A DNA stretch of 64,000 bases from Dryomyza anilis (lineage: Eukaryota; Arthropoda; Insecta; Diptera; Dryomyzidae), in assembly GCA_951804985.1 (NCBI GenBank), contig OX638132.1:4569529-4633528 (forward strand). The letters are read 5' to 3'. Below the pieces are notes generated by a model. The model was not told the origin of the DNA, made no database searches, and worked only from the letters and a program-made list of their open reading frames with translations. Shown here piece after piece: positions 1-64,000 of this stretch; position 1 is the first letter of the stretch, and the number at the start of each line of letters is the position of its first letter. The translations under genes were made by a program, and so were the position numbers.

Positions 1-1115
1 AAACTATCACTGTTCTGAAAATCAATTTCGTTCGAAATTCCTCTATTTAGCGTATTCATAGTTTCAAGGTATTGGTGCGACATTGAACGAATACGACAGT
101 ACGGCAATTAAACTGTGAGTACCACTTTTCTGTTTGTTAAAATATTTTGTCAACTGATTTTTATAAAATTAGAATTTTTTGAAATTAGCATAAATATTAC
201 TCGATTTGAAAAGAAAAACAAATAAATTAACATTTTATGTGCACTTTTTGTCTTCAATTTCATAATTTTCTTCATTTCACAAAGTACGACACCAAAAAAC
301 ATGCCTCAGGGCTATTCTCAAACACAACACTTGTGGTATTTCACTTTTATAAAGGATGCAACAATAAATTGACGTTTATGTGTTATTATATCGTAAATAT
401 ACTACATGATACGAATACCATACTAAAATACGATGTACTGTGAATACGCTAATTGTAAAATAAAATTGATTTGAATTTCGTTCTACAGAACTTGAACTGT
501 TTCAAGTTCATTGAATGCTAACGAAATAAAAACAAATTCGAATAAATGCAAATTTTAATACGATTTCAATCGGAAATTCGAATATATTATTATTTTTAAT
601 GAACTTTTTTATATTTTTATTGAGTAAGAACCAGAGATTGAAACCGTAACCAATATTCGTTGATAATCGTTTCATGTTTACAACAGGAAATGTTATAAAC
701 AAATGAAATATAAACCGAAATCCAAAACCGATATTAATGATGTTACTATGAAAAACCAACAGAAATTCTTGGTATTAATTTTTATAATCAAGATATTAAG
801 AATTTAAACAAAAAGTGTCACTAATTCAAATAGTGAATTCGAAACCATTACCGCTTCATTATAATATTTAAAATGTAAACGATGGTAGATAACAGAAGTC
901 TTGTTTCATATTTTTAAATTCCGTTTCGTGAGAGTTATCCAAATGCACAGACTTACCTTTTACTGTCTAAAGGCTCGAATACATGATAGAGAAATTAGCT
1001 AAAGATAGAGAAAAAATCTGAATCATTTTGGACATTACAATTTTTTACTACGTAGTAATTAAGAATATAACATTTTCAAAATCAAAACTTACCACATTTT
1101 TCCAAATTTTTACAG
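1..1115. other. A/T-rich upstream sequence, no gene recognised
   Basis: No convincing exon, RNA gene or transposon coding region is visible. The first coding exon of the downstream protease (start codon and most of the signal peptide) must lie in here or left of the window, but I could not choose one. The stretch about 480-780 carries reiterated short words (ACCGAAA, AATTCGAA types). It resembles in style the sequence at 32540-32870 and is probably an old non-autonomous repeat. Confidence 0.5.
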
Positions 1116-4100
1116 GCACCGTTTGCCTAGCGCAGCACCGCGCTCTCGCCAAGACTAACGCAGCCACCGACGATAACCATCAGCCCCGACATCTGACCAA
1201 CAATCAAGGTGAGTTTGTGGTTGACGGTCTGTACCGCACCCACATCAACTGGCGATGTCTAAAAATCTAGATTCATAACTACTTTTAAGGCAGCGTCTTT
1301 CTTTCAGTCGCATCTGGAGTCAGCCTTCTCGCAGCAGGACGATGCGTCGGCAGCAGCGTCGGCGCAAAAACTGGATGAGTTGGTGATACATCGCACAGGA
1401 CGAAAGGACACGCCGTCATTTGTGACGTTGCGCAAATTGAAGCGTCAACAACAGCAACAGCTGCTGCTACAACAGCAAATGCAGTTGATGGGCAGTATCG
1501 AAAGTTCGTCCGCGGCATCATTAAGCGGCGATTCGTCATCTTCAGCGGATTCTGAAACAGCTGAGGACAACAGTGACGAGTACTACGACGAGGAGGAAGA
1601 TGATGAGGAGGATGAAGACGACGACACGACCGAGACGCTAGAGAACAGCTCAGAGAGCACAAGCACCGAAAGCGGCAGCGTGGAAACTGTGCCGCGTCTG
1701 CTGTCGCAGTCCGCGTTTAATCGTATTTCAGAAACGCTGGGTGCATTAAACACAGTCGGTCATATGCTAGTCGATATGACACGCGGCGGCGGCCAGCATG
1801 AAGCGACAAAGACGCCCGATGTTTCAGAGGCAGTAGTTAGCACAGCTATGGTGGAGACAACCACAGCAACATCAGCAGATAAACAAAGTTCGGTGACAGA
1901 AGTGACGCCAACGGCCAAAATACTGGCACCGCTGCCAAACGAAACGGCGATGCTGCCACCAAAAATACGCGAGCCCGCGGTATCGCAGTTGGCCGACAAG
2001 CGCATTGATCAGGAGACACCCAGCAAACCGTTGTTTGTCGAGACAAAGGAGACCAAAAAGAAGAAAAAGAAGAAGAACAAGAATAAGCAAAAGCTAAAAC
2101 AAAAGAAACCCGCCGGAGGCTCAAGCAGCAACCAATTAGTAGGCAGTGCTTCTACAAAAATACCAACCACTTTACGTCCCTCCAGCACCACTGCGCTTAT
2201 TAGCAGTAGCAGCACCACCACCACCTCAAGTAGTCGCCTACAAGATCAACTCGCTTTAGCTAGCGATGAGTCCACCGCCAAAGATAGCGAGAATCGCTGC
2301 AAGACGCCCAGCGGTCGCCCGGGTCGCTGCGAGGATTTGAGCAGCTGCCCAGCTTTGCTGCTGAACTTGAGCAGTCTACGCGAATCGCTCTGCTTCAAGA
2401 GCCTCTTTGTGCCGGGAGTCTGTTGTCCCATTACGGAAAGTTTTAGCACGCTGCTGACGACGCAGCGGCCGCCACTCAAATTGACTACCAAAGCGTCCAC
2501 AAAACTAACGACAACAACGTCCACAACGACAACAACGTCGACAAAGCGTCCCACCAAACGGCCCGGCTCGAATCTTGTGCTTATACCACAAATTAAACCC
2601 TCGACGACAACTACAACAACCACCACGGAGTCGCCGTTGGAGCCGCCGGAGCTTGAGCTTGACGACAACAGCATCATCGATATGGAGCAGTGTGGCCAAC
2701 AGGAGTATTCGACAGGTCGTATTGTGGGCGGCGTCGAGGCTCCTAATGGACAGTGGCCCTGGATGGCGGCCATCTTTTTGCACGGGCCTAAGCGTACAGA
2801 GTTCTGGTGCGGCGGCTCCTTGATTGGCAGCAAGTATATACTGACGGCGGCTCATTGTACTCGCGATTCGCGTCAGAAACCGTGAGTCATTAACAAATGC
2901 TGCTTAAATTACAATTATTTCATTAAATTTTTTGCAGTTTTGCTGCACGTCAATTTACGGTACGTCTGGGCGACATAGATTTGTCCACGGATGCGGAGCC
3001 ATCGGCGCCGGTAACATTCGGTGTGAAGGAAGTTCGTGCGCACGAAAGGTAGGAGAGATATATGGATTTTTTGAATTTTAAATTAAAATTCAATCGGTTG
3101 AAACGTAAAGATTGCAAGCATAGACCACAAGACATGAAACTCCGTCAATGTAGATGTAAAAATCGTTTTGTTAGTGTGCGTCGCAGTCGCAATTTGGACA
3201 ACTTTTTATTCAACTTAGACAACTTTTATTCAACTTGGACAATAATGCCACAGATTTTCTCATTTTAGACATTTTTCCCCCTTTATATTCAACATATTCA
3301 CCACTGCTTTTGATGTTTGCGCCAAACAGAAATTTAATAACAAATTAATTTTCTGACAACGTAAAAATACTCAAAACAAACGTAAACAACGTTTTAGTTT
3401 ATATATATTTAGTTTTATTCAAAAATTGATAGTGTGGGTACAATTTTCAACCGATTTTGATACGAATTATGGATGATATCGTTGTCAGGCATGATGAAGA
3501 GCTATATTTGGCTAAACAAGCGTACGAAATTGTCAACTAGGATAAAATTTTAAAATATCTCTACGGAAAGGGATTATCGGACTGTTAATTGCTTAATGCC
3601 CGGATGCATACAACTTTTAACCATGAGTTAGCGATGGAAATCGATTAGTTAATCTGACAATTTCAATATTGATATTAAAACAAAAAATTAAATTTATTTG
3701 TCAGATTGTTTTTAACTGATAACTGTATTCAACCGGCCGTAAGTAAATTCACAATTTTAGTTTATTTTATTTAACGTCCTCATTATATTTAAGCGCAATA
3801 TTGTTCCATATTTGGTATTTACAGCGATATAAACATACACATAATTTCATTATAAAATCGATTTATAATACAAATATTAAGATAAACATAATATATAATA
3901 AATTTATTTTAATATTGTAATATTTGCAAAAGTTTTGTCCCTTTTTCCCTAAACTAATGAAAAGGGGGACACACTGGTTTTATTCACCAAATTGCTATTT
4001 TTTTCTCGTAAATTTTACAATTTTTTCAGAAAATGTTAATTATTTTTTCACTTTTCCCTTAGACTATGAATTTTAGGCATAGTTTTAAAAAAATAGTGCT

Positions 4101-5425
4101 AATTTTTAGACTCATTACGTGTAACTCAAAACTTCTGCATTTGAGTAGTTCGGTTGCAAAAAAGGTGTAAATTTTGGCAAATTTCACAAAATTTTCAGCA
4201 TCTGAATTAACAAACAGCTGTTTTGTGTTGTTGAAAATTTTACACGGTGAAACAACAACAATGCAAGCAGAGATGCGGCAGAGCTCATGTACACAATCCG
4301 TGTACCAAAAAATATCATAAAAAACAGGATTTTGCTATGTTGAATATGTTTTTTGCGAAGTCGCACGTCTTATAGTCTTTGATTGCAAGTATGCTCTGAT
4401 ATTCGGTTGCCACAACAAATAATGTCATATACGCAAACCAAATTATGCTATATTTGTTATAGTCAATACTAGAACCTATTAGGTGTTGTTATCGCAATGA
4501 ATTTGTTAAACACGAAAACTCTAAAAATTCAAAATTTTTAATAGTTCACTTAATATGCGATTATTCAGAATTTTGATTAATCAGTATTCTGATAAATTGA
4601 TTAATCGAGATCTCTCTAACTTAACAAATGAAACAATTTGATCAACTTGCTTTGAGTAAAATTTTATTTTTTAAAATAATAAAAAATAAAGGATGTATAT
4701 AAAATTTTCAAGAATCATGTAGAAAAAATTTTAAGTCATAGAGGTTTATTTACAAAATAAAATTGATTAATCAAAACTCTGATTAATTAAGATTTTGATG
4801 TAACAGAATTCTTTATAATTGATTAATCCATATTTTGATTAATCGATAATAAAATCAATTAATCAATAAAATATCAAAATTGTACTCTTTTAGATTTTCG
4901 CGCATCGGCTTCTACAATGACATTGCGATACTAGTGCTGGACAAACCGGTGCGCAAATCGAAATATGTAATACCCGTCTGTTTGCCGCGTGTCGGGCGCA
5001 TGCCGCCCAAGGAGCGACTACCCGGCCGACGTGCCACCGTCGTCGGTTGGGGCACCACCTATTATGGCGGCAAAGAGTCGACTAGCCAGCGACAGGCGGA
5101 GCTGCCTATTTGGCGCAACGAAGACTGTGATCGTTCGTATTTCCAACCCATCAATGAGAACTTTATGTGCGCCGGCTACTCGGACGGCGGCGTCGATGCT
5201 TGTCAGGTGCGTGACGAATAATATGTTATTTTTTATGTTCTCTATTCTAAACACTCTTCAATGCAGGGTGACTCTGGCGGCCCGCTGATGATGCGCTACG
5301 ATGCGCGTTGGCTGCAACTGGGTGTGGTCTCTTTCGGCAACAAGTGCGGCGAGCCCGGCTACCCGGGCGTTTATACGCGTGTCACGCAGTACCTGGACTG
5401 GATACAGGATCATACGCGAGATTGA
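1116..5425 (+). CDS. CLIP-domain trypsin-like serine protease zymogen (first exon missing)
   Basis: Secreted protease zymogen of the kind used in insect extracellular cascades (melanisation, Toll, cuticle). Coding exons: 1116-1208, 1294-2881, 2938-3048, 4894-5206, 5267-5425; frames join without stops and give about 754 residues from exon 1116 on. The first visible exon begins inside a probable signal peptide (TVCLA). A long low-complexity region follows: Gln and Ser runs, an Asp/Glu tract near 1560-1640, a Lys/Asn/Gln tract near 2050-2110, and Thr runs. The CLIP domain has six cysteines with codons at 2298, 2328, 2346, 2391, 2421 and 2424. Activation site GR/IVGG is at 2715-2732. The triad is His (2853-2855), Asp (4919-4921) and Ser (5273-5275); Asp at 5195-5197 in the specificity pocket predicts trypsin-like cleavage. 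From memory the catalytic domain closely resembles Drosophila CG7432. The acceptor at 1292-1293 was chosen because the stronger-looking one at 1307 breaks the frame. Confidence 0.9.
3049..4893 (+). other. Third intron of the protease, repeat-containing
   Basis: 1.85-kb intron with GT donor (3049-3050) and TTTTAG acceptor (4888-4893). It is A/T-rich, shows no reading frame of note, and near its 3' end holds the GATTAATC cluster listed separately. The other introns of this gene are 55-90 nt, so this one has probably been enlarged by insertions. Confidence 0.7.
4575..4870. repeat. Cluster of GATTAATC words
   Basis: GATTAATC occurs at 4575, 4599, 4764, 4821 and 4837, with near-copies at 4781 (GATTAATT) and about 4855. 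The word is an inverted pair of TAATC/GATTA, the core bound by Bicoid/Otx-type homeodomains. It may be an intronic regulatory cluster or the remains of a small A/T-rich transposon; the sequence cannot decide. Confidence 0.45.
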
Positions 5426-5659
5426 TTCGAGTTTTCAGTTGCTGTAGTTTTAGGCATTTTTGCAAAATAATTTCTAAAATATAAATTTAACAACTAGTCT
5501 ACTGTTTAATGTTGTTGCTGCCACACAGACGGGCAGCGGGGCAGCTGCTTTCTGTTTATTTATTAAAAGACTAGAACCCACGACGACGCGACATCGACTG
5601 TTACCATATTAGTTTGTAAATATTTTTAAATTATTTAATATGTTTTATTATATAATATA

Positions 5660-5665
5660 AATAAA
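5660..5665 (+). terminator. Poly(A) signal of the CLIP protease
   Basis: AATAAA lies 235 nt after the TGA stop. It is the first canonical hexamer downstream of the gene on this strand. Confidence 0.55.
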
Positions 5666-6111
5666 AATGATGAAAAGTGAAATACAATTTTCTTTAACAT
5701 TTTTAAATCTAATAAACTATTTAAAGGAATGATTTGTATATTATACTTCGTCGTTGCAGAAGTAGAACTAACCAAATACACTTTTGAAAATCTATTTATT
5801 TTTAAGTAGCTGAAGAACTATTAAAAAAATCATTTAATGAATTACATTAATTTTTGAATTCTACTAATTCCAAAAATCTATTTACAGGATTCCAAATTGT
5901 GTTAAAGTGCTTTTATTCTGATACATTTTGAGTTATTTAAATTTTCATAAAAATGTTCTTTATTTATCTCAGAATTTCTGCTCAATATTTGTACCAAGTG
6001 ATTCAACTTCAACTTTAAGATTTTGATAAAAATGTGTTTGGTGATTTTTAGTTCTACAACGACGAATGTCTACTCGATCGAGTCTACTAAATGGAACCTT
6101 TCACAAATGTT

Positions 6112-7530
6112 AGTGCAAATCAACAGCATTTTTGGAGTTCTATTATGCGAAATGCCCTTCAGAATTCGAATAAATGAATTAAAAACTTTTTCATTTATAC
6201 GTTTACGAGATATCGGCCAATAACTTTTGAACCGAGCTTTAAAAAAAGTGGTCACTTATATTTGCAAATATTTCGCGTTTTAAATAACTGATATGATCAA
6301 GTGTTATAACAAATAAAAGGGAATTCAATATCCAGCAGTTATGTTTTAAAACATTTTGACATTGGTTTTCGGGTTTAAGAGAATTCAATAGGATAGGATT
6401 TTTTCGACATAAATTTAAATCATAGATGTTTTTAAAAAATTCGGAAATAGCGACATGATGTACAGTTTGTAATATTCCAAAATTAGCCTGCACCTTTTAA
6501 AACAAAATGACGCAAAAATAAATAAAATCTATGAATACATCTTGAGGACAGAAAAAATCATGTGGAAGCATTAAAATTGAGTGTAAACTAAAAAATATCA
6601 TTTTTATTTTTATGTATGTGAGGATAGTTTCGCGCCTTAGACGTGTCCGTCTCCGCCTATACGTGATAAATACTATTTCGAATACGATAAAATTCAGTTT
6701 CAATATATTTTAGTAGAAAAGTAATTCTTAAGCTCGAATCACACGATTGAATAAACAGTCAACTTTTGAATCAATTTTCAAAACAATTTAAATATCAATC
6801 GTGTGATTGCCTTATTTTCCATACAAAAATTTGGCAATCACACGATTGATATTAAAATTATTTGAAAATTGATTCAAAATTTGACTGTTTATTCAATTGT
6901 GTGATTCGAGCTTAAGTTCGAAAATGAGTTAAATTAGTCAACATACTCAACCACATCGCATACAAGAATCCCATATCTCGTAAAGTATTCAAGATAAATT
7001 TATAAAATTTAAAATTAGTTATAAAAAATCAACTGTCAATAAGTGTTCAAGAAATATGTGTGATCCGCTCATATATTCCAATTTATATTATAATCCACAC
7101 ATATATTTTTGTCATTGATAGCTCAAGAGAGAATCGAGAGAATGTGGACTAATTTTGGAATATTACAAGCTGTGTATTTTTGTACTTTCTTGATTTTTTA
7201 CAATTTTTTAAATTTATTTTATTTTAAATTTTTGGGAAAAAATACTTTTTTAAAGTTTTCCTATCGAATTCTCTTAAACTAGTAAACCAATTTAAAAATA
7301 TAGTTCGAAATGCTAAGTGGATATTTAATAACCTTTCATTTGATATAACACTTGAACATATCAGATATTTCTAACGCAAGATATTTCCAAATATATGTGA
7401 CTATCTTTTTGAAAGCTTTGTACAAAAGTTATTGGCCGAAATCTCGTAAACCCATCCAAAGAAAAACTTTTAAGCCGTCTTTTTGGAATCAGAGAGTCAT
7501 TTTACATAATACAAAAATAGTGTTGACTGC
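6112..7530. repeat. Large foldback: two ~390-bp inverted arms
   Basis: The segment 6112-6487 reappears in reverse complement at about 7148-7530, diverged to perhaps 70-75 percent. Shared landmarks are a CGGCCAATAACTTTTG-type core (about 6212 and about 7436 on the opposite strand), AAGTGTTATA near 6300 and near 7345, TTTAAGAGAATTC near 6375 and 7270, and TTGTAATATTCCAAAATTAG (6468-6487) against its complement near 7150. The 660-bp centre contains the 180-bp hairpin element. No transposase frame is present, so it is best read as a non-autonomous foldback element. Confidence 0.7.
6732..6911. mobile_element. 180-bp hairpin MITE flanked by TTAA
   Basis: Two arms of about 79 bp (6732-6810 and 6833-6911) pair almost perfectly around a 22-nt loop. 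They begin GCTCGAATCACACGATTG and end in the complement. TTAA stands directly on both sides (6728-6731, 6912-6915), as for piggyBac-type insertions, although a 2-bp TA duplication cannot be excluded. No coding capacity. A transcript across it would form a long, nearly perfect RNA hairpin. Confidence 0.85.
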
Positions 7531-8512
7531 TGCGCAGAATGGTTGTTGTGTAGTGTTATAAGTAGAGAGCGGATTTATATGCAAAATGATATTCCAAACA
7601 TATGCAAAATATATGCAAATTATATTCAAAATATGCAAAAAATATGCAGGTTTTTTATATTAATATAAGAGTTAAAATATAGAAAAATATTTTTGTTCCT
7701 CATAATTTAAAAATAAAACACGTTTTTCTTCAAACTTCAACACATATTATGAATGAAAAAGAACATTATCCTAATAAAATAACATCATTTAATTTTACAC
7801 TCATAATCAGTCTATTTTCTAAATTTTCCATTGGGTTCTATACTTCATATGATTCTATGTGCAAAAAAACGATCGGTCTACATCACAAGACATTATAGGC
7901 ACGAAATGATGGATTCAAGGAAGCAATTATGACATTTGTTTTATTATCAAAATGAAAATATTACCAGATTCAGTTCCAGTTCTTACACTGATATTGTCAG
8001 TTCTCACTCCGATATTGCAAGTTTTAAATGTGTATAAGTTCCATATCGAAATTATTTAAAAATAAGAATAAATATAATTATATTAGACTGACAATGGCTT
8101 TGTTTCAAACAATATTCATACAATTTGATTGCAAATGACAACTACTGAAAATGTTTTATTGGATAAGAAAATCAATATGAAAAATGTGCAGTAAAATCCG
8201 AATTATAAGGACTTTGAGAATAAATGGAGGCTTTGAGTCGCTTAAACATTTTCAATTTTGTTCCATATATCGTCTACTAAAAATGTAGGTATATGCAGAA
8301 AATTGTCTGATATAATGTTTTTATCATATCAATATTAAAATGAGTAACTCCAACTATAATTTATCGAAGGACTTGGTCTATACTATGTTAAAGATGCGAC
8401 AAAACACATCAGAACAACAAAAACAAATAGTCAAGAAATGTCGGAATATTGCTTTTTTACTTTAAATTACTCTAGTAATCTACATAAATTCATTAAACGC
8501 ATTTATATACTA

Positions 8513-8690
8513 GAGATGGGCACGTGAGTGAGTTTTGACTCACACTCACTCACGCTCACGAAAGATTTTTTCTAAACACGCACACTCACTCACGCCCTTT
8601 TTTGCTCTACTCACACTCATTCACAATCACTTGAGTAAAATTAAGAATCAATCACAATCACGCTAAATCACGTTTTTTTGCTATTGTTTT
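8513..8690. repeat. CTCACTCACG-rich block, left copy
   Basis: Starts TAGAGATGGGCACG, a wording typical of hAT ends, and continues with many copies of ACTCACTCACG and variants. It matches the block at 9700-9835 in the same orientation. It could be one end of a second hAT element nested in the larger one; I found no matching inverted right end. Confidence 0.6.
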
Positions 8691-9131
8691 CAGAATGCAT
8701 ACAAATACATATTTCATTTGTAATGTTGGTGAGATTGGTCGACAGAGCGTGGCACCCGAATACAACCTACATCTTTAAAACCCAATAATGATGTTATGAT
8801 GTTAGGGATTTTAATAAAATATATTTCAATTTTTAACGGAGATGAAAATGTGAAAGACCTTCGATGTGCTTTTCATATAAAAACGTAAAAATTGCCTTGA
8901 AGAATAATTCACCATTGAACAATTCGTGTAAAATCTTTGAGAATTGTCTCTGGAAAAATTGTATGTGGAAAAGAATTATCAATAAAAAAAAATAGTCCGG
9001 AGTAGAATTTACCAGGGATGAATTGACTTTGGGAAAAACTATTTTTGAAGCGATTTTTTTTTTTGGTTACTACATTTGTAACTCGCATAAAAACGGGACC
9101 CCACACGAACCCCTGGAACAAATTAAACTTA

Positions 9132-9297
9132 TGCCCGTAACTTCAACGAGTAGATATCTATTGGTGTTCGTACCGAACAGATATCTCTTACCTATCCGGT
9201 GTTTTTACTCCTTAACTATGCGTTGAAGTTACGACATTTTGCTTACACGATAGATAACTAAGCACCAGTAGATATCTATTCGTTGAAGTTACGGGCA
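9132..9297. mobile_element. 166-bp PIF/Harbinger-type MITE
   Basis: Terminal inverted repeats of about 37 bp start TGCCCGTAACTTCAACGA and are flanked on both sides by TTA (9129-9131 and 9298-9300), the 3-bp TWA duplication of PIF/Harbinger elements. A third copy of the GTTGAAGTTACG word lies inside near 9222. It is inserted within the hAT-type element, so it is the younger of the two. Confidence 0.85.
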
Positions 9298-9699
9298 TTA
9301 ATAAACAAAAGGAAGTCAATACAGAGTTATCATGTATAGTTGAAATTGAAAATTCACCTTTTTTCAAAAATGAGAAGAACAAAATTTAGTTCTATATCCA
9401 TTTCCATGAACGGTCATATGAAACCAAGCAAAAACTATTTACATGACCCCACAAAAATTGACTAGCCCATACAAATACGACCGGTTTGCAGGGGTTAGAT
9501 CAATTCTTGACTGAAACCTTGCAACTTATTCTGAGTTGAGTGGGTATATGACGGTCGTTATAAACGGTTTGATTTATTGTTGTTCTGAAAAGTGAGCAGT
9601 CGCAGTCGGATGGTAGTCGGATGATCCTACTTCTTCTGTAGTTCAGCAAAAATATAGAAAAATCACAAAAAATTAAAAGTGAGATTTTTTTATTTTATG

Positions 9700-9835
9700 A
9701 AATATTCGACTCACGCACACTCTCTCACGAAAAAATTGTACTCACGCACACTCACTCACGGTATTTTTGGGTCTACTCACACTCACTCACAATTACGTGA
9801 GCAAAATTAGGATTCAATTTCACGTGAATCATTTG
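9700..9835. repeat. CTCACTCACG-rich block, right copy
   Basis: Direct repeat of 8513-8690 with shared order of words: ACTCACGCACAC, CTACTCACACTCACTCACAA, then GAGCAAAATTAGGATTCAAT against GAGTAAAATTAAGAATCAAT. It ends just inside the right terminus of the 2.3-kb hAT-type element. Confidence 0.6.
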
Positions 9836-10003
9836 CATTTGCAGATAAATCCGCTCCCTAGTTATAAGTAACCATTTTTATGATGAAAAACACTTCTTAT
9901 TGAACATTTTTCGAACAAAAGTAAATGTATAATAATACCGCTAAATGCAACGACATAAAATGCTGCATATAATTTACATAACTAATTTATAGAATAGAAT
10001 AGA

Positions 10004-13000
10004 TTAATAATTCTCACTGGCATAATACTTGAGCATATTTTTTGTATGCTTAAACTGCATGCCGTCCGTGGCGGCCAGCACCTCTTCGATGAAACTTTGC
10101 GAGTTGTGTATTGTGGTGCCGCCCAGTATCACTTTGTAACCCAAGTTATTCATTTGATGCACGGCCAGCGCCTCCTCGTAGGTGGCGCCACCAATAATGA
10201 AGACAATCACTTCGTGTGGTGGTCGCCGAAATGGCACCAGTTCGGAATTGATGGCCGGATATATGGGATCCAGCTCGCGTCCCTTGAAGACATCCTCGAG
10301 CGTCTCCTTTAGCAATGGTGAGTGTTGCGTAAAGACGTTTTCGACGCCTTTCAGACCCTGCGCAAAAAATGAGTTATTTTAATTATAACGTAAATGAAAG
10401 AAATAAAAGAAATTTCTGATATATGATTTAATTCGTCATTTTAGAAGTAAAACAAACCAAATGCAAACAAAACTAATCAATATTAAAATGAATCTATTGC
10501 AAAAATATTACAATCTTTGATAAAATTACTGAGGGCCCCAAAGAAAATGTCAATATTACATTTTTTTCTAATAGCTATGATCGATAAATGAAGGTAATCT
10601 TTTTGTTCTCGGATTTAAATTGTAGAAGTTATCATTAAATAAACGTTTGCATTAACTTTTCTAAAGTAAATTTTAAAAACACCCTGTATTTTATTTGGTG
10701 ATCCAGATACATCACAACTCTAGAACCGTTTTTACATGAAATGGACCAAGGAATCAGTCCCTAAAATAAAGGGTTTTTCAAAAGGGACGCTACAAAAGTA
10801 GAGCGACAGGAAACGACGCCATATTTCTTGCCGCTCTTTTGACATTTCTCTTCAGTAAGGTTTGCCATTTCATGATGGAAAGATATACGAGCCAACAACG
10901 AGTCGAAATTATTAAAATTTACTACCGAAATTCGGTAGTAAAAATTCGAAAAATCATCTTCAGCGATGAGGCTTATTTCTGGCTGAATGGCTTCGTCAAT
11001 AAACAGAATATGCATTATTGGTCAGACAGCAATTGTTTCCTGTGGGGCTACGTCAAGTCTATGCCAACAAGCCAGCGACGATTGATGAACTTCGTACGAA
11101 TATCGAACGTGAAATTGCAGCAGTATCGGCCGATTTAGGCTTGAAAACCGTCGAAAATTGGGTTCAGCGTCTGGACTTCTGCAAGCGTGCCCGTGGTGGC
11201 CATGCAAAAGAAATCGAGTTCCATACATAATGGCATCGAACGTACTTTTACAGGAATAAAGAATTTCATTGATATCCAAAACCGCTCTTGTTTTATTTTG
11301 TAGCGGCTCTTATTGAAAAACCTTTTATATGCATACTATGCAAAAAATTATTGAACATGTAATAGATCTATTTAGACGATTTATTACATTGTGCGGCACT
11401 AAAATTTGAACCCTTTTTTTATTTACAGATTCTCTATGGTCAGTGGATCAAAAATGTAGTATAAACTTATGTAGGACATAGCAAACTACATTTTTTTTAC
11501 GTAAAGTAAAATTTTGTATTATAGCGCAAGGTTCTAATGACGAAGAGATATTTTCATTCTTGTCATTGGTTGGAATATTAAAAAAAATACAAGAGCAAAA
11601 CCATGAAAAAAATGGACTATATCTCAAAAACTAGACCCAATAAAAAAATATCGATGCCATTTTCAGAATCAGCGGCACAATTTTAACTAAAAATTGATGC
11701 ACCAAAATTATTGTAATTGTAATTTCAACGACTTTAGTCAAAATTGAAGTTAGAATTATTATTTGTTATTAGTATTTATATTTCAGAAATAGTACGTTTT
11801 TTTTACATATTAACCAACGCTCAAGAGATGCCCTTATTCGTGCAATGCACAGTGTTGATCGTAAGAAAGGATTATAGGTTAAAGGAAGGAGGAAAGATGG
11901 AGTAGTGTCGGTGGATGTTTGCTTTAAATTTTCCAATATTAAAAATGTCGGGAAAAACAGACAAACGTATCGTGCGACTGAAGAATGAGTTATCTCTGTA
12001 ATGCGTGGTTCTGTTGAGAACCGAGTGGACTACGAAGGGGTGGGCTTGGTTCGATGCCCGAGTAGAACGAGAGAATACACGACCTGGTGGAATCGGGCCA
12101 TGTATTTCCCTCGAACACTTACCATTGTAATACCTATAAAACAGGCTCAAGGTCCTTCGGTGCTCAAGGGAACCAATAGAGGATGAAATATTTTCATCCC
12201 CTATTAAATTTATTGCACGTTGTTGTATTCGATCCAGGAACTCCAAGGAAGATTTTGAAGCCCTTGCCCATATGTGCGAATTGTATTCCATCTTAGGACG
12301 AATATAGGTGGTGGAGTGAAGTATGTCTTACACCGTTTCAAAAAACCGAGGCACTTGGCCGCTTCTTTCGACACATCAAATATGTGATCATTCCAACGGA
12401 GGTCACATTGAATTGATATACCCAGAACGTCAAGAGCAGCTGACTGCGCAATATCCACAGAGTCCATATTGAGGGGAGGGAGGCGTGAATTCATTATTTT
12501 GTGAGATGGTGGTCAAAATGGTCGTCAACCTTAGGAACTTCCCTATATTTGCTCCTTAGACATCAAAAAAGTACAATGAACCATTTCGTTACAAAATGAC
12601 GAACTATATTGGTTATCCTTTGAGCCCTTTAGAACACCATAGCGCCTAACCCAGACGTGTAGGGGTATAAGTTTATACTCCACTTTTTATTGGTAGACCA
12701 CAAAGAAGCACAATATAAAAAAAAATCGGAGTTTAATTAAAAAAAATGTAATTTTGCCGCACCGTGTAATCAATAAAAAATAACTGCATACTTACACCAA
12801 AATTAATAAAATAAATAAAATACCAAACGCACCTTTATCAAGTTCCTTGTCAGCTTCACCGCATCCGTGATGCGCACCAGATTGAACAACTCGCCCTGCC
12901 GCACATGCGTACCCGCGTATTCGATGAGACTGGGCACAATGCCTGTGCGACCCTCACGCGTTTTAATGATTTGCAACAAGCTGTTTGTGTCGCAATTTGC

Positions 13001-14365
13001 ATGCCGCTCATAACGCAATGCATACAGCGCCACCAACTTGATAGCGTCCTCAACAGCTATACGCTCATCCGCAACAATCTTTTTAATGCGCTGCAGTTGT
13101 GCGGAGTGCTCAGCCTTACAAGCGACCTCCTGCTCCAGCTCGGACAACTCGAAGAGATTTCGTTTGGCACAGAGCGCAGACAGTTCACCCATGATGCACA
13201 AATGCTTTTGCACGGTGCCGCCCATTTTCTTAAACTGCGGATACGTCTCAATGAAGTTCTTCATGTCGGCAATGCTTTCGACCTTAAACAATGCAATTGT
13301 GTTAAGTAATAAATAAAAATAACAAATTCGCTAAAACCTTCTTTTGATCCTTTGCCTTGCGCTGAAATTCCTCCATTAGATTCTTTATGGTTGAGCCAAT
13401 TTCGCCATAGTTCGCGTACATATTCTTGGCATAGAACTCATCCTGGTCGCCAGACAGCACGAGCTCCTTAAAGTCTTTCGGTATGCCGGGTGTCTTCGAT
13501 AGATCAACGCGATTGTTGCGTATGCTCAGCAGCTCGTGCACCATCGCCTGATAAGTCCACTGATGCAGCAGCGGCGTCACCGGATCATCGCGTCGATCGA
13601 GCAGCAACAGCAGCGGCGGTGCAGCGCCATTCTCATGCGTGCGAAAATCGAAGAGTGACGATTCCTTGCTCGTCTGTTCGTAAAGCTGTTTGGCCAGCGC
13701 ATGCGCAACTGGACTGCCGGCGCGATAACGTATCACGGGATTGAGTTTCAGCGATAACAACACTGAGCTGATGCCCTGCACAGTGCGTGTTAGTGCGTCA
13801 GGCAACCAATTCAGTCGGTACATGCAGTGCGCAATGTTCAGTGAGAACAAATTCGGATTGACGCAAATAAAGTCCGCATAGAGCTCCTTAACCTCGCGCA
13901 CTGATTCGCTCTCGTCACACTCCGCCAGGTACTTGATGTCGGTGCGTGGTATAATGTTGCTAAAATCTATACAGGAGAGTTTAATAAGTTTGGAATCTAC
14001 TTTCAATATAAATTACTTACAAATGAAGTAGGAACCATACTTGGGAGCACGTAACTCCTCCGCCAGCAGCTGTACATTCTGTTTGCTGGGCCGCAGGAAG
14101 ACGATGCACTTGAGGTGCTTCATGCGCTCATTGGAGCGACCCGAATCGATGCGTTCGAAGAGATATACCTCACGCTGCAGCATGTCCGACTGGCTAAAGG
14201 CCATAGATATGATGCTGGTCTAAAGATAAACATATGGTGTTGGCAAAAAGTGAAAAAAATCGACCCACTCACCGTCTCTTTGTCCAGTAAAATAGTCTTC
14301 ATGCCCGGCCCCGATTCGTTGCACATTTTTTCAATGTACAATTTAATGGCCGATATTAGGTGCAT
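10004..14365 (-). CDS. Vps45: Vacuolar protein sorting-associated protein 45 (Sec1/Munc18 family)
   Basis: Sec1/Munc18 protein that binds the t-SNARE syntaxin 16/Tlg2 and promotes SNARE pairing in traffic between endosomes and the trans-Golgi. Five exons on the minus strand: 14365-14273, 14219-14021, 13966-13338, 13282-12833 and 10357-10004, with GT-AG junctions that keep frame and give exactly 574 residues; the human protein is about 570. Family landmarks seen: N-terminal [63 protein letters not shown], and C-terminal [12 protein letters not shown] and [12 protein letters not shown] at 14365 is chosen because [14 protein letters not shown] aligns with the known family start. Introns 1-3 are 53-56 nt; intron 4 is 2.5 kb, swollen by transposon insertions. 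The gene is divergent from Dtd, with ATGs 587 bp apart. Every exon reads intact. Confidence 0.97.
10530..10740. repeat. Dispersed repeat, copy 1 (Vps45 intron)
   Basis: Shares its order of words with 57555-57775 in the same orientation: CTATGATCGAT, AATAAACGTTTGCAT against AAAATATACGTTTGCATC, CACCCTGTA, and ACTCTAGAACCG against ACTCTAGAACGG. No reading frame; type unknown. Confidence 0.55.
10769..11325 (+). mobile_element. Internally deleted Tc1/mariner-type transposon
   Basis: 557-bp element with TA on each side (10767-10768, 11326-11327) and inverted ends of about 27 bp (AAGGGTTTTTC against AAAGGTTTTTC, then GCTACAAAA). Three pieces of transposase are readable on the plus strand: an N-terminus ([20 protein letters not shown]), a catalytic segment [11 protein letters not shown] holding one acidic residue, and a C-terminal part ([20 protein letters not shown]). 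The segments between are deleted and the frame is shifted, so no enzyme is made. It is inserted in Vps45 intron 4 in the opposite orientation to the gene. Confidence 0.88.
11872..12500 (-). pseudogene. LINE reverse-transcriptase C-terminal remnant
   Basis: Two overlapping frames on the minus strand (12494-12210 and 12291-11872) together read as the end of a Jockey/CR1-like ORF2: [30 protein letters not shown], then [28 protein letters not shown] and a terminal [14 protein letters not shown] motif. A frameshift near 12280 separates them. The fragment is 5'-truncated, as is usual for LINEs, and lies in Vps45 intron 4 in the same strand as the gene. Assignment to LINE is firm; the clade is tentative. 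Confidence 0.8.
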
Positions 14366-14952
14366 TTTGGCGTTGAAACACTTTTTCGCTGCAGTATTAA
14401 CACAAAAATTATAATTACAAATGCAGTTTTATGAAAAACAAAATACAAAATCTCTATTTGCAAAAATCACAGCTGTTTGCGCAACTGTCAAAATTTATGT
14501 ATTTGTATTCAGCTCGATGTTACAAAAACTATTCAGTATCAGCAGAGACCAGAACCGGAACTTTGCCCGGTTGTGGGATCTGATGTAAGCAGAAGTTCGA
14601 ACGTTACCGGTTTTGGTATCCGCTACTACTGAAAAGTTTTCGTAACAATTAGTAACGGAACTTTTCTCGGTGGTGGGCTCTGCTGTAAGTAGAAATTCGA
14701 ACTTTACCCGGTTTTGGTCTCTGCTGCTACTGAAAGGTTTTTGTAACATCAAGCTAAATACAAATACATAATTTTTGACAGTTGCGCAAACAGCTGCAAG
14801 AAACAGCTGTTTCACCACTAAATGAAATATTTGTAAACGAAAAACAATGAATTAAAACTTAATTTTTATTAATAATACTATAGAATAATAGCAAAATAAT
14901 AGCATTAATAGCAAAATAATAGCATTATTAGCCAAAAAATAATAAATTTGAA
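14366..14952. promoter_or_regulatory. Divergent Vps45/Dtd promoter interval
   Basis: Only 587 bp separate the two start codons, so both promoters and 5' leaders lie here. 56 percent of the interval is occupied by an inverted-repeat element. Its arms and right flank carry several CAGCTG E-box words (14470, 14791, 14803). No TATA box is obvious. 14866-14950 is a short A/T-rich stretch with reiterated AATAGCA words. Confidence 0.6.
14470..14796. mobile_element. Inverted-repeat element (MITE-like) in the divergent promoter
   Basis: Outer arms 14470-14529 and 14737-14796 match at 57 of 60 positions by my count (CAGCTGTTTGCGCAACTGTC and complement) and continue as weaker pairing to about 14558/14708. 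The centre holds two direct copies of a unit of about 100 bp (CGGAACTTT...GGTCT/GTATC...GCTACTGAAA...GTAAC). No coding capacity. I could not identify a clean target duplication. It may be a transposon whose ends now act as promoter sequence for one or both neighbours. Confidence 0.75.
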
Positions 14953-15939
14953 ATGAAAGCCATAGTACAGCGCGTGACAACAGCTAGTGTAACAGGTAAG
15001 GCGTACCTTAGCCCCTCCCCATCGAAATGAAAATAAAGATAAATAAAATGAGTCGATTAATTATTTTCTGCCATCTGAGTTATTTTATGTCCGAATTGAT
15101 CCTGATTTCGCAGGGTAACGATCCAATATCAAATCCATGCGAAACCATCTACAGGCCGCGTACTTAAAAGGGTGCAGTTGGCGCAATTTCCAATCGATTG
15201 AGTTCCATAATCGTAGGGTGATGTGGTGGGTGGGGGTTGTATATATATTTCACTTTTTGATTGTGGTGTGACCGATAAATAGCACCACTACATCCTTTAA
15301 TTCTATTTAATGTCACATTCTTTCTCAGTGGGTGATGAACTGGTCAGCAGCATTGGGCGTGGTCTTTGTGTGCTGGTGGGCATCACAAAATCGGACACCG
15401 AAAAAGATGTAAATTATATGTAAGTCAATTTTGTGGTAATATGTAATTATTTTGCATTACTTGTTTTAATTAAATATTATTTTCAGCGCACGAAAACTTC
15501 TCGATTTGAGGCTGTTCGAGGATGCATCGGGAAAACGCTGGCAGAAAAATGTGAGTGAGCAGCAGTTGGAAATACTATGCATCTCACAGTTTACTCTTTA
15601 CCATCGTCTAAAGGGCAACAAGCCAGATTTTCATTTAGCTATGCAGGGCGATGCCGCACAACAGCTCTATACAAGTTTGCTCAGCAAATTGTCCAGCACA
15701 TATGAAGCTTCGAAAATCAAAGGTTCTCTCCAATACAAGTTTAATTAATATGTATTTTTTTATATACTATATATTTCTCTATATTTAAAGATGGAAAATT
15801 TGGCGCCTACATGCAGGTGCACATACAGAATGACGGCCCCGTCACCATCGAATTGGAGTCGCCGATAGCCAACGAGCAAGCGGCGGCAGTGCTACAAAAT
15901 GCAAAGTCTACAAATGAAATTAGTGAAATTCAAACATAG
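14953..15939 (+). CDS. Dtd: D-aminoacyl-tRNA deacylase (DTD1)
   Basis: Chiral-proofreading hydrolase that removes D-amino acids, and glycine from tRNA-Ala, from mischarged tRNAs; a small cytosolic homodimer. Four exons (14953-14995, 15329-15419, 15487-15722, 15791-15939) join in frame to 172 residues. The start MKAIVQRVTTASV is the standard family N-terminus. The two active-site motifs are present: SQFTLYH (family SQFTL) in exon 3 and NDGPVTIEL in exon 4 (family Gly-cis-Pro motif NxGPVT). DVNYIARKLLDLRLFED, GKFGAYMQVHIQNDG and the TG/VGDELVSSIG join also fit. Introns are 333, 67 and 68 nt. It lies head to head with Vps45 and converges on gish. A variant poly(A) signal ATTAAA stands 12 nt after the TAG stop. 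Confidence 0.96.
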
Positions 15940-15950
15940 TATAATTGTTT

Positions 15951-15956
15951 ATTAAA
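15951..15956 (+). terminator. Variant poly(A) signal of Dtd
   Basis: ATTAAA 12 nt after the Dtd stop, which would give a very short 3' UTR. Confidence 0.4.
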
Positions 15957-16689
15957 TAAGAAAACAGCGAAAATGTATTCATTTTTTTGTTTTATTTAAT
16001 GTTTCTTCATTATTCCATACTAGTTATTCTTTGCTTAAATTGTTTTTTTTTGTTGGTTTTTTTTTATACAATATTTTAACTGAAATTGAGCAGGTATTTC
16101 AGTGGTTGACTGCTTCATTCAAACAAACAAACAAACGCACAAAACACAACGTACATATGCTATTAATCGCCTCGACTTAGCGTAAATGAGAAATTCAAAC
16201 ATTTACAAAAGTTCACTTAGGAAAAAAAACGTTACAAAATCACTGAAGCACACTTATTTTTTGTTTTGTATATATCTAATAATAAGAGGAAAGGTTTTTT
16301 TCTAAATGCATTAATTGCATTTGCATTGATTTCCACCGATTTTTACAAAATTTCAACTATAAAAAGCGCTCACCTCATTACGCTGTGCGACAACAAAACA
16401 TTAATTATATGAAAAATATTTTTAACAACTTAATTTGGTTTATAATATAACAGAATTTAAATGTAAAACTCAATATTTAATTAGGCACAAATTTCATACA
16501 TGTTGATTATGGAATCCGGCGGATTTGTTTCGGCGGGAGTCTATACTATCCGCACTCGACTCACTTTTTCGGAGAACATTTATTATTAAATCCGTGCGAG
16601 TTGAGATCCGCATAAAGTACTCCGAATTTTAGTTGACTTATGTGAAGTGTCAAATAATAAATAAATTCAAAATATATAATGGATTTCGG

Positions 16690-17450
16690 GTCATAGATTT
16701 CTAGAGAACATTTCCCATCGGTTTTAGCAAGCGTCCATGCCTCAAGGCCATAGAGCATAACTGACACGAGAGCAGCCACCCTTCCTCAATTGCCTACTGA
16801 GCCCAATTTTAGCACCTGCTGTTGAAGAATGATATTTTATTTCTGTTGATGCTGGTTCCTCGGCAGACGAAGTCCTTTATGGCTTCGAAATTGTGGGTGT
16901 CAATGGGTATCGGGGGCAGCTCTCATAGGCTTCGTAGAAGCGTTCATAGAAGACCTCTTTGATTTTGTTGTCCTTCTAGTTCGTCGGAGCATGCAAACAA
17001 ATTAGTCTAATGAAGAATGATTGATACGGATTGTTGCAATGTTTACGGTGACAAGACGGAGCAGTGTATTTCCGACTACAAATGCCCAACCAAATTCGTA
17101 CCTCTCCGTATGACAACTGTAATATATTTCACAGGAGCGGGGCAGGTTTTAAACATCGCATTTCCTAGATTACGGTGATGTCAGTCTTTTCTTTTTCATG
17201 GACATCAAACATCCCTATAAATGGTTCGGATGTTTCAGGTGTATATCCGTAAATCATGGTCTATTATACTTTTGCATGGGTTGTCATCGTGTTTTCGGGT
17301 TGGTGTCTGTCTTAGCAAAACCCCCTTTTTGGAGTTCCAAAATCCCTGTTTCGTTGATACCTCCTGGTTAATACCCGATCTTCAGGTGTTTGCTCAGTTA
17401 AATGTGTTCACCTACGCGAAGGCGGAACTAGGAGTTATGTAGGAAATGCT
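16690..17450 (-). pseudogene. Degenerate RTE-like LINE fragment
   Basis: On the minus strand the broken frames show pieces typical of RTE/BovB-type ORFs: IRLICLHAPTN followed by KEVFYERFYEAYES (endonuclease domain, near 16930-17010), THNFEAIKDFVCRGTSINRN (near 16845-16905) and MLYGLEAWTLAKTDGK (near 16710-16760). Endonuclease and post-RT motifs are close together, so the reverse-transcriptase body is deleted, and several stops interrupt the frames. The clade is inferred from wording only. Confidence 0.65.
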
Positions 17451-19404
17451 ATGATTAACCTATGAACACTACATCTTTATAAATCCACAATAAATACAAA
17501 TTTCATACATGTCATTTCGAATTCCCCTCAATTTCAATGCGGATTCAAAGTGATAAAATTTATATGAGCATCGGATTTAATAAAATATTTTATTCCGAAT
17601 CCGTTAACTTTGCTACCGGCGTTTTGAATAATTAAAATATGAGAAAATTTTGAAATATTCCCGCCGCAACAAATTCGCCGGATTCCATAATCAGCATGAT
17701 AAACAAAGCAATAATTCGTTATTGAGAATATCTCTATAGAATATAAACTAATTAAATTTATTTTTTTCAAAAACGATTTTATGCATGTTCTAAAAAAAAA
17801 ATATTGGCAGATAAATCTCTGCAAAAGAGTTACCCTTTATAAAATGTTTTTTCAGTTATGGTTAAAAATAATAAAACAATGTTGGCTCATTGTTACTAAA
17901 AAAAAACAATTTCAAAATTACTAAACTTGGAACTAAATTCTCAACTAAAAAAAATTACATTTTTGATTATTTTTTAAAATGCTCTACACAAACATAAAAC
18001 TATTTGAATATTTCTATGTTGTTGCACAGCGCAATTAATTAAATTATCCTATTCTGCTTGCTACAAACGTAAATTTACACAGGTGTACAAAATAAAAATA
18101 AAAGATTTAGAAATACAAAAATTAGCAGTTGCAGTGTTCGTGTGATCGACGTCGTGGGGGTTGTTGTGTTCATGTTCTTCTATTACTTATAGTTAATTTT
18201 GTTCGTACATAATTAAATTTAAAGTACATTAGACATATGCAATGTTTATATATACTCGATAGTTTCAAAATTATGTGGTTGTTGTTTCTTTTTAATTTAT
18301 GTTTTAATTTATAATTAATGTATGTTGTATGTATATATTTTAAATAGTTTTATTTTTCTTTTTTAATTAATTGTACATATGCATTCATTATATCTATAGT
18401 TTTATTTTACAAACTGTATTTTAGCTTTACATTTAATGAATTTGATGCTGTGATTAACAGAATTTAACGTTTTATGTTATATTTCAATTGCTTTATATTT
18501 TGTGTAAATGCTTTTGGATAAATATTTCATACACGTCTTGTTGCCAAAATGGGATGTTGCTTTATACATTATTTAAAATAAAAAATTTGCAACTACATAC
18601 ATTTTATACTATTTCATAGAACGAATTGAGACCACTTTCACAAAAACAGCTAAGCCGCAACATAAAATGTGATTGAATAAAATAGTACATATTATTGAAA
18701 TGAAATGGAAATTTGACGAAAAACAAAAATTAATTCCATTCAATCAGAAAATATATAATTTGTTTTCTTCAACACAACACTCGATTCAGAAAATGTTCCG
18801 CGATTCTCACATGAAACATAAATTAGTCATTCGGGAGTTCAGACAAAATTGTAGCACGATAAAGTCGATTTAGCAACTAATCCTTATTTTCGAATGGAAC
18901 AAAGCTGAAGCTCTCACAAGAACTCTAGAATTCATCGAAGCTTGCACAATTTCATTCCCAGAGTTGAGGTCGGAACAGCACACATCAGTGTGAATCAGCG
19001 CGGCATCCTGATGGATCAGTTTTCTTTCGCGACAAAAGTACTCGAATATGCTTCTCTTTCGAGCGTGTGTTAGCTTTCTTTTAACTCTTAAAATTTTATC
19101 TTCAAGGATCTGTCTCATCAAAATCTTCAATATCTCCTAGTTGAAGTGAATTATTTAAAATGTTAATGCCCGATTTACAATTGTATCTTCTGTGATATTG
19201 TATCGACTAGAGTTGCACAATATGCATACAAAAATAGCAATTTTTTGAAAAGCAATTTCTTTCCTCTGAAGTAAATACAAATATTCGAAGCATCGCTCTG
19301 TAATATTTTCAAACTATTGCTACCGCTCGACATCAAAGCAGTGAGAATTTGTGCCCTGCTTCCTTCGATTTCAAACCCTGAAATACACATTAAGCTGCAT
19401 ATCA

Positions 19405-20955
19405 CTACTGTAGTACTTCCAACATACCTTCTAGAGAATAAGCGTCAATCAATATTTTTAATATATTTCAAATACACAAGCGAAACGTTGCCAGCACAAC
19501 TTTTATGGAATGCAAACAGTAATGAGTCAAACTAATTTCAAAAATCTGCTCAGAGCTGTTCTTTGTGAAACGAATAGGGCAATCTTGCAAAAATGTTCAT
19601 TCCATATACAACAAAAAAAAAAAAGGAAATCATTTAGCACTGAATCCCGGTGCTTCTTAGGTCTGATTTTTACTACTGGGTATGTTTCAGTTTTTGTACA
19701 ATTGCATTTTAGACAAGGTATGATCAGTATCGTCACTTAACAATTGGTTTGGCCCCCATACATCAGGAAATCGGATACACTAGTAATACGCTAAAAAATT
19801 GCTAAATTCGAAATGGCTCGATACAAAATTTTTGGCAGGAAAATGGAAAGAAACTAGCAGGCAAACAAGCCTTTTTTTAGTACAAAAATCACATTTTTCC
19901 GGTAGCTTTTAGCTGGGAATTGAGACAAAACGTGCTATGCTGTAGTTTGAAAGCAAAACTGGCAGGATTATAGCAGGCAAAGGTGGGGTATGGTAGGCAG
20001 TACGTGTGGAGCAAAATGGTAGGGACAGGCTTGGTAGGTAGGCAATTGGGTGAAATCAAAAAGGGCAAGCAAAGGTGGGGAATGAAATGCAATGGGCAGG
20101 GAGTATAAATACTTATTATATTGGTGACCAGCAATACCGACCACAGCTAAACTTCTTGTTGCGCAGAAACAACGACGAATTTTGTTTCTTGTAAACGATC
20201 ACGAATTTCGATGTTGAGTTGCTGGATTTGCACATATTTGTTCTTGCACTTACAAATATTTTAAGCACAACAAGAAGTTTTGTTTATGGACGCAAAGCTG
20301 GACACCACTGATGCAGATTTTCATATCAGCAAAAACTTCGGCGATTTGATATTTTATTAAAACTGACGGCACACATTCAAACTGGCACAAACGCGCGCCG
20401 TGGCACATTGCTTGGCACAGCGTAGCAAATATAAGCCAAAAATTTTCAATATTGAAAAATTTTGTAGTAAAATTTTATATTTGAAAAACAAAATTGTCAA
20501 AAATTTTCCAAAAGCTGCCATCAAGGCTAAAAAAACGCTACCTTTCCCTTTCATTATCCTGATATAAAACTACGTTTAATATTTGAAAACAGAAATTCAT
20601 ATACGAACATTTTGCCTGATACAAGCGGGCTACCTGCTACTTTCCTGCTATAAAAAACTTCAAAACAGAAATTTATAAAAAATGTTTTTGCCTACTACCT
20701 TTCCCCACCATTAGGCTGTTATAAAGATGCTATTAAAATTTAAAAAAACAAAACTTACAAAATAACGCCTTTGCCTGCTAGGTGTTGGCTTGAATATATT
20801 AGTTTCCTGCGTAAACGCTGGTATAGGAAGCCTGCCTTTTTTCAAAAATTTAAAATGCCTGCTATGCGATGTGTATTTCCAATCATATTCCTGAGAGTTT
20901 TCATCAAAACTGCTACTATAATACCAGTTTCCTTGCATATTTTTTGTCTCGGGGG
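19405..20955. repeat. Foldback repeat, copy 1
   Basis: Left flank 19405-19640 matches 26085-26312 in the same orientation (CTTCTAGAGAATAAGCG, CAGTAATGAGTCAAACTA, AACGAATAGGG). The core 19785-20955 matches 26350-27430 in opposite orientation (GGCAGGAAAATGG, GGCAAAGGTGGG, AAAATGCCTGCTATG, ATATTCCTGAGAGTTTTCAT). The core is full of GCAGG/CCTGC words and has a central inverted pair AACTTCTTGTTG (20152) and its complement (about 20267). No transposase frame seen. Confidence 0.75.
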
Positions 20956-22989
20956 CTTAATAATACAAATTAATATAAATCATATTGTTTTCGTTTTACT
21001 CTAAACCACAGAGTATGTAGTATACATTATAGTTCTTTTCCGTGTTTGCTGGCGTCGCAACAAATTGCAACAAAATTTGCAAGAAATATCGAAATCCAAC
21101 GTTTAATAAATTTGTTTTTTTTTGCGCTTCAATGTGAAAACGTCTGAATTTGTCTTTTGAAAATGTCTCTGTTGCCAAAATATTCGATTTAATTTCCACA
21201 TAACCAATGTTTGAATTTATTTGACAAAAGTGGAGAGAAACCCCACCTGGTGTATGGAGCAAACCAGTTCTCAGGCTGTATTATTACTTTACTGTATAAA
21301 TTACTTTACACCAAACGGTCTGACGTAGATGATTGCAATCAGTTATACTTCATTTCGTGGCTATAAAGCATATATGCTTCATTTCTTGGGTATAATAGAG
21401 ATGTGGTTGTTTTCGTGGGGAAACTGAACTTGTGCTTTTTTCGTAGTTTCGAGAAAGGTGCTGTTTTTCGTAAGCAAATTGAAACGTGTGGGTTTTGGTA
21501 AGAGGCGTCGATATAAGCTATGCAAAAATATTCCAGATTTAAGTAGTTGTTGCTTCTAAAAGTATCTTTTGTCGCTGTAATTGCAAAACAAACCAAATTC
21601 AGAATGCCAATCCATGGATACGAACATTATACTTAATGTTCACAGCGTTTTTAGTAATCCAATTATTGACATTTTCAAAATGTAACACGGCGACTTAAAG
21701 AAAAAGAAAAAAACCATACCTCTAAAAGGGTAATGTAGATAATCTGTCCGCGTGGCGTGGCCCTTAGTACATGTTCCAAAATAATTAGAAAAAAATACAA
21801 TTTGTAGTTCGTAATTCTGATATGCTTCAAGGCAAGTACTATGTCAACAAATACGTCTGAAACAAGCACAAATAAAAAATAAAAAACAAATACAAAAAAT
21901 GAACATAATGTAAAAGAAAAGAACGACATATGTAAGTTGCGTGCTGAATGTGTACGTATGATGGTGAGCAAGCCTATTGCTTGTTAAAAATACTAACTAT
22001 GTTGAAACTGTGAAATTAATTTACATGTTTTTTTATTATTATTAAATTTGTAATTATTTTAAGTATGAGTTGCTCAATTTAATGATGTCATTATATTATC
22101 ATTATTTAGTACTTTTTGTTGTTGTTTGTTTTAAATTATTATTAAATAAAATACATTTAATGCTAAATCGTTAAATTAAAACCAATATTCAAATTCAATT
22201 CGCTTCACGCTTGCACACAATTTATGTATATAGTTTGGATAGCAGTAGGTAGTAGTTGTGATAGTGGTAGATAGGTAGAAGGTCGTAGAGGAGCGTAGTA
22301 GAAAAATGGTAGTAAACAAAATAGTCGTGTATAGTTTTAAATAATGATTTATAAAATATCTCGCATGTTTTTTAAAACATTTGTGTTTAAATTAGATTTT
22401 ATTCTTTTTTTATGTTTTTTTTTGTTGGTTTTTGTTTTTATCACACTTATTCTCACACTCACTAAAGTTTTTGTTGTTTTTTAGTACGCGTAATTAATAA
22501 TTTTTTTTAAATATTTTATAATTTTTTATATATTGTTTTTTTCTTCTTCTTTTTTTTATATATATATATAAGAACTAGTTAAAGTGTTTTTGTTTTTAAT
22601 TTTGTTTGCAGTTTATGTTGTTGTGGTTTTTGCTGTTTTCACTGCTGATTTGATTGTTAACATTTTTGAACAACACGCACGCATGCAGCAAAAATTGTTT
22701 TCTATTGTGTTTCATTATTATATATATATATATTTAGCTTAGCTTAACACAAACTGCTTCTCATGAATTAATGTTCTTAAAGATGTTCTTGATGTTGACG
22801 TTGTTGCTAACAGTTAATATTACTTTATGTTGTTGTTGTGGTTTTTGTTGTGGTTTAAGTGTGTGTGTTTCCTTAGGCATAAAATATTTATAATAATTAT
22901 AATAATTTATAATATTAACGCAAATAATAGTACATAATAGTATAATAATAATAATTAATTAATTAATAATAATATAATTTAAATTTAAA

Positions 22990-23196
22990 TTACAACGGAA
23001 GTGTCGGTGTATTTGTAGTTGGTGTTGGCGTCAATACCGACGCGGATGGAGGATATCGCAACGTATGTTGTGACGTTGCCTGTTGTATATAATCCTGGCT
23101 AGGATTATTCAACACGCTATCCCTTGAATTTGAATGTGACGTGGCGCGCAGCAGTGTGACTGCCTCGCGCTCTGGACTACATTGAACACCTTCTAG
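22990..23196 (-). CDS. gish: Predicted stop-codon readthrough extension of gish (68 codons)
   Basis: Directly after the gish TGA (23199-23197) comes CTAG, so the stop reads TGA-CTA-G, the strongest known readthrough context in flies and mammals. The same frame stays open for 68 codons to TAA at 22992-22990. The peptide starts LEGVQCSPEREAVTLLRATS and ends in a Thr/Pro-rich TPTPTTNTPTLPL. Base composition of the extension is that of coding exons; immediately after TAA the sequence becomes A/T-only. Readthrough would add 69 residues, including the one decoded at UGA, behind the CCCFF anchor and basic tail. Alternatives are an unrecognised splice that removes the stop, or chance openness in a conserved 3' UTR. 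Confidence 0.65.
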   Translation of the reverse strand, partial: LEGVQCSPEREAVTLLRATSHSNSRDSVLNNPSQDYIQQATSQHTLRYPPSASVLTPTPTTNTPTLPL

Positions 23197-26100
23197 TCAT
23201 TTTTGGCGCGATGATTTCTTCTTCTTTCGTTTAAAGAAGCAGCAACATCTGTGGACAATAAAACCCAAATTAAAGATGTTTTTCAACAGCAGTTTATTTT
23301 CAAATAAAACTTACTTTGTTTCGTCCACCAGATCCACTTCGGGCTGTTGCGTTATTGGAGTATTTGAATGGCCTGCTGTGGGATCGTCCGCATTCAATTC
23401 GCCGTTTGTGGAACTCACAACCTGCAATAATAAAAATGCAAATAAAAACAGTTAATAAACGTAGCTTCGTATAGCGTTGGTAACAAAGAAGAGCGACGAA
23501 AGAGCGCATCGAGAATATCACAAAATAATCACAATTATATATCACAAGATAGTGTAGATGGGTGGGTGGCAGATTTTATTTTTTTTGGTGATTTGGTGTC
23601 TGACATAGTGGTGAATTAGACGCTAGACAAAAATGTATTAAATCTCTTATTGTGGACAAAAAGAAATGGGACACAGAAAAAAAAGCAGCAAAATGTATGT
23701 GGTGGGTGATGAAAAAATCAATATTGGTAGAAAGAGACAAAGCTACCACAGAAACAGCGACAAAGAGTGAGACACAAACAAACAAAAAACATTCAAACAA
23801 CGCTAGAAATGATGTTGATGGTGCCAGTAATAAAACTAATGGAACGTATGAATAAAATTAAACTACATACAAAATATATCCTACTTGTTATGGTAAACCA
23901 AGCAATTACATTTTATTTTTTGATCATTTTGCATGTTTAACAATTGAATGAAAAATCGGAATAATAAGGAGCCAATAGAATTCTACCAAATTCAATTAAA
24001 TAGTAATTATAAAAAATAAATTTGATTTGTTTAGCTTCCACAACAAGGATACAAATTCACGATTTACACGTAGTAAAGACACTTTTTCGCATTACTAATA
24101 TTATTTTGAATGTGAAATAAAACGCCAGATTCTTTTCGAAAATGTGTAATTTTTTCGCATAGATATTTTGGTTTTAAACAAACAGAAAAACATGCGCACC
24201 TGTCACATTTATTCTTGAAAAATACCTTAAAGAAAACGCACAAATTTCAGATTGTACTTTCACTTATTACATGACGTATGATTTTTCTAATTTTGAATTT
24301 TACAAAAAAATTAATAAAATCAACAACATTTCAAAACTTATGCTTATTAGTATGATGTATGATTAGAGCAGTTAAAATAGCAGCTATTTAACTGTCGCTT
24401 TTATCGAGTCCTCTTTGTCGCTGCTTTTTTCATAATAAGCATCGAATGGACTATCGTCGTCAGAGCCGGAATCTTCTGGCAAACGCTAAAAATGTTTTGG
24501 GAAAAATATAAAAAAAAAACAATTTGTCAACTTTTTGTGCGCTTATCACACACATATGGACATGAAATGAAAACCACTGAGAGCGAAAAAAAAAGAAATA
24601 GACATGCATAAGGCTGTAATTTTCAAATCTTTGAATGAAACAAACTACATTTTGTATAATAACGACGTATGAAAATTGTGTGCGTACATCCTTTAAACTA
24701 CGATGTGATGCATAATTAAATTTCAAATTACTACAGTTGCGCACGGCATTCATCAAAATGCATAGAATTAAAAGTAGTGCTAAAAAATTTAGAGAAACAT
24801 TTACATGCAATGATTTAAAATAGCGATTGTTAACTTGAGAAATTTCCCATAAATAAAACAATCTTCAGTACTTAATTGTTTTTGATAATTTTAAGTTATT
24901 CTATTAACGTGCTCAAGGTCCAGTCAGTACAAATTGGGTGTTTTGTACCAACTAATAACAGTACTTTTAAAATATTTTTTAACTTGTTGGTAATTGTTGC
25001 TAATGGATTTTGATGAGGTTACTATAAAACAATGCGATTTTATTGTCAGTTACATATTTTTTTAAAGAGATATAAAAATTGGAAAATTGATCGTTGACCG
25101 ATCTTTTTTTAAACCCAACCAAGAAGAGGCTAATAAAAATATTCTAAATAGCAATTTTCAACCACGTAACTCATTTTATTTTATTGTTATCGTGATTACC
25201 ATGGACACATTTCTATGCTCCACGTCAACGAAAACGCACATTTTTAGGTTAAACTCGATATGCTCCACAAAACAAAAATCTCATTTTCGAAAAAAACTTA
25301 TTAATGATATATTGTATGAAATGTTTTATTGCGAAATTTAAAAAATAAAATATTAATCGTGTAGATTTTAAGAAAAATTAATGTAAACATTTCTTTAAAC
25401 CTTTTCAATGTTATATGGAGCAAGCCAATCAGAAGCCGATTTATATTCATCGAGAAATGTTAACATAAACTGTCAATCTGTTATATACAACCAAACTTAT
25501 TATTAGATACCAACTAGGAATTATTATATTTCACAACAAAATCAAGATGAATGATTAATCGTGTTTTTTTTTTATTGGTCTACAAAGATTTTTGCATTAA
25601 GTATTATTTGCATTAAGTACGCGTCGTCTTATACTTTTTAACGCATAATTGGTGTATCGAATATATCGTTGATAAAATGTCATTGCAATATTCAAGCTCA
25701 TCGTTGTCTGACTTGACTAACATCATTAAATATATTGTCGCCGCGGATTTATAATGAACAAAATTATATGACTTCAAAACTAATCGACAATTTCTTTGAG
25801 TTTTTTACGAAATAAGTAAATATCAAGGTAAAGTTATGCAGCATGAAATGTCTTATATTGTTTCTCAATAAATATGTAAAAATATTTAAATTTGGAGAAT
25901 TTTTTGGGAGTTTTTGACATGTGATTTTTCAAAATCCAATGCCGATCGGTATGAATTATTTTTTATTTTTTACCACATTGACAATGATTAAAAATAACCC
26001 AGTAGTAAATTTGTCCCGGCCTTGCCAGTAGAAGCTATATAACAACTTCTGAGTATGCTCAATACACATTCCGCCGTCACTAAAGCTAATGTACTTCCAG

Positions 26101-29100
26101 CACACCTTCTAGAGAATCAGCGCCAATCAATTTAGTGACTATTTCTAATATTTTTCAAATAGAAAAGCAAAGCGATGCTAGATCACCTTCTAATAGAATG
26201 CTAACAGTAATGAGTCAAACTATTTAGTAAAACCTTCTGAGAGCCGTTCTCTGAGAAACGAATAGGGAAGTCCTGCAAAAATGTAAATAAGAAGAAAGGA
26301 AATCATTTAGGGGTTCTACCTGCTTGAGAATCTGTGCTAGCATAGCTTCTTACGTCTCAAATGAAAACTCACAGGAATATGGTAGGAAATACACATATCA
26401 TAGCAGGCATTTTGAATTTTTGAAAATAAGCAGGCTCCCTATAGCAATATTTACGCTAGATTCGAAAGTCAATGCGATACGAAAATCAATTTAATTCGAA
26501 GAACAAAGCGTTAAGAAGGCAAATTCATACAATCTAACGGAATTGAAAAGGTAGCCGTATTGTCACTTTGTGAATTCGTATACGAAAGTTCCAAATTTGA
26601 ATGCGAAAGCCACACTACCAAAGTACCATTTATTAGAATGCGAGTAATATCACTTTCGAATCGCATTACATAGTAACCCCCCAGTATCAAAATTTGTTGG
26701 CAGTTCTTTGTTACGCTTCAAATTAATATGCCACGCCGGGTCTTTTGTGCGTTTGTTTTTTTTATTTAATCGGTGTTCATTCCGTCGGTTTGTTAAGTCG
26801 GTTTGTAAAGTGAATATTTTCCCTATCGCCGCGATCGATGCTGATCTACATCAGGAGGTGACCAGCGACTGGCTCTTTTTGCCATTTTCGCCCACAACAT
26901 AATCTTCTTGTTGTACAAAAGGTGTTTTGTTATTGCTTACTTCGATAACAATAACAAGACGACACAATAACAATGTGAAGCAGCAGAAATATACGTAACC
27001 AACAACACATCATCGAAGCGATTGATTTTTGCGAAAATACAACAAACAAAATTTGTCGGTGTTGTTGTATAACAAGAAATTTTGGTTGAGGGCGGGATGG
27101 ATGGTCACCCTTGATCTAAATCATATGTTTATGATCCCGAACTTTCCCTACCATTTTGCTTCCAGATTGTTGCCCACCTTATCCGGCCTGAGCCTACCAT
27201 TTTGCTTACACCTGCTTGGCTACCATACCCTACCTATGCCTGCCATTTCCCTACCAATTTTATTTTCATGCTATAGCAGGGAACTAGTAGCTTTTGTCCA
27301 CATTCCCACCTTTGCCTATCTGAAAGCTACATATAAAATGTGATTTCAATGCGTATAGGTAGCATGTTCGCCTGCGTGTTTCGAGCCATTTTCCTGCTTA
27401 AAATTTTGTCTGGGGTATTTAGTATTTTGGTATTTAGTGTAAATATAAACTTTGAATAGTACCTTTGTGTAATGTTATAATATAAAACACTAAGCACTTA
27501 AAATCAATAAATAAATTTCAAATGAAATGATAGTATTTCACTACGATTTTCTTGTAAACCGGAGCAATAAAAAAAAGAAAAGAACGTAGCTTCCGTTTTC
27601 TTTTGTAGATGTATTTTGTAAGAGACGAAATACAATTTTAAGAATTTCAGATTATATATTCCAATATGTGTTTTCATATATTTATTGTATAAAAGAAATT
27701 TTTTGTCCTAACTTTAAAGACTTATATCTCTTAAACTATTGAAAATTTGTTGCAGATTATTCTTAGTGTTTTTTTTTATTTTTATAATATAAAAATTTCA
27801 TCATTTTGATCACCGTGTGTCGTATAATAGAATTGCTTGCTTAAGCAGGACATTATAATTCTGGACAATTTTAGTAAATTATCATAAACTATTTTTGTAA
27901 TAGTTGAGTAGGGGAGAACTATTTATTTCTGTAAAAACATCCATTTATGGTATTAAAAAAAACACAACTTTAAGTAATCTAAAGATAAAAAGTGCATTAA
28001 ATAAACAAAGAATAAACATGCCATAGTTTAGCGGTAAATACCTTGAATTTATGTAGAGTAAATCAAGCGAAATCATTACAATGGAAAAGACCAAAAAAAT
28101 AACAGTCTGATGATGTTGTGGAAAGATAGGAGGACGGATGTGGGCGGTTGGCAAATAATAATAAGGGTTTTTTTATACAAGTTGGAGTTAGAGGCGGGCG
28201 TAGGCGAGAGCAAGAAAGAGGGGAAAGAGAGAGAAAGAGTATAATTAAAAACATAAAAAGTTGCAAATGCTTAGCAACGAGAAGTATAAAACAACATAAA
28301 ATACAAATAAAAGATAGTTATTAATAGAATAGTAATAAAGATATATACATAAAAATAAAATGAATCCGCTTTTAAAGGTTTTGCCAAAATAGAACCTTGA
28401 ATGTAGTTACTGGTCGGTCACCACACGTATGTATGTCTTTGCATAGAGTTGTGACACAGTTTTGTATGTGTTGTATGTGGCAACTGTTGGCGTGTCTTAT
28501 AACTTATGTAGGTTAATAGCTCTAGTAAACGACGGCGGGGTTGTACACACACACATTTTCACATTAAATTCATATATTTACATATTTACAGAACAGCATG
28601 ATACAATTGTTACAATTTTTTTAAAGGTTTATTTGTTAGGACAAGAAATGGCATGTAGTAGTTAGAGTAGTAGTAGAGTAATAGAACAAATAGTAGTAGT
28701 AGCAAATGCACAAACAACGACACTTACCTGCACTGAACCATGCCTATCGGCTGGCGTCAAATTGCCAAGTGTGGCGCCTGGTTTGGGCACGTCAGGCCAC
28801 GCAGCAACACCTCCTTTGGCATTAGTCTGTAGCGGACGAGCGAGGCAACGAACGAACGAGCGCGCGCATGCGCATATTGCGTTGGTGGTGGTGGTGGCGT
28901 GGTTGTGGTGATGGTTGATTGTTTGTTTTGGTTGTTTGGTGAATGCGATGAAATGGGTTTAATTTGAAATTTAAGTTTTAATTTTGTAGGTTTTAATTTT
29001 GTTTAATAATTTTAGTTACTTTGGAAAATTAAATTAAAGAAATTCTATTTTTAAACAGACATTTTCTATTTAAAATGTACCAAAACAAAAGTTATTACAA

Positions 29101-32100
29101 AAAAAAAATAAACTACTTGACGTGGAGAAATCAAATTAAAACATATAGAAGCAAAATGTTATAAAAATAAAGAACAATTAAACAATTAACGATACTAGCC
29201 ATATGCAGTATATACAGTTATGGTAACACTATACAGTATCATTTCAACATTGAAACATTTAAATACACGAAAGAATTTTTTAATTACATTTGTGATACTT
29301 TTCCATGATGATTTTAATCAGTAAAATTTATTTTAAAACATTCAGAAATAAATATATACACGATTGGGCTATATGCGCCTGACTCTGTGTCCCATACAGA
29401 ATTTTAAAAACAAAAGTCTATTATTTTACTAAATTCTTTGATTTTGGTAAATAGTGAAACACAAATTAATCGAGCATTTGTTTAAAATCTCCGAATAAAA
29501 TAAGTAACGGTCAATACTTAACGAGAAATAATTCTATCATTCTATGTTTCGCCATGAAAGAATGAATCACTAAATGTTAATATGAATTAATCAGCAATTA
29601 AATTTATAATTCTAAATCGAAATATCAATTTTGTTTCTACTTTGTCTCAGTGTTACGCTAATTGTTGGTTTAATGCTCAAACACAATGACGACTTTATGA
29701 AAATAGAAGTTATTTGTTAATTACAATGTATATAATAAATAGATACAGTTGCATACAAAGCAAACGAGCAGATTAGTTATGCAAGGATTACTTGGAAATT
29801 AGCGCAATTATTATAAGCAAACAATCAAAGGCTCTATCTAAATTGTTCTTGACCTAGCCTACAGTAGTATCAAATACACCTAACCAGCGAATGAACGAAC
29901 GTAAGTATTATAATTATTCTAACCTCAAGTATTAAATATTCTTCATCGTCATCTTCCTCGTAATCAAAATAAGAAACATCCTGAAGATGCCACAAAGAAA
30001 CAACAAATCCGCAATAAAGTAATTGAGGTTTAAGAATACAACAAAACAAAGAATAAATGAAACAAAACCCAAGATTAGGAGGAAGATATAACATTACAAT
30101 TAATAATAAAAGAAAGAAATACTAACGCACCAAGGAAGATAATATTCAAAAATTTGTATGCTATAAAATGTACAACAATAAAATACATAAAAAGTATGCT
30201 GTATTTACCTTAGCCGTTACATTATGACGATCTTTATTTGGTGAAATGATGACTTCGTGGCCAGTTTGTAGAGATCCGACCGGCGTTGACTATAGCGTAT
30301 TTTTTTTTTAGTTTTTTGCAATTTGTGTGTGTGTGTGCGTGTGTGAAGTAGTGGGTGGTTTTTGTAATTTATTTTTTAATGACAACACATAATAAATGAA
30401 GGCAAACATGTGAAAATAGAGAGAAAGATAAATATTAGTTAATCAGTTAGTTTTCGATATTTTATATGGTTATTTAAATAAATACTTTACGTTAATATAT
30501 TTGATATAAGAGATACTTGAACTAGCAATGTGTATTTAGAGATGCAAAAACAAAAACCTTAAAAAAGCAGCATAAATCAATGGTATCGATCGATGTCACA
30601 TTTTGCAGCTAGCAACCTTTGTATTTTCTATAAAGCGCATGTTTTGTTTATTCAAGAGTTTGTGCTTCAACAAAAGTGTAACATAAAATGAAATAAACAT
30701 ACAAATTTTGTAATTGTGTACCTTATCCGATTGGTTCTTTGCTAAATGCGAAGGTGGCGCATTTTTAATGACTTTCATTTGATCGAGTTGTTCCTTGTTC
30801 TAAGTTTTATGCGTTTTTGCGTAGTAGGCAATTTAATAGTTCGGTTTAAAATTTTATAAAATACAATTAATCATAAACAAAAGTTGAACAATGTAATTTG
30901 AAATACACACAAATTATACAAAATAATATTAAATAAACACAAAATAAAACTAATAATGTTTGAATATAATTTTATATTTGTTTAGAAAAAATGCAAGCAA
31001 CATTATTTGCTTTATTGCTTCATTTTTTGTTTTGTTTTTTATATAGAAATGTTGCTTATGACACAAAATTTAAGTTTAAAAAAATAGTTAAGTTTTATAC
31101 AAATAGATATTTTGTTGAATAATTCATTATATGTAGTATGTTTAGAAATTAGTTATGTTTATGCTCAAAAGGTTAATAATATTTCATATTTTGTTTGTGT
31201 TTTGCATTTTTTGTAACATTTGCAAGTTGCGGTGGGTGGGAGTTGCTGAACAAAACATATGCATGCATGCATTCATTCATCATTCATTCTTTCATTCAAT
31301 CTCAATCTCATTCCCATCTATTATTTGTTTTAAATTCACATAACGTTTCATAATGGCGCTCAAATTTTCATGCTTATTCAATCAATCAATTTCAATTTCA
31401 TATTTTAAATGCAGTTCTTTTTTTTGACATTCCTTTTTTGAAAATCTTAAAATTTGTCAAGCAGTTTTTTTGTTGCTGAGCCCTTGAATTTCAGTTGCAA
31501 TAATATAAATAATGTCATTATACGCACACAATGAGGTAGATGGTATTTCTTCTCTCTGCCAACACTTACCATAGTTTTCCCTGTCCAGTCGAATTCCCCA
31601 TCATCCACGTAGCCCTTACGATCGAATAAGTCTTGGAACAGTCTTCGCAGGAAATCATAGTCTGGCGTTTCAAAGAAATCTAACCTCCGCACATATCTGA
31701 GATACGTTGCGAATTCCTCGGGATGCCCATCGCACAATGTCTAAAAAATTATTTTATAATTTTAATTAATTAAATTTGCACTTAAAATAAATAAAACAGT
31801 CATAATATATTCAACAAATCTTTATTATTTATTTTATACTAAACAGACTCACAAAAAACATGATTTATCATGGTTCCATAAAACAGGACAGACAAGCTTT
31901 GCTCAGGTTTGTTCAGTTTCAATTATCGTATCGAGCAGATTATCTAACCCAAGCAACTAGTCAGCTTAAATACTGCTATGCTTCTCGTAGCTTGAAGAGT
32001 AGATTCCTGCCAGTAAAACTAGTAAAAAACTGATAGGATACTAGTAGCGATTTGAAGGGAAGATCCCCGCCAGTAAAACAAGAAAAAGACTGATTAGTCC

Positions 32101-35100
32101 CCAGTAAAACTTGTCAAATACTGTTCGGTTACTGGTAGGAATTTGAAGAGTAGATTCCCGTCAGTAAAGCTAGGCAAAAACTGATCAGTCCCAGTAACAC
32201 TAGTAAAATACTGGTCGGTTACTGGTAGGGATTTAAAGAGTAGATTCCTGTCAGTAAAACTAATGAAAAACTGATCAGTTCCTAGTAAACTAGTCAAATA
32301 TTGGTCGTTTACTGGTAGGGATTTGAACTGCCAGTAAAACTAGTCAAAAACTGATTGGAATTTGAAGAGTTGATTTCACCAGTAAAACTAATCATGAACT
32401 TGTCGGTTTCTGGTAGGGAAATGCCCAAAAACCGAAGTTTTACCAGATAGGTTCGATAAATCAATTTATCGCATATTTCACCGAACATTAAACGAAGAGA
32501 AATACGTTTATTTTCCGGTTTATAATCAAACATTTTTAAATTGAATTTCTCACTACAAAAATTTGTTTTTCAATACGATTGATTTGACTTAAACAGTTTG
32601 AATTCGTTTGAAAAACAATTTTTTCTATTGAGACATCGAATTCAAAACCGTTTGTTATGAAATTCGATTGAAATTTTATTGAGCAGAAATATGCCCGAAT
32701 AATTCGAATTCTGGAACAGCGAAAAACAAATTCAAATTGGAAATTTTAATACGATTAAGTTTAAAAGTAAGAAAAAGCCGAATAAGTTCTAATATCGATA
32801 CAGATTCAGTTTCAATTTAAATTCTATTGAAACTCAGTTATTCAAATTTGAAATTCTAGTCAAATAAAGAGTTTAAAAATAAAGTACAAACTTGAGTTTT
32901 TCAACAATATTGTAACGGTTTTTTCTAAAATTCTACCCTCATCACATACCTCAATGGGTGTTGCACGTTTTGTATCACCAATTTTTTGATATCTTTCCTT
33001 AAGTGTGTCGGCCTTCAGGCCTTGCCATGGCAGTGAACCTCTTAAGAAATACATAAACATATGACCGAGGGCCTCCAGATCGTCGCGACGTGATTGCTCT
33101 CTGCCCATGTGTGTGTTGATCGACATGTAGCGTGCGGTGCCGGTGAGCGATTTGTGCTCCCGATATGGTATGTGTCTATTTGTATCTAAGTCAATGTATT
33201 CTTTGGCCAAACCGAAATCTGCAAACAAACATAAAAAAATAGATTTAAATAAAATGCAATTAATATCTATTGGAGATTTCTTACCAATTATATGTATAAT
33301 TTTCTCTCGTCTCGTTGATGTTCTACCAATCAGAAAATTCTCTGGTTTAACATCTCTATAAATTAAGTGCCGACTATGAACGTATTCGATCCGGTGGAGC
33401 TGTTGTAGTGGTTACGATTGTTGGGTAAATGCAAAGCACGAAAAAAATGAATTTTTTAGTTAAAAACTATTATTGCGCTAAATGTAGAAAAGCTTTTAGA
33501 TAGATTTAAAAAATACATAGTAAATAATGCTAAAAACTAGTTCATAAACATGCATAAAAATGATTTATAGTATATAAATATTATACGAGAAGAAAGTTTT
33601 TCGAAATAGTGTCTCATCAACTAGCGATTTTATTATATTTATACTTAAATTGTAATTAATGCATAATATAAATGTTTAAAAAGAAAAGCAACTAAAAGGC
33701 AAATAATTAAAATAAAAATAAGAGCATGCATTTATTGTTTATTGGCTGTTGTAATGTAAAACTGTAACTGACTGACTATTTGACCTATTGTTTATGGTGA
33801 CTATATTTAATAACCGCTACCATTTGTTTGTTTGTTATAAAGCTATAATGACTTTGAACGAATTTAAATAATTGCTAAAATAAACAGCCAAATAACAATT
33901 TCTTATTTAAAAAAAAGCATTTTTCTATGTTAGTGGCGCATGTACATTCGAAATATTAGCTACTTCGAACACGTATTACCTAAATGTATTGAAATTAATT
34001 TGTTTAGCTGTATAAATGTGGTATAATAATAAATGCAAACTAAAATCACGTTGACAAAAATATATTTTTTTCTTTTTTTATCAATTTTGTTTTTGCTTAG
34101 AGGTAAGATTTTAGTTTTTGTTTTGTTTTTATTTGTTTTGTACTTACTAATTGTATAGCTATCAGTAGTACTGTCTTCAAAGTGAACCGTCTGCCACAAA
34201 TATCAAATAAATCTTCGAGTGATGGACCAAGCAATTCCATAACAAGTGCATTGTATTTGCCGCATGGGCCGAAGTAATATACTTCGGGAACACCTTCTGC
34301 TACAGTAGGTGGTGAACGAGACGTGACAAACGAGACGAGACGTGACGAAACAAAACGGTACACGACGAGACGAGCAGTTACCACGTCGAAGTGAGGTGAA
34401 GTTGAGTAGAGTAGTTGTGAGTGGGGGGGCAGATGTCAGATTTTGTATTTAAAACGCGACGTATACAATGTGAATTCAACGCATTTAGCAATTTCGAAAA
34501 TTCGAATATATTCGAAGATACAATACAGTTGCAACGACGTTAATGAAACAGGCCCACAAACAACGTGCGCAAGAAAAGTAAAGAAAAAGAGAAGATAAAC
34601 AAAGAATTATAATTTAAAGTAACAAAAAAAATATATATAAAAATTGTAAAACAATATATTTTGTTTCGATCGATACATTTTTCTTTTTATTTTGTGAGGA
34701 AGGACAACTTTTTTTGCTGTGGTGTAAAGAAATGTGTGAAGGATGTTAGTGATTGAATTTTAGAGTTAAAAAAAAGTTTTACCACCTAGCGTAACGGTCA
34801 TTTATTTATTGCCAGCAAGGAATAAAAAAAATTGCAAGTCATTTTGTAGCGCAATTTAATAGAAATTCTCGTAGCATATACAAGAAGTCTGCTTTTGGGT
34901 TTAAAAATAAATACACTATATATCGTTGTTTTGGTATTAGGCTAGCTTAGCTCATAATTATAACAGCTTAAATTACATATACAAATACAATAAAACTAGT
35001 CATAAGGCATATACATTAATAAAAGTAATAGACAAACATTCAACTGGATATTGTACAAATAAAGAAAACCTACATAGCTCACTCAGTGTTGAAAGAGCTC

Positions 35101-38100
35101 AAAGAGGTTGCGATTTCAAATGTTGGGTCGGTCAGTGACTTTAATTGCTACAGTTAACAATTGCAAATCAAATTAAAAACTACAGCGCGTTTTTTTTATA
35201 CATTTAACAGAGTTGGTTTTTTAGACTGTCTGCTATTAAAGTGAACTAATCATTCAAAATGTTTTATGTAAAACTACTAAAAATATAAATAACACTACAT
35301 TATAGTTTTTAAATAAAACTACTACTTAAAATTATAATACATGTATTTACTAGCTGTTGAGACACTTTAGTTGATGTATAATTTAAAGAAAATAAAATAA
35401 AAATAATTCTTTTGATAGAAAAATGTAAATAAAACAATTTTCATTTTAGCAATGACATTAACAATGCTTTAGCGTTAATATTAAACAACAAAAAAACTAT
35501 TTCCAAATAACATTTTTAGGTATGTGTTAATTTTTCAAAGAACTTACACATTAGACTTATTAAACAAATTAAGAATTACTTTAAATATGAGCAAAAAATA
35601 ATAATTAGAACAGCAACAACAAATAATAATGATAATAAAAATAAGATAATATGTTTCGAAAGTAAACGCATAAAGTAGTAAAAGTAGTTGTAGTAAAAGA
35701 AGAAAAAAGCTTTGTGATTGTGAACTTACAAGTTGCTTAGCTATCATCAGTACAGTCTTAAGTGTAAATTTACGGGAGCAAGTATTGAAGAGATCTTCTA
35801 ACGACAGTCCCAATAACTCTAATACCATGGCATTGTAACGGCCACCACATGTGCCCAGATGATAGACCCGCGGTATACCCTCTGGACAGTTATCTTTTTG
35901 ATTTGATTGATTCATAGATTCATTGATTCGGCGAGCGTACGGTTCGATGGATGGGTGGGAAGAGGAACGAAAAAGATACAATACAATACAACGATAACAG
36001 ATAAGCGCTAAGTTTAAACAAAACAAAAAACTTAAAATATAAAATTATCATCATTTTGCAACAGAGAGTCTGACAGAGCGAGAGATAAATAGCGTTTGAG
36101 AGAGACAGAGAGAGAGAGAACAATATGTGTATGTTTTATGTAACGTTCTCCGCAAGTACTTAAATTATTCTGTACAACTTTTATTTTTTATTAAATTTAA
36201 AAGCACCGGACCTCTGGCATATGCTGAGAGATATATTCTATTACATGATGTTGAGGTTTGTCTTTTAATAACTTTTTATTATTATTTCTTTTTTTATTTC
36301 TTTTATATAAATTTATAAATATATTTTGTAGCAATTGACAAAAACACAAACATTGCCTTTTATGTACGAAGGTGGTAACGGTGCAAAAATTGAGTTAATA
36401 GAGAATAGAGCAGGAAGAGGATGGATGATAAGGAATGGATGAGAAATAGTGGAAATTCTGGTGCAAGTAGTTAAAAGCATTGGAAGGTTTATAGTGAGAG
36501 GAAAAGGCGGAACAGTTTAGCATTTGTGGACAAATCCAGCAAGCATGACAAATGACTAAAATATTTATAGAAAAGCTTTTAGCTAATTAATAATTTATAT
36601 TTTTGTAATTGGACAATAAACGTAAAACAATTTATTTTAAATAGCTGAAGGCATATTTTATGACTTTGGAGTTGGAGGAGTGGATTGTAAATGGTTTCTT
36701 TACTAGGTTTTCGTTTAAATGCGTTAATAATGATGAACATAAATTACAACATACCATGTGATCCTAATAGTTTATAAAACCTATACTCTAAATGTAGTTG
36801 CGGAGCCTTTGACTTCATAGGCTCCATTTTTATTGCTACGTGTTCATTGTTGTAAAGATTTTTTCCTGAAATAAAACATAGAAAGAAATATTATTAAAAA
36901 CCAATCATGTGATAAATATGTATAGGCAAATAGTATTAGTCAATATAAAATAAATAAAATCAAAATACATCGGCACAAATGTTGATCAGCGATCTTTAAT
37001 ATGTGTTGGGTTATAATATCAATTTGAACCATGCAATATGGCGTTTCTTTGAATGCAGCAAATGAAATGATATTTTATGTTTCTTGCAAACATAATACAT
37101 TCTATGCCACAAATAAAACAGCACAATTTTCGCTGATTCAAGTACCTGTGGCATCTGTAGCTTCCGAACTAACTGCACTACTTGAAAAAAAGCACATTCG
37201 ACGACCTGTTGGTTGAATTAAGGGTATTTTTATGATTTTATACTACAAGTCATATAAACTAACAGCAAAATGCATGCAATATACGAGAATATTGTGGAGT
37301 GAACAGATTGATGTAGACAAGATTTTTGTGAAAATTTCAATTCAATAAAATAAGAGCTAAATATGACTGTTTTATAAAACTATAATGTATGGCTAAATCA
37401 AATACTTTTGTAAATTTGATTCTAATTTGGTCTAAGGGCCAGTTTTTTTTAGTGATAGTTTAAACTTCGTTTAATTAAACATTTCTTTAAATTAAACGGC
37501 GTTTAACTTGATTAGCAGTTTTTCAGTAAGTGTTTAGAGTGAACACAGATCAAAACAATACACAATACAAATCTAGTTCATTTTTAATTAAAGTGTACAA
37601 AAAAATACATATAAAGGATGAATTGTGAACCAAAGCAGCAACAAAAAATGGTGTAAAGTGTTGTGAGAAAATTTCCAATCAAACACATGGAGCATTTTAA
37701 CGAAGTTTAAACCATCAACATCGGTCGTTTAACCTGAATTTAAACTATGGTTAATGTTTACTGAAAATGCGATTTTGACTTTAAAATTGGTTTAAACCAC
37801 AAACTAAGTTCAGCTATCACTGAAAAACTGACCATAAGACCCACTTTTTCAAATTAAACGTAGTTTATATATTTAAACTAGATGTAATTTCATCCATTGT
37901 TAACATATTAAAATATATCATATTAACTGATTACTAATTGTTTTTCTGTCTGTAAAATTTAACTTCATTTTGGCCGATTTAATTAGTAAAAACAGAGGTT
38001 TTGAAAATGTGGAAAAGGTTAAACCAAGTTTAAACTTGTACTGAAAAACTAGACTTAAGTTGTCCATATTTTACGTTTCCAGATTTCCATATTTTACGTC

Positions 38101-41100
38101 CAGATAAAACATTGTTCCGTGCAGATTTTTTGCTACGTATAGTCTGCAGTTTGTTATTTTAAACTACTATACATTCAGGTTTTAATATTAATGTCAAATA
38201 TAATTTTATTTCGATAAATTTAAAATTAAAATTATGTATTATATATTTTTAATATATAATAACAACAAAATAGTCAAGATTTAAAGAACATATTTAGAGT
38301 TTTTCATAAATATTAAACACAGCTCTATCAGGCGATTGGTCAATCTGTCGCCTCGACTCACTCATTCATCGCATTCAAAGCCAATTGAAGATGTAATTGT
38401 GTCAATGACTACGAGCACGACTACAGCGACGATGACAATTGACGATGCAATGACGAACCATTGACGATCAACTGACGATCAACCGACAACCGGCCGTTTG
38501 ATGATGATCATCATCATCATAATGATGACGATCGCGTGTTGCATTGTTGTGTTTACGTCAGTCGACTGTTTTAATTGACTACTGCAAAAAATGATCAACC
38601 GCATTCGTAAATTTAAAAAGAAAAACATTTTAGTTTTTATGATTTTTTTTTGTATATATGCAATATATACACTTGTGTTAGTATTAGTGCATTCAATGAC
38701 TAATCCAGCTTGAAGCAGAACTTAATATAAATAAAAAATAAAATAAACAAAAAAAATGTATGAATGTACAAAAACAAAACCGAGGAAATACACGACGAGA
38801 AGTCGACTCATTTTATAAATACAAAAAAATACAAAAAAACATGTCTACCTCAACAAATTAAATACCGGTTTTATAATTGTTTAAAATTTGGGGGAAAATA
38901 TAAATCGAGCTTTCGAATGTTCTTGGAAAAATTAAGCAATGCATAATGATTGTACAATAAGTAAGTTGAAAAGTTCATTAATCAAACTAAGTTTGTCTTT
39001 TGCTACGGTTTTGAATGATTTAAGAATGCTGTGGTGAGATCGTTAAAATCAGTTGATTTCTTTTAGTTTCTTTTTTTTTGTGTTTTAACCCAAAAATATA
39101 TCATATGTTTGACAATGTTTATTACACCTCATACAAAATATAAAAAGGTTAAAATATTATGTGACGTTGTGGAACACCAATATTTAGAGCTAGTTTTTCA
39201 GTGATAATTTAAACTTTCTTTAATTAATTGTCTCTTTAAAGAGTTTAACTTGTCGGTTATTTCGTTATTTGTTAATCTGTAACAATTATTATTTTTTTAT
39301 TTACTTCTCGAAATAAATTAGTTTGAACTGATTGGGGCTATTGTCTGCTGCCAAGTTATTTTGCAATAGTGTTCAATAAATATGATAAGAATGACTAATC
39401 ACAAAAATGTGTGTAGATTTTGATTTCTGAATTTTGTCAATCGAAAATTAAAGAATCAAAGCAAAAGATTTTAGAAAATATAGTTAATATAATATTATAT
39501 TAACACGGTGACGAAGAATATTATTTGCGAACCGAAAAGCATTGAGTGTTTAATCGAATTTAAACCATTCAATATCGGTCGTTTAAACTAAGTTTAAACA
39601 TCGATTAAGTGCTAGTTTATACGTAGTTTCAACTCCGTATAATTAATTTTCTCTTTTAATTCAATGACGTTTAAGTTTGTAATAATTCTCTCGTGTTGAT
39701 AAATGACAAATGTCATTCCAAATTAAATAAATTAAAAAAACTGTTTCAGAAAAATAAAATGAAGATAATTATAAATTTTGTAGCAATTTATTTTTTATGT
39801 ATAGTGTGCAAAAATATAAAGAATAATTGTGAAACGACGCATCGACAGAAAGCAACGAAAAGTGTTGTGAGGAAATTTTCTGTTAAAAACATTGAAAGCT
39901 TAACAATCAAAGTTTAACCCTTCAGAATCGGTCGTTTAAACTAAGTTTAAACAACGGTTGACGTTAACTGAAAAAGTTGATTCCTATTTGAAACAAAGTT
40001 TAAACCACAAACTTAGTTAAACTGGCACTGGAAAACTGGACATAAATCCCAAATAGAATTATACTCCCACTTGCCTCATTAGAGGAAGGAACCCTAGTAG
40101 AAATTTACCACATTATGATACACATGATATAAATTGATTATGTTGTTCTTGCAACTGGTCAGCTGGTGCCAATGAATAGAATGATTTTACTAGGGTAGGG
40201 GTTAATATAATACAGTAATGTATTAAAGACATTTGATACGATTTTTATATTTGAAATGTTATGGATTAGCATATATTGCGTATCGACAGATACTACTAAA
40301 ATTGAAAATTTTGAAGAGGTTCCTCTGTTGACAGCAATTTGGACGTAGGAGAGATCGGGGCAAAGTAGAATGTTGCTTTAAAACGCGAATGCGAAGTCAG
40401 ATCAACTCCAAGTTTATATAGTACATGTAACATAAGGTGCTACTGTTACCAAAGAAGCAACAATTAATAAAATTATTTGTTCTACACTAAGAAAACAAAG
40501 ATGATTACCAGAAATATCACAGCCCTAAATATCAAGTTATTTACAAATTATTTAGATCGTATTTGAGACAACCATCTCTAAAACATCTGCCAAATTATTT
40601 TCACTTTTACCATTAAAATGTAATATTTGAGTTGACACTTTTTTACACCATTGGATTTACTTAATTGTTAGGGATAAATCGAACGTAAGGAAAAAGTACG
40701 CCATTTTCCTTTTTCTAGTAGTCAGATGTCAAAATACCTCAAAAGTTTTGCTGCAAATGTCCAAGAACTCAGGATGTTTGCTATAAATATCTCAATTTTT
40801 ATTGCTGTTGTGGAAAACACCTCGTAACTATCTGTAAATATGTCATATTTAAAATATTCATAGTTTTGCTGCAACTTTATTGAAACTTATGGGATGTTTG
40901 AATATTTGCTACAAGGCATAAATTAAAAGAATGGTTGCAGCAAGACTTTCATAAAAAAAAGTGTCGACTTAGACCCTTACTTTTCTTTCGTTTTCGGCAC
41001 ATTTACGTTCGCAAACTATTATTAAACTATTAAGCTTTGATTTTAGAACACAACACGAAGTCAAATGTCGCAATGCCATTTAATCGCATTTTATAACAAA

Positions 41101-42483
41101 TTGTTTTTAAATTTCAAACAAAAAATGCGAAGCGTTGGCAAATCTAATTTTCATAGAACTTCCCGTCACGCAGCACTATTTGAAGAATACGAAGAATATC
41201 GCAGATAGAAAATAATTCGTGTCAAAAGTGTGAAATTCGTATCTCGTAATGAAATAATGACCAGAATACGTTCCTCATATGCTGGCTTTACAACTTCAGT
41301 AAATTTATATATTTAATTAATTTATTTTTATATAATTCCAAAAAAAAAAATTATTTCGCATTTTTTTTTTTCTTTATTGCGGACAAATTATGACTTGTTT
41401 TAACTTGCAAGATAGCAGCAAATTTAATTGATTTGCAAAATAGCACATAATCGAATAAAATATAGGAAATTGCAAACGTACTAATACAATGACTTAATTC
41501 TATTACTTGAAGGTAGAACACACGACAAATATCTACTTTGTGTGGTGTCTCTGATCATGTAAAAATCTTATCTTACGTACGACATTGAAAATAAGTTCAA
41601 TAAAGAGGCGTTGACAACGACGAAGGCGCCGCACCGCACCGCACCGCCTTACGTTGCCAACGGAATTAGTCAATTTAATTTAAGTGTTTATTTCCTGTAA
41701 TCGATTTTTGTTTTATTGCTATTATTTGGTGTATTTTTATCAACAACAATAACAACAAACATTTCGACTATTTAAATGAAACAATTTACAAACAATGACG
41801 TTGTTTTCCTTCGCATGTTTGAAATTTTTCAAAAATTGAAATTAAAATAAATTTGTATTCACGTGAAGCAAAACACGTCAATTGTTTTCAATCGAATCAT
41901 GCAAAAACTAACAATTCCCGTTGGAACTGATTAGGTAATAATAATAATATAGCTAAATCATATTTGAAATAGATAAATTTATTTCAATTTGATTTCAAAA
42001 CTCACCTAATCGCAGTTCTCCGAAATTACCACAGCCAATTTTTTTACCAACACGAAAATTTGGACCGACCATCAATACCCCGGTTGAGGTGCTCACTGAT
42101 TGGCGGGCGGAATACATATTGGCGGAACTGTTTGTTCCTCTAGCACCCGATGCTCCACCACCTCCACCGCCGCCACCAGCGCCAGCTGATGATCCAGCAG
42201 CTTGTGTTCCACCACCACTGAAATCAATAAAAAATAAAATATATTAAAAAATGTTTCAACTTGAAAGAGAACATTTTTAAGAAATATATGCTTAAAATAT
42301 ATTTAAAATCAAATGTTTGCAACTTTTATGAATTTAAAACACAAGAAACAATAAAAAGCTTGCAATACACAGACACCCGCACACGTACCAATAGCTTTTC
42401 AATGTTGTCAAAAAACGTGGCAATATCTTTGGCCTTTGGTACTTGGTTTCTTCCACTTGAACCTCTGGTGGACTGGACGACAT
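23197..42483 (-). CDS. gish: Casein kinase I gamma, gilgamesh
   Basis: Membrane-associated serine/threonine kinase of the CK1-gamma class, acting in Wnt co-receptor phosphorylation, vesicle trafficking and cell migration. Core exons (minus strand): 42483-42389, 42217-42006, 36865-36755, one of 35881-35730 or 34296-34148, 33399-33285, 33218-32950, 31740-31570, then tail exons including 30289-30209 and 28826-28728, and 23421-23315 plus 23248-23197. With exon 34296-34148 these give 486 residues. Kinase motifs: [52 protein letters not shown], and the CK1 signature [19 protein letters not shown] Gly-rich stretch precedes the kinase domain. The tail ends [17 protein letters not shown], a palmitoylation-type cysteine cluster with a basic run. 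The start ATG at 42483 is chosen on the family-like [12 protein letters not shown]; 5' UTR exons were not identified. Confidence 0.95.
24384..24485 (-). CDS. gish: gish alternative 3'-terminal exon, acidic, without membrane anchor
   Basis: Preceded by acceptor ATTTTTAG (24486-24493) and opening in phase 0, the phase left by the exon at 28728. It encodes [20 protein letters not shown] and then [13 protein letters not shown] before TAG (24386-24384). Use of this exon replaces the two downstream exons, so the product loses the CCCFF cysteine cluster and the basic tail and gains an acidic, Ser-rich end with CK2-like sites. I recognise it from splice signals, phase and composition, not from a known protein. 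Confidence 0.75.
   Translation of the reverse strand, partial: RLPEDSGSDDDSPFDAYYEKSSDKEDSIKATVK
24486..28727 (-). other. gish intron with foldback repeat
   Basis: No further exon recognised. It holds the second foldback repeat copy (26085-27430), A/T-rich filler, and near 26460-26690 a stretch with reiterated GCGAA/TTCGAA words that looks like a small old repeat. Confidence 0.5.
26085..27430. repeat. Foldback repeat, copy 2
   Basis: Second copy of the repeat at 19405-20955. Flank 26085-26312 is in the same orientation as the other flank, while the core 26350-27430 is reversed. Ends of the core resemble each other as inverted repeats (CAGGAATATGG near 26383 against CAGGAAAATGG on the other strand near 27395). 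It lies inside the long gish intron. Confidence 0.75.
28728..28826 (-). CDS. gish: gish tail exon, 33 codons
   Basis: Acceptor CTACAG and donor GTAAGT, phase 0 at both ends. Encodes [20 protein letters not shown] and [13 protein letters not shown], which I recall as part of the Drosophila Gish tail. It splices to either C-terminal alternative. Confidence 0.88.
29924..29980 (-). CDS. gish: gish optional acidic microexon, 19 codons
   Basis: 57 nt between a CTTCAG acceptor and a GTTAGA donor (non-consensus at +3 to +5 but usable), phase 0 at both ends. Encodes [19 protein letters not shown], ten of whose 19 residues are acidic. Because length and phase are multiples of three, inclusion or skipping keeps the frame, as expected for an optional cassette. 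Confidence 0.7.
30209..30289 (-). CDS. gish: gish tail exon, 27 codons
   Basis: Acceptor GCTATAG, donor GTAAAT, phase 0 at both ends. Encodes [20 protein letters not shown] and RHNVTAK, matching the sequence I recall directly after the DWTGKTM exon in Drosophila Gish. Confidence 0.88.
30722..30799 (-). CDS. gish: gish optional tail cassette, 26 codons
   Basis: Acceptor AACTTAG, donor GTACAC, phase 0 at both ends. Encodes [20 protein letters not shown] and KNQSDK. It lies between the DWTGKTM exon and the STPVG exon, so it could be inserted at that junction without changing frame. Recognised from splice sites, phase and protein-like composition. Confidence 0.7.
31570..31740 (-). CDS. gish: gish exon: end of kinase domain
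   Basis: 57 codons, phase 0 at both ends. Encodes the conserved end of the kinase domain ([35 protein letters not shown]) and DWTGKTM, after which the variable tail begins. Confidence 0.93.
31990..32430. repeat. ~90-bp minisatellite in a gish intron
   Basis: Four to five tandem units with a period of about 90 bp (unit starts near 32011, 32101, 32190, 32281). Each unit is itself two related halves built on CCAGTAAAACTAGTCAAA followed by CTGATCAGT or CTGGTCGGTTACTGG. On the minus strand part of the array is an open frame only because the period is divisible by three; it has no splice context and I do not call it coding. Confidence 0.85.
32540..32870. repeat. Short-word-rich old repeat
   Basis: Reiterated AATTCGAAT/ATTCGATTGAAAT words. 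The run AAATTTTAATACGATT is shared with the sequence near 550-565 at the left of the window, suggesting two copies of one dispersed A/T-rich family. No reading frame. Confidence 0.4.
32950..33218 (-). CDS. gish: gish exon: DFG to lobe C
   Basis: Opens in phase 1 and completes the Asp codon of DFGLAKEY. Encodes the CK1 activation region [38 protein letters not shown] and [10 protein letters not shown], and ends in phase 0 after ATPIE. Confidence 0.95.
33285..33399 (-). CDS. gish: gish exon: catalytic loop
   Basis: Encodes [20 protein letters not shown] and [18 protein letters not shown]. The catalytic Asp and the Lys-Pro-Glu-Asn motif are present. Opens in phase 0, directly after either alternative upstream exon, and ends in phase 1. 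Confidence 0.95.
34148..34296 (-). CDS. gish: gish mutually exclusive exon, version A
   Basis: 149 nt, opening in phase 1 (completing Glu) and ending in phase 0. Encodes [40 protein letters not shown] and [10 protein letters not shown]. This version matches the usual CK1-gamma sequence of vertebrates more closely ([11 protein letters not shown]). It is downstream of version B in the transcript. Upstream, on the transcript strand, lie several CGTCTCGT words (34309-34375). Confidence 0.95.
35730..35881 (-). CDS. gish: gish mutually exclusive exon, version B
   Basis: 152 nt, the same phases as version A and one codon longer. Encodes [40 protein letters not shown] and [11 protein letters not shown]. 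It replaces the same stretch of the kinase domain from beta-3/4 through helix D/E. Joining both exons shifts the frame and reaches a stop inside version A, and skipping both gives a stop nine codons into the next exon, so exactly one can be used. Confidence 0.95.
36755..36865 (-). CDS. gish: gish exon: ATP-binding lysine
   Basis: Encodes [20 protein letters not shown] and [17 protein letters not shown]. It contains the catalytic Lys of VAIK. Opens and closes in phase 1, feeding either alternative exon. Confidence 0.95.
37435..38058. mobile_element. Two adjacent GTTTAAAC-type MITEs
   Basis: The first runs from AGGGCCAGTTTTTTTTAGTG (37435) to the inverted CACTGAAAAACTGACC (about 37834). A second, more decayed one ends GTACTGAAAAACTAGAC (about 38053). 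Inside are many TTTAAAC/GTTTAAA words. It is the same family as the copies at 39187, 48152 and 63211. No coding capacity. Confidence 0.75.
39187..40041. mobile_element. GTTTAAAC-type MITE cluster
   Basis: Starts AGCTAGTTTTTCAGTGATAA and ends in the inverted GCACTGGAAAACTGGACA. An internal second start near 39605 (GTGCTAGTTTATACGTAGTT) suggests two tandem copies, each 430 bp. Internal words CGGTCGTTTAAACTAAGTTT near 39575 and 39930 are shared with the other copies. Confidence 0.75.
42006..42217 (-). CDS. gish: gish exon: Gly-rich linker and glycine loop
   Basis: Encodes a Gly/Ala/Ser-rich stretch ([15 protein letters not shown]), then [20 protein letters not shown] and [16 protein letters not shown] with the ATP-binding glycine loop. 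Ends in phase 1. Confidence 0.95.
42389..42483 (-). CDS. gish: gish first recognised coding exon
   Basis: ATG followed by [20 protein letters not shown] and [11 protein letters not shown], with the donor GTACGT inside the last codon. The ATG is preceded by TTTTGCGAAAAG, which could be an acceptor or 5' leader. An alternative N-terminal exon elsewhere cannot be excluded. Confidence 0.85.
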
Positions 42484-44744
42484 CTTTTCGCAAAATGTAT
42501 TAAAGTGACAACAAACAATTGCTTAACACAAAAACTAACATCTATTCATCAATACATACTATTTTTCATTGAGGACAACTAAGTATTCCATTTACGCTAC
42601 ATTTGAGTTGAATTTAAAAAAGTTTGATTTTGTGTATTTTGAGAGATAGAACGAAAAAAACATTTTTTTTTAGCTATTTTAAGTGACACATTTTGTAAAG
42701 TTTTAATTTGATATTTGTGGCAAATGTTATTTTGTGTGGGTTGTGTGTTAGAGGTAGGTGGGTGGGTGGAGAAATTCGTAGTGTGTGCTGTGAGTTATGA
42801 GTTTATGCGCAATATTAGCCTAAAATTATATTATGAAAGTTTTATTAAAAAAAAAACTTAATATACTAAATAAAAGTGTCACGGAAGACTTTTGCTTAAA
42901 CAAAAACTGTAAAAGAAATTGTTCATAAATACTATTACCAACATGAATTATATATATTTTGCAAAATCAGTGAAACAATTTTCGAGTTCTTCAGAGATAT
43001 TTACATGTCAAAACGTTAAGAAAATGAGATTTGGGTCCCAAAGAATAGTGAATCTGTTAAAAGCTTTTAAAAACTGTTCAAAAATATTAAAAAAGATCTA
43101 TGCAGCAGGCATGTTTTGCACTTCACTGTCACTCGAAATTGGTGGTGAAAACGAAATGTCATATTTCATATTTGGATTTAACGTTTTCAATATCACATTT
43201 TTCAAACATTGCGAAATGCCAGGTTCCAGAAAACAGAGTTTCCTGTTTCCCGCCGATTTCAATCCAATTAACATTTCAAATGTGAATTGCATGTTTTTAG
43301 ATTAAATTGTAAAATGTCAGTAATTAATTTTTACAAAAAGATAAAACTAAACAAATTATATATAAATAACAGAGAAAACCACAGCATTTTAATCAAACTC
43401 AAACGTTCCTGGAGATCATTGTGGAGTCGTCCTATATAATTTTGTTAGGTTCCGTTGTTGTGTGAACATATAGGACAATTATTTTAAGTTCTGCACATAC
43501 ACTTCTAACTTGAGACGGTGCATCTAAAAATGTTCACATCTTTGCTATCAATGGACTAGTGGATCCCGTCCGTCACGCGCGAAATATCGCAAAACACGCA
43601 ATTCGTTGCAATATTGTCGGATTTGACGTCTGACAAGATTGTTTATTTCTTGAGCTGAGACGATAATATGCCAATATGCAAACATTTGTTCAAGATCTTT
43701 AAATTAACCCGAAACACATTACTTAGGCTGATTCTGGAACACAAGAAGGGTTTGAATAATCCATGAGGACATGCCACTAATTGTTTGTGTCTTGAATTTA
43801 GATTGCTCGATAAAATAGTACAAATAAATATGAAATGAAATCATTTTAACAAAATTGTAATAGTATTTGCTGGTTATGATCAGTTCACAATAGACGTTTC
43901 AAACATGTATCAGCTGTTCGTACGTGAATTCGAAATTGCACGCTTTCGAGAACACCTTTTTTCAATCCGTTCCATTTGCAATTCTGGATTTGACATGAAA
44001 AAGGACGGATTTCAGAACATGTCTGTAAATTCATGGAGTTTTAATGATTTCGATAAAATACAAATATTCTTTACAACGCATTCTTCAATGACTAATCTGT
44101 GGCATATAAAATTTGTAAGTGAGCACATTTATATTAAACAGCAAAAGTTTTGAAAACAATATTTCGATCAGCCTAATTACCATTTAAAAATCGATATATA
44201 ATCACTGGAACTTCTCAGAAATATGGAATTGTTAGGTCCAATTATTCATTGCAATGTAAAATACAACTCAAATTTCCTAAGCAAAAAGAGAAACTGTTGT
44301 TAAATTATCCAGACGTAAAGATAATCTGCAGTCAGTTAATATGACATTTAAAATTTTTCTCAGCGGGAAATGACATAATTGACGACCAGGGCATCAATGA
44401 TGAATCGAGGACATTGAAAAATTAGGCTTTGACGAATATGTCTATAACTATATCATAAAGGACATTGCATTAAAGATGTCATACACTAAATATCATCATA
44501 GATATATCAAGAACATTATGAACATCTTGTCAATAAAGATATCATTAATGTAATTTTCGAAGGCAAGTCATAAATAAGCCATTAAATTTTCAAAGTTTTT
44601 TCATATACATCAATCACCTGCTGAAATATCTTCGATGATGACGTGCATGATATCGTTAATGGCACGACATGCTAGAAAAAGTCATCAATACTTTGCAGGA
44701 CAAAAATGCTATCGGTCATCGATGTTCCTGAACTGACATACACA
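42484..44744. other. Upstream of the gish start, no gene recognised
   Basis: A/T-rich. A 128-codon open stretch at 42919-43305 begins only with TTG and has no recognisable motif. The part 44390-44720 repeats words of the ATATCATCAT/GATGTC type and may be a decayed repeat. Confidence 0.4.
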
Positions 44745-45705
44745 GAAAAAAATATTGTACGTATATATAACAATTGATATTAATAGCAAACAAAATCGTA
44801 TTCCAATTAAAAATATGAATGTATTTACTAATTAATTAATTGTATTTACACATTTTTTAATTAAAATATTAATAGGAATAAATTTAATATAATTTCAATA
44901 CCACTAAATCTTTAATAGTATTAACTACTTTTATTTGTTACTTTTGATTTTTCATTTTCTTAAATTGCAACACTGTTTTTTTTCTTCTGGAATTAATTTT
45001 GTTTTTTGTTTGTGCGTCTCGTGCGTCGGCGGCGTCGTTCAGTTTCTTCTAACATTATTTTCTTCTACGTTGCTATTTTAAAACGGGATATTGCATTATT
45101 TAGTGTATGTTATGTTATTAAAGCATTAAATGGCTCAATTTATTTTTGCTGTCAAAAATTTGAACAAACAGCTTATGATGCTTATTTTGTTTTATATTGA
45201 ATCATTAAAAATCGAATATCAAATTTTATGTTTGACTCAATTTATTGACCCACCTGTAGAAGTTGTGAAAACTGACTTCGGTAAAACATTCGTTAGGTTG
45301 AAAGAATTTTACGATGCATATCAAAAAGTATAAATATTTATTTTATGTTATATGTTAAATGAAATTATTTTTATTTTCTTATGTTTCTATTCCACAAATA
45401 TTTTATTTAATTTAACAAAATATTTAATTGATCCAATTTCTATCGAATGAAATTTTTAATTGATGTTACTAATTAATTAATTAATGATTTAAAAATTCCT
45501 AATAAAAAATTTAATATATATATAACAACTTTAATATCAATATGACAAAAAATTAATTAAAGTTTCTCCAATTAACATATTCTCATTATTACGAATATGG
45601 AATTCAATGCTACTAAAAGTTACATCGGCTGAGTTTCAATTAAAAATTAATTGAATTGATTAACATTTTAGTTATATTTACACACTTTTTTTCTGTGTGT
45701 AGGTG
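44745..45705 (+). mobile_element. CACAGAAAAAA-ended repeat, copy A (most complete)
   Basis: Begins ACACAGAAAAAAAT and ends in the inverted TTTTTTTCTGTGTGT. Much of it reappears reversed at 53312-53970, and its right third at 56105-56446. It includes a C/G-rich patch (45013-45035, CGTGCGTCGGCGGCGTCG) followed by TTCAGTTTC, which resembles an arthropod initiator. An open stretch at 45130-45333 reads PPVEVVKTDFGKTFVRLKEF; part of it is retained in copy B. No transposase recognised. Confidence 0.7.
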
Positions 45706-46744
45706 AAGCATAGAAGAATCATTGATGACATTTCCCACTGGGTTGTAATATGTGGGAGACGAATATTACACTAAGAAAAAAAAGATGTTACAAGTATTAC
45801 AGCCCTAAACATCATTTTAGTTGGATATTACTGGGGACTAATATTTTTGTATGGCCCTAAATGACAAGAGTTTTTGTCGATATCGAAACTAATTAAATGT
45901 CCGCTAAATAAACGTCATATGAATTGTATAATCTAATGCAAACGACTAATTATTCTGTTTACATTGTCAATAATAAAATATACCATCATTTAAACATTTT
46001 CTTCATATATAGTACAAAAAGTAGTATTTATACTGGCACAACTAGCTATGCTTATATAACAGATAAGATATGTATGTCTTAGATTAAAGCAGGTATGAAA
46101 TCACGAACTTTCTTCAGTAGTCTATACTTTCATTATCTTATCTGGAAAAAAGTATTATTTGAAAATGATAAAAATATATTTCTGAAAGAATATAAATTTA
46201 AAGTAATCGTTATCGTTATTTATTAAACTAGGCGTGTTGTTTATTGGCAGCCAGTTAACCCAGTGAGTATGTATTTTATATAGAGTTCAAATACAGGTGT
46301 TTTTTTTTTGACAGTTATTTCAATTAAATTAAAAAATTAGTTATGTGAAAAGACATTTTTTCTAGTGACAAATTCAGATGTCTTCTGCTAAATTTTTGGA
46401 CAATATTAAGCGTTGGATTTGATATTGGATTTGATAAGTTTTGTTGTAAATTACATTGTTCTACAAATATAATAGAATGTTTAACCCTTTAAAGCCTTCC
46501 GAATCAAATACACACCAGATGATTACGCAGTGCATATTTTCCCTATAATGCGGACATCACATGCATATAATTTTGTCGGGTTTTGACCTAGCTTCACTAC
46601 ATTATTTCCGTATGACATTGTATATCGCTGCGTGTATTTTCCACCATTTTAATGAAATATTTCAAATACAAACATTAAAAAGTATTCAGAAAAAATTTCA
46701 GTAAGAAAAAGTTTAAAATATTTTTTCATAAATTTAACAGCTAA

Positions 46745-47110
46745 AACATTGCGAACTTAAATTTTAAATATCGACGTGATGGGCAAATTCTGAGTACGCA
46801 GCATGAATCAGTAGTACTTAACCCTAACCATACCCAGAGAAAATAATCGAGGCATGTCAAGTCGCATGATCGAGGCGGCCAATTGATGCAATCTCGCCGT
46901 GAGATGACCGAGTCGCCAAATTTGTTCTTTACCACTTTGTGCATCTCATTGCTTGTATGGCATGTAGCGCCATCTTGTTGGAATCACTGCTCGGAAATAT
47001 CGATGTTGGCGAGCTCTGGCCGAAGGACCATTGAGGGTAACGGTGTCTTCTTTCTCATTTCTAAAGAAATAAAATACGACGAACCGCACCGCAACAATGC
47101 ATGATGAAAT
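46745..47110 (-). pseudogene. Mariner-type transposase fragment
   Basis: On the minus strand, ANIDISEQ is followed by a stop where Trp is expected, then FQQDGATCHTSNEMHKVVKN, KFGDSVISRRDCINWPPRSC and DLTCLDYFLWVW. These are the second catalytic Asp region and the NWPPRSCDLTPLDFFLWG motif of mariner-like transposases. It is a 5'- and 3'-truncated piece with at least one nonsense mutation. Related to, but not overlapping, the mariner piece at 10769-11325. Confidence 0.85.
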
Positions 47111-48151
47111 GACAACCCTCACTAAATAATTTGACAGCTGGATGTTATTGGTAACTTTGACAATAACTCAAAAATAACAATTTGCTAAACTTACATTGCT
47201 ATCACCCATGGTTGAAGTATATACAAGTTAGTTCATCTAGACAGTAGTTGGCATACACTATGCTAAGAATGTTATTAAGAAAATTTAAAAAATATAACAA
47301 TTAACTGTCATTTTAAACTTTATTTCAAGGTTATGTTTTTTGCACTTTAAATTAACAAATTTATCCAAATGTCACACCACAAATTTACTTTTTCACTTTT
47401 GTTATACACTGCGGAGTTCTTCTGGAGCACATAGACAGCTGGAAAATTATCAAATTTTTCCTAAACAAATGTTGAGTCTTTCAAACAGTTCTCAAAAAAA
47501 GTAAATGGTGACTGAATTTTGAAAGATGACTATATACTTCAACCAGATAATGAAAGTGTCAAAAATCTTGCGCAAATTCAATATCTATACTGAGTTGCAT
47601 AGTTAATGACCAAACTGCTGTTCTTTTTCACTGAGTTTACATCATTTTGTAGCCTGTTTTACAAGAACCTGTTTTGATAGAGTGCAGTTAAGCACAACCA
47701 ACACAAGATCCTGTCTGGACAGGCACATGTATTTACATGATTCATTGCACTTTGAAAGTCAGTCCAATTTGGTCTCGATTCGCATACCTACTAAGAAAAC
47801 TGTATTTAAATCCCAGGCGAGTATCCTGCACACGATCACCGTTCGATCATGATTGTCGCAGATTCTGCGGTGTTGTTGAATGGTCGTCGTCGCAACTGGT
47901 TTGGTAAAGCATATAAAATTTCACCACAAAATAAAAGAAGAAAAAATCATAAACGGCAGATCAAGTTTCAGCTGTATTTAGGTTTTGCAAAATTGTGAAT
48001 ATTTATGTTATTAAACCATGTGTTATTGAGTGCTTAAATTCTTATAATTAACCCAATCCTTATAAAGCCTGTATATATAGCTGAAAAAACTATTTATTAA
48101 ATTTGACCTGAATATATTAAAATAGAAGTTTGTTACACCATATCGATCTCA
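47111..48151. other. No gene recognised
   Basis: A/T-rich sequence with a more mixed-composition stretch at 47640-47900. No reading frame, RNA gene or terminal repeat could be identified. Confidence 0.4.
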
Positions 48152-48373
48152 GGTTCAGTTTTTCAGACACAGTTTAAATAAAACGTGGTTTAAACTATGT
48201 AGTTGCCATTTCGTCTATACTGAAGATATCACAAATACTTAAAATTATTACTAATTGTCTACCTCTCTGTAAAATTTAAAGGTATTCACACGTTTTGATT
48301 AGGAATTATAGAAATTTTAAAAATGCGCTAAAGTTCATACTAAGTTTAAACTTGCTCTGAAAAACTGGACCTA
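48152..48373. mobile_element. GTTTAAAC-type MITE, short copy
   Basis: Starts AGGTTCAGTTTTTCAGACAC and ends in the inverted CTCTGAAAAACTGGACCT. Internal GGTTTAAACTATG and AAGTTTAAACTT words. 222 bp, no coding capacity. Confidence 0.75.
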
Positions 48374-51300
48374 ACAGAAATAATTCAAAAACTATTTGAC
48401 ATATTTTTAGTTTCAGCATGTAATAAATGTTCATAAAAGTTGAAAGGGATGCTAATGAAAAACTTGTTACCATTTTCATTTGATCAATTAGTGATGCAAC
48501 GTTACTGCATTGACCATGACAGAACCTAACACAATTAAAATGTGGAAGAGGCTATTATTAAGGAAAATCAAATAACGTTGAAAGCATGTTGCATAGCTTC
48601 AGTGCGAAAACATCGATCGATTCTTGTATTTCTTTTTTCTTTTGTATATAAAACGTGTATACTGACATTTGCAAAAAAAAAAATAAATAAGGAAAAAAAT
48701 CGAATGAACGATATGCACACATTATTAGATTAAGTCAAGTTGAGTGAACATCAACCTGAGTGGTATATCCTGTATTTTTTTTTTCCTTTTTCATTTCACT
48801 CTCAATGCACGTTGTTAATAATGTACTTATTTTTAAATACGTTAACGTAGATATTCCGACAAGTCACGTCGTCGGTGGAAGAACAAATTAAATCACGGTG
48901 GCAAATGTTGCATTAAATGGTTTTAAAATGCACTAATGGAACAAACCTTTTTGTATATGTTTTAAATAATAAAATTATAGAATTTATGATTCAAGTTTAT
49001 GAAATAAGAGTTTTTACTTTTTTTTAGAACATTTACTGCCTCATCATTTATCGTATTATTATCGTATGAGTGCGTTCCGTTTTCAGTTACTACCGACTAA
49101 AATTGATAAATCGTATTTCTAACGTTTTGTTTCGATCGATCATTGAGAAGAACCCACATAAACAATTATTTCCGATTTATACAAGTTAAGCCCCAACCAT
49201 AATATGCATATGCCAGCAGTAGTCAGGGCTCATTAAATCGTGCCCTCTACCCAGGTATTTTTTGGTCCTTAGTGTCATCATTAACAACTACACTGATACC
49301 TGCAGCTCCGTGAATTATTCAAAGTCAACAATTGATAGCCGGGCGCAAAGCAAGGCTGTGAAAATAGTAAGAACGACGAACATTTGCAAGTACCCGTACA
49401 CTTGTTACAAGTACATTTGTACTCACTTTGCTGTTACCAACTAAACAAATGAATGCAAAATGCAGTAGCAAACAAAACGGAAATTCCGAAAGGAAGGAAG
49501 CAGACAAAGAAAAAAATAAAAGAAAATCAAGGAATTTTTCATAAATAACATAGACACAGAGAATGTAGAATATGTTCTTTTGGCGAACTTACACGTGTTT
49601 GTGGCATGGAGGCGGATACACGACGAATGGAATATTTCTCAATTCTAAGCCATTCTACCTACAATATGCATGTACGTCGGTCGGAGGAGGAAGCGCTTCT
49701 AATTAGTTTCAGGGTTGGCTTACTTAATTTTTCTTCTTTTTTTGTTTATTTAAATGATGTTGGTTGTGGTTGCTGATGTTTAAAGCAGTTTGTTTGCAAA
49801 AGTGATCTATGGCAGGCATGCAAAGGTCAGTCGTCCATTGACGGTCGTCTTCTGTTTCTTTTTTTTTTCCTTTCTTTTTGTGCTGCGATTAGAGGCAGCT
49901 AATAGTTTAGTTTATACAGTCCGTGCGCACTTGATTCATTCTCGCTCTGGCGATAAGCTTAGTGATTATGTGTTGCTATTCTCAACTACATTGTTGCTGT
50001 TCTTATCTATGGGATTTTTTAAAGCATTTAATTTTTGGTGCACTTTGAAGTAAACTACATAAAACATGAATTTTAGTCATCGATTGAAATAAAATATGTA
50101 TATATTATTAATATACATATTTATAATAATAATAATTTGTATACAAAAACAGAACCGTAACAAAAACGTGATACCGAAGCACTGAAATCGTTCACAATAG
50201 AACTTAAAACGTAACCGAAACGAGGGATAAAACCGAATCTGAAAAATTGAAATCTTTAAAATTTTCGGTTTTATTGCTTGGTATTTACATAATTTAGAAA
50301 GGTATTATGTTGTTCTCTTCAATTGTAATCAATATTATTTTAATTGATGCAAATTGCTCAAAAAATATAAAGTATTAATTCAATTTTAGTTTATATACTC
50401 AACAAAGACTATAGAATTCAAGTTCTACGTATATCAGTAATATTTATTTTTAGATTTAATAGTTCGAAAATTAAAAATTAAAACTTAATTAATTATCGCA
50501 TTGTAGCATATTTAAAATATTAAGATTGGTTTTTCTGTAGATGCGTCAATAAATTAATACCTATGCCAACTGTTTGTTACGGACTCAATTCTTATCGGGA
50601 ACACATAATAATTGATGTTTTAAAAATAGCATTTGCAAAATAAATATACATTTTCATTCGCAACAGAAAATTTTAAATACCCGTTTGTTTTCACAGAATA
50701 ATAATAATAATGCTGATTACATTAAAAGCTGGCTTTATTTTGGTATAATTGTGTGTTGGTAAAACCCCGTAGGCAGCATTGATTGGTTGGCCTTGTTGGT
50801 TGGTTGGGCGATAACTTATCAAAAAACAAATGATTGCATTATTTTTCAAAACATTAAGTTTATCAGAATCACAAAATAAGAGTTGAAATAGTTATGTAGT
50901 AGCAGAAATTAATATGTAGTTTAGAAGGAAATTAACAGTTAACTAAATTTATATTTCAGATACGACTTTCAAAGATAATTGTTTGATATGAAAAACATTT
51001 GGTGTGAATAGAATTCAAGCTTGATCTGTAATTGTGGCTATTACTATGTAAACATGAATCATATTTTACTTATTATTTTTAAATATCTATTGTAAATAAC
51101 ACAGATACATCAAACGATCCAATACGGGTTTTGAATAATTCGATGTCTTTAGCATTTATTTACTTTATTTCTAAAAAATTGGAAAAATTGAAGGATTTAA
51201 ACTCGTTTAAATAATATTGATATATAGACGTAGAGGGATATATGATATAGTAAAAACCATCCAGCTAGCTGAAATTTGTTTCTAAATATAAAGGAAAAAC

Positions 51301-53311
51301 AAAGATTATATGAAGATATGTATTTGTAAATCCAAAAATTGTTCGTAATATTTTTTGACTTACAAATTTCGGATTTACAATATATAGTCTTCGGTTTGAT
51401 GTCATTTGTGCTGTAGAAAACATAGTTTCATTAATGTAGTTAGTCATGAAATATATTTCTACAAACCATGCCATGAAATCAAAATTCCAAAAAACCTTTT
51501 AAAATTTTGCAATTCTATATTTTTTTCACACACTTATGTTTTTCCTACAAGTTTAAAATGTTTTTTTTTTATATATAATATATAAATTTAATATAAAAAT
51601 TATATATGAATTTTATATAATTTATGTATATTTAAAATCTGTGAAAACACTTTTAATATATTTTAAAATTCACTTACTAATGTTACTAAATGTTGGTTTT
51701 TTTTCTTTAAATTTTTAATTAATTTAATTAAAATTTGTATAATCATTGTGGTTATATTTCACGTTTTCGAAATATGTTGTTTTATTCATTTCACTTAATA
51801 ATTTTAATTTCGTAAAGCAATAATTGAAACTCTTTTTCGTGGAGACTTCTGTTTTTTTGCAACTCTCTGTTTGCTGTGTAAAACAAACAATAACAAGAAA
51901 AATCCGTGCGACAGAGTTGTTGTTGTTCTTTTGTGTGTAAGTCTTTATGAGAGAGTGTGATGCACTGCACTAACCACTGTGAGCGCAGGCAACTGCAGTA
52001 CTCATTTTCATATGGTTGTTGTAATTTAGTTTTTACGTTTTTCTAGCGTTTTTGTTCTCAAATTATTAAAACTAAGTATTGCACGCAATACAATAGATTA
52101 ATACGAATCGTTTGATACCAGTATCATTAAAATCTGTTCAGAAATACGGCAGGTTAGAGCAAGAGAAAAAACACGTTTTGTTTTATTAATATAGATAGAT
52201 TAACATTTAAAAGAAATCTTATTTTCTAGACTAATACCCACTCACTTTCTGTGATTCGCAACGAACGATGAAACGAAAATTTAACGTATTAATTTCGTCA
52301 CACGAAATTGGCTGCAAATTCCCTGAAGAGAAGGTGAGCTAAAATTCGAGATCAGCGAATCCGAATTAACCAAAAGAGTAAGGCAATGTTCACACTTTTC
52401 GTCAATGCAAATGGAGTAGAACTGGATCAATTCGTTAAAAGATTTCATTTGGATTTGAAAAGCAAGTGCATATCAAAGTTTTGTTTGAATATTTGAAAAA
52501 AGTTGAAGTACTTCACAGCTGAAACATAGTATGAATATGAAAGTGATTGTCCAATATCAATTCATTTAGAGCTTTTATTTGTATTTAATAAATTTAAATT
52601 GATTATTAAAATATCTCATAGTACCATTTCAAATCGGAATACAATCTTTAAATGAATTGATATCGGAAAATCGTTTTTATATCCATAATCAGAGAGATCG
52701 CAGCTACAAAATATATTCCGCGAAAAAAAATTTAATAATTTATTTTGAAAATTCATTTTCAATTGAATAAATAAAAATCGTAAACGAATTGATTTAAAAC
52801 GAGTTGGGAAAGTTAGATCACATGGGTAAGTTCGGTTACATAAAAGTAAAAAAAATAATCAAAAAATTTTGAAAAATAAATATGGGCGGATCACGCCTTT
52901 TAAAACATATGTGAGGATTTAAGGCTAATATTTCATAAATTTGCAAAATATACAGTTTTCTCAAGAGTTCACGTATACAGCGTTTAGATTTTTATTACTA
53001 ATATACCTACGCTATATGTGCGAAATCGTAGCGAGGTCGGTCTAATGTGACCTGTGATCTGACCACTTATATTCAAATACCTCATAAAATTTACATCTAC
53101 AAATCAATATTACTGTATACGTGTTTAGGTAAACTTTTTTGGCTTCATGCTCAAATACATGAAAATAATATTTTCCCGCAAAATGACATGTGGTTCCCAA
53201 AAAAAAATAGAAATTCTTGACACCTACCCATTTGCAAATATGGGTATCAAATGAATGGAAATTCTTCAGCGATTGAAAATTTGTAGTTATTTTCAGGATT
53301 CGTATGCCCTG
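48374..53311. other. A/T-rich, no gene recognised
   Basis: No coding exon or RNA gene found. A stretch near 50150-50275 reiterates ACCGAAAC/CGTAAC words. 51840-52060 is less A/T-biased and could hold an untranslated exon or promoter of gish, but nothing in the sequence proves it. Confidence 0.4.
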
Positions 53312-53970
53312 CACACAGAAAAAAATAACTAAAATAACATGTAAATATAACTAAAATAACATCAATCCAAATAATTTTTAATTGAAACTCAGCCGATATA
53401 ACTTTTAGTAGCATTGAATTCCATATTCGTAATAATAATGATTATGTTAATTGGAGAAACTTTAATCATTAATTAATTAATTGGTAACTTTAATTAAAAA
53501 TTTCATTCGATTGAAATTGGATCAATTAATTATTTTGTTAAATTAAATAAAATATTTGTCGAATAGAAACATATGAAAATAAAAATAATTTAATTCAATA
53601 TATAACATAAAATAAGTATTTATATTGTTTGATATGCTTTGTAAAATTCTATCAACCTAAGGAATGCTTTACCGAAGTCAGTTTTCACAACTTCCACAGG
53701 TGGGCCAATTAATTGAGTCAAACATAAAATTTGATATTCGATTTTTAATGATTCAATATGCAACAAAATGTGCATCATTAGTTACTTTTCAAATTCTTGA
53801 CAGCAAAAATAAATTGAGCAATTTAATGTTTTAATAACATAACATACACTAAATAATGCAATATCCTGTTTTAAAATAGCAACGTAGAACAAAATAATGT
53901 TAGAAGAAACTGAACGACGCCGCCGCACGAGACGCAGAAACAAAAAACAAAATGAAATCCAGTCCATGAA
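53312..53970 (-). mobile_element. CACAGAAAAAA-ended repeat, copy B (reverse orientation)
   Basis: Reverse complement of about 44985-45705: shared TTACCGAAGTCAGTTTTCAC, ATTTGATATTCGATTTTTAA, GCAATATCCTGTTTTAAAAT and GAAACTGAACGACGCCGCCG. The end equivalent to copy A's left 240 bp is missing. Confidence 0.75.
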
Positions 53971-54696
53971 AAATTATTTAAAACATGTAAAAATGGTTTG
54001 TGTTCTATACTAAGTGAATTTTAATACCACTTAAAACAACATTTGCCATCATGATTTAATTTGCTTTCCCACCGACGACGTTACTGGTCGCAATATCTAC
54101 GCCAACCTATTTATAAGTAAGTACATTATTAACAATGAACTCAATCTAATAATGTTTGCATATAGGTCACTTCTTATTTTTTTTTTTTGTAAATGCAAAA
54201 TGCATACAAAATATATAAAAAAAATCGATCGATGCTTGCACTGCAGCTATAGCTTATTATGCAACATGCTTTTAACGTTTTTTTCTTCTCTTTAATTATA
54301 TCTGCTTCCACATCCTGATTATGTTACGTTTATGGACAATGCAGTTACTTCATTGTATAGTGATGTCTTTACATGTTTTGATCACTAATTGATCAAATGA
54401 AAATGGTAACATGTTTTCCATTAGAATCTGTTTGCGTGCGTAAAAGCATCGCGGATTCTAGCGAAATGAAGAAGCTTGTGGAAACGTATAAAATTCGCCT
54501 ATATAAGGGAACCGCATTAAAGGAGCAGGACTTCAGTTGTGATTTACAAGTGAACCGGAGTGATTGTTATCAAGAGCTCGAACTTGGTCGGTTTTTTCTC
54601 GGTTAGTGCGGTTTTCACGTTCTCATTTAGAGTTAACAAGATAAATCCTGTTCACTCAGACAAGAATTTTTACAGATTTTGTGAACGTAAACGTGA

Positions 54697-55012
54697 ATAT
54701 AATAATAATAATAATAGTTTGGCGCTACAGTCCTGTACAGAACTTCGGCCGAGCTCTCTCACCATTTTGAGCTGTGCGTGTTATATTTGTACTCAAAGTG
54801 GTGGGACCTACAGTTTATTGCCGAATCCGAACGGCGGGTGAGAGCTTTTCATAGGCAATGATTTTACTCTCGTAGGTTTGCCATTTACTGACGAGAGGTA
54901 GCGCGGTATAGAAAAATGTTTCTATGAAAAGATGTTGTTAGCCCCAGTCCAGGCTTGAACCGGGGACCTTTGGACTCGCAGTCCAACGCACTAACCACTG
55001 AGCTACCGCGGC
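54697..55012 (-). mobile_element. tRNA-derived SINE
   Basis: On the minus strand the element starts with a tRNA-like head (55012-54938): A box TAGCTCAGTGG, an anticodon-stem-like TTGGA...TCCAA around CTGCGAG, and B box GGTTCAAGCC. A body of about 215 bp unrelated to tRNA follows, then a tail of ATT repeats (54700-54715). This is the classical architecture of a pol III SINE, presumably moved by a LINE with a matching 3' end. The head lacks a pairing acceptor stem and is not a working tRNA gene. Confidence 0.85.
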
Positions 55013-56104
55013 TACATGAATATATAAACTACGTGAATATATAAACTAAAAACCCAGGAAAAGTCTATATATTTATTGCGGCTGTATATTCACTGAGAAA
55101 AAAGTATATTTTTTATATATTGTGTCTAAATATGATTTTATTTTTTTATATATATGTATACTTTTTTATATATGTTGGCTATAGAAATGTATGTATATAT
55201 CATTATATATTGTGCCTATGTTATTATTTTATATTGTATTTTTTATTTAATTATTTTCTTATGTTAAATTTATTATTTTATATTTTCATAAACTCATTTT
55301 TTATTATAATTTATTAAGTAGTGCGACTTAATTTAATTCATTTTATTTATTTTTACTATTGCTGTCGCTTTGCTGCCTATTGCTACTATTTGTTGTTGAT
55401 CGATCGAAAATCGTAATTTCGTAAAATAGACATTTCTGTATGTGCCAATGTTGGATTCGACCATCACGATGTCAAAATATTGCCATTTATTACAAGAGGA
55501 CAATTACATGTGAAAGTATGAGAGAGAGATCGAGATACAGACTATGCGAGTTCATTATACTTTATCCGTCAGATGTACGAATTATTTCGTGAATTATTTT
55601 CACAAATGAGACACGTGTTTCCTAGTTTTTATCAAATGTTTTGCTTTAGTTAACATTTTATCCTCTATAATTTTGAAAACTCTATTAAAAAGTTTTAAGG
55701 ATTATTAAGGAATTTGCGCGATTTACTAAAACAAGGTTTTGTATATTCGATATTTAATCAAAGCAACACAATATATTTCAAATATTTAACAATACTTTTC
55801 AAATTAGTCTAACTAATATAAATAAAAGTATTAAATTTAAAAACTTTGAAGAAAATAATGGATTTTGTAACAAATTTGGTATCGCTGCAATTATTTTTCA
55901 CACCTAAATTCAAGACTCATTTACAAAAGGTACCTTATTTTTTGAAATTGGTTAAGAATATGGAAAAATAAGACGGCATTGTAATGACATAATTCCAATA
56001 ATTGTAAATTATAAAAATAATTGATTGTTCTTATTACGCAACACTTCTAGAAAATGGAATTTATAATTTATGGGAGAGCGCTGCTATTATTTTTCACACA
56101 GCTG
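55013..56104. other. A/T-rich, no gene recognised
   Basis: Very T/A-rich low-complexity sequence (55080-55320 is nearly all T and A). No feature beyond microsatellite-like runs. Confidence 0.5.
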
Positions 56105-56446
56105 TATATATTGAATTAAATTATTTTTATTTTCATATGTTTCTATTCGACAAATATTTTATTTAATTTAACAAAATATTTAATTGATCCAATTTCTATC
56201 GAATGAAATTTTTAATTGATGTTACTAATTAATTAATGATTTAAAAATTCCCAATAAAAAATATAATATATATAACAACATTAATTTCAATATGACAAAA
56301 AAATTAATTAAAGTTTCTCCAATTAACATATTCTTATTATTACGAATATGCTACTAAAAGTTACATCGGCTGAGTTTCAATTAAAAATTAGTTGGATTGA
56401 TTAACATTTTAGTTATATTTACACACTTTTTTTCTGTGTGTAGATA
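56105..56446 (+). mobile_element. CACAGAAAAAA-ended repeat, copy C (3' part)
   Basis: Matches 45350-45705 in the same orientation: ATATTTTATTTAATTTAACA, AATTTCTATCGAATGAAATT, and TTTAGTTATATTTACACACT before the TTTTTCTGTGTGT end. Confidence 0.75.
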
Positions 56447-56811
56447 CATACACGTAGTGTGGTGCCATGCGACTGTCTGCTGTCATGAGTCTGTCCGTTG
56501 TCATGCGTCCGTCTGTTGTCATGCGTCTGTTTGTTGCCATGCGATGATACTGGATAGCAATGCAAAGTTGTCGTTGCGAAAGTGTGTGTATACGAAACGT
56601 AATTCGTTATTGTTTTATTCTCTTCTTTCTTAGTATTCGCTTTGTAGCGTTTGAGTTTGTGTTCGCATGATGTTCGCAAAGAAAAATGTTGCCCTGCAAG
56701 ATATTATTTCTGTTCTCTTGAAATACGGTACGTGTAGCATACGGATTTTTTAAATTTCTGACGAAAACAGAAATATGCCTATACGAAATATTCCTTATAT
56801 TTATAATATCA

Positions 56812-57078
56812 TCGTTGTAGAACGAAAAGTCACCAAATACATTTTTATGAAAAATTTGATATTAATGATGATATTGTTGATATTAATCAACAAACTCGAA
56901 AATAAGAGTTTGTTGATTAATATTATAAGAAGTAATGATGCACTTTTAAAGTTGAAATATCAATTGATAGATTTACATTTTCTTATCATGTGGTAAAAAA
57001 AATTCGAGATCTTCGATTAAAAATTGACAGATACATTAGCATTTAGTATGTATTTGGTGACTTTTCGTTCTACAACGA
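56812..57078. mobile_element. 267-bp MITE with 29-bp perfect inverted ends
   Basis: Left end TCGTTGTAGAACGAAAAGTC (56812) and 29 bp in all; the right end is its exact complement (57050-57078). Inside, 56878-56921 is a second hairpin with an 18-bp perfect stem (TTAATCAACAAACTC and complement). A related end (GGTGATTTTTAGTTCTACAA) occurs at about 6042, at the edge of the foldback repeat. Confidence 0.8.
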
Positions 57079-57410
57079 CATTTTTATGTATTTTTTTTAT
57101 TGCATTTTTGAGTTTATGAGTAGTCATATTTTTGAATTTCGCGGTCCAAATTTAAAATAAATCCAAATAAATCTTATTATCGTATATAAATAAATTTAAT
57201 ATTTCTTTTGGTGACTATTTGAAGTTTTTTAACTCATTTTGTGGTAATGGTAGAAAATCTAAATATATGAGTATTTGTACATAATATGTCCACCTTTAAA
57301 GCAAAAATATAACATTTAAATAACATAACATTTTCATCAAAGTCATGTACTGAGCATTGGCTATTCTCAAGTTTCATTAAACATGTGCCAAAATGTTTCT
57401 ATCAGTGTTC

Positions 57411-57550
57411 TCATTCTACTCCGATCGGAGTAGATCTACTCCATTTCATTTTTATTTTTTAAATCTACTCCTCTACTCCGGTAGTAGAATTTTCTACTCA
57501 TTTCCCATAATTTTCTACTCCCTTTTACTGAAATCTTTGCAATTTTTTTT
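57411..57550. repeat. CTACTCC-rich block, left copy
   Basis: Starts CAGTGTTCTCATTCTACTCC, a hAT-like beginning, with many CTACTC words and a palindrome around GATCGGAGTAGATC. Direct repeat of 58292-58440. Confidence 0.65.
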
Positions 57551-57554
57551 TTAA

Positions 57555-57775
57555 TTGTGTAAAAAAAATGTCAATATTATAATTATTTTTATAACTATGA
57601 TCGATTATCTGTAAAATGAATGTAATTTTGTTGCTATGGTCGTTAAATTCTAGAATATACAATAAAATATACGTTTGCATCATCTTCATTAAAGTCATTT
57701 GAAAACATAATGCATTTCACTAGGTGTTCCTGATACTCCAAAACTCTAGAACGGACCACCCTGTAAACATAAGAT
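57555..57775. repeat. Dispersed repeat, copy 2
   Basis: Counterpart of 10530-10740 in the Vps45 intron, in the same orientation. Ends near CCACCCTGTAAAC. Confidence 0.5.
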
Positions 57776-58291
57776 TTATAGAAAATCCATAAAATCAGAA
57801 ATGAATAAGAATGTTAAAAATAAACATAACGTTTAATTTATTTTAAATCTAATAAAATAATGAATAATTTCTACTCCCATTTCATAAAATTTTCTAAAAT
57901 TTCCAAATCTACACCATTTGTATTGGCGAAAAGTGTGAAGATTGGTTCCTATGCATGTTATTTCCATGTTGTCATTTACCAAAATTCGGAATACCAAACC
58001 ATTTGTGTATAAGACTTTTTCGTAAGTAGTACAATTGAAAAATTTTTCCAAATAAATTGGGAAAGGCAAAACATCGTAACTATATTATTCTTCAAATACT
58101 TCTGTATTTTATAATTATAATGGATATTTTTTTAGAAATTAGGCCACACTATTATTATGGTCAGCTTATTTAAAGGATACTTTACGAAAAAAATCAATAC
58201 AATATTGAACTACTCGATTATGAGACACTTTTTTCGCCTACTGTGAAATTTGATTTTTGTTGGTTCCGACTTTTGCCTGGTGCTTGCTCGA

Positions 58292-58440
58292 TATCAGTGT
58301 ACTCAATCTACTCCGGTCGGAGTAGATCTACTTCTTTTCATAAGTGTTTTTTAAAATCTACTCCTCTACTCTAGTAGTATTTTCTACTCCTTTTTTCGTC
58401 ATTTTATACTCCATTTACTGAAATCTACTCTCATTGCAAT
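58292..58440. repeat. CTACTCC-rich block, right copy
   Basis: Starts CAGTGTACTCAATCTACTCC and follows the same order of words as 57411-57550 up to TTTACTGAAATCTACTC. The 883-bp spacing of two like-oriented ends suggests two truncated elements or a partial duplication. Confidence 0.65.
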
Positions 58441-58707
58441 AATTGAATGCATTTTTTTTTAATTTGCTTTCTTGTCTGTCTGTTCGGTACAAATCTTGAA
58501 ATTGATTTTAAACAACAGACTTGAGATTTTAAATATTGCCTCGAAATATTATCGTTTTCTTGCCATCCGGTTCATCATGGTTCTATCAAAATGGTTCCAT
58601 ATTACAGACACTTTGAAACATGAATATTTTTAATTTTAAAATATTCGGCCTTACGAATTCTGTCAGATGAAAATCTAACTGACACAAAAAATAAAAAAAA
58701 TGTGCAA

Positions 58708-58868
58708 TAAAAAATATTATTTAATATAAAACGTTTTTAAGGTATGATTATATTTAATATATAATTATATGATTTAAAATGAAACGTGGGGCGTTAGATA
58801 ATATAATCTATTGGATCCTTACAGTTATTACATAATAAAAACGTTTTATATTAAAAAATATTTTTTAT
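58708..58868. mobile_element. A/T-rich hairpin MITE
   Basis: Arms of about 30 bp (58708-58737 and 58837-58868), AAATATTATTTAATATAAAA plus CGTTTTT and the complement, enclose about 100 bp. No coding capacity. Confidence 0.65.
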
Positions 58869-59418
58869 TTCATATTTTTTATTTTTTTCTAATGAAAACG
58901 TAACAATTTTTAAAAATTTTTAAATAACATAAAGTAAAAATTTAGAAAAACTTTAAATTACAATAATATTAAAGCAGCAACTATTATACAGCCTTATTAA
59001 CAATAAAAACAAGTAAAATGAAATAGTTTACAAATTTTTAAACAAAAAACAAAAAAAGAATGTGTTATAAAAACAATCTTGGTGCTGTTTTAATTCTTTT
59101 CAGACTAAAAACAGTCTTGTAAAAAAATAACGCACAAAATTGGGTAAAATTTAAGTCTGCACGAACTTACATCAAATTAAGTTTCTCGTTCTTTTTTTAC
59201 ACTATCTAGAATGCATTTACCTTCAAATAACTTAAAATGGAAATAAGATTGAGCCAACTTAATTTTCCGAATGCATTCTTTTTTCTGTGTAGTTCAAAAA
59301 TTCGAGAATTCTCGTCGAGATTCTCGATATTTTGATTGGAAAAATTGGATCTCGTCTCGACTATTAAAGGTTATCTCGTTCTCGATATCGTCTCAAATTT
59401 AGAGACGAGATTGTTCAT

Positions 59419-59470
59419 AAAAATATATTTATAAAAATATATTTATAAAAATATATTTATAAATTATAAG
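59419..59470. repeat. Short tandem repeat, 16-bp unit
   Basis: AAAAATATATTTAT is repeated three to four times. Just upstream (59300-59410) is a TCTCG/CGAGA-rich block with inverted words, similar in style to the CTCACTCACG and CTACTCC blocks elsewhere in the window. Confidence 0.6.
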
Positions 59471-60289
59471 CTGCTTTTTTTTCATAATTTAAATTTGAGC
59501 TGGAACAAATTTTATATGCAAACAAAAACAACATTTGAACCAGATAAATTTCTGGTGTAGCTATCCGGCTCAACTCATTCAAAATGTGTACTGACTAAAA
59601 CGAATACGGCGAGAATTTCTGAATGTTGCTGACAAAAATTGACAGAAAATAAACTTCAAAATGTTTGATAAAGAAAATATATTTTTTAAAAATTAGCTGG
59701 AATTTCCTTTTGTGACGACAACCAGAACTCGAACCGCTCAAAAAATTATCAAATTATATTGAACGTTGGGAGCCTTCCTGTCGGAGAACCTTCGTTATCC
59801 TCAGCGTCCACAAGAAAAAATGTGCGCCTGTGTTTTTGTGTGTGTGTTAGTGTCGCAGTCGTAGCTACCATTTGTAGTGCTGCAAGAACCATTTTCAATA
59901 GAACAGTGCATCCAACCATCACTCCCATCTCTTTGTAAAATGACCGTGGTATTTTTTTAATATATATATAAAATATTAAAATTTTTAAATGTCATTACAA
60001 AGACACAAACCTTTCATATATTAAGAAGAATGGTTTGTGTATTATTTGATTTGAGCCACATTGTTTTTTTTCACAATTGCTTTGATCCGGTACAAAAAAT
60101 TATGAAAAAAACGCAGCAATATTTATGAAAATATATTTATAAAAAAATATATATATATATATATTGAAATCAAAATTTTCTTATTTTTTTTTTTTGAAAA
60201 CAAATGGGCATGTTTTTTCTTTTCGAAAAAAAAAATTTTTTTTTTGAAATAAAAAATGTTTATAATTTAAATTATTTAAAAAAAAAGAA

Positions 60290-60298
<9 letters not shown>

Positions 60299-60342
<44 letters not shown>
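60299..60342. repeat. (TA)n microsatellite
   Basis: 22 uninterrupted TA dinucleotides following an A-run at 60278-60298. Confidence 0.95.
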
Positions 60343-60347
<5 letters not shown>

Positions 60348-61284
60348 CATGAAGTTATGAACGACGTTCATTCCATTCGTTTTTATTATGTTAGTTTTCA
60401 TATTGATATATTAAAATATTCAAATAATTGAATACTTCATAAATAGAATGATTTTGTTCATATATATTAAGAACGGTGTCTTAGTTAACGACATTCATTC
60501 TATTTATGAACAAATAGAAAATAAAGGAAATTAAAAGAATGTATGAATTCAAAGGTATGAAAAAAAAAATATGTAAACTATATTAAATATAAATTATTAT
60601 TATAAAAATTAATATATTTCAAATAAGTTATCCAAGAACATGTGCATTCATTAATACCTGTTTTAATCTATATAACTACGGATTGATTTACACTCCTGCT
60701 AAATCAAATTCAGTGACAGATGCCCTGTCAGGATTGAAAAGTCAAGCAAGTCATTTTGTTGAGTTACGTATGGTGCTAATGACAATAATTCAAATACTGT
60801 GACAAATAGTGAACACGGAGGGAAGTACAGGGACATTTTTCTCAACTATTAATAGTCCCGAGGTAAACATATGGACTTTTTCATTTATTCAGATTAATAT
60901 TACGACTTAATAATTTAAATAAGATCTAACTCTACAGTAAAGAGATCGTTGAATAGGACAATAACAGTACTGACGACCAGCGGAAATAGAATCCATACAT
61001 TTAAATAGTACATAAGCAGCACTTTTTGCATGACACACCGGCCTTGCACGGACTCACAGAAAATTAATAGAACAAATACATTAATAGGATAAGATAAATA
61101 TTAAAATCAAAATTAAAATCAAAAAAAAAGAGGATTTTTTTAATAAAAAAATAAAATAATTTCATTTATTTGCCTCTTCTCAAATAAAAAGAAAGAAGAA
61201 ATGTATAAGAATATATATAAAAAGAATTAAAAATAATGGTTAGTTTTAAAACAAATATATAAAATTATACAAGTATATATACCC

Positions 61285-62160
61285 AGAAACGCGTGAGAGA
61301 GTACAACAAATCAGAGAGGGAATGCAAGGAACGTGTGAAGGAGGATCGTGAAGAATACTTCAACAAAATCGCTGATAATGCTACGAAATCTGACCATCGC
61401 AACAGCTTGAGAAGTGTGTACACAGCCATCAGTAGGTTAACAAACAGAAAACCTAATATTCCATATATACTCCATTAAAAGATTGTAATGAAAATATTCT
61501 TATATCTGACGAACAACAACTCGAACAACCACCGTTGAAATAGACGCAATCCAAATAGAGGCATTACGACATACCCTCCAACTGTTTGAGTTATCGAGAA
61601 TGCAACCAAAAAATACAAAACATCGGGACCAAACAACATCCCTGCTGAGCTAGTGATCCAGAATCAGTTGATCCAGAACCATATATACCAGGTCGAGGAT
61701 ATATGGCTCACCTGACATATCTCCAACGATCGGAAAAATTAACCATCGTGACTATCCCAAAATATGGTGATCTCAACAACTGCCGAAACTGAACTTCATA
61801 ATTCTCGACCGCATTACACCCATACTAAACACTATGCTACATCGTAAGCGGGTTCAGGTAACAGTGCAAATAAATTCATTTATAATCGAACAACCTGTAC
61901 AATGGAGATCACCACTCTTCGTGCGTTTGATACCATCAAATACTAACGATCCTGGTGGCATACAATGACGACTACATGAAAAAATAAGCGACCTTCATTA
62001 TGCTGACGTCATCTGCTATATGACGCATACACTAAACGGAGCAAATAAAAAGCTAGTGAGTCTGATCGTGAATGCTGGAATGGTTGGACTCAAAATTAAG
62101 ATGAGCAAGACTAAACTGATGCGTATAGAAATCTCGAACCCTACCAGTGGATGGACCCTC
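61285..62160 (+). pseudogene. RTE-like LINE reverse-transcriptase remnant
   Basis: Reads, with several frameshifts and stops, REYNKSERECKERVKEDREE (61293 on), then a region like SGPNNIPAELVIQ (61620-61670), LTIVTIPKYGDLNNCRN near 61730, and LHYADVICYMTHTLNGANKK near 61995 where the catalytic YADD has become YADV. It continues as LVSLIVNAGMVGLKIKMSKT, the region after the active site. Order and wording fit a LINE ORF2; the active-site change and stops make it inactive. Its end runs into the tandem array. Confidence 0.75.
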
Positions 62161-63140
62161 ACAGAATATCCAAGATGAAGTTATCTACCTCGGCAGAATG
62201 GCAAAAATACGGAGGCGCAGAAGAGGACGTCTCAGCTGGAATAATGTTAATGTATATCTTATTGTTTATTGTTTAAACTTAATATGTAAAAATACGTTAA
62301 GGAATAAAAAGATCCGATTCAAAATGTTTGGACATAATGAAAAGCTAGTGAGACTGATCGTGAATGCTGGAATGGTTGGACTCAAAATTAATATGAGCAA
62401 GACTAAACTGATGCGTTTAGAAACCGTGAACCCTACCAGTGGATGGACCCTCACAGAATATCCAAGATGAAGTTATCTACCTCGGCAGAATGGCAAAAAT
62501 ACGGAGGCGCAAAAGAGGACATCTCAGCTGGAATAATGTTAATGTATATCTTATTGTTTAAACTTAATATGTAAAAATACGTTAAGGAATAAAAAAAACC
62601 GGATTCAAAATGTTTGGACATAATGAAAAGCTAGTGAGACTGATCGTGAATGCTGGAATGGTTGGACTCAAAATTAATATGAGCAAGACTAAACTGATGC
62701 GTGTAGAAACCGTGAACCCTACCAGTGGATGGACCCTCACAGAATATCCAAGATGAAGTTATCTACCTCGGCAGAATGGCAAAAATACGGAGGCGCAGAA
62801 GAGGACATCTCAGCTGCAATAATGTTAATGTATATATTATTGTTTATTGTTTAAACTTAATATGTAAAAATACGTTAAGGAATAAAAAGATACGATTCAA
62901 AATGTTTGGACATAATGAAAAGCTAGTGAGACTGATCGTGAATGCTGGAATGGTTGGACTCAAGAATATCCAAGATGTGGATAAGTTCTCTACCTCGGCA
63001 GAATGGCAAAAATACGGAGGCGCAGAGGAGGACGTCTCAGCTCAAATAATGTTAATGTATATCTTATTGTAATTGTTTAAACTTAATATGTAAATATTCG
63101 TTAAGGAATAAAAAGATCCGATTCAAAATGTTTGGACATA
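62040..63140 (+). repeat. ~290-bp tandem array derived from the LINE
   Basis: About 3.7 units, marked by AGCTAGTGAG at 62051, 62343, 62629 and 62921 (periods 292, 286, 292). Each unit joins the LINE GLKINMSKTKLMR segment to a non-coding stretch (ATGTTAATGTATATCTTATT ... AAAATGTTTGGACATAATG). The fourth unit has an internal deletion of about 90 bp. Units are very alike, so amplification is recent. Open stretches at 62147-62470 and 62725-63072 are frames through this repeat, not genes. Confidence 0.88.
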
Positions 63141-63210
63141 ACCATATATCTTTGTCTCGTTGATCGTTAGATCCTAAATGCAAAACAAAAAATTATTAAA
63201 AAATTGTCTA

Positions 63211-63705
63211 AGGGCCAGTTTTTCAGTGCTAGTTGAATTTTGTTTGTGGTATAAACTTCGTTTAAAATCAAAATCGATTTTATCAGTAAACTTCAACCAT
63301 CGTTTAAACTTAGTTTAAACGACCGTTGCCGATGGTTTAAACTACGTTTAAACTTTCAAGTTTTTGACAATTATTATTAATTTTGTATTTTTGCACAGTA
63401 TGTATTAAAAAAAAGTCTCACATGCCACAGTTGCTCGATCTCTTGTTTAAATTTAAAAATACATTAATTTTTTTTCTGTAACAATTTTTTTATTTATTTA
63501 ATTTTTAATGACATTTATCAGAAGTCAAAATCGAGAGAATTATTTGTCATTTGCCTGTGGTGTCATATGTATTGTCTTGGACTGTGTTCATATTAAACTA
63601 TCACTGAAAAACTGCTAACAAAATTAAACGACGTTTAATTTAAAGAGGAGATTAATTAAACGGAGTTTAAACTACGTTTAAACGAGCACAGACAAACTGG
63701 CCCTA
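63211..63705. mobile_element. GTTTAAAC-type MITE, best-preserved ends
   Basis: Left end AGGGCCAGTTTTTCAGTGCT; right end AAACTGGCCCT. Internal GTTTAAAC or TTTAAAC words are frequent near both ends (63245-63355 and 63620-63680), and an inner end-like CACTGAAAAACTG occurs at 63601. About 495 bp, no coding capacity. Confidence 0.8.
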
Positions 63706-64000
63706 AATCAAAATCAATTTTATTTTTAATATTATTATTACCAGGGCTAACTATTATATGAACGAAAAACAAGAAAAATATGTATGGATTATGGACTAAA
63801 AAACTAGATAAATATGGATCAAAACACATTAACATATGGATCAAAAAGCTCAAAATATGGATCAAAAACTTAAAATACGGACATAAAATTTGTTTTATTT
63901 TAATTATTCCGCACTCTCTTGACATATTTCCCTTGAAAAAAATAAATTGTGCTGAAATAAAATTATGTTCCAAACAATTTTTTTTCTAAGGTTGAAATAC
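63706..64000. other. No gene recognised
   Basis: A/T-rich, with repeated ATATGGATCAAAA words at 63780-63870. Confidence 0.5.

Follow-up and report, generated by a model that had tools for sequence, protein, structure and literature searches.

The insect kinase Gilgamesh: a conserved alternative C-terminus and a candidate tandem 3' splice-site switch around a TGA-CTAG stop

Introduction

In Hedgehog and Wnt signalling, CK1 gamma kinases work at the membrane, which requires a palmitoyl anchor, and in the fly homologue Gilgamesh (Gish) the palmitoylation signal is SRCCCFFKR, which is required for membrane association, according to PMC4900676. Kinases without a working anchor have been made as Gish-CS, Gish-deltaC and C-terminal mutants of CK1G3, and these were located off the membrane (PMC4900676 and PMC9254030). 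The gish gene is known for its many transcripts. Counts of 12 isoforms (PMC3737179) and of 13 splicing variants, A-M (PMC5515886), have been given, a shorter gish splice form occurs in male bodies (PMC8055025), and mutually exclusive exons are mentioned in PMC11765297. In the CK1 family, tails are exchanged by alternative splicing in CK1 delta of vertebrates and in dbt of many insects, as described in PMC9794997.

A different way of extending a protein is stop-codon readthrough. For four human genes, it is stated in PMC5100048 that readthrough is triggered by UGA-CUAG. In the same paper, candidates are generally reassigned to splicing if the second open reading frame holds an exon break, or if a 3' splice site with a maximum entropy score of at least 4 occurs together with preceding codons that fail to score as coding.

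Here, the end of gish was analysed in a 64,000-nucleotide stretch of Dryomyza anilis DNA, referred to as the window. Judged by protein comparison, the frame following the gish stop encodes an alternative C-terminus that is conserved in this CK1-gamma kinase of insects. The likeliest and simplest reading of the sequence is that a pair of tandem 3' splice sites would switch between an anchored and an anchor-free kinase.

Results

The last exon of gish and the frame behind its stop

The gish gene was located on the minus strand, to which all coordinates of its parts refer. The penultimate coding exon (23315..23421) ended in VDLVDET and two further bases, AA, and was followed by the donor GTAAGT (23314-23309). 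An intron of 66 bases (23249..23314) led to a proximal CAG acceptor (AG at 23250-23249). The last exon began at 23248 with the anchor segment, which was closed by a TGA stop (23197..23248, TGA at 23197-23199). The stop was part of TGACTAG (23193..23199), a leaky context, and its TGAC, with the A at 23197, was also branch-point-like (TNAY) and is a putative branch point. Between the TGA and a distal acceptor, the AG of TGTAG at 23178-23177, lay LEGVQC and the AG (23177..23196), a stretch that would be translated via readthrough only and that distal splicing would take out. The tail coding segment PEREAV...TLPL of 61 residues (22993..23176), preceded by a split codon for N or S, and the stop TAA (22990..22992) completed the frame.

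The first-pass annotation had recognised gilgamesh, its terminal anchor and the TGA-CTAG context, and was right in this. The frame that it had described on the minus strand was confirmed by the coordinates, with 68 sense codons (22993-23196) between the TGA and the TAA. It had also called this extension exon-like, with A/T-only sequence right after the TAA, and the GC content was 0.49 in the extension, 0.185 in the next 200 bases and 0.318 in the window. Stops interrupted the extension in both of its other frames, and there was no in-frame ATG and no methionine anywhere in it. TGACTAG was present seven times in the window, once on the plus strand and six times on the minus strand. An open run of at least 68 codons followed 149 of the 8085 six-frame stops of the window (1.8%), and 37 of the 2329 TGA stops among them. 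When the extension was shuffled by mononucleotides, 3.6% of the shuffles remained open. The length of the extension by itself is uncommon, not extraordinary, and is weak evidence. Across all 69 contigs of the assembly (656.6 Mb), the tail matched at the gish locus only; a retrocopy revealing splicing was sought in this way, and the gene itself was the sole match.

Several other features were recorded in the window. One kinase-domain exon of gish was present in two alternative versions, at 34148-34296 and at about 35730-35893 (minus strand). On the same strand, an open reading frame at 30596-30799 resembled an optional gish exon, like RNAPPSH in two of the retrieved proteins (P0009 and P0012), and another at 29870-30121 was of the optional-gish-exon type, with an acidic stretch like that of P0012-P0014. 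Minus-strand open reading frames at 12803-14219 look to us like exons of the Sec1/Munc18 type, presumably of Vps45, and pieces of a reverse-transcriptase-like frame at 11872-12512 (minus strand) were taken to be probably a remnant of a non-LTR retrotransposon.

Conservation of the tail

Three protein searches were performed. The extension alone returned 11 candidates, 7 of which were kept (best E-value 1.2e-19), and 6 of 11 were kept with a longer query in which only the extension counted towards the score (best E-value 5.4e-29). A search with a Timema tail left 11 of 13 candidates at E<=0.1. Pooled, these searches gave 18 different proteins (P0001-P0018), the weakest E-value among them being that of P0018 (0.015, Timema-tail search). 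All 18 matched the pattern PERE[AQ]V[TK]LLR[AT](T)TS[HQ]SNSRDS. The named sources were Drosophila palustris, three Anopheles, Culicoides, four Timema species and the mayfly Ephemera danica, and the named matches among the 18 retrieved proteins were insects throughout. The 61-residue tail differed from that of the window at one position each in D. palustris, P0015 and P0016. Relatives of the 68-residue extension were found neither among 62 pattern matches in viral contigs nor among 564 pattern matches in prokaryote genome contigs.

The coding status of the extension, which the first-pass annotation had asserted, was thus upheld by protein-level conservation and not by open length. On this comparison, the tail is genuine coding sequence and is old within winged insects.

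A distal splice route to the tail

Nine of the 18 proteins (P0007-P0014 and P0017) had the preceding exon fused directly to the tail, reading VDETN|PERE, without the anchor. These nine were gene models from databases and were treated as candidate products. The junction DETN|PERE was carried by Drosophila palustris (P0008), Anopheles culicifacies (P0009), An. albimanus (P0010), Culicoides sonorensis (P0017), four Timema species (P0007, P0011, P0012 and P0014) and Ephemera danica (P0013), that is, by six lineages when the two Anopheles are counted separately and the four Timema proteins together. Joining the donor after 23315 to 23176 in the window yielded precisely this DETN|PERE, AA|T giving N and the tail frame being entered. 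The resulting 138-base intron would contain both the anchor and the TGA. The first-pass annotation had named an intron that takes out the TGA as a refutation of its readthrough proposal, and the junction of such an intron was present in half of the proteins, with an in-phase site in the window.

The distance from the proximal to the distal acceptor was 72 nt, a multiple of three. TNAY elements were present 20 nt (the TGAC of the stop codon) and 35 nt before the distal acceptor. Pyrimidines made up 7 of 16 positions at the distal acceptor, which was the poorest of the nine gish acceptors. When 2632 minus-strand AGs were ranked with a crude leave-one-out matrix that was trained on eight sites, the distal acceptor was placed at the 19th percentile and the proximal acceptor at the 96.7th percentile. 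Two other gish acceptors were also low on this crude percentile scale (42 and 58).

The distal AG was the sole in-phase AG from the TGA to the conserved core; hence, gene predictors obliged to include the tail would all converge on it. Further, P0013 held both mutually exclusive kinase exons and is not a faithful transcript. Because of the sole in-phase AG, the weak acceptor and the double exon of P0013, less weight was placed on the DETN|PERE models. A fragment from An. sinensis (P0002), consisting nearly entirely of the tail, was named after 'isoform L' of gilgamesh, and this name suggests the existence of an annotated fly isoform that carries the tail. Overall, it was considered fairly probable that the distal site is used, either alone or beside readthrough.

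RNA folding of the extension

When compared with permutations that kept the protein and the codon usage, the fold of the extension was the more stable one (z -3.27, 1 of 300 permutations as good), and seven other gish exon pieces, put through the same test as controls, gave z from -1.3 to +0.94. In an earlier run, all 68 codons gave z -4.23 by usage (0 of 500) and -3.47 by permutation (1 of 500), and the first 39 codons gave -2.5 (4 of 500) and -1.83 (17 of 500), respectively. Codons 7-21, which were picked after the fold had been seen, gave -3.34 (2 of 500) and -2.46 (9 of 500). The significance varied with the stretch chosen, as dinucleotide shuffles gave z of -3.24 (120 nt), -1.41 (121 nt), -1.74 (60 nt), -4.37 (118 nt) and -3.48 (150 nt). 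Less striking were the two stretches that surround the stop (60 nt and 121 nt) and, under permutation, the first 39 codons, and 10 of 200 shuffles folded as well as the 60-nt stretch. The fold of this single sequence was dominated by two predicted hairpins in the tail segment, at 23144..23170 and 23082..23113 (minus strand). Resting on one sequence, the predictions suggest a constraint at the RNA level, which may serve splicing or readthrough.

Readthrough and other routes past the stop

The main rival to the splice-site switch is readthrough as the only or the main route, in which UGA-CUAG is decoded, perhaps with the help of the hairpins, and the kinase carries an internal anchor and the tail. 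The DETN|PERE models would then have been forced by predictors that are unable to represent readthrough. The stop context is the motif cited in PMC5100048, and the second frame is kept as protein, with the core in all 18 sequences and no ATG from which it could start. The RNA of the extension, which folds better than its synonymous permutations, and the weakness of the distal acceptor are also in favour of readthrough.

Further support comes from the nine proteins in which the sequence leading up to PERE was unspliced. When the window is counted as well, QCS or QLS stood ahead of PERE in all ten unspliced sequences (9 QCS, 1 QLS), although five of them (P0001, P0003-P0006) start one residue earlier, at a residue that is biased to start codons. 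The residues before the distal acceptor were conserved as if coding, and the codon CAR is not one that a pyrimidine tract would favour. In P0015, P0016 and P0018 the anchor was followed by W, L, a G-initial codon and VQCS, spaced as in the window. The W represents TGA or TGG, presumably TGA, in a code that reads TGA as Trp. Given this spacing, TGA-CTAG could be present in all three.

However, the other nine proteins join past the TGA, and the in-phase acceptor makes an explanation by splicing available. P0018 had A-V in place of E-G of the window, both changes altering the residue, and P0002 of An. sinensis read VEMRSVQCS with no break at the position of the stop. By term look-up, gish was also absent from the main texts of four readthrough papers (PMC5100048, PMC3840789, PMC4999894 and PMC4528330). 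Elsewhere, gilgamesh and readthrough co-occurred in PMC8063413, both inside the reference list, and 'gish' in PMC6886504 and PMC4207609 was the author name Gish. For PMC13170385 (2026, on Drosophila readthrough), the term counts of gish and gilgamesh were zero.

Based on these observations, readthrough is a possible extra or main route that is unproven, and as the only or main route it was regarded as doubtful, with an appreciable chance of being correct. The proposal of the first-pass annotation was therefore retained in part: the leaky context and the coding extension stood, whereas ribosomal passage of the TGA was not established and half of the proteins bypassed it. Similarly, the anchor would become internal, as had been proposed, only under readthrough, and in the spliced form the tail would replace it.

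Additional features were noticed in the same three proteins. Residues 1-20 of P0018 formed a second anchor-like stretch (CYRCWCFIKRKKK) upstream of the anchor, with W-L after each of the two, and this is perhaps a duplicated anchor exon. In P0015 and P0016, the intron between DETK and CCCFF was open in frame with TGA read as Trp and ended in SRCCCFFKR, the anchor of fly Gish as given in PMC4900676. This could be a sign of a further acceptor or of intron retention. The counterpart of this intron in the window started with an in-frame TAA.

The remaining explanations fared much worse. With A-to-I editing, the UGA would become UGG (Trp) in some mRNAs and the frame would be open. Neural mRNAs of flies are commonly edited, the extension has strong structure and a small predicted stem includes the GA of the stop, but the local 60-nt fold was unexceptional (z -1.74), and editing was considered very improbable. 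It is still harder to credit a chance open frame, an antisense gene or a separate downstream cistron. An equally long run does follow 1.8% of the stops in the window, but a chance frame was rejected on the strong protein conservation in the frame of the extension, an antisense gene on the listed plus-strand frames of at least 60 residues, which only touch the edge of the extension (23186-23455), and a separate cistron on the missing in-frame ATG. Selenocysteine insertion at the UGA, for which conserved coding sequence after the UGA would speak, has a negligible chance, as a comparison of both strands of 21000-23500 with Rfam returned nothing at E<=1 and hence no SECIS element downstream by this search.

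Discussion

We proposed that the last exon of gish possesses two in-frame 3' splice sites. Use of the proximal site would give a kinase that ends in the palmitoylated basic anchor and stops at the TGA. Use of the distal site, with TGAC as its candidate branch point, would splice out both the anchor and the TGA, and the kinase would then end in the Ser/Thr/Pro-rich tail. Since the tail has neither the anchor cysteines nor the basic cluster, this form would be expected to be cytosolic. Readthrough at TGA-CTAG may add to the splice route.

A combination of both mechanisms was entertained only tentatively, as having a small chance, and this estimate overlaps with the one given for the use of the distal site. 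TGACTAG would then have a double role, as the readthrough stop at which the anchored form ends and as the branch point for the acceptor 20 nt further on. Three kinases would arise from one last exon, one anchored, one anchor-free with the tail, and one with an internal anchor and the tail. The structured tail RNA would tune both choices, in flies and in at least one further insect lineage.

A swap of the anchor should matter, because membrane association of Gish needs the palmitoylation signal. If the proposal is true, a conserved natural kinase form whose anchor is lost by splicing or made internal by readthrough would represent a built-in localisation switch that is testable in Drosophila. 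For catalogues of readthrough, the locus illustrates a confounder, as a strong readthrough context and a conserved extension can coincide with a splice site seven codons downstream.

The tandem splice-site switch may finally be compared with the described systems. With the insect readthrough genes, as presented in PMC5100048, PMC3840789 and PMC4528330, gish shares TGA-C, a conserved in-frame second open reading frame, a disordered-looking low-complexity tail and downstream RNA structure. It differs from them in that the TGA is followed at 21 nt by an in-phase 3' splice site, which is used in gene models. Compared with CK1 delta and dbt, gish is a CK1 gamma gene, in which a tandem 3' site would put a Ser/Thr-rich tail in the place of a palmitoyl anchor. 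In contrast to the Gish-CS, Gish-deltaC and CK1G3 constructs, the tail form of gish would occur naturally as an anchor-free kinase and would have a conserved tail of its own.
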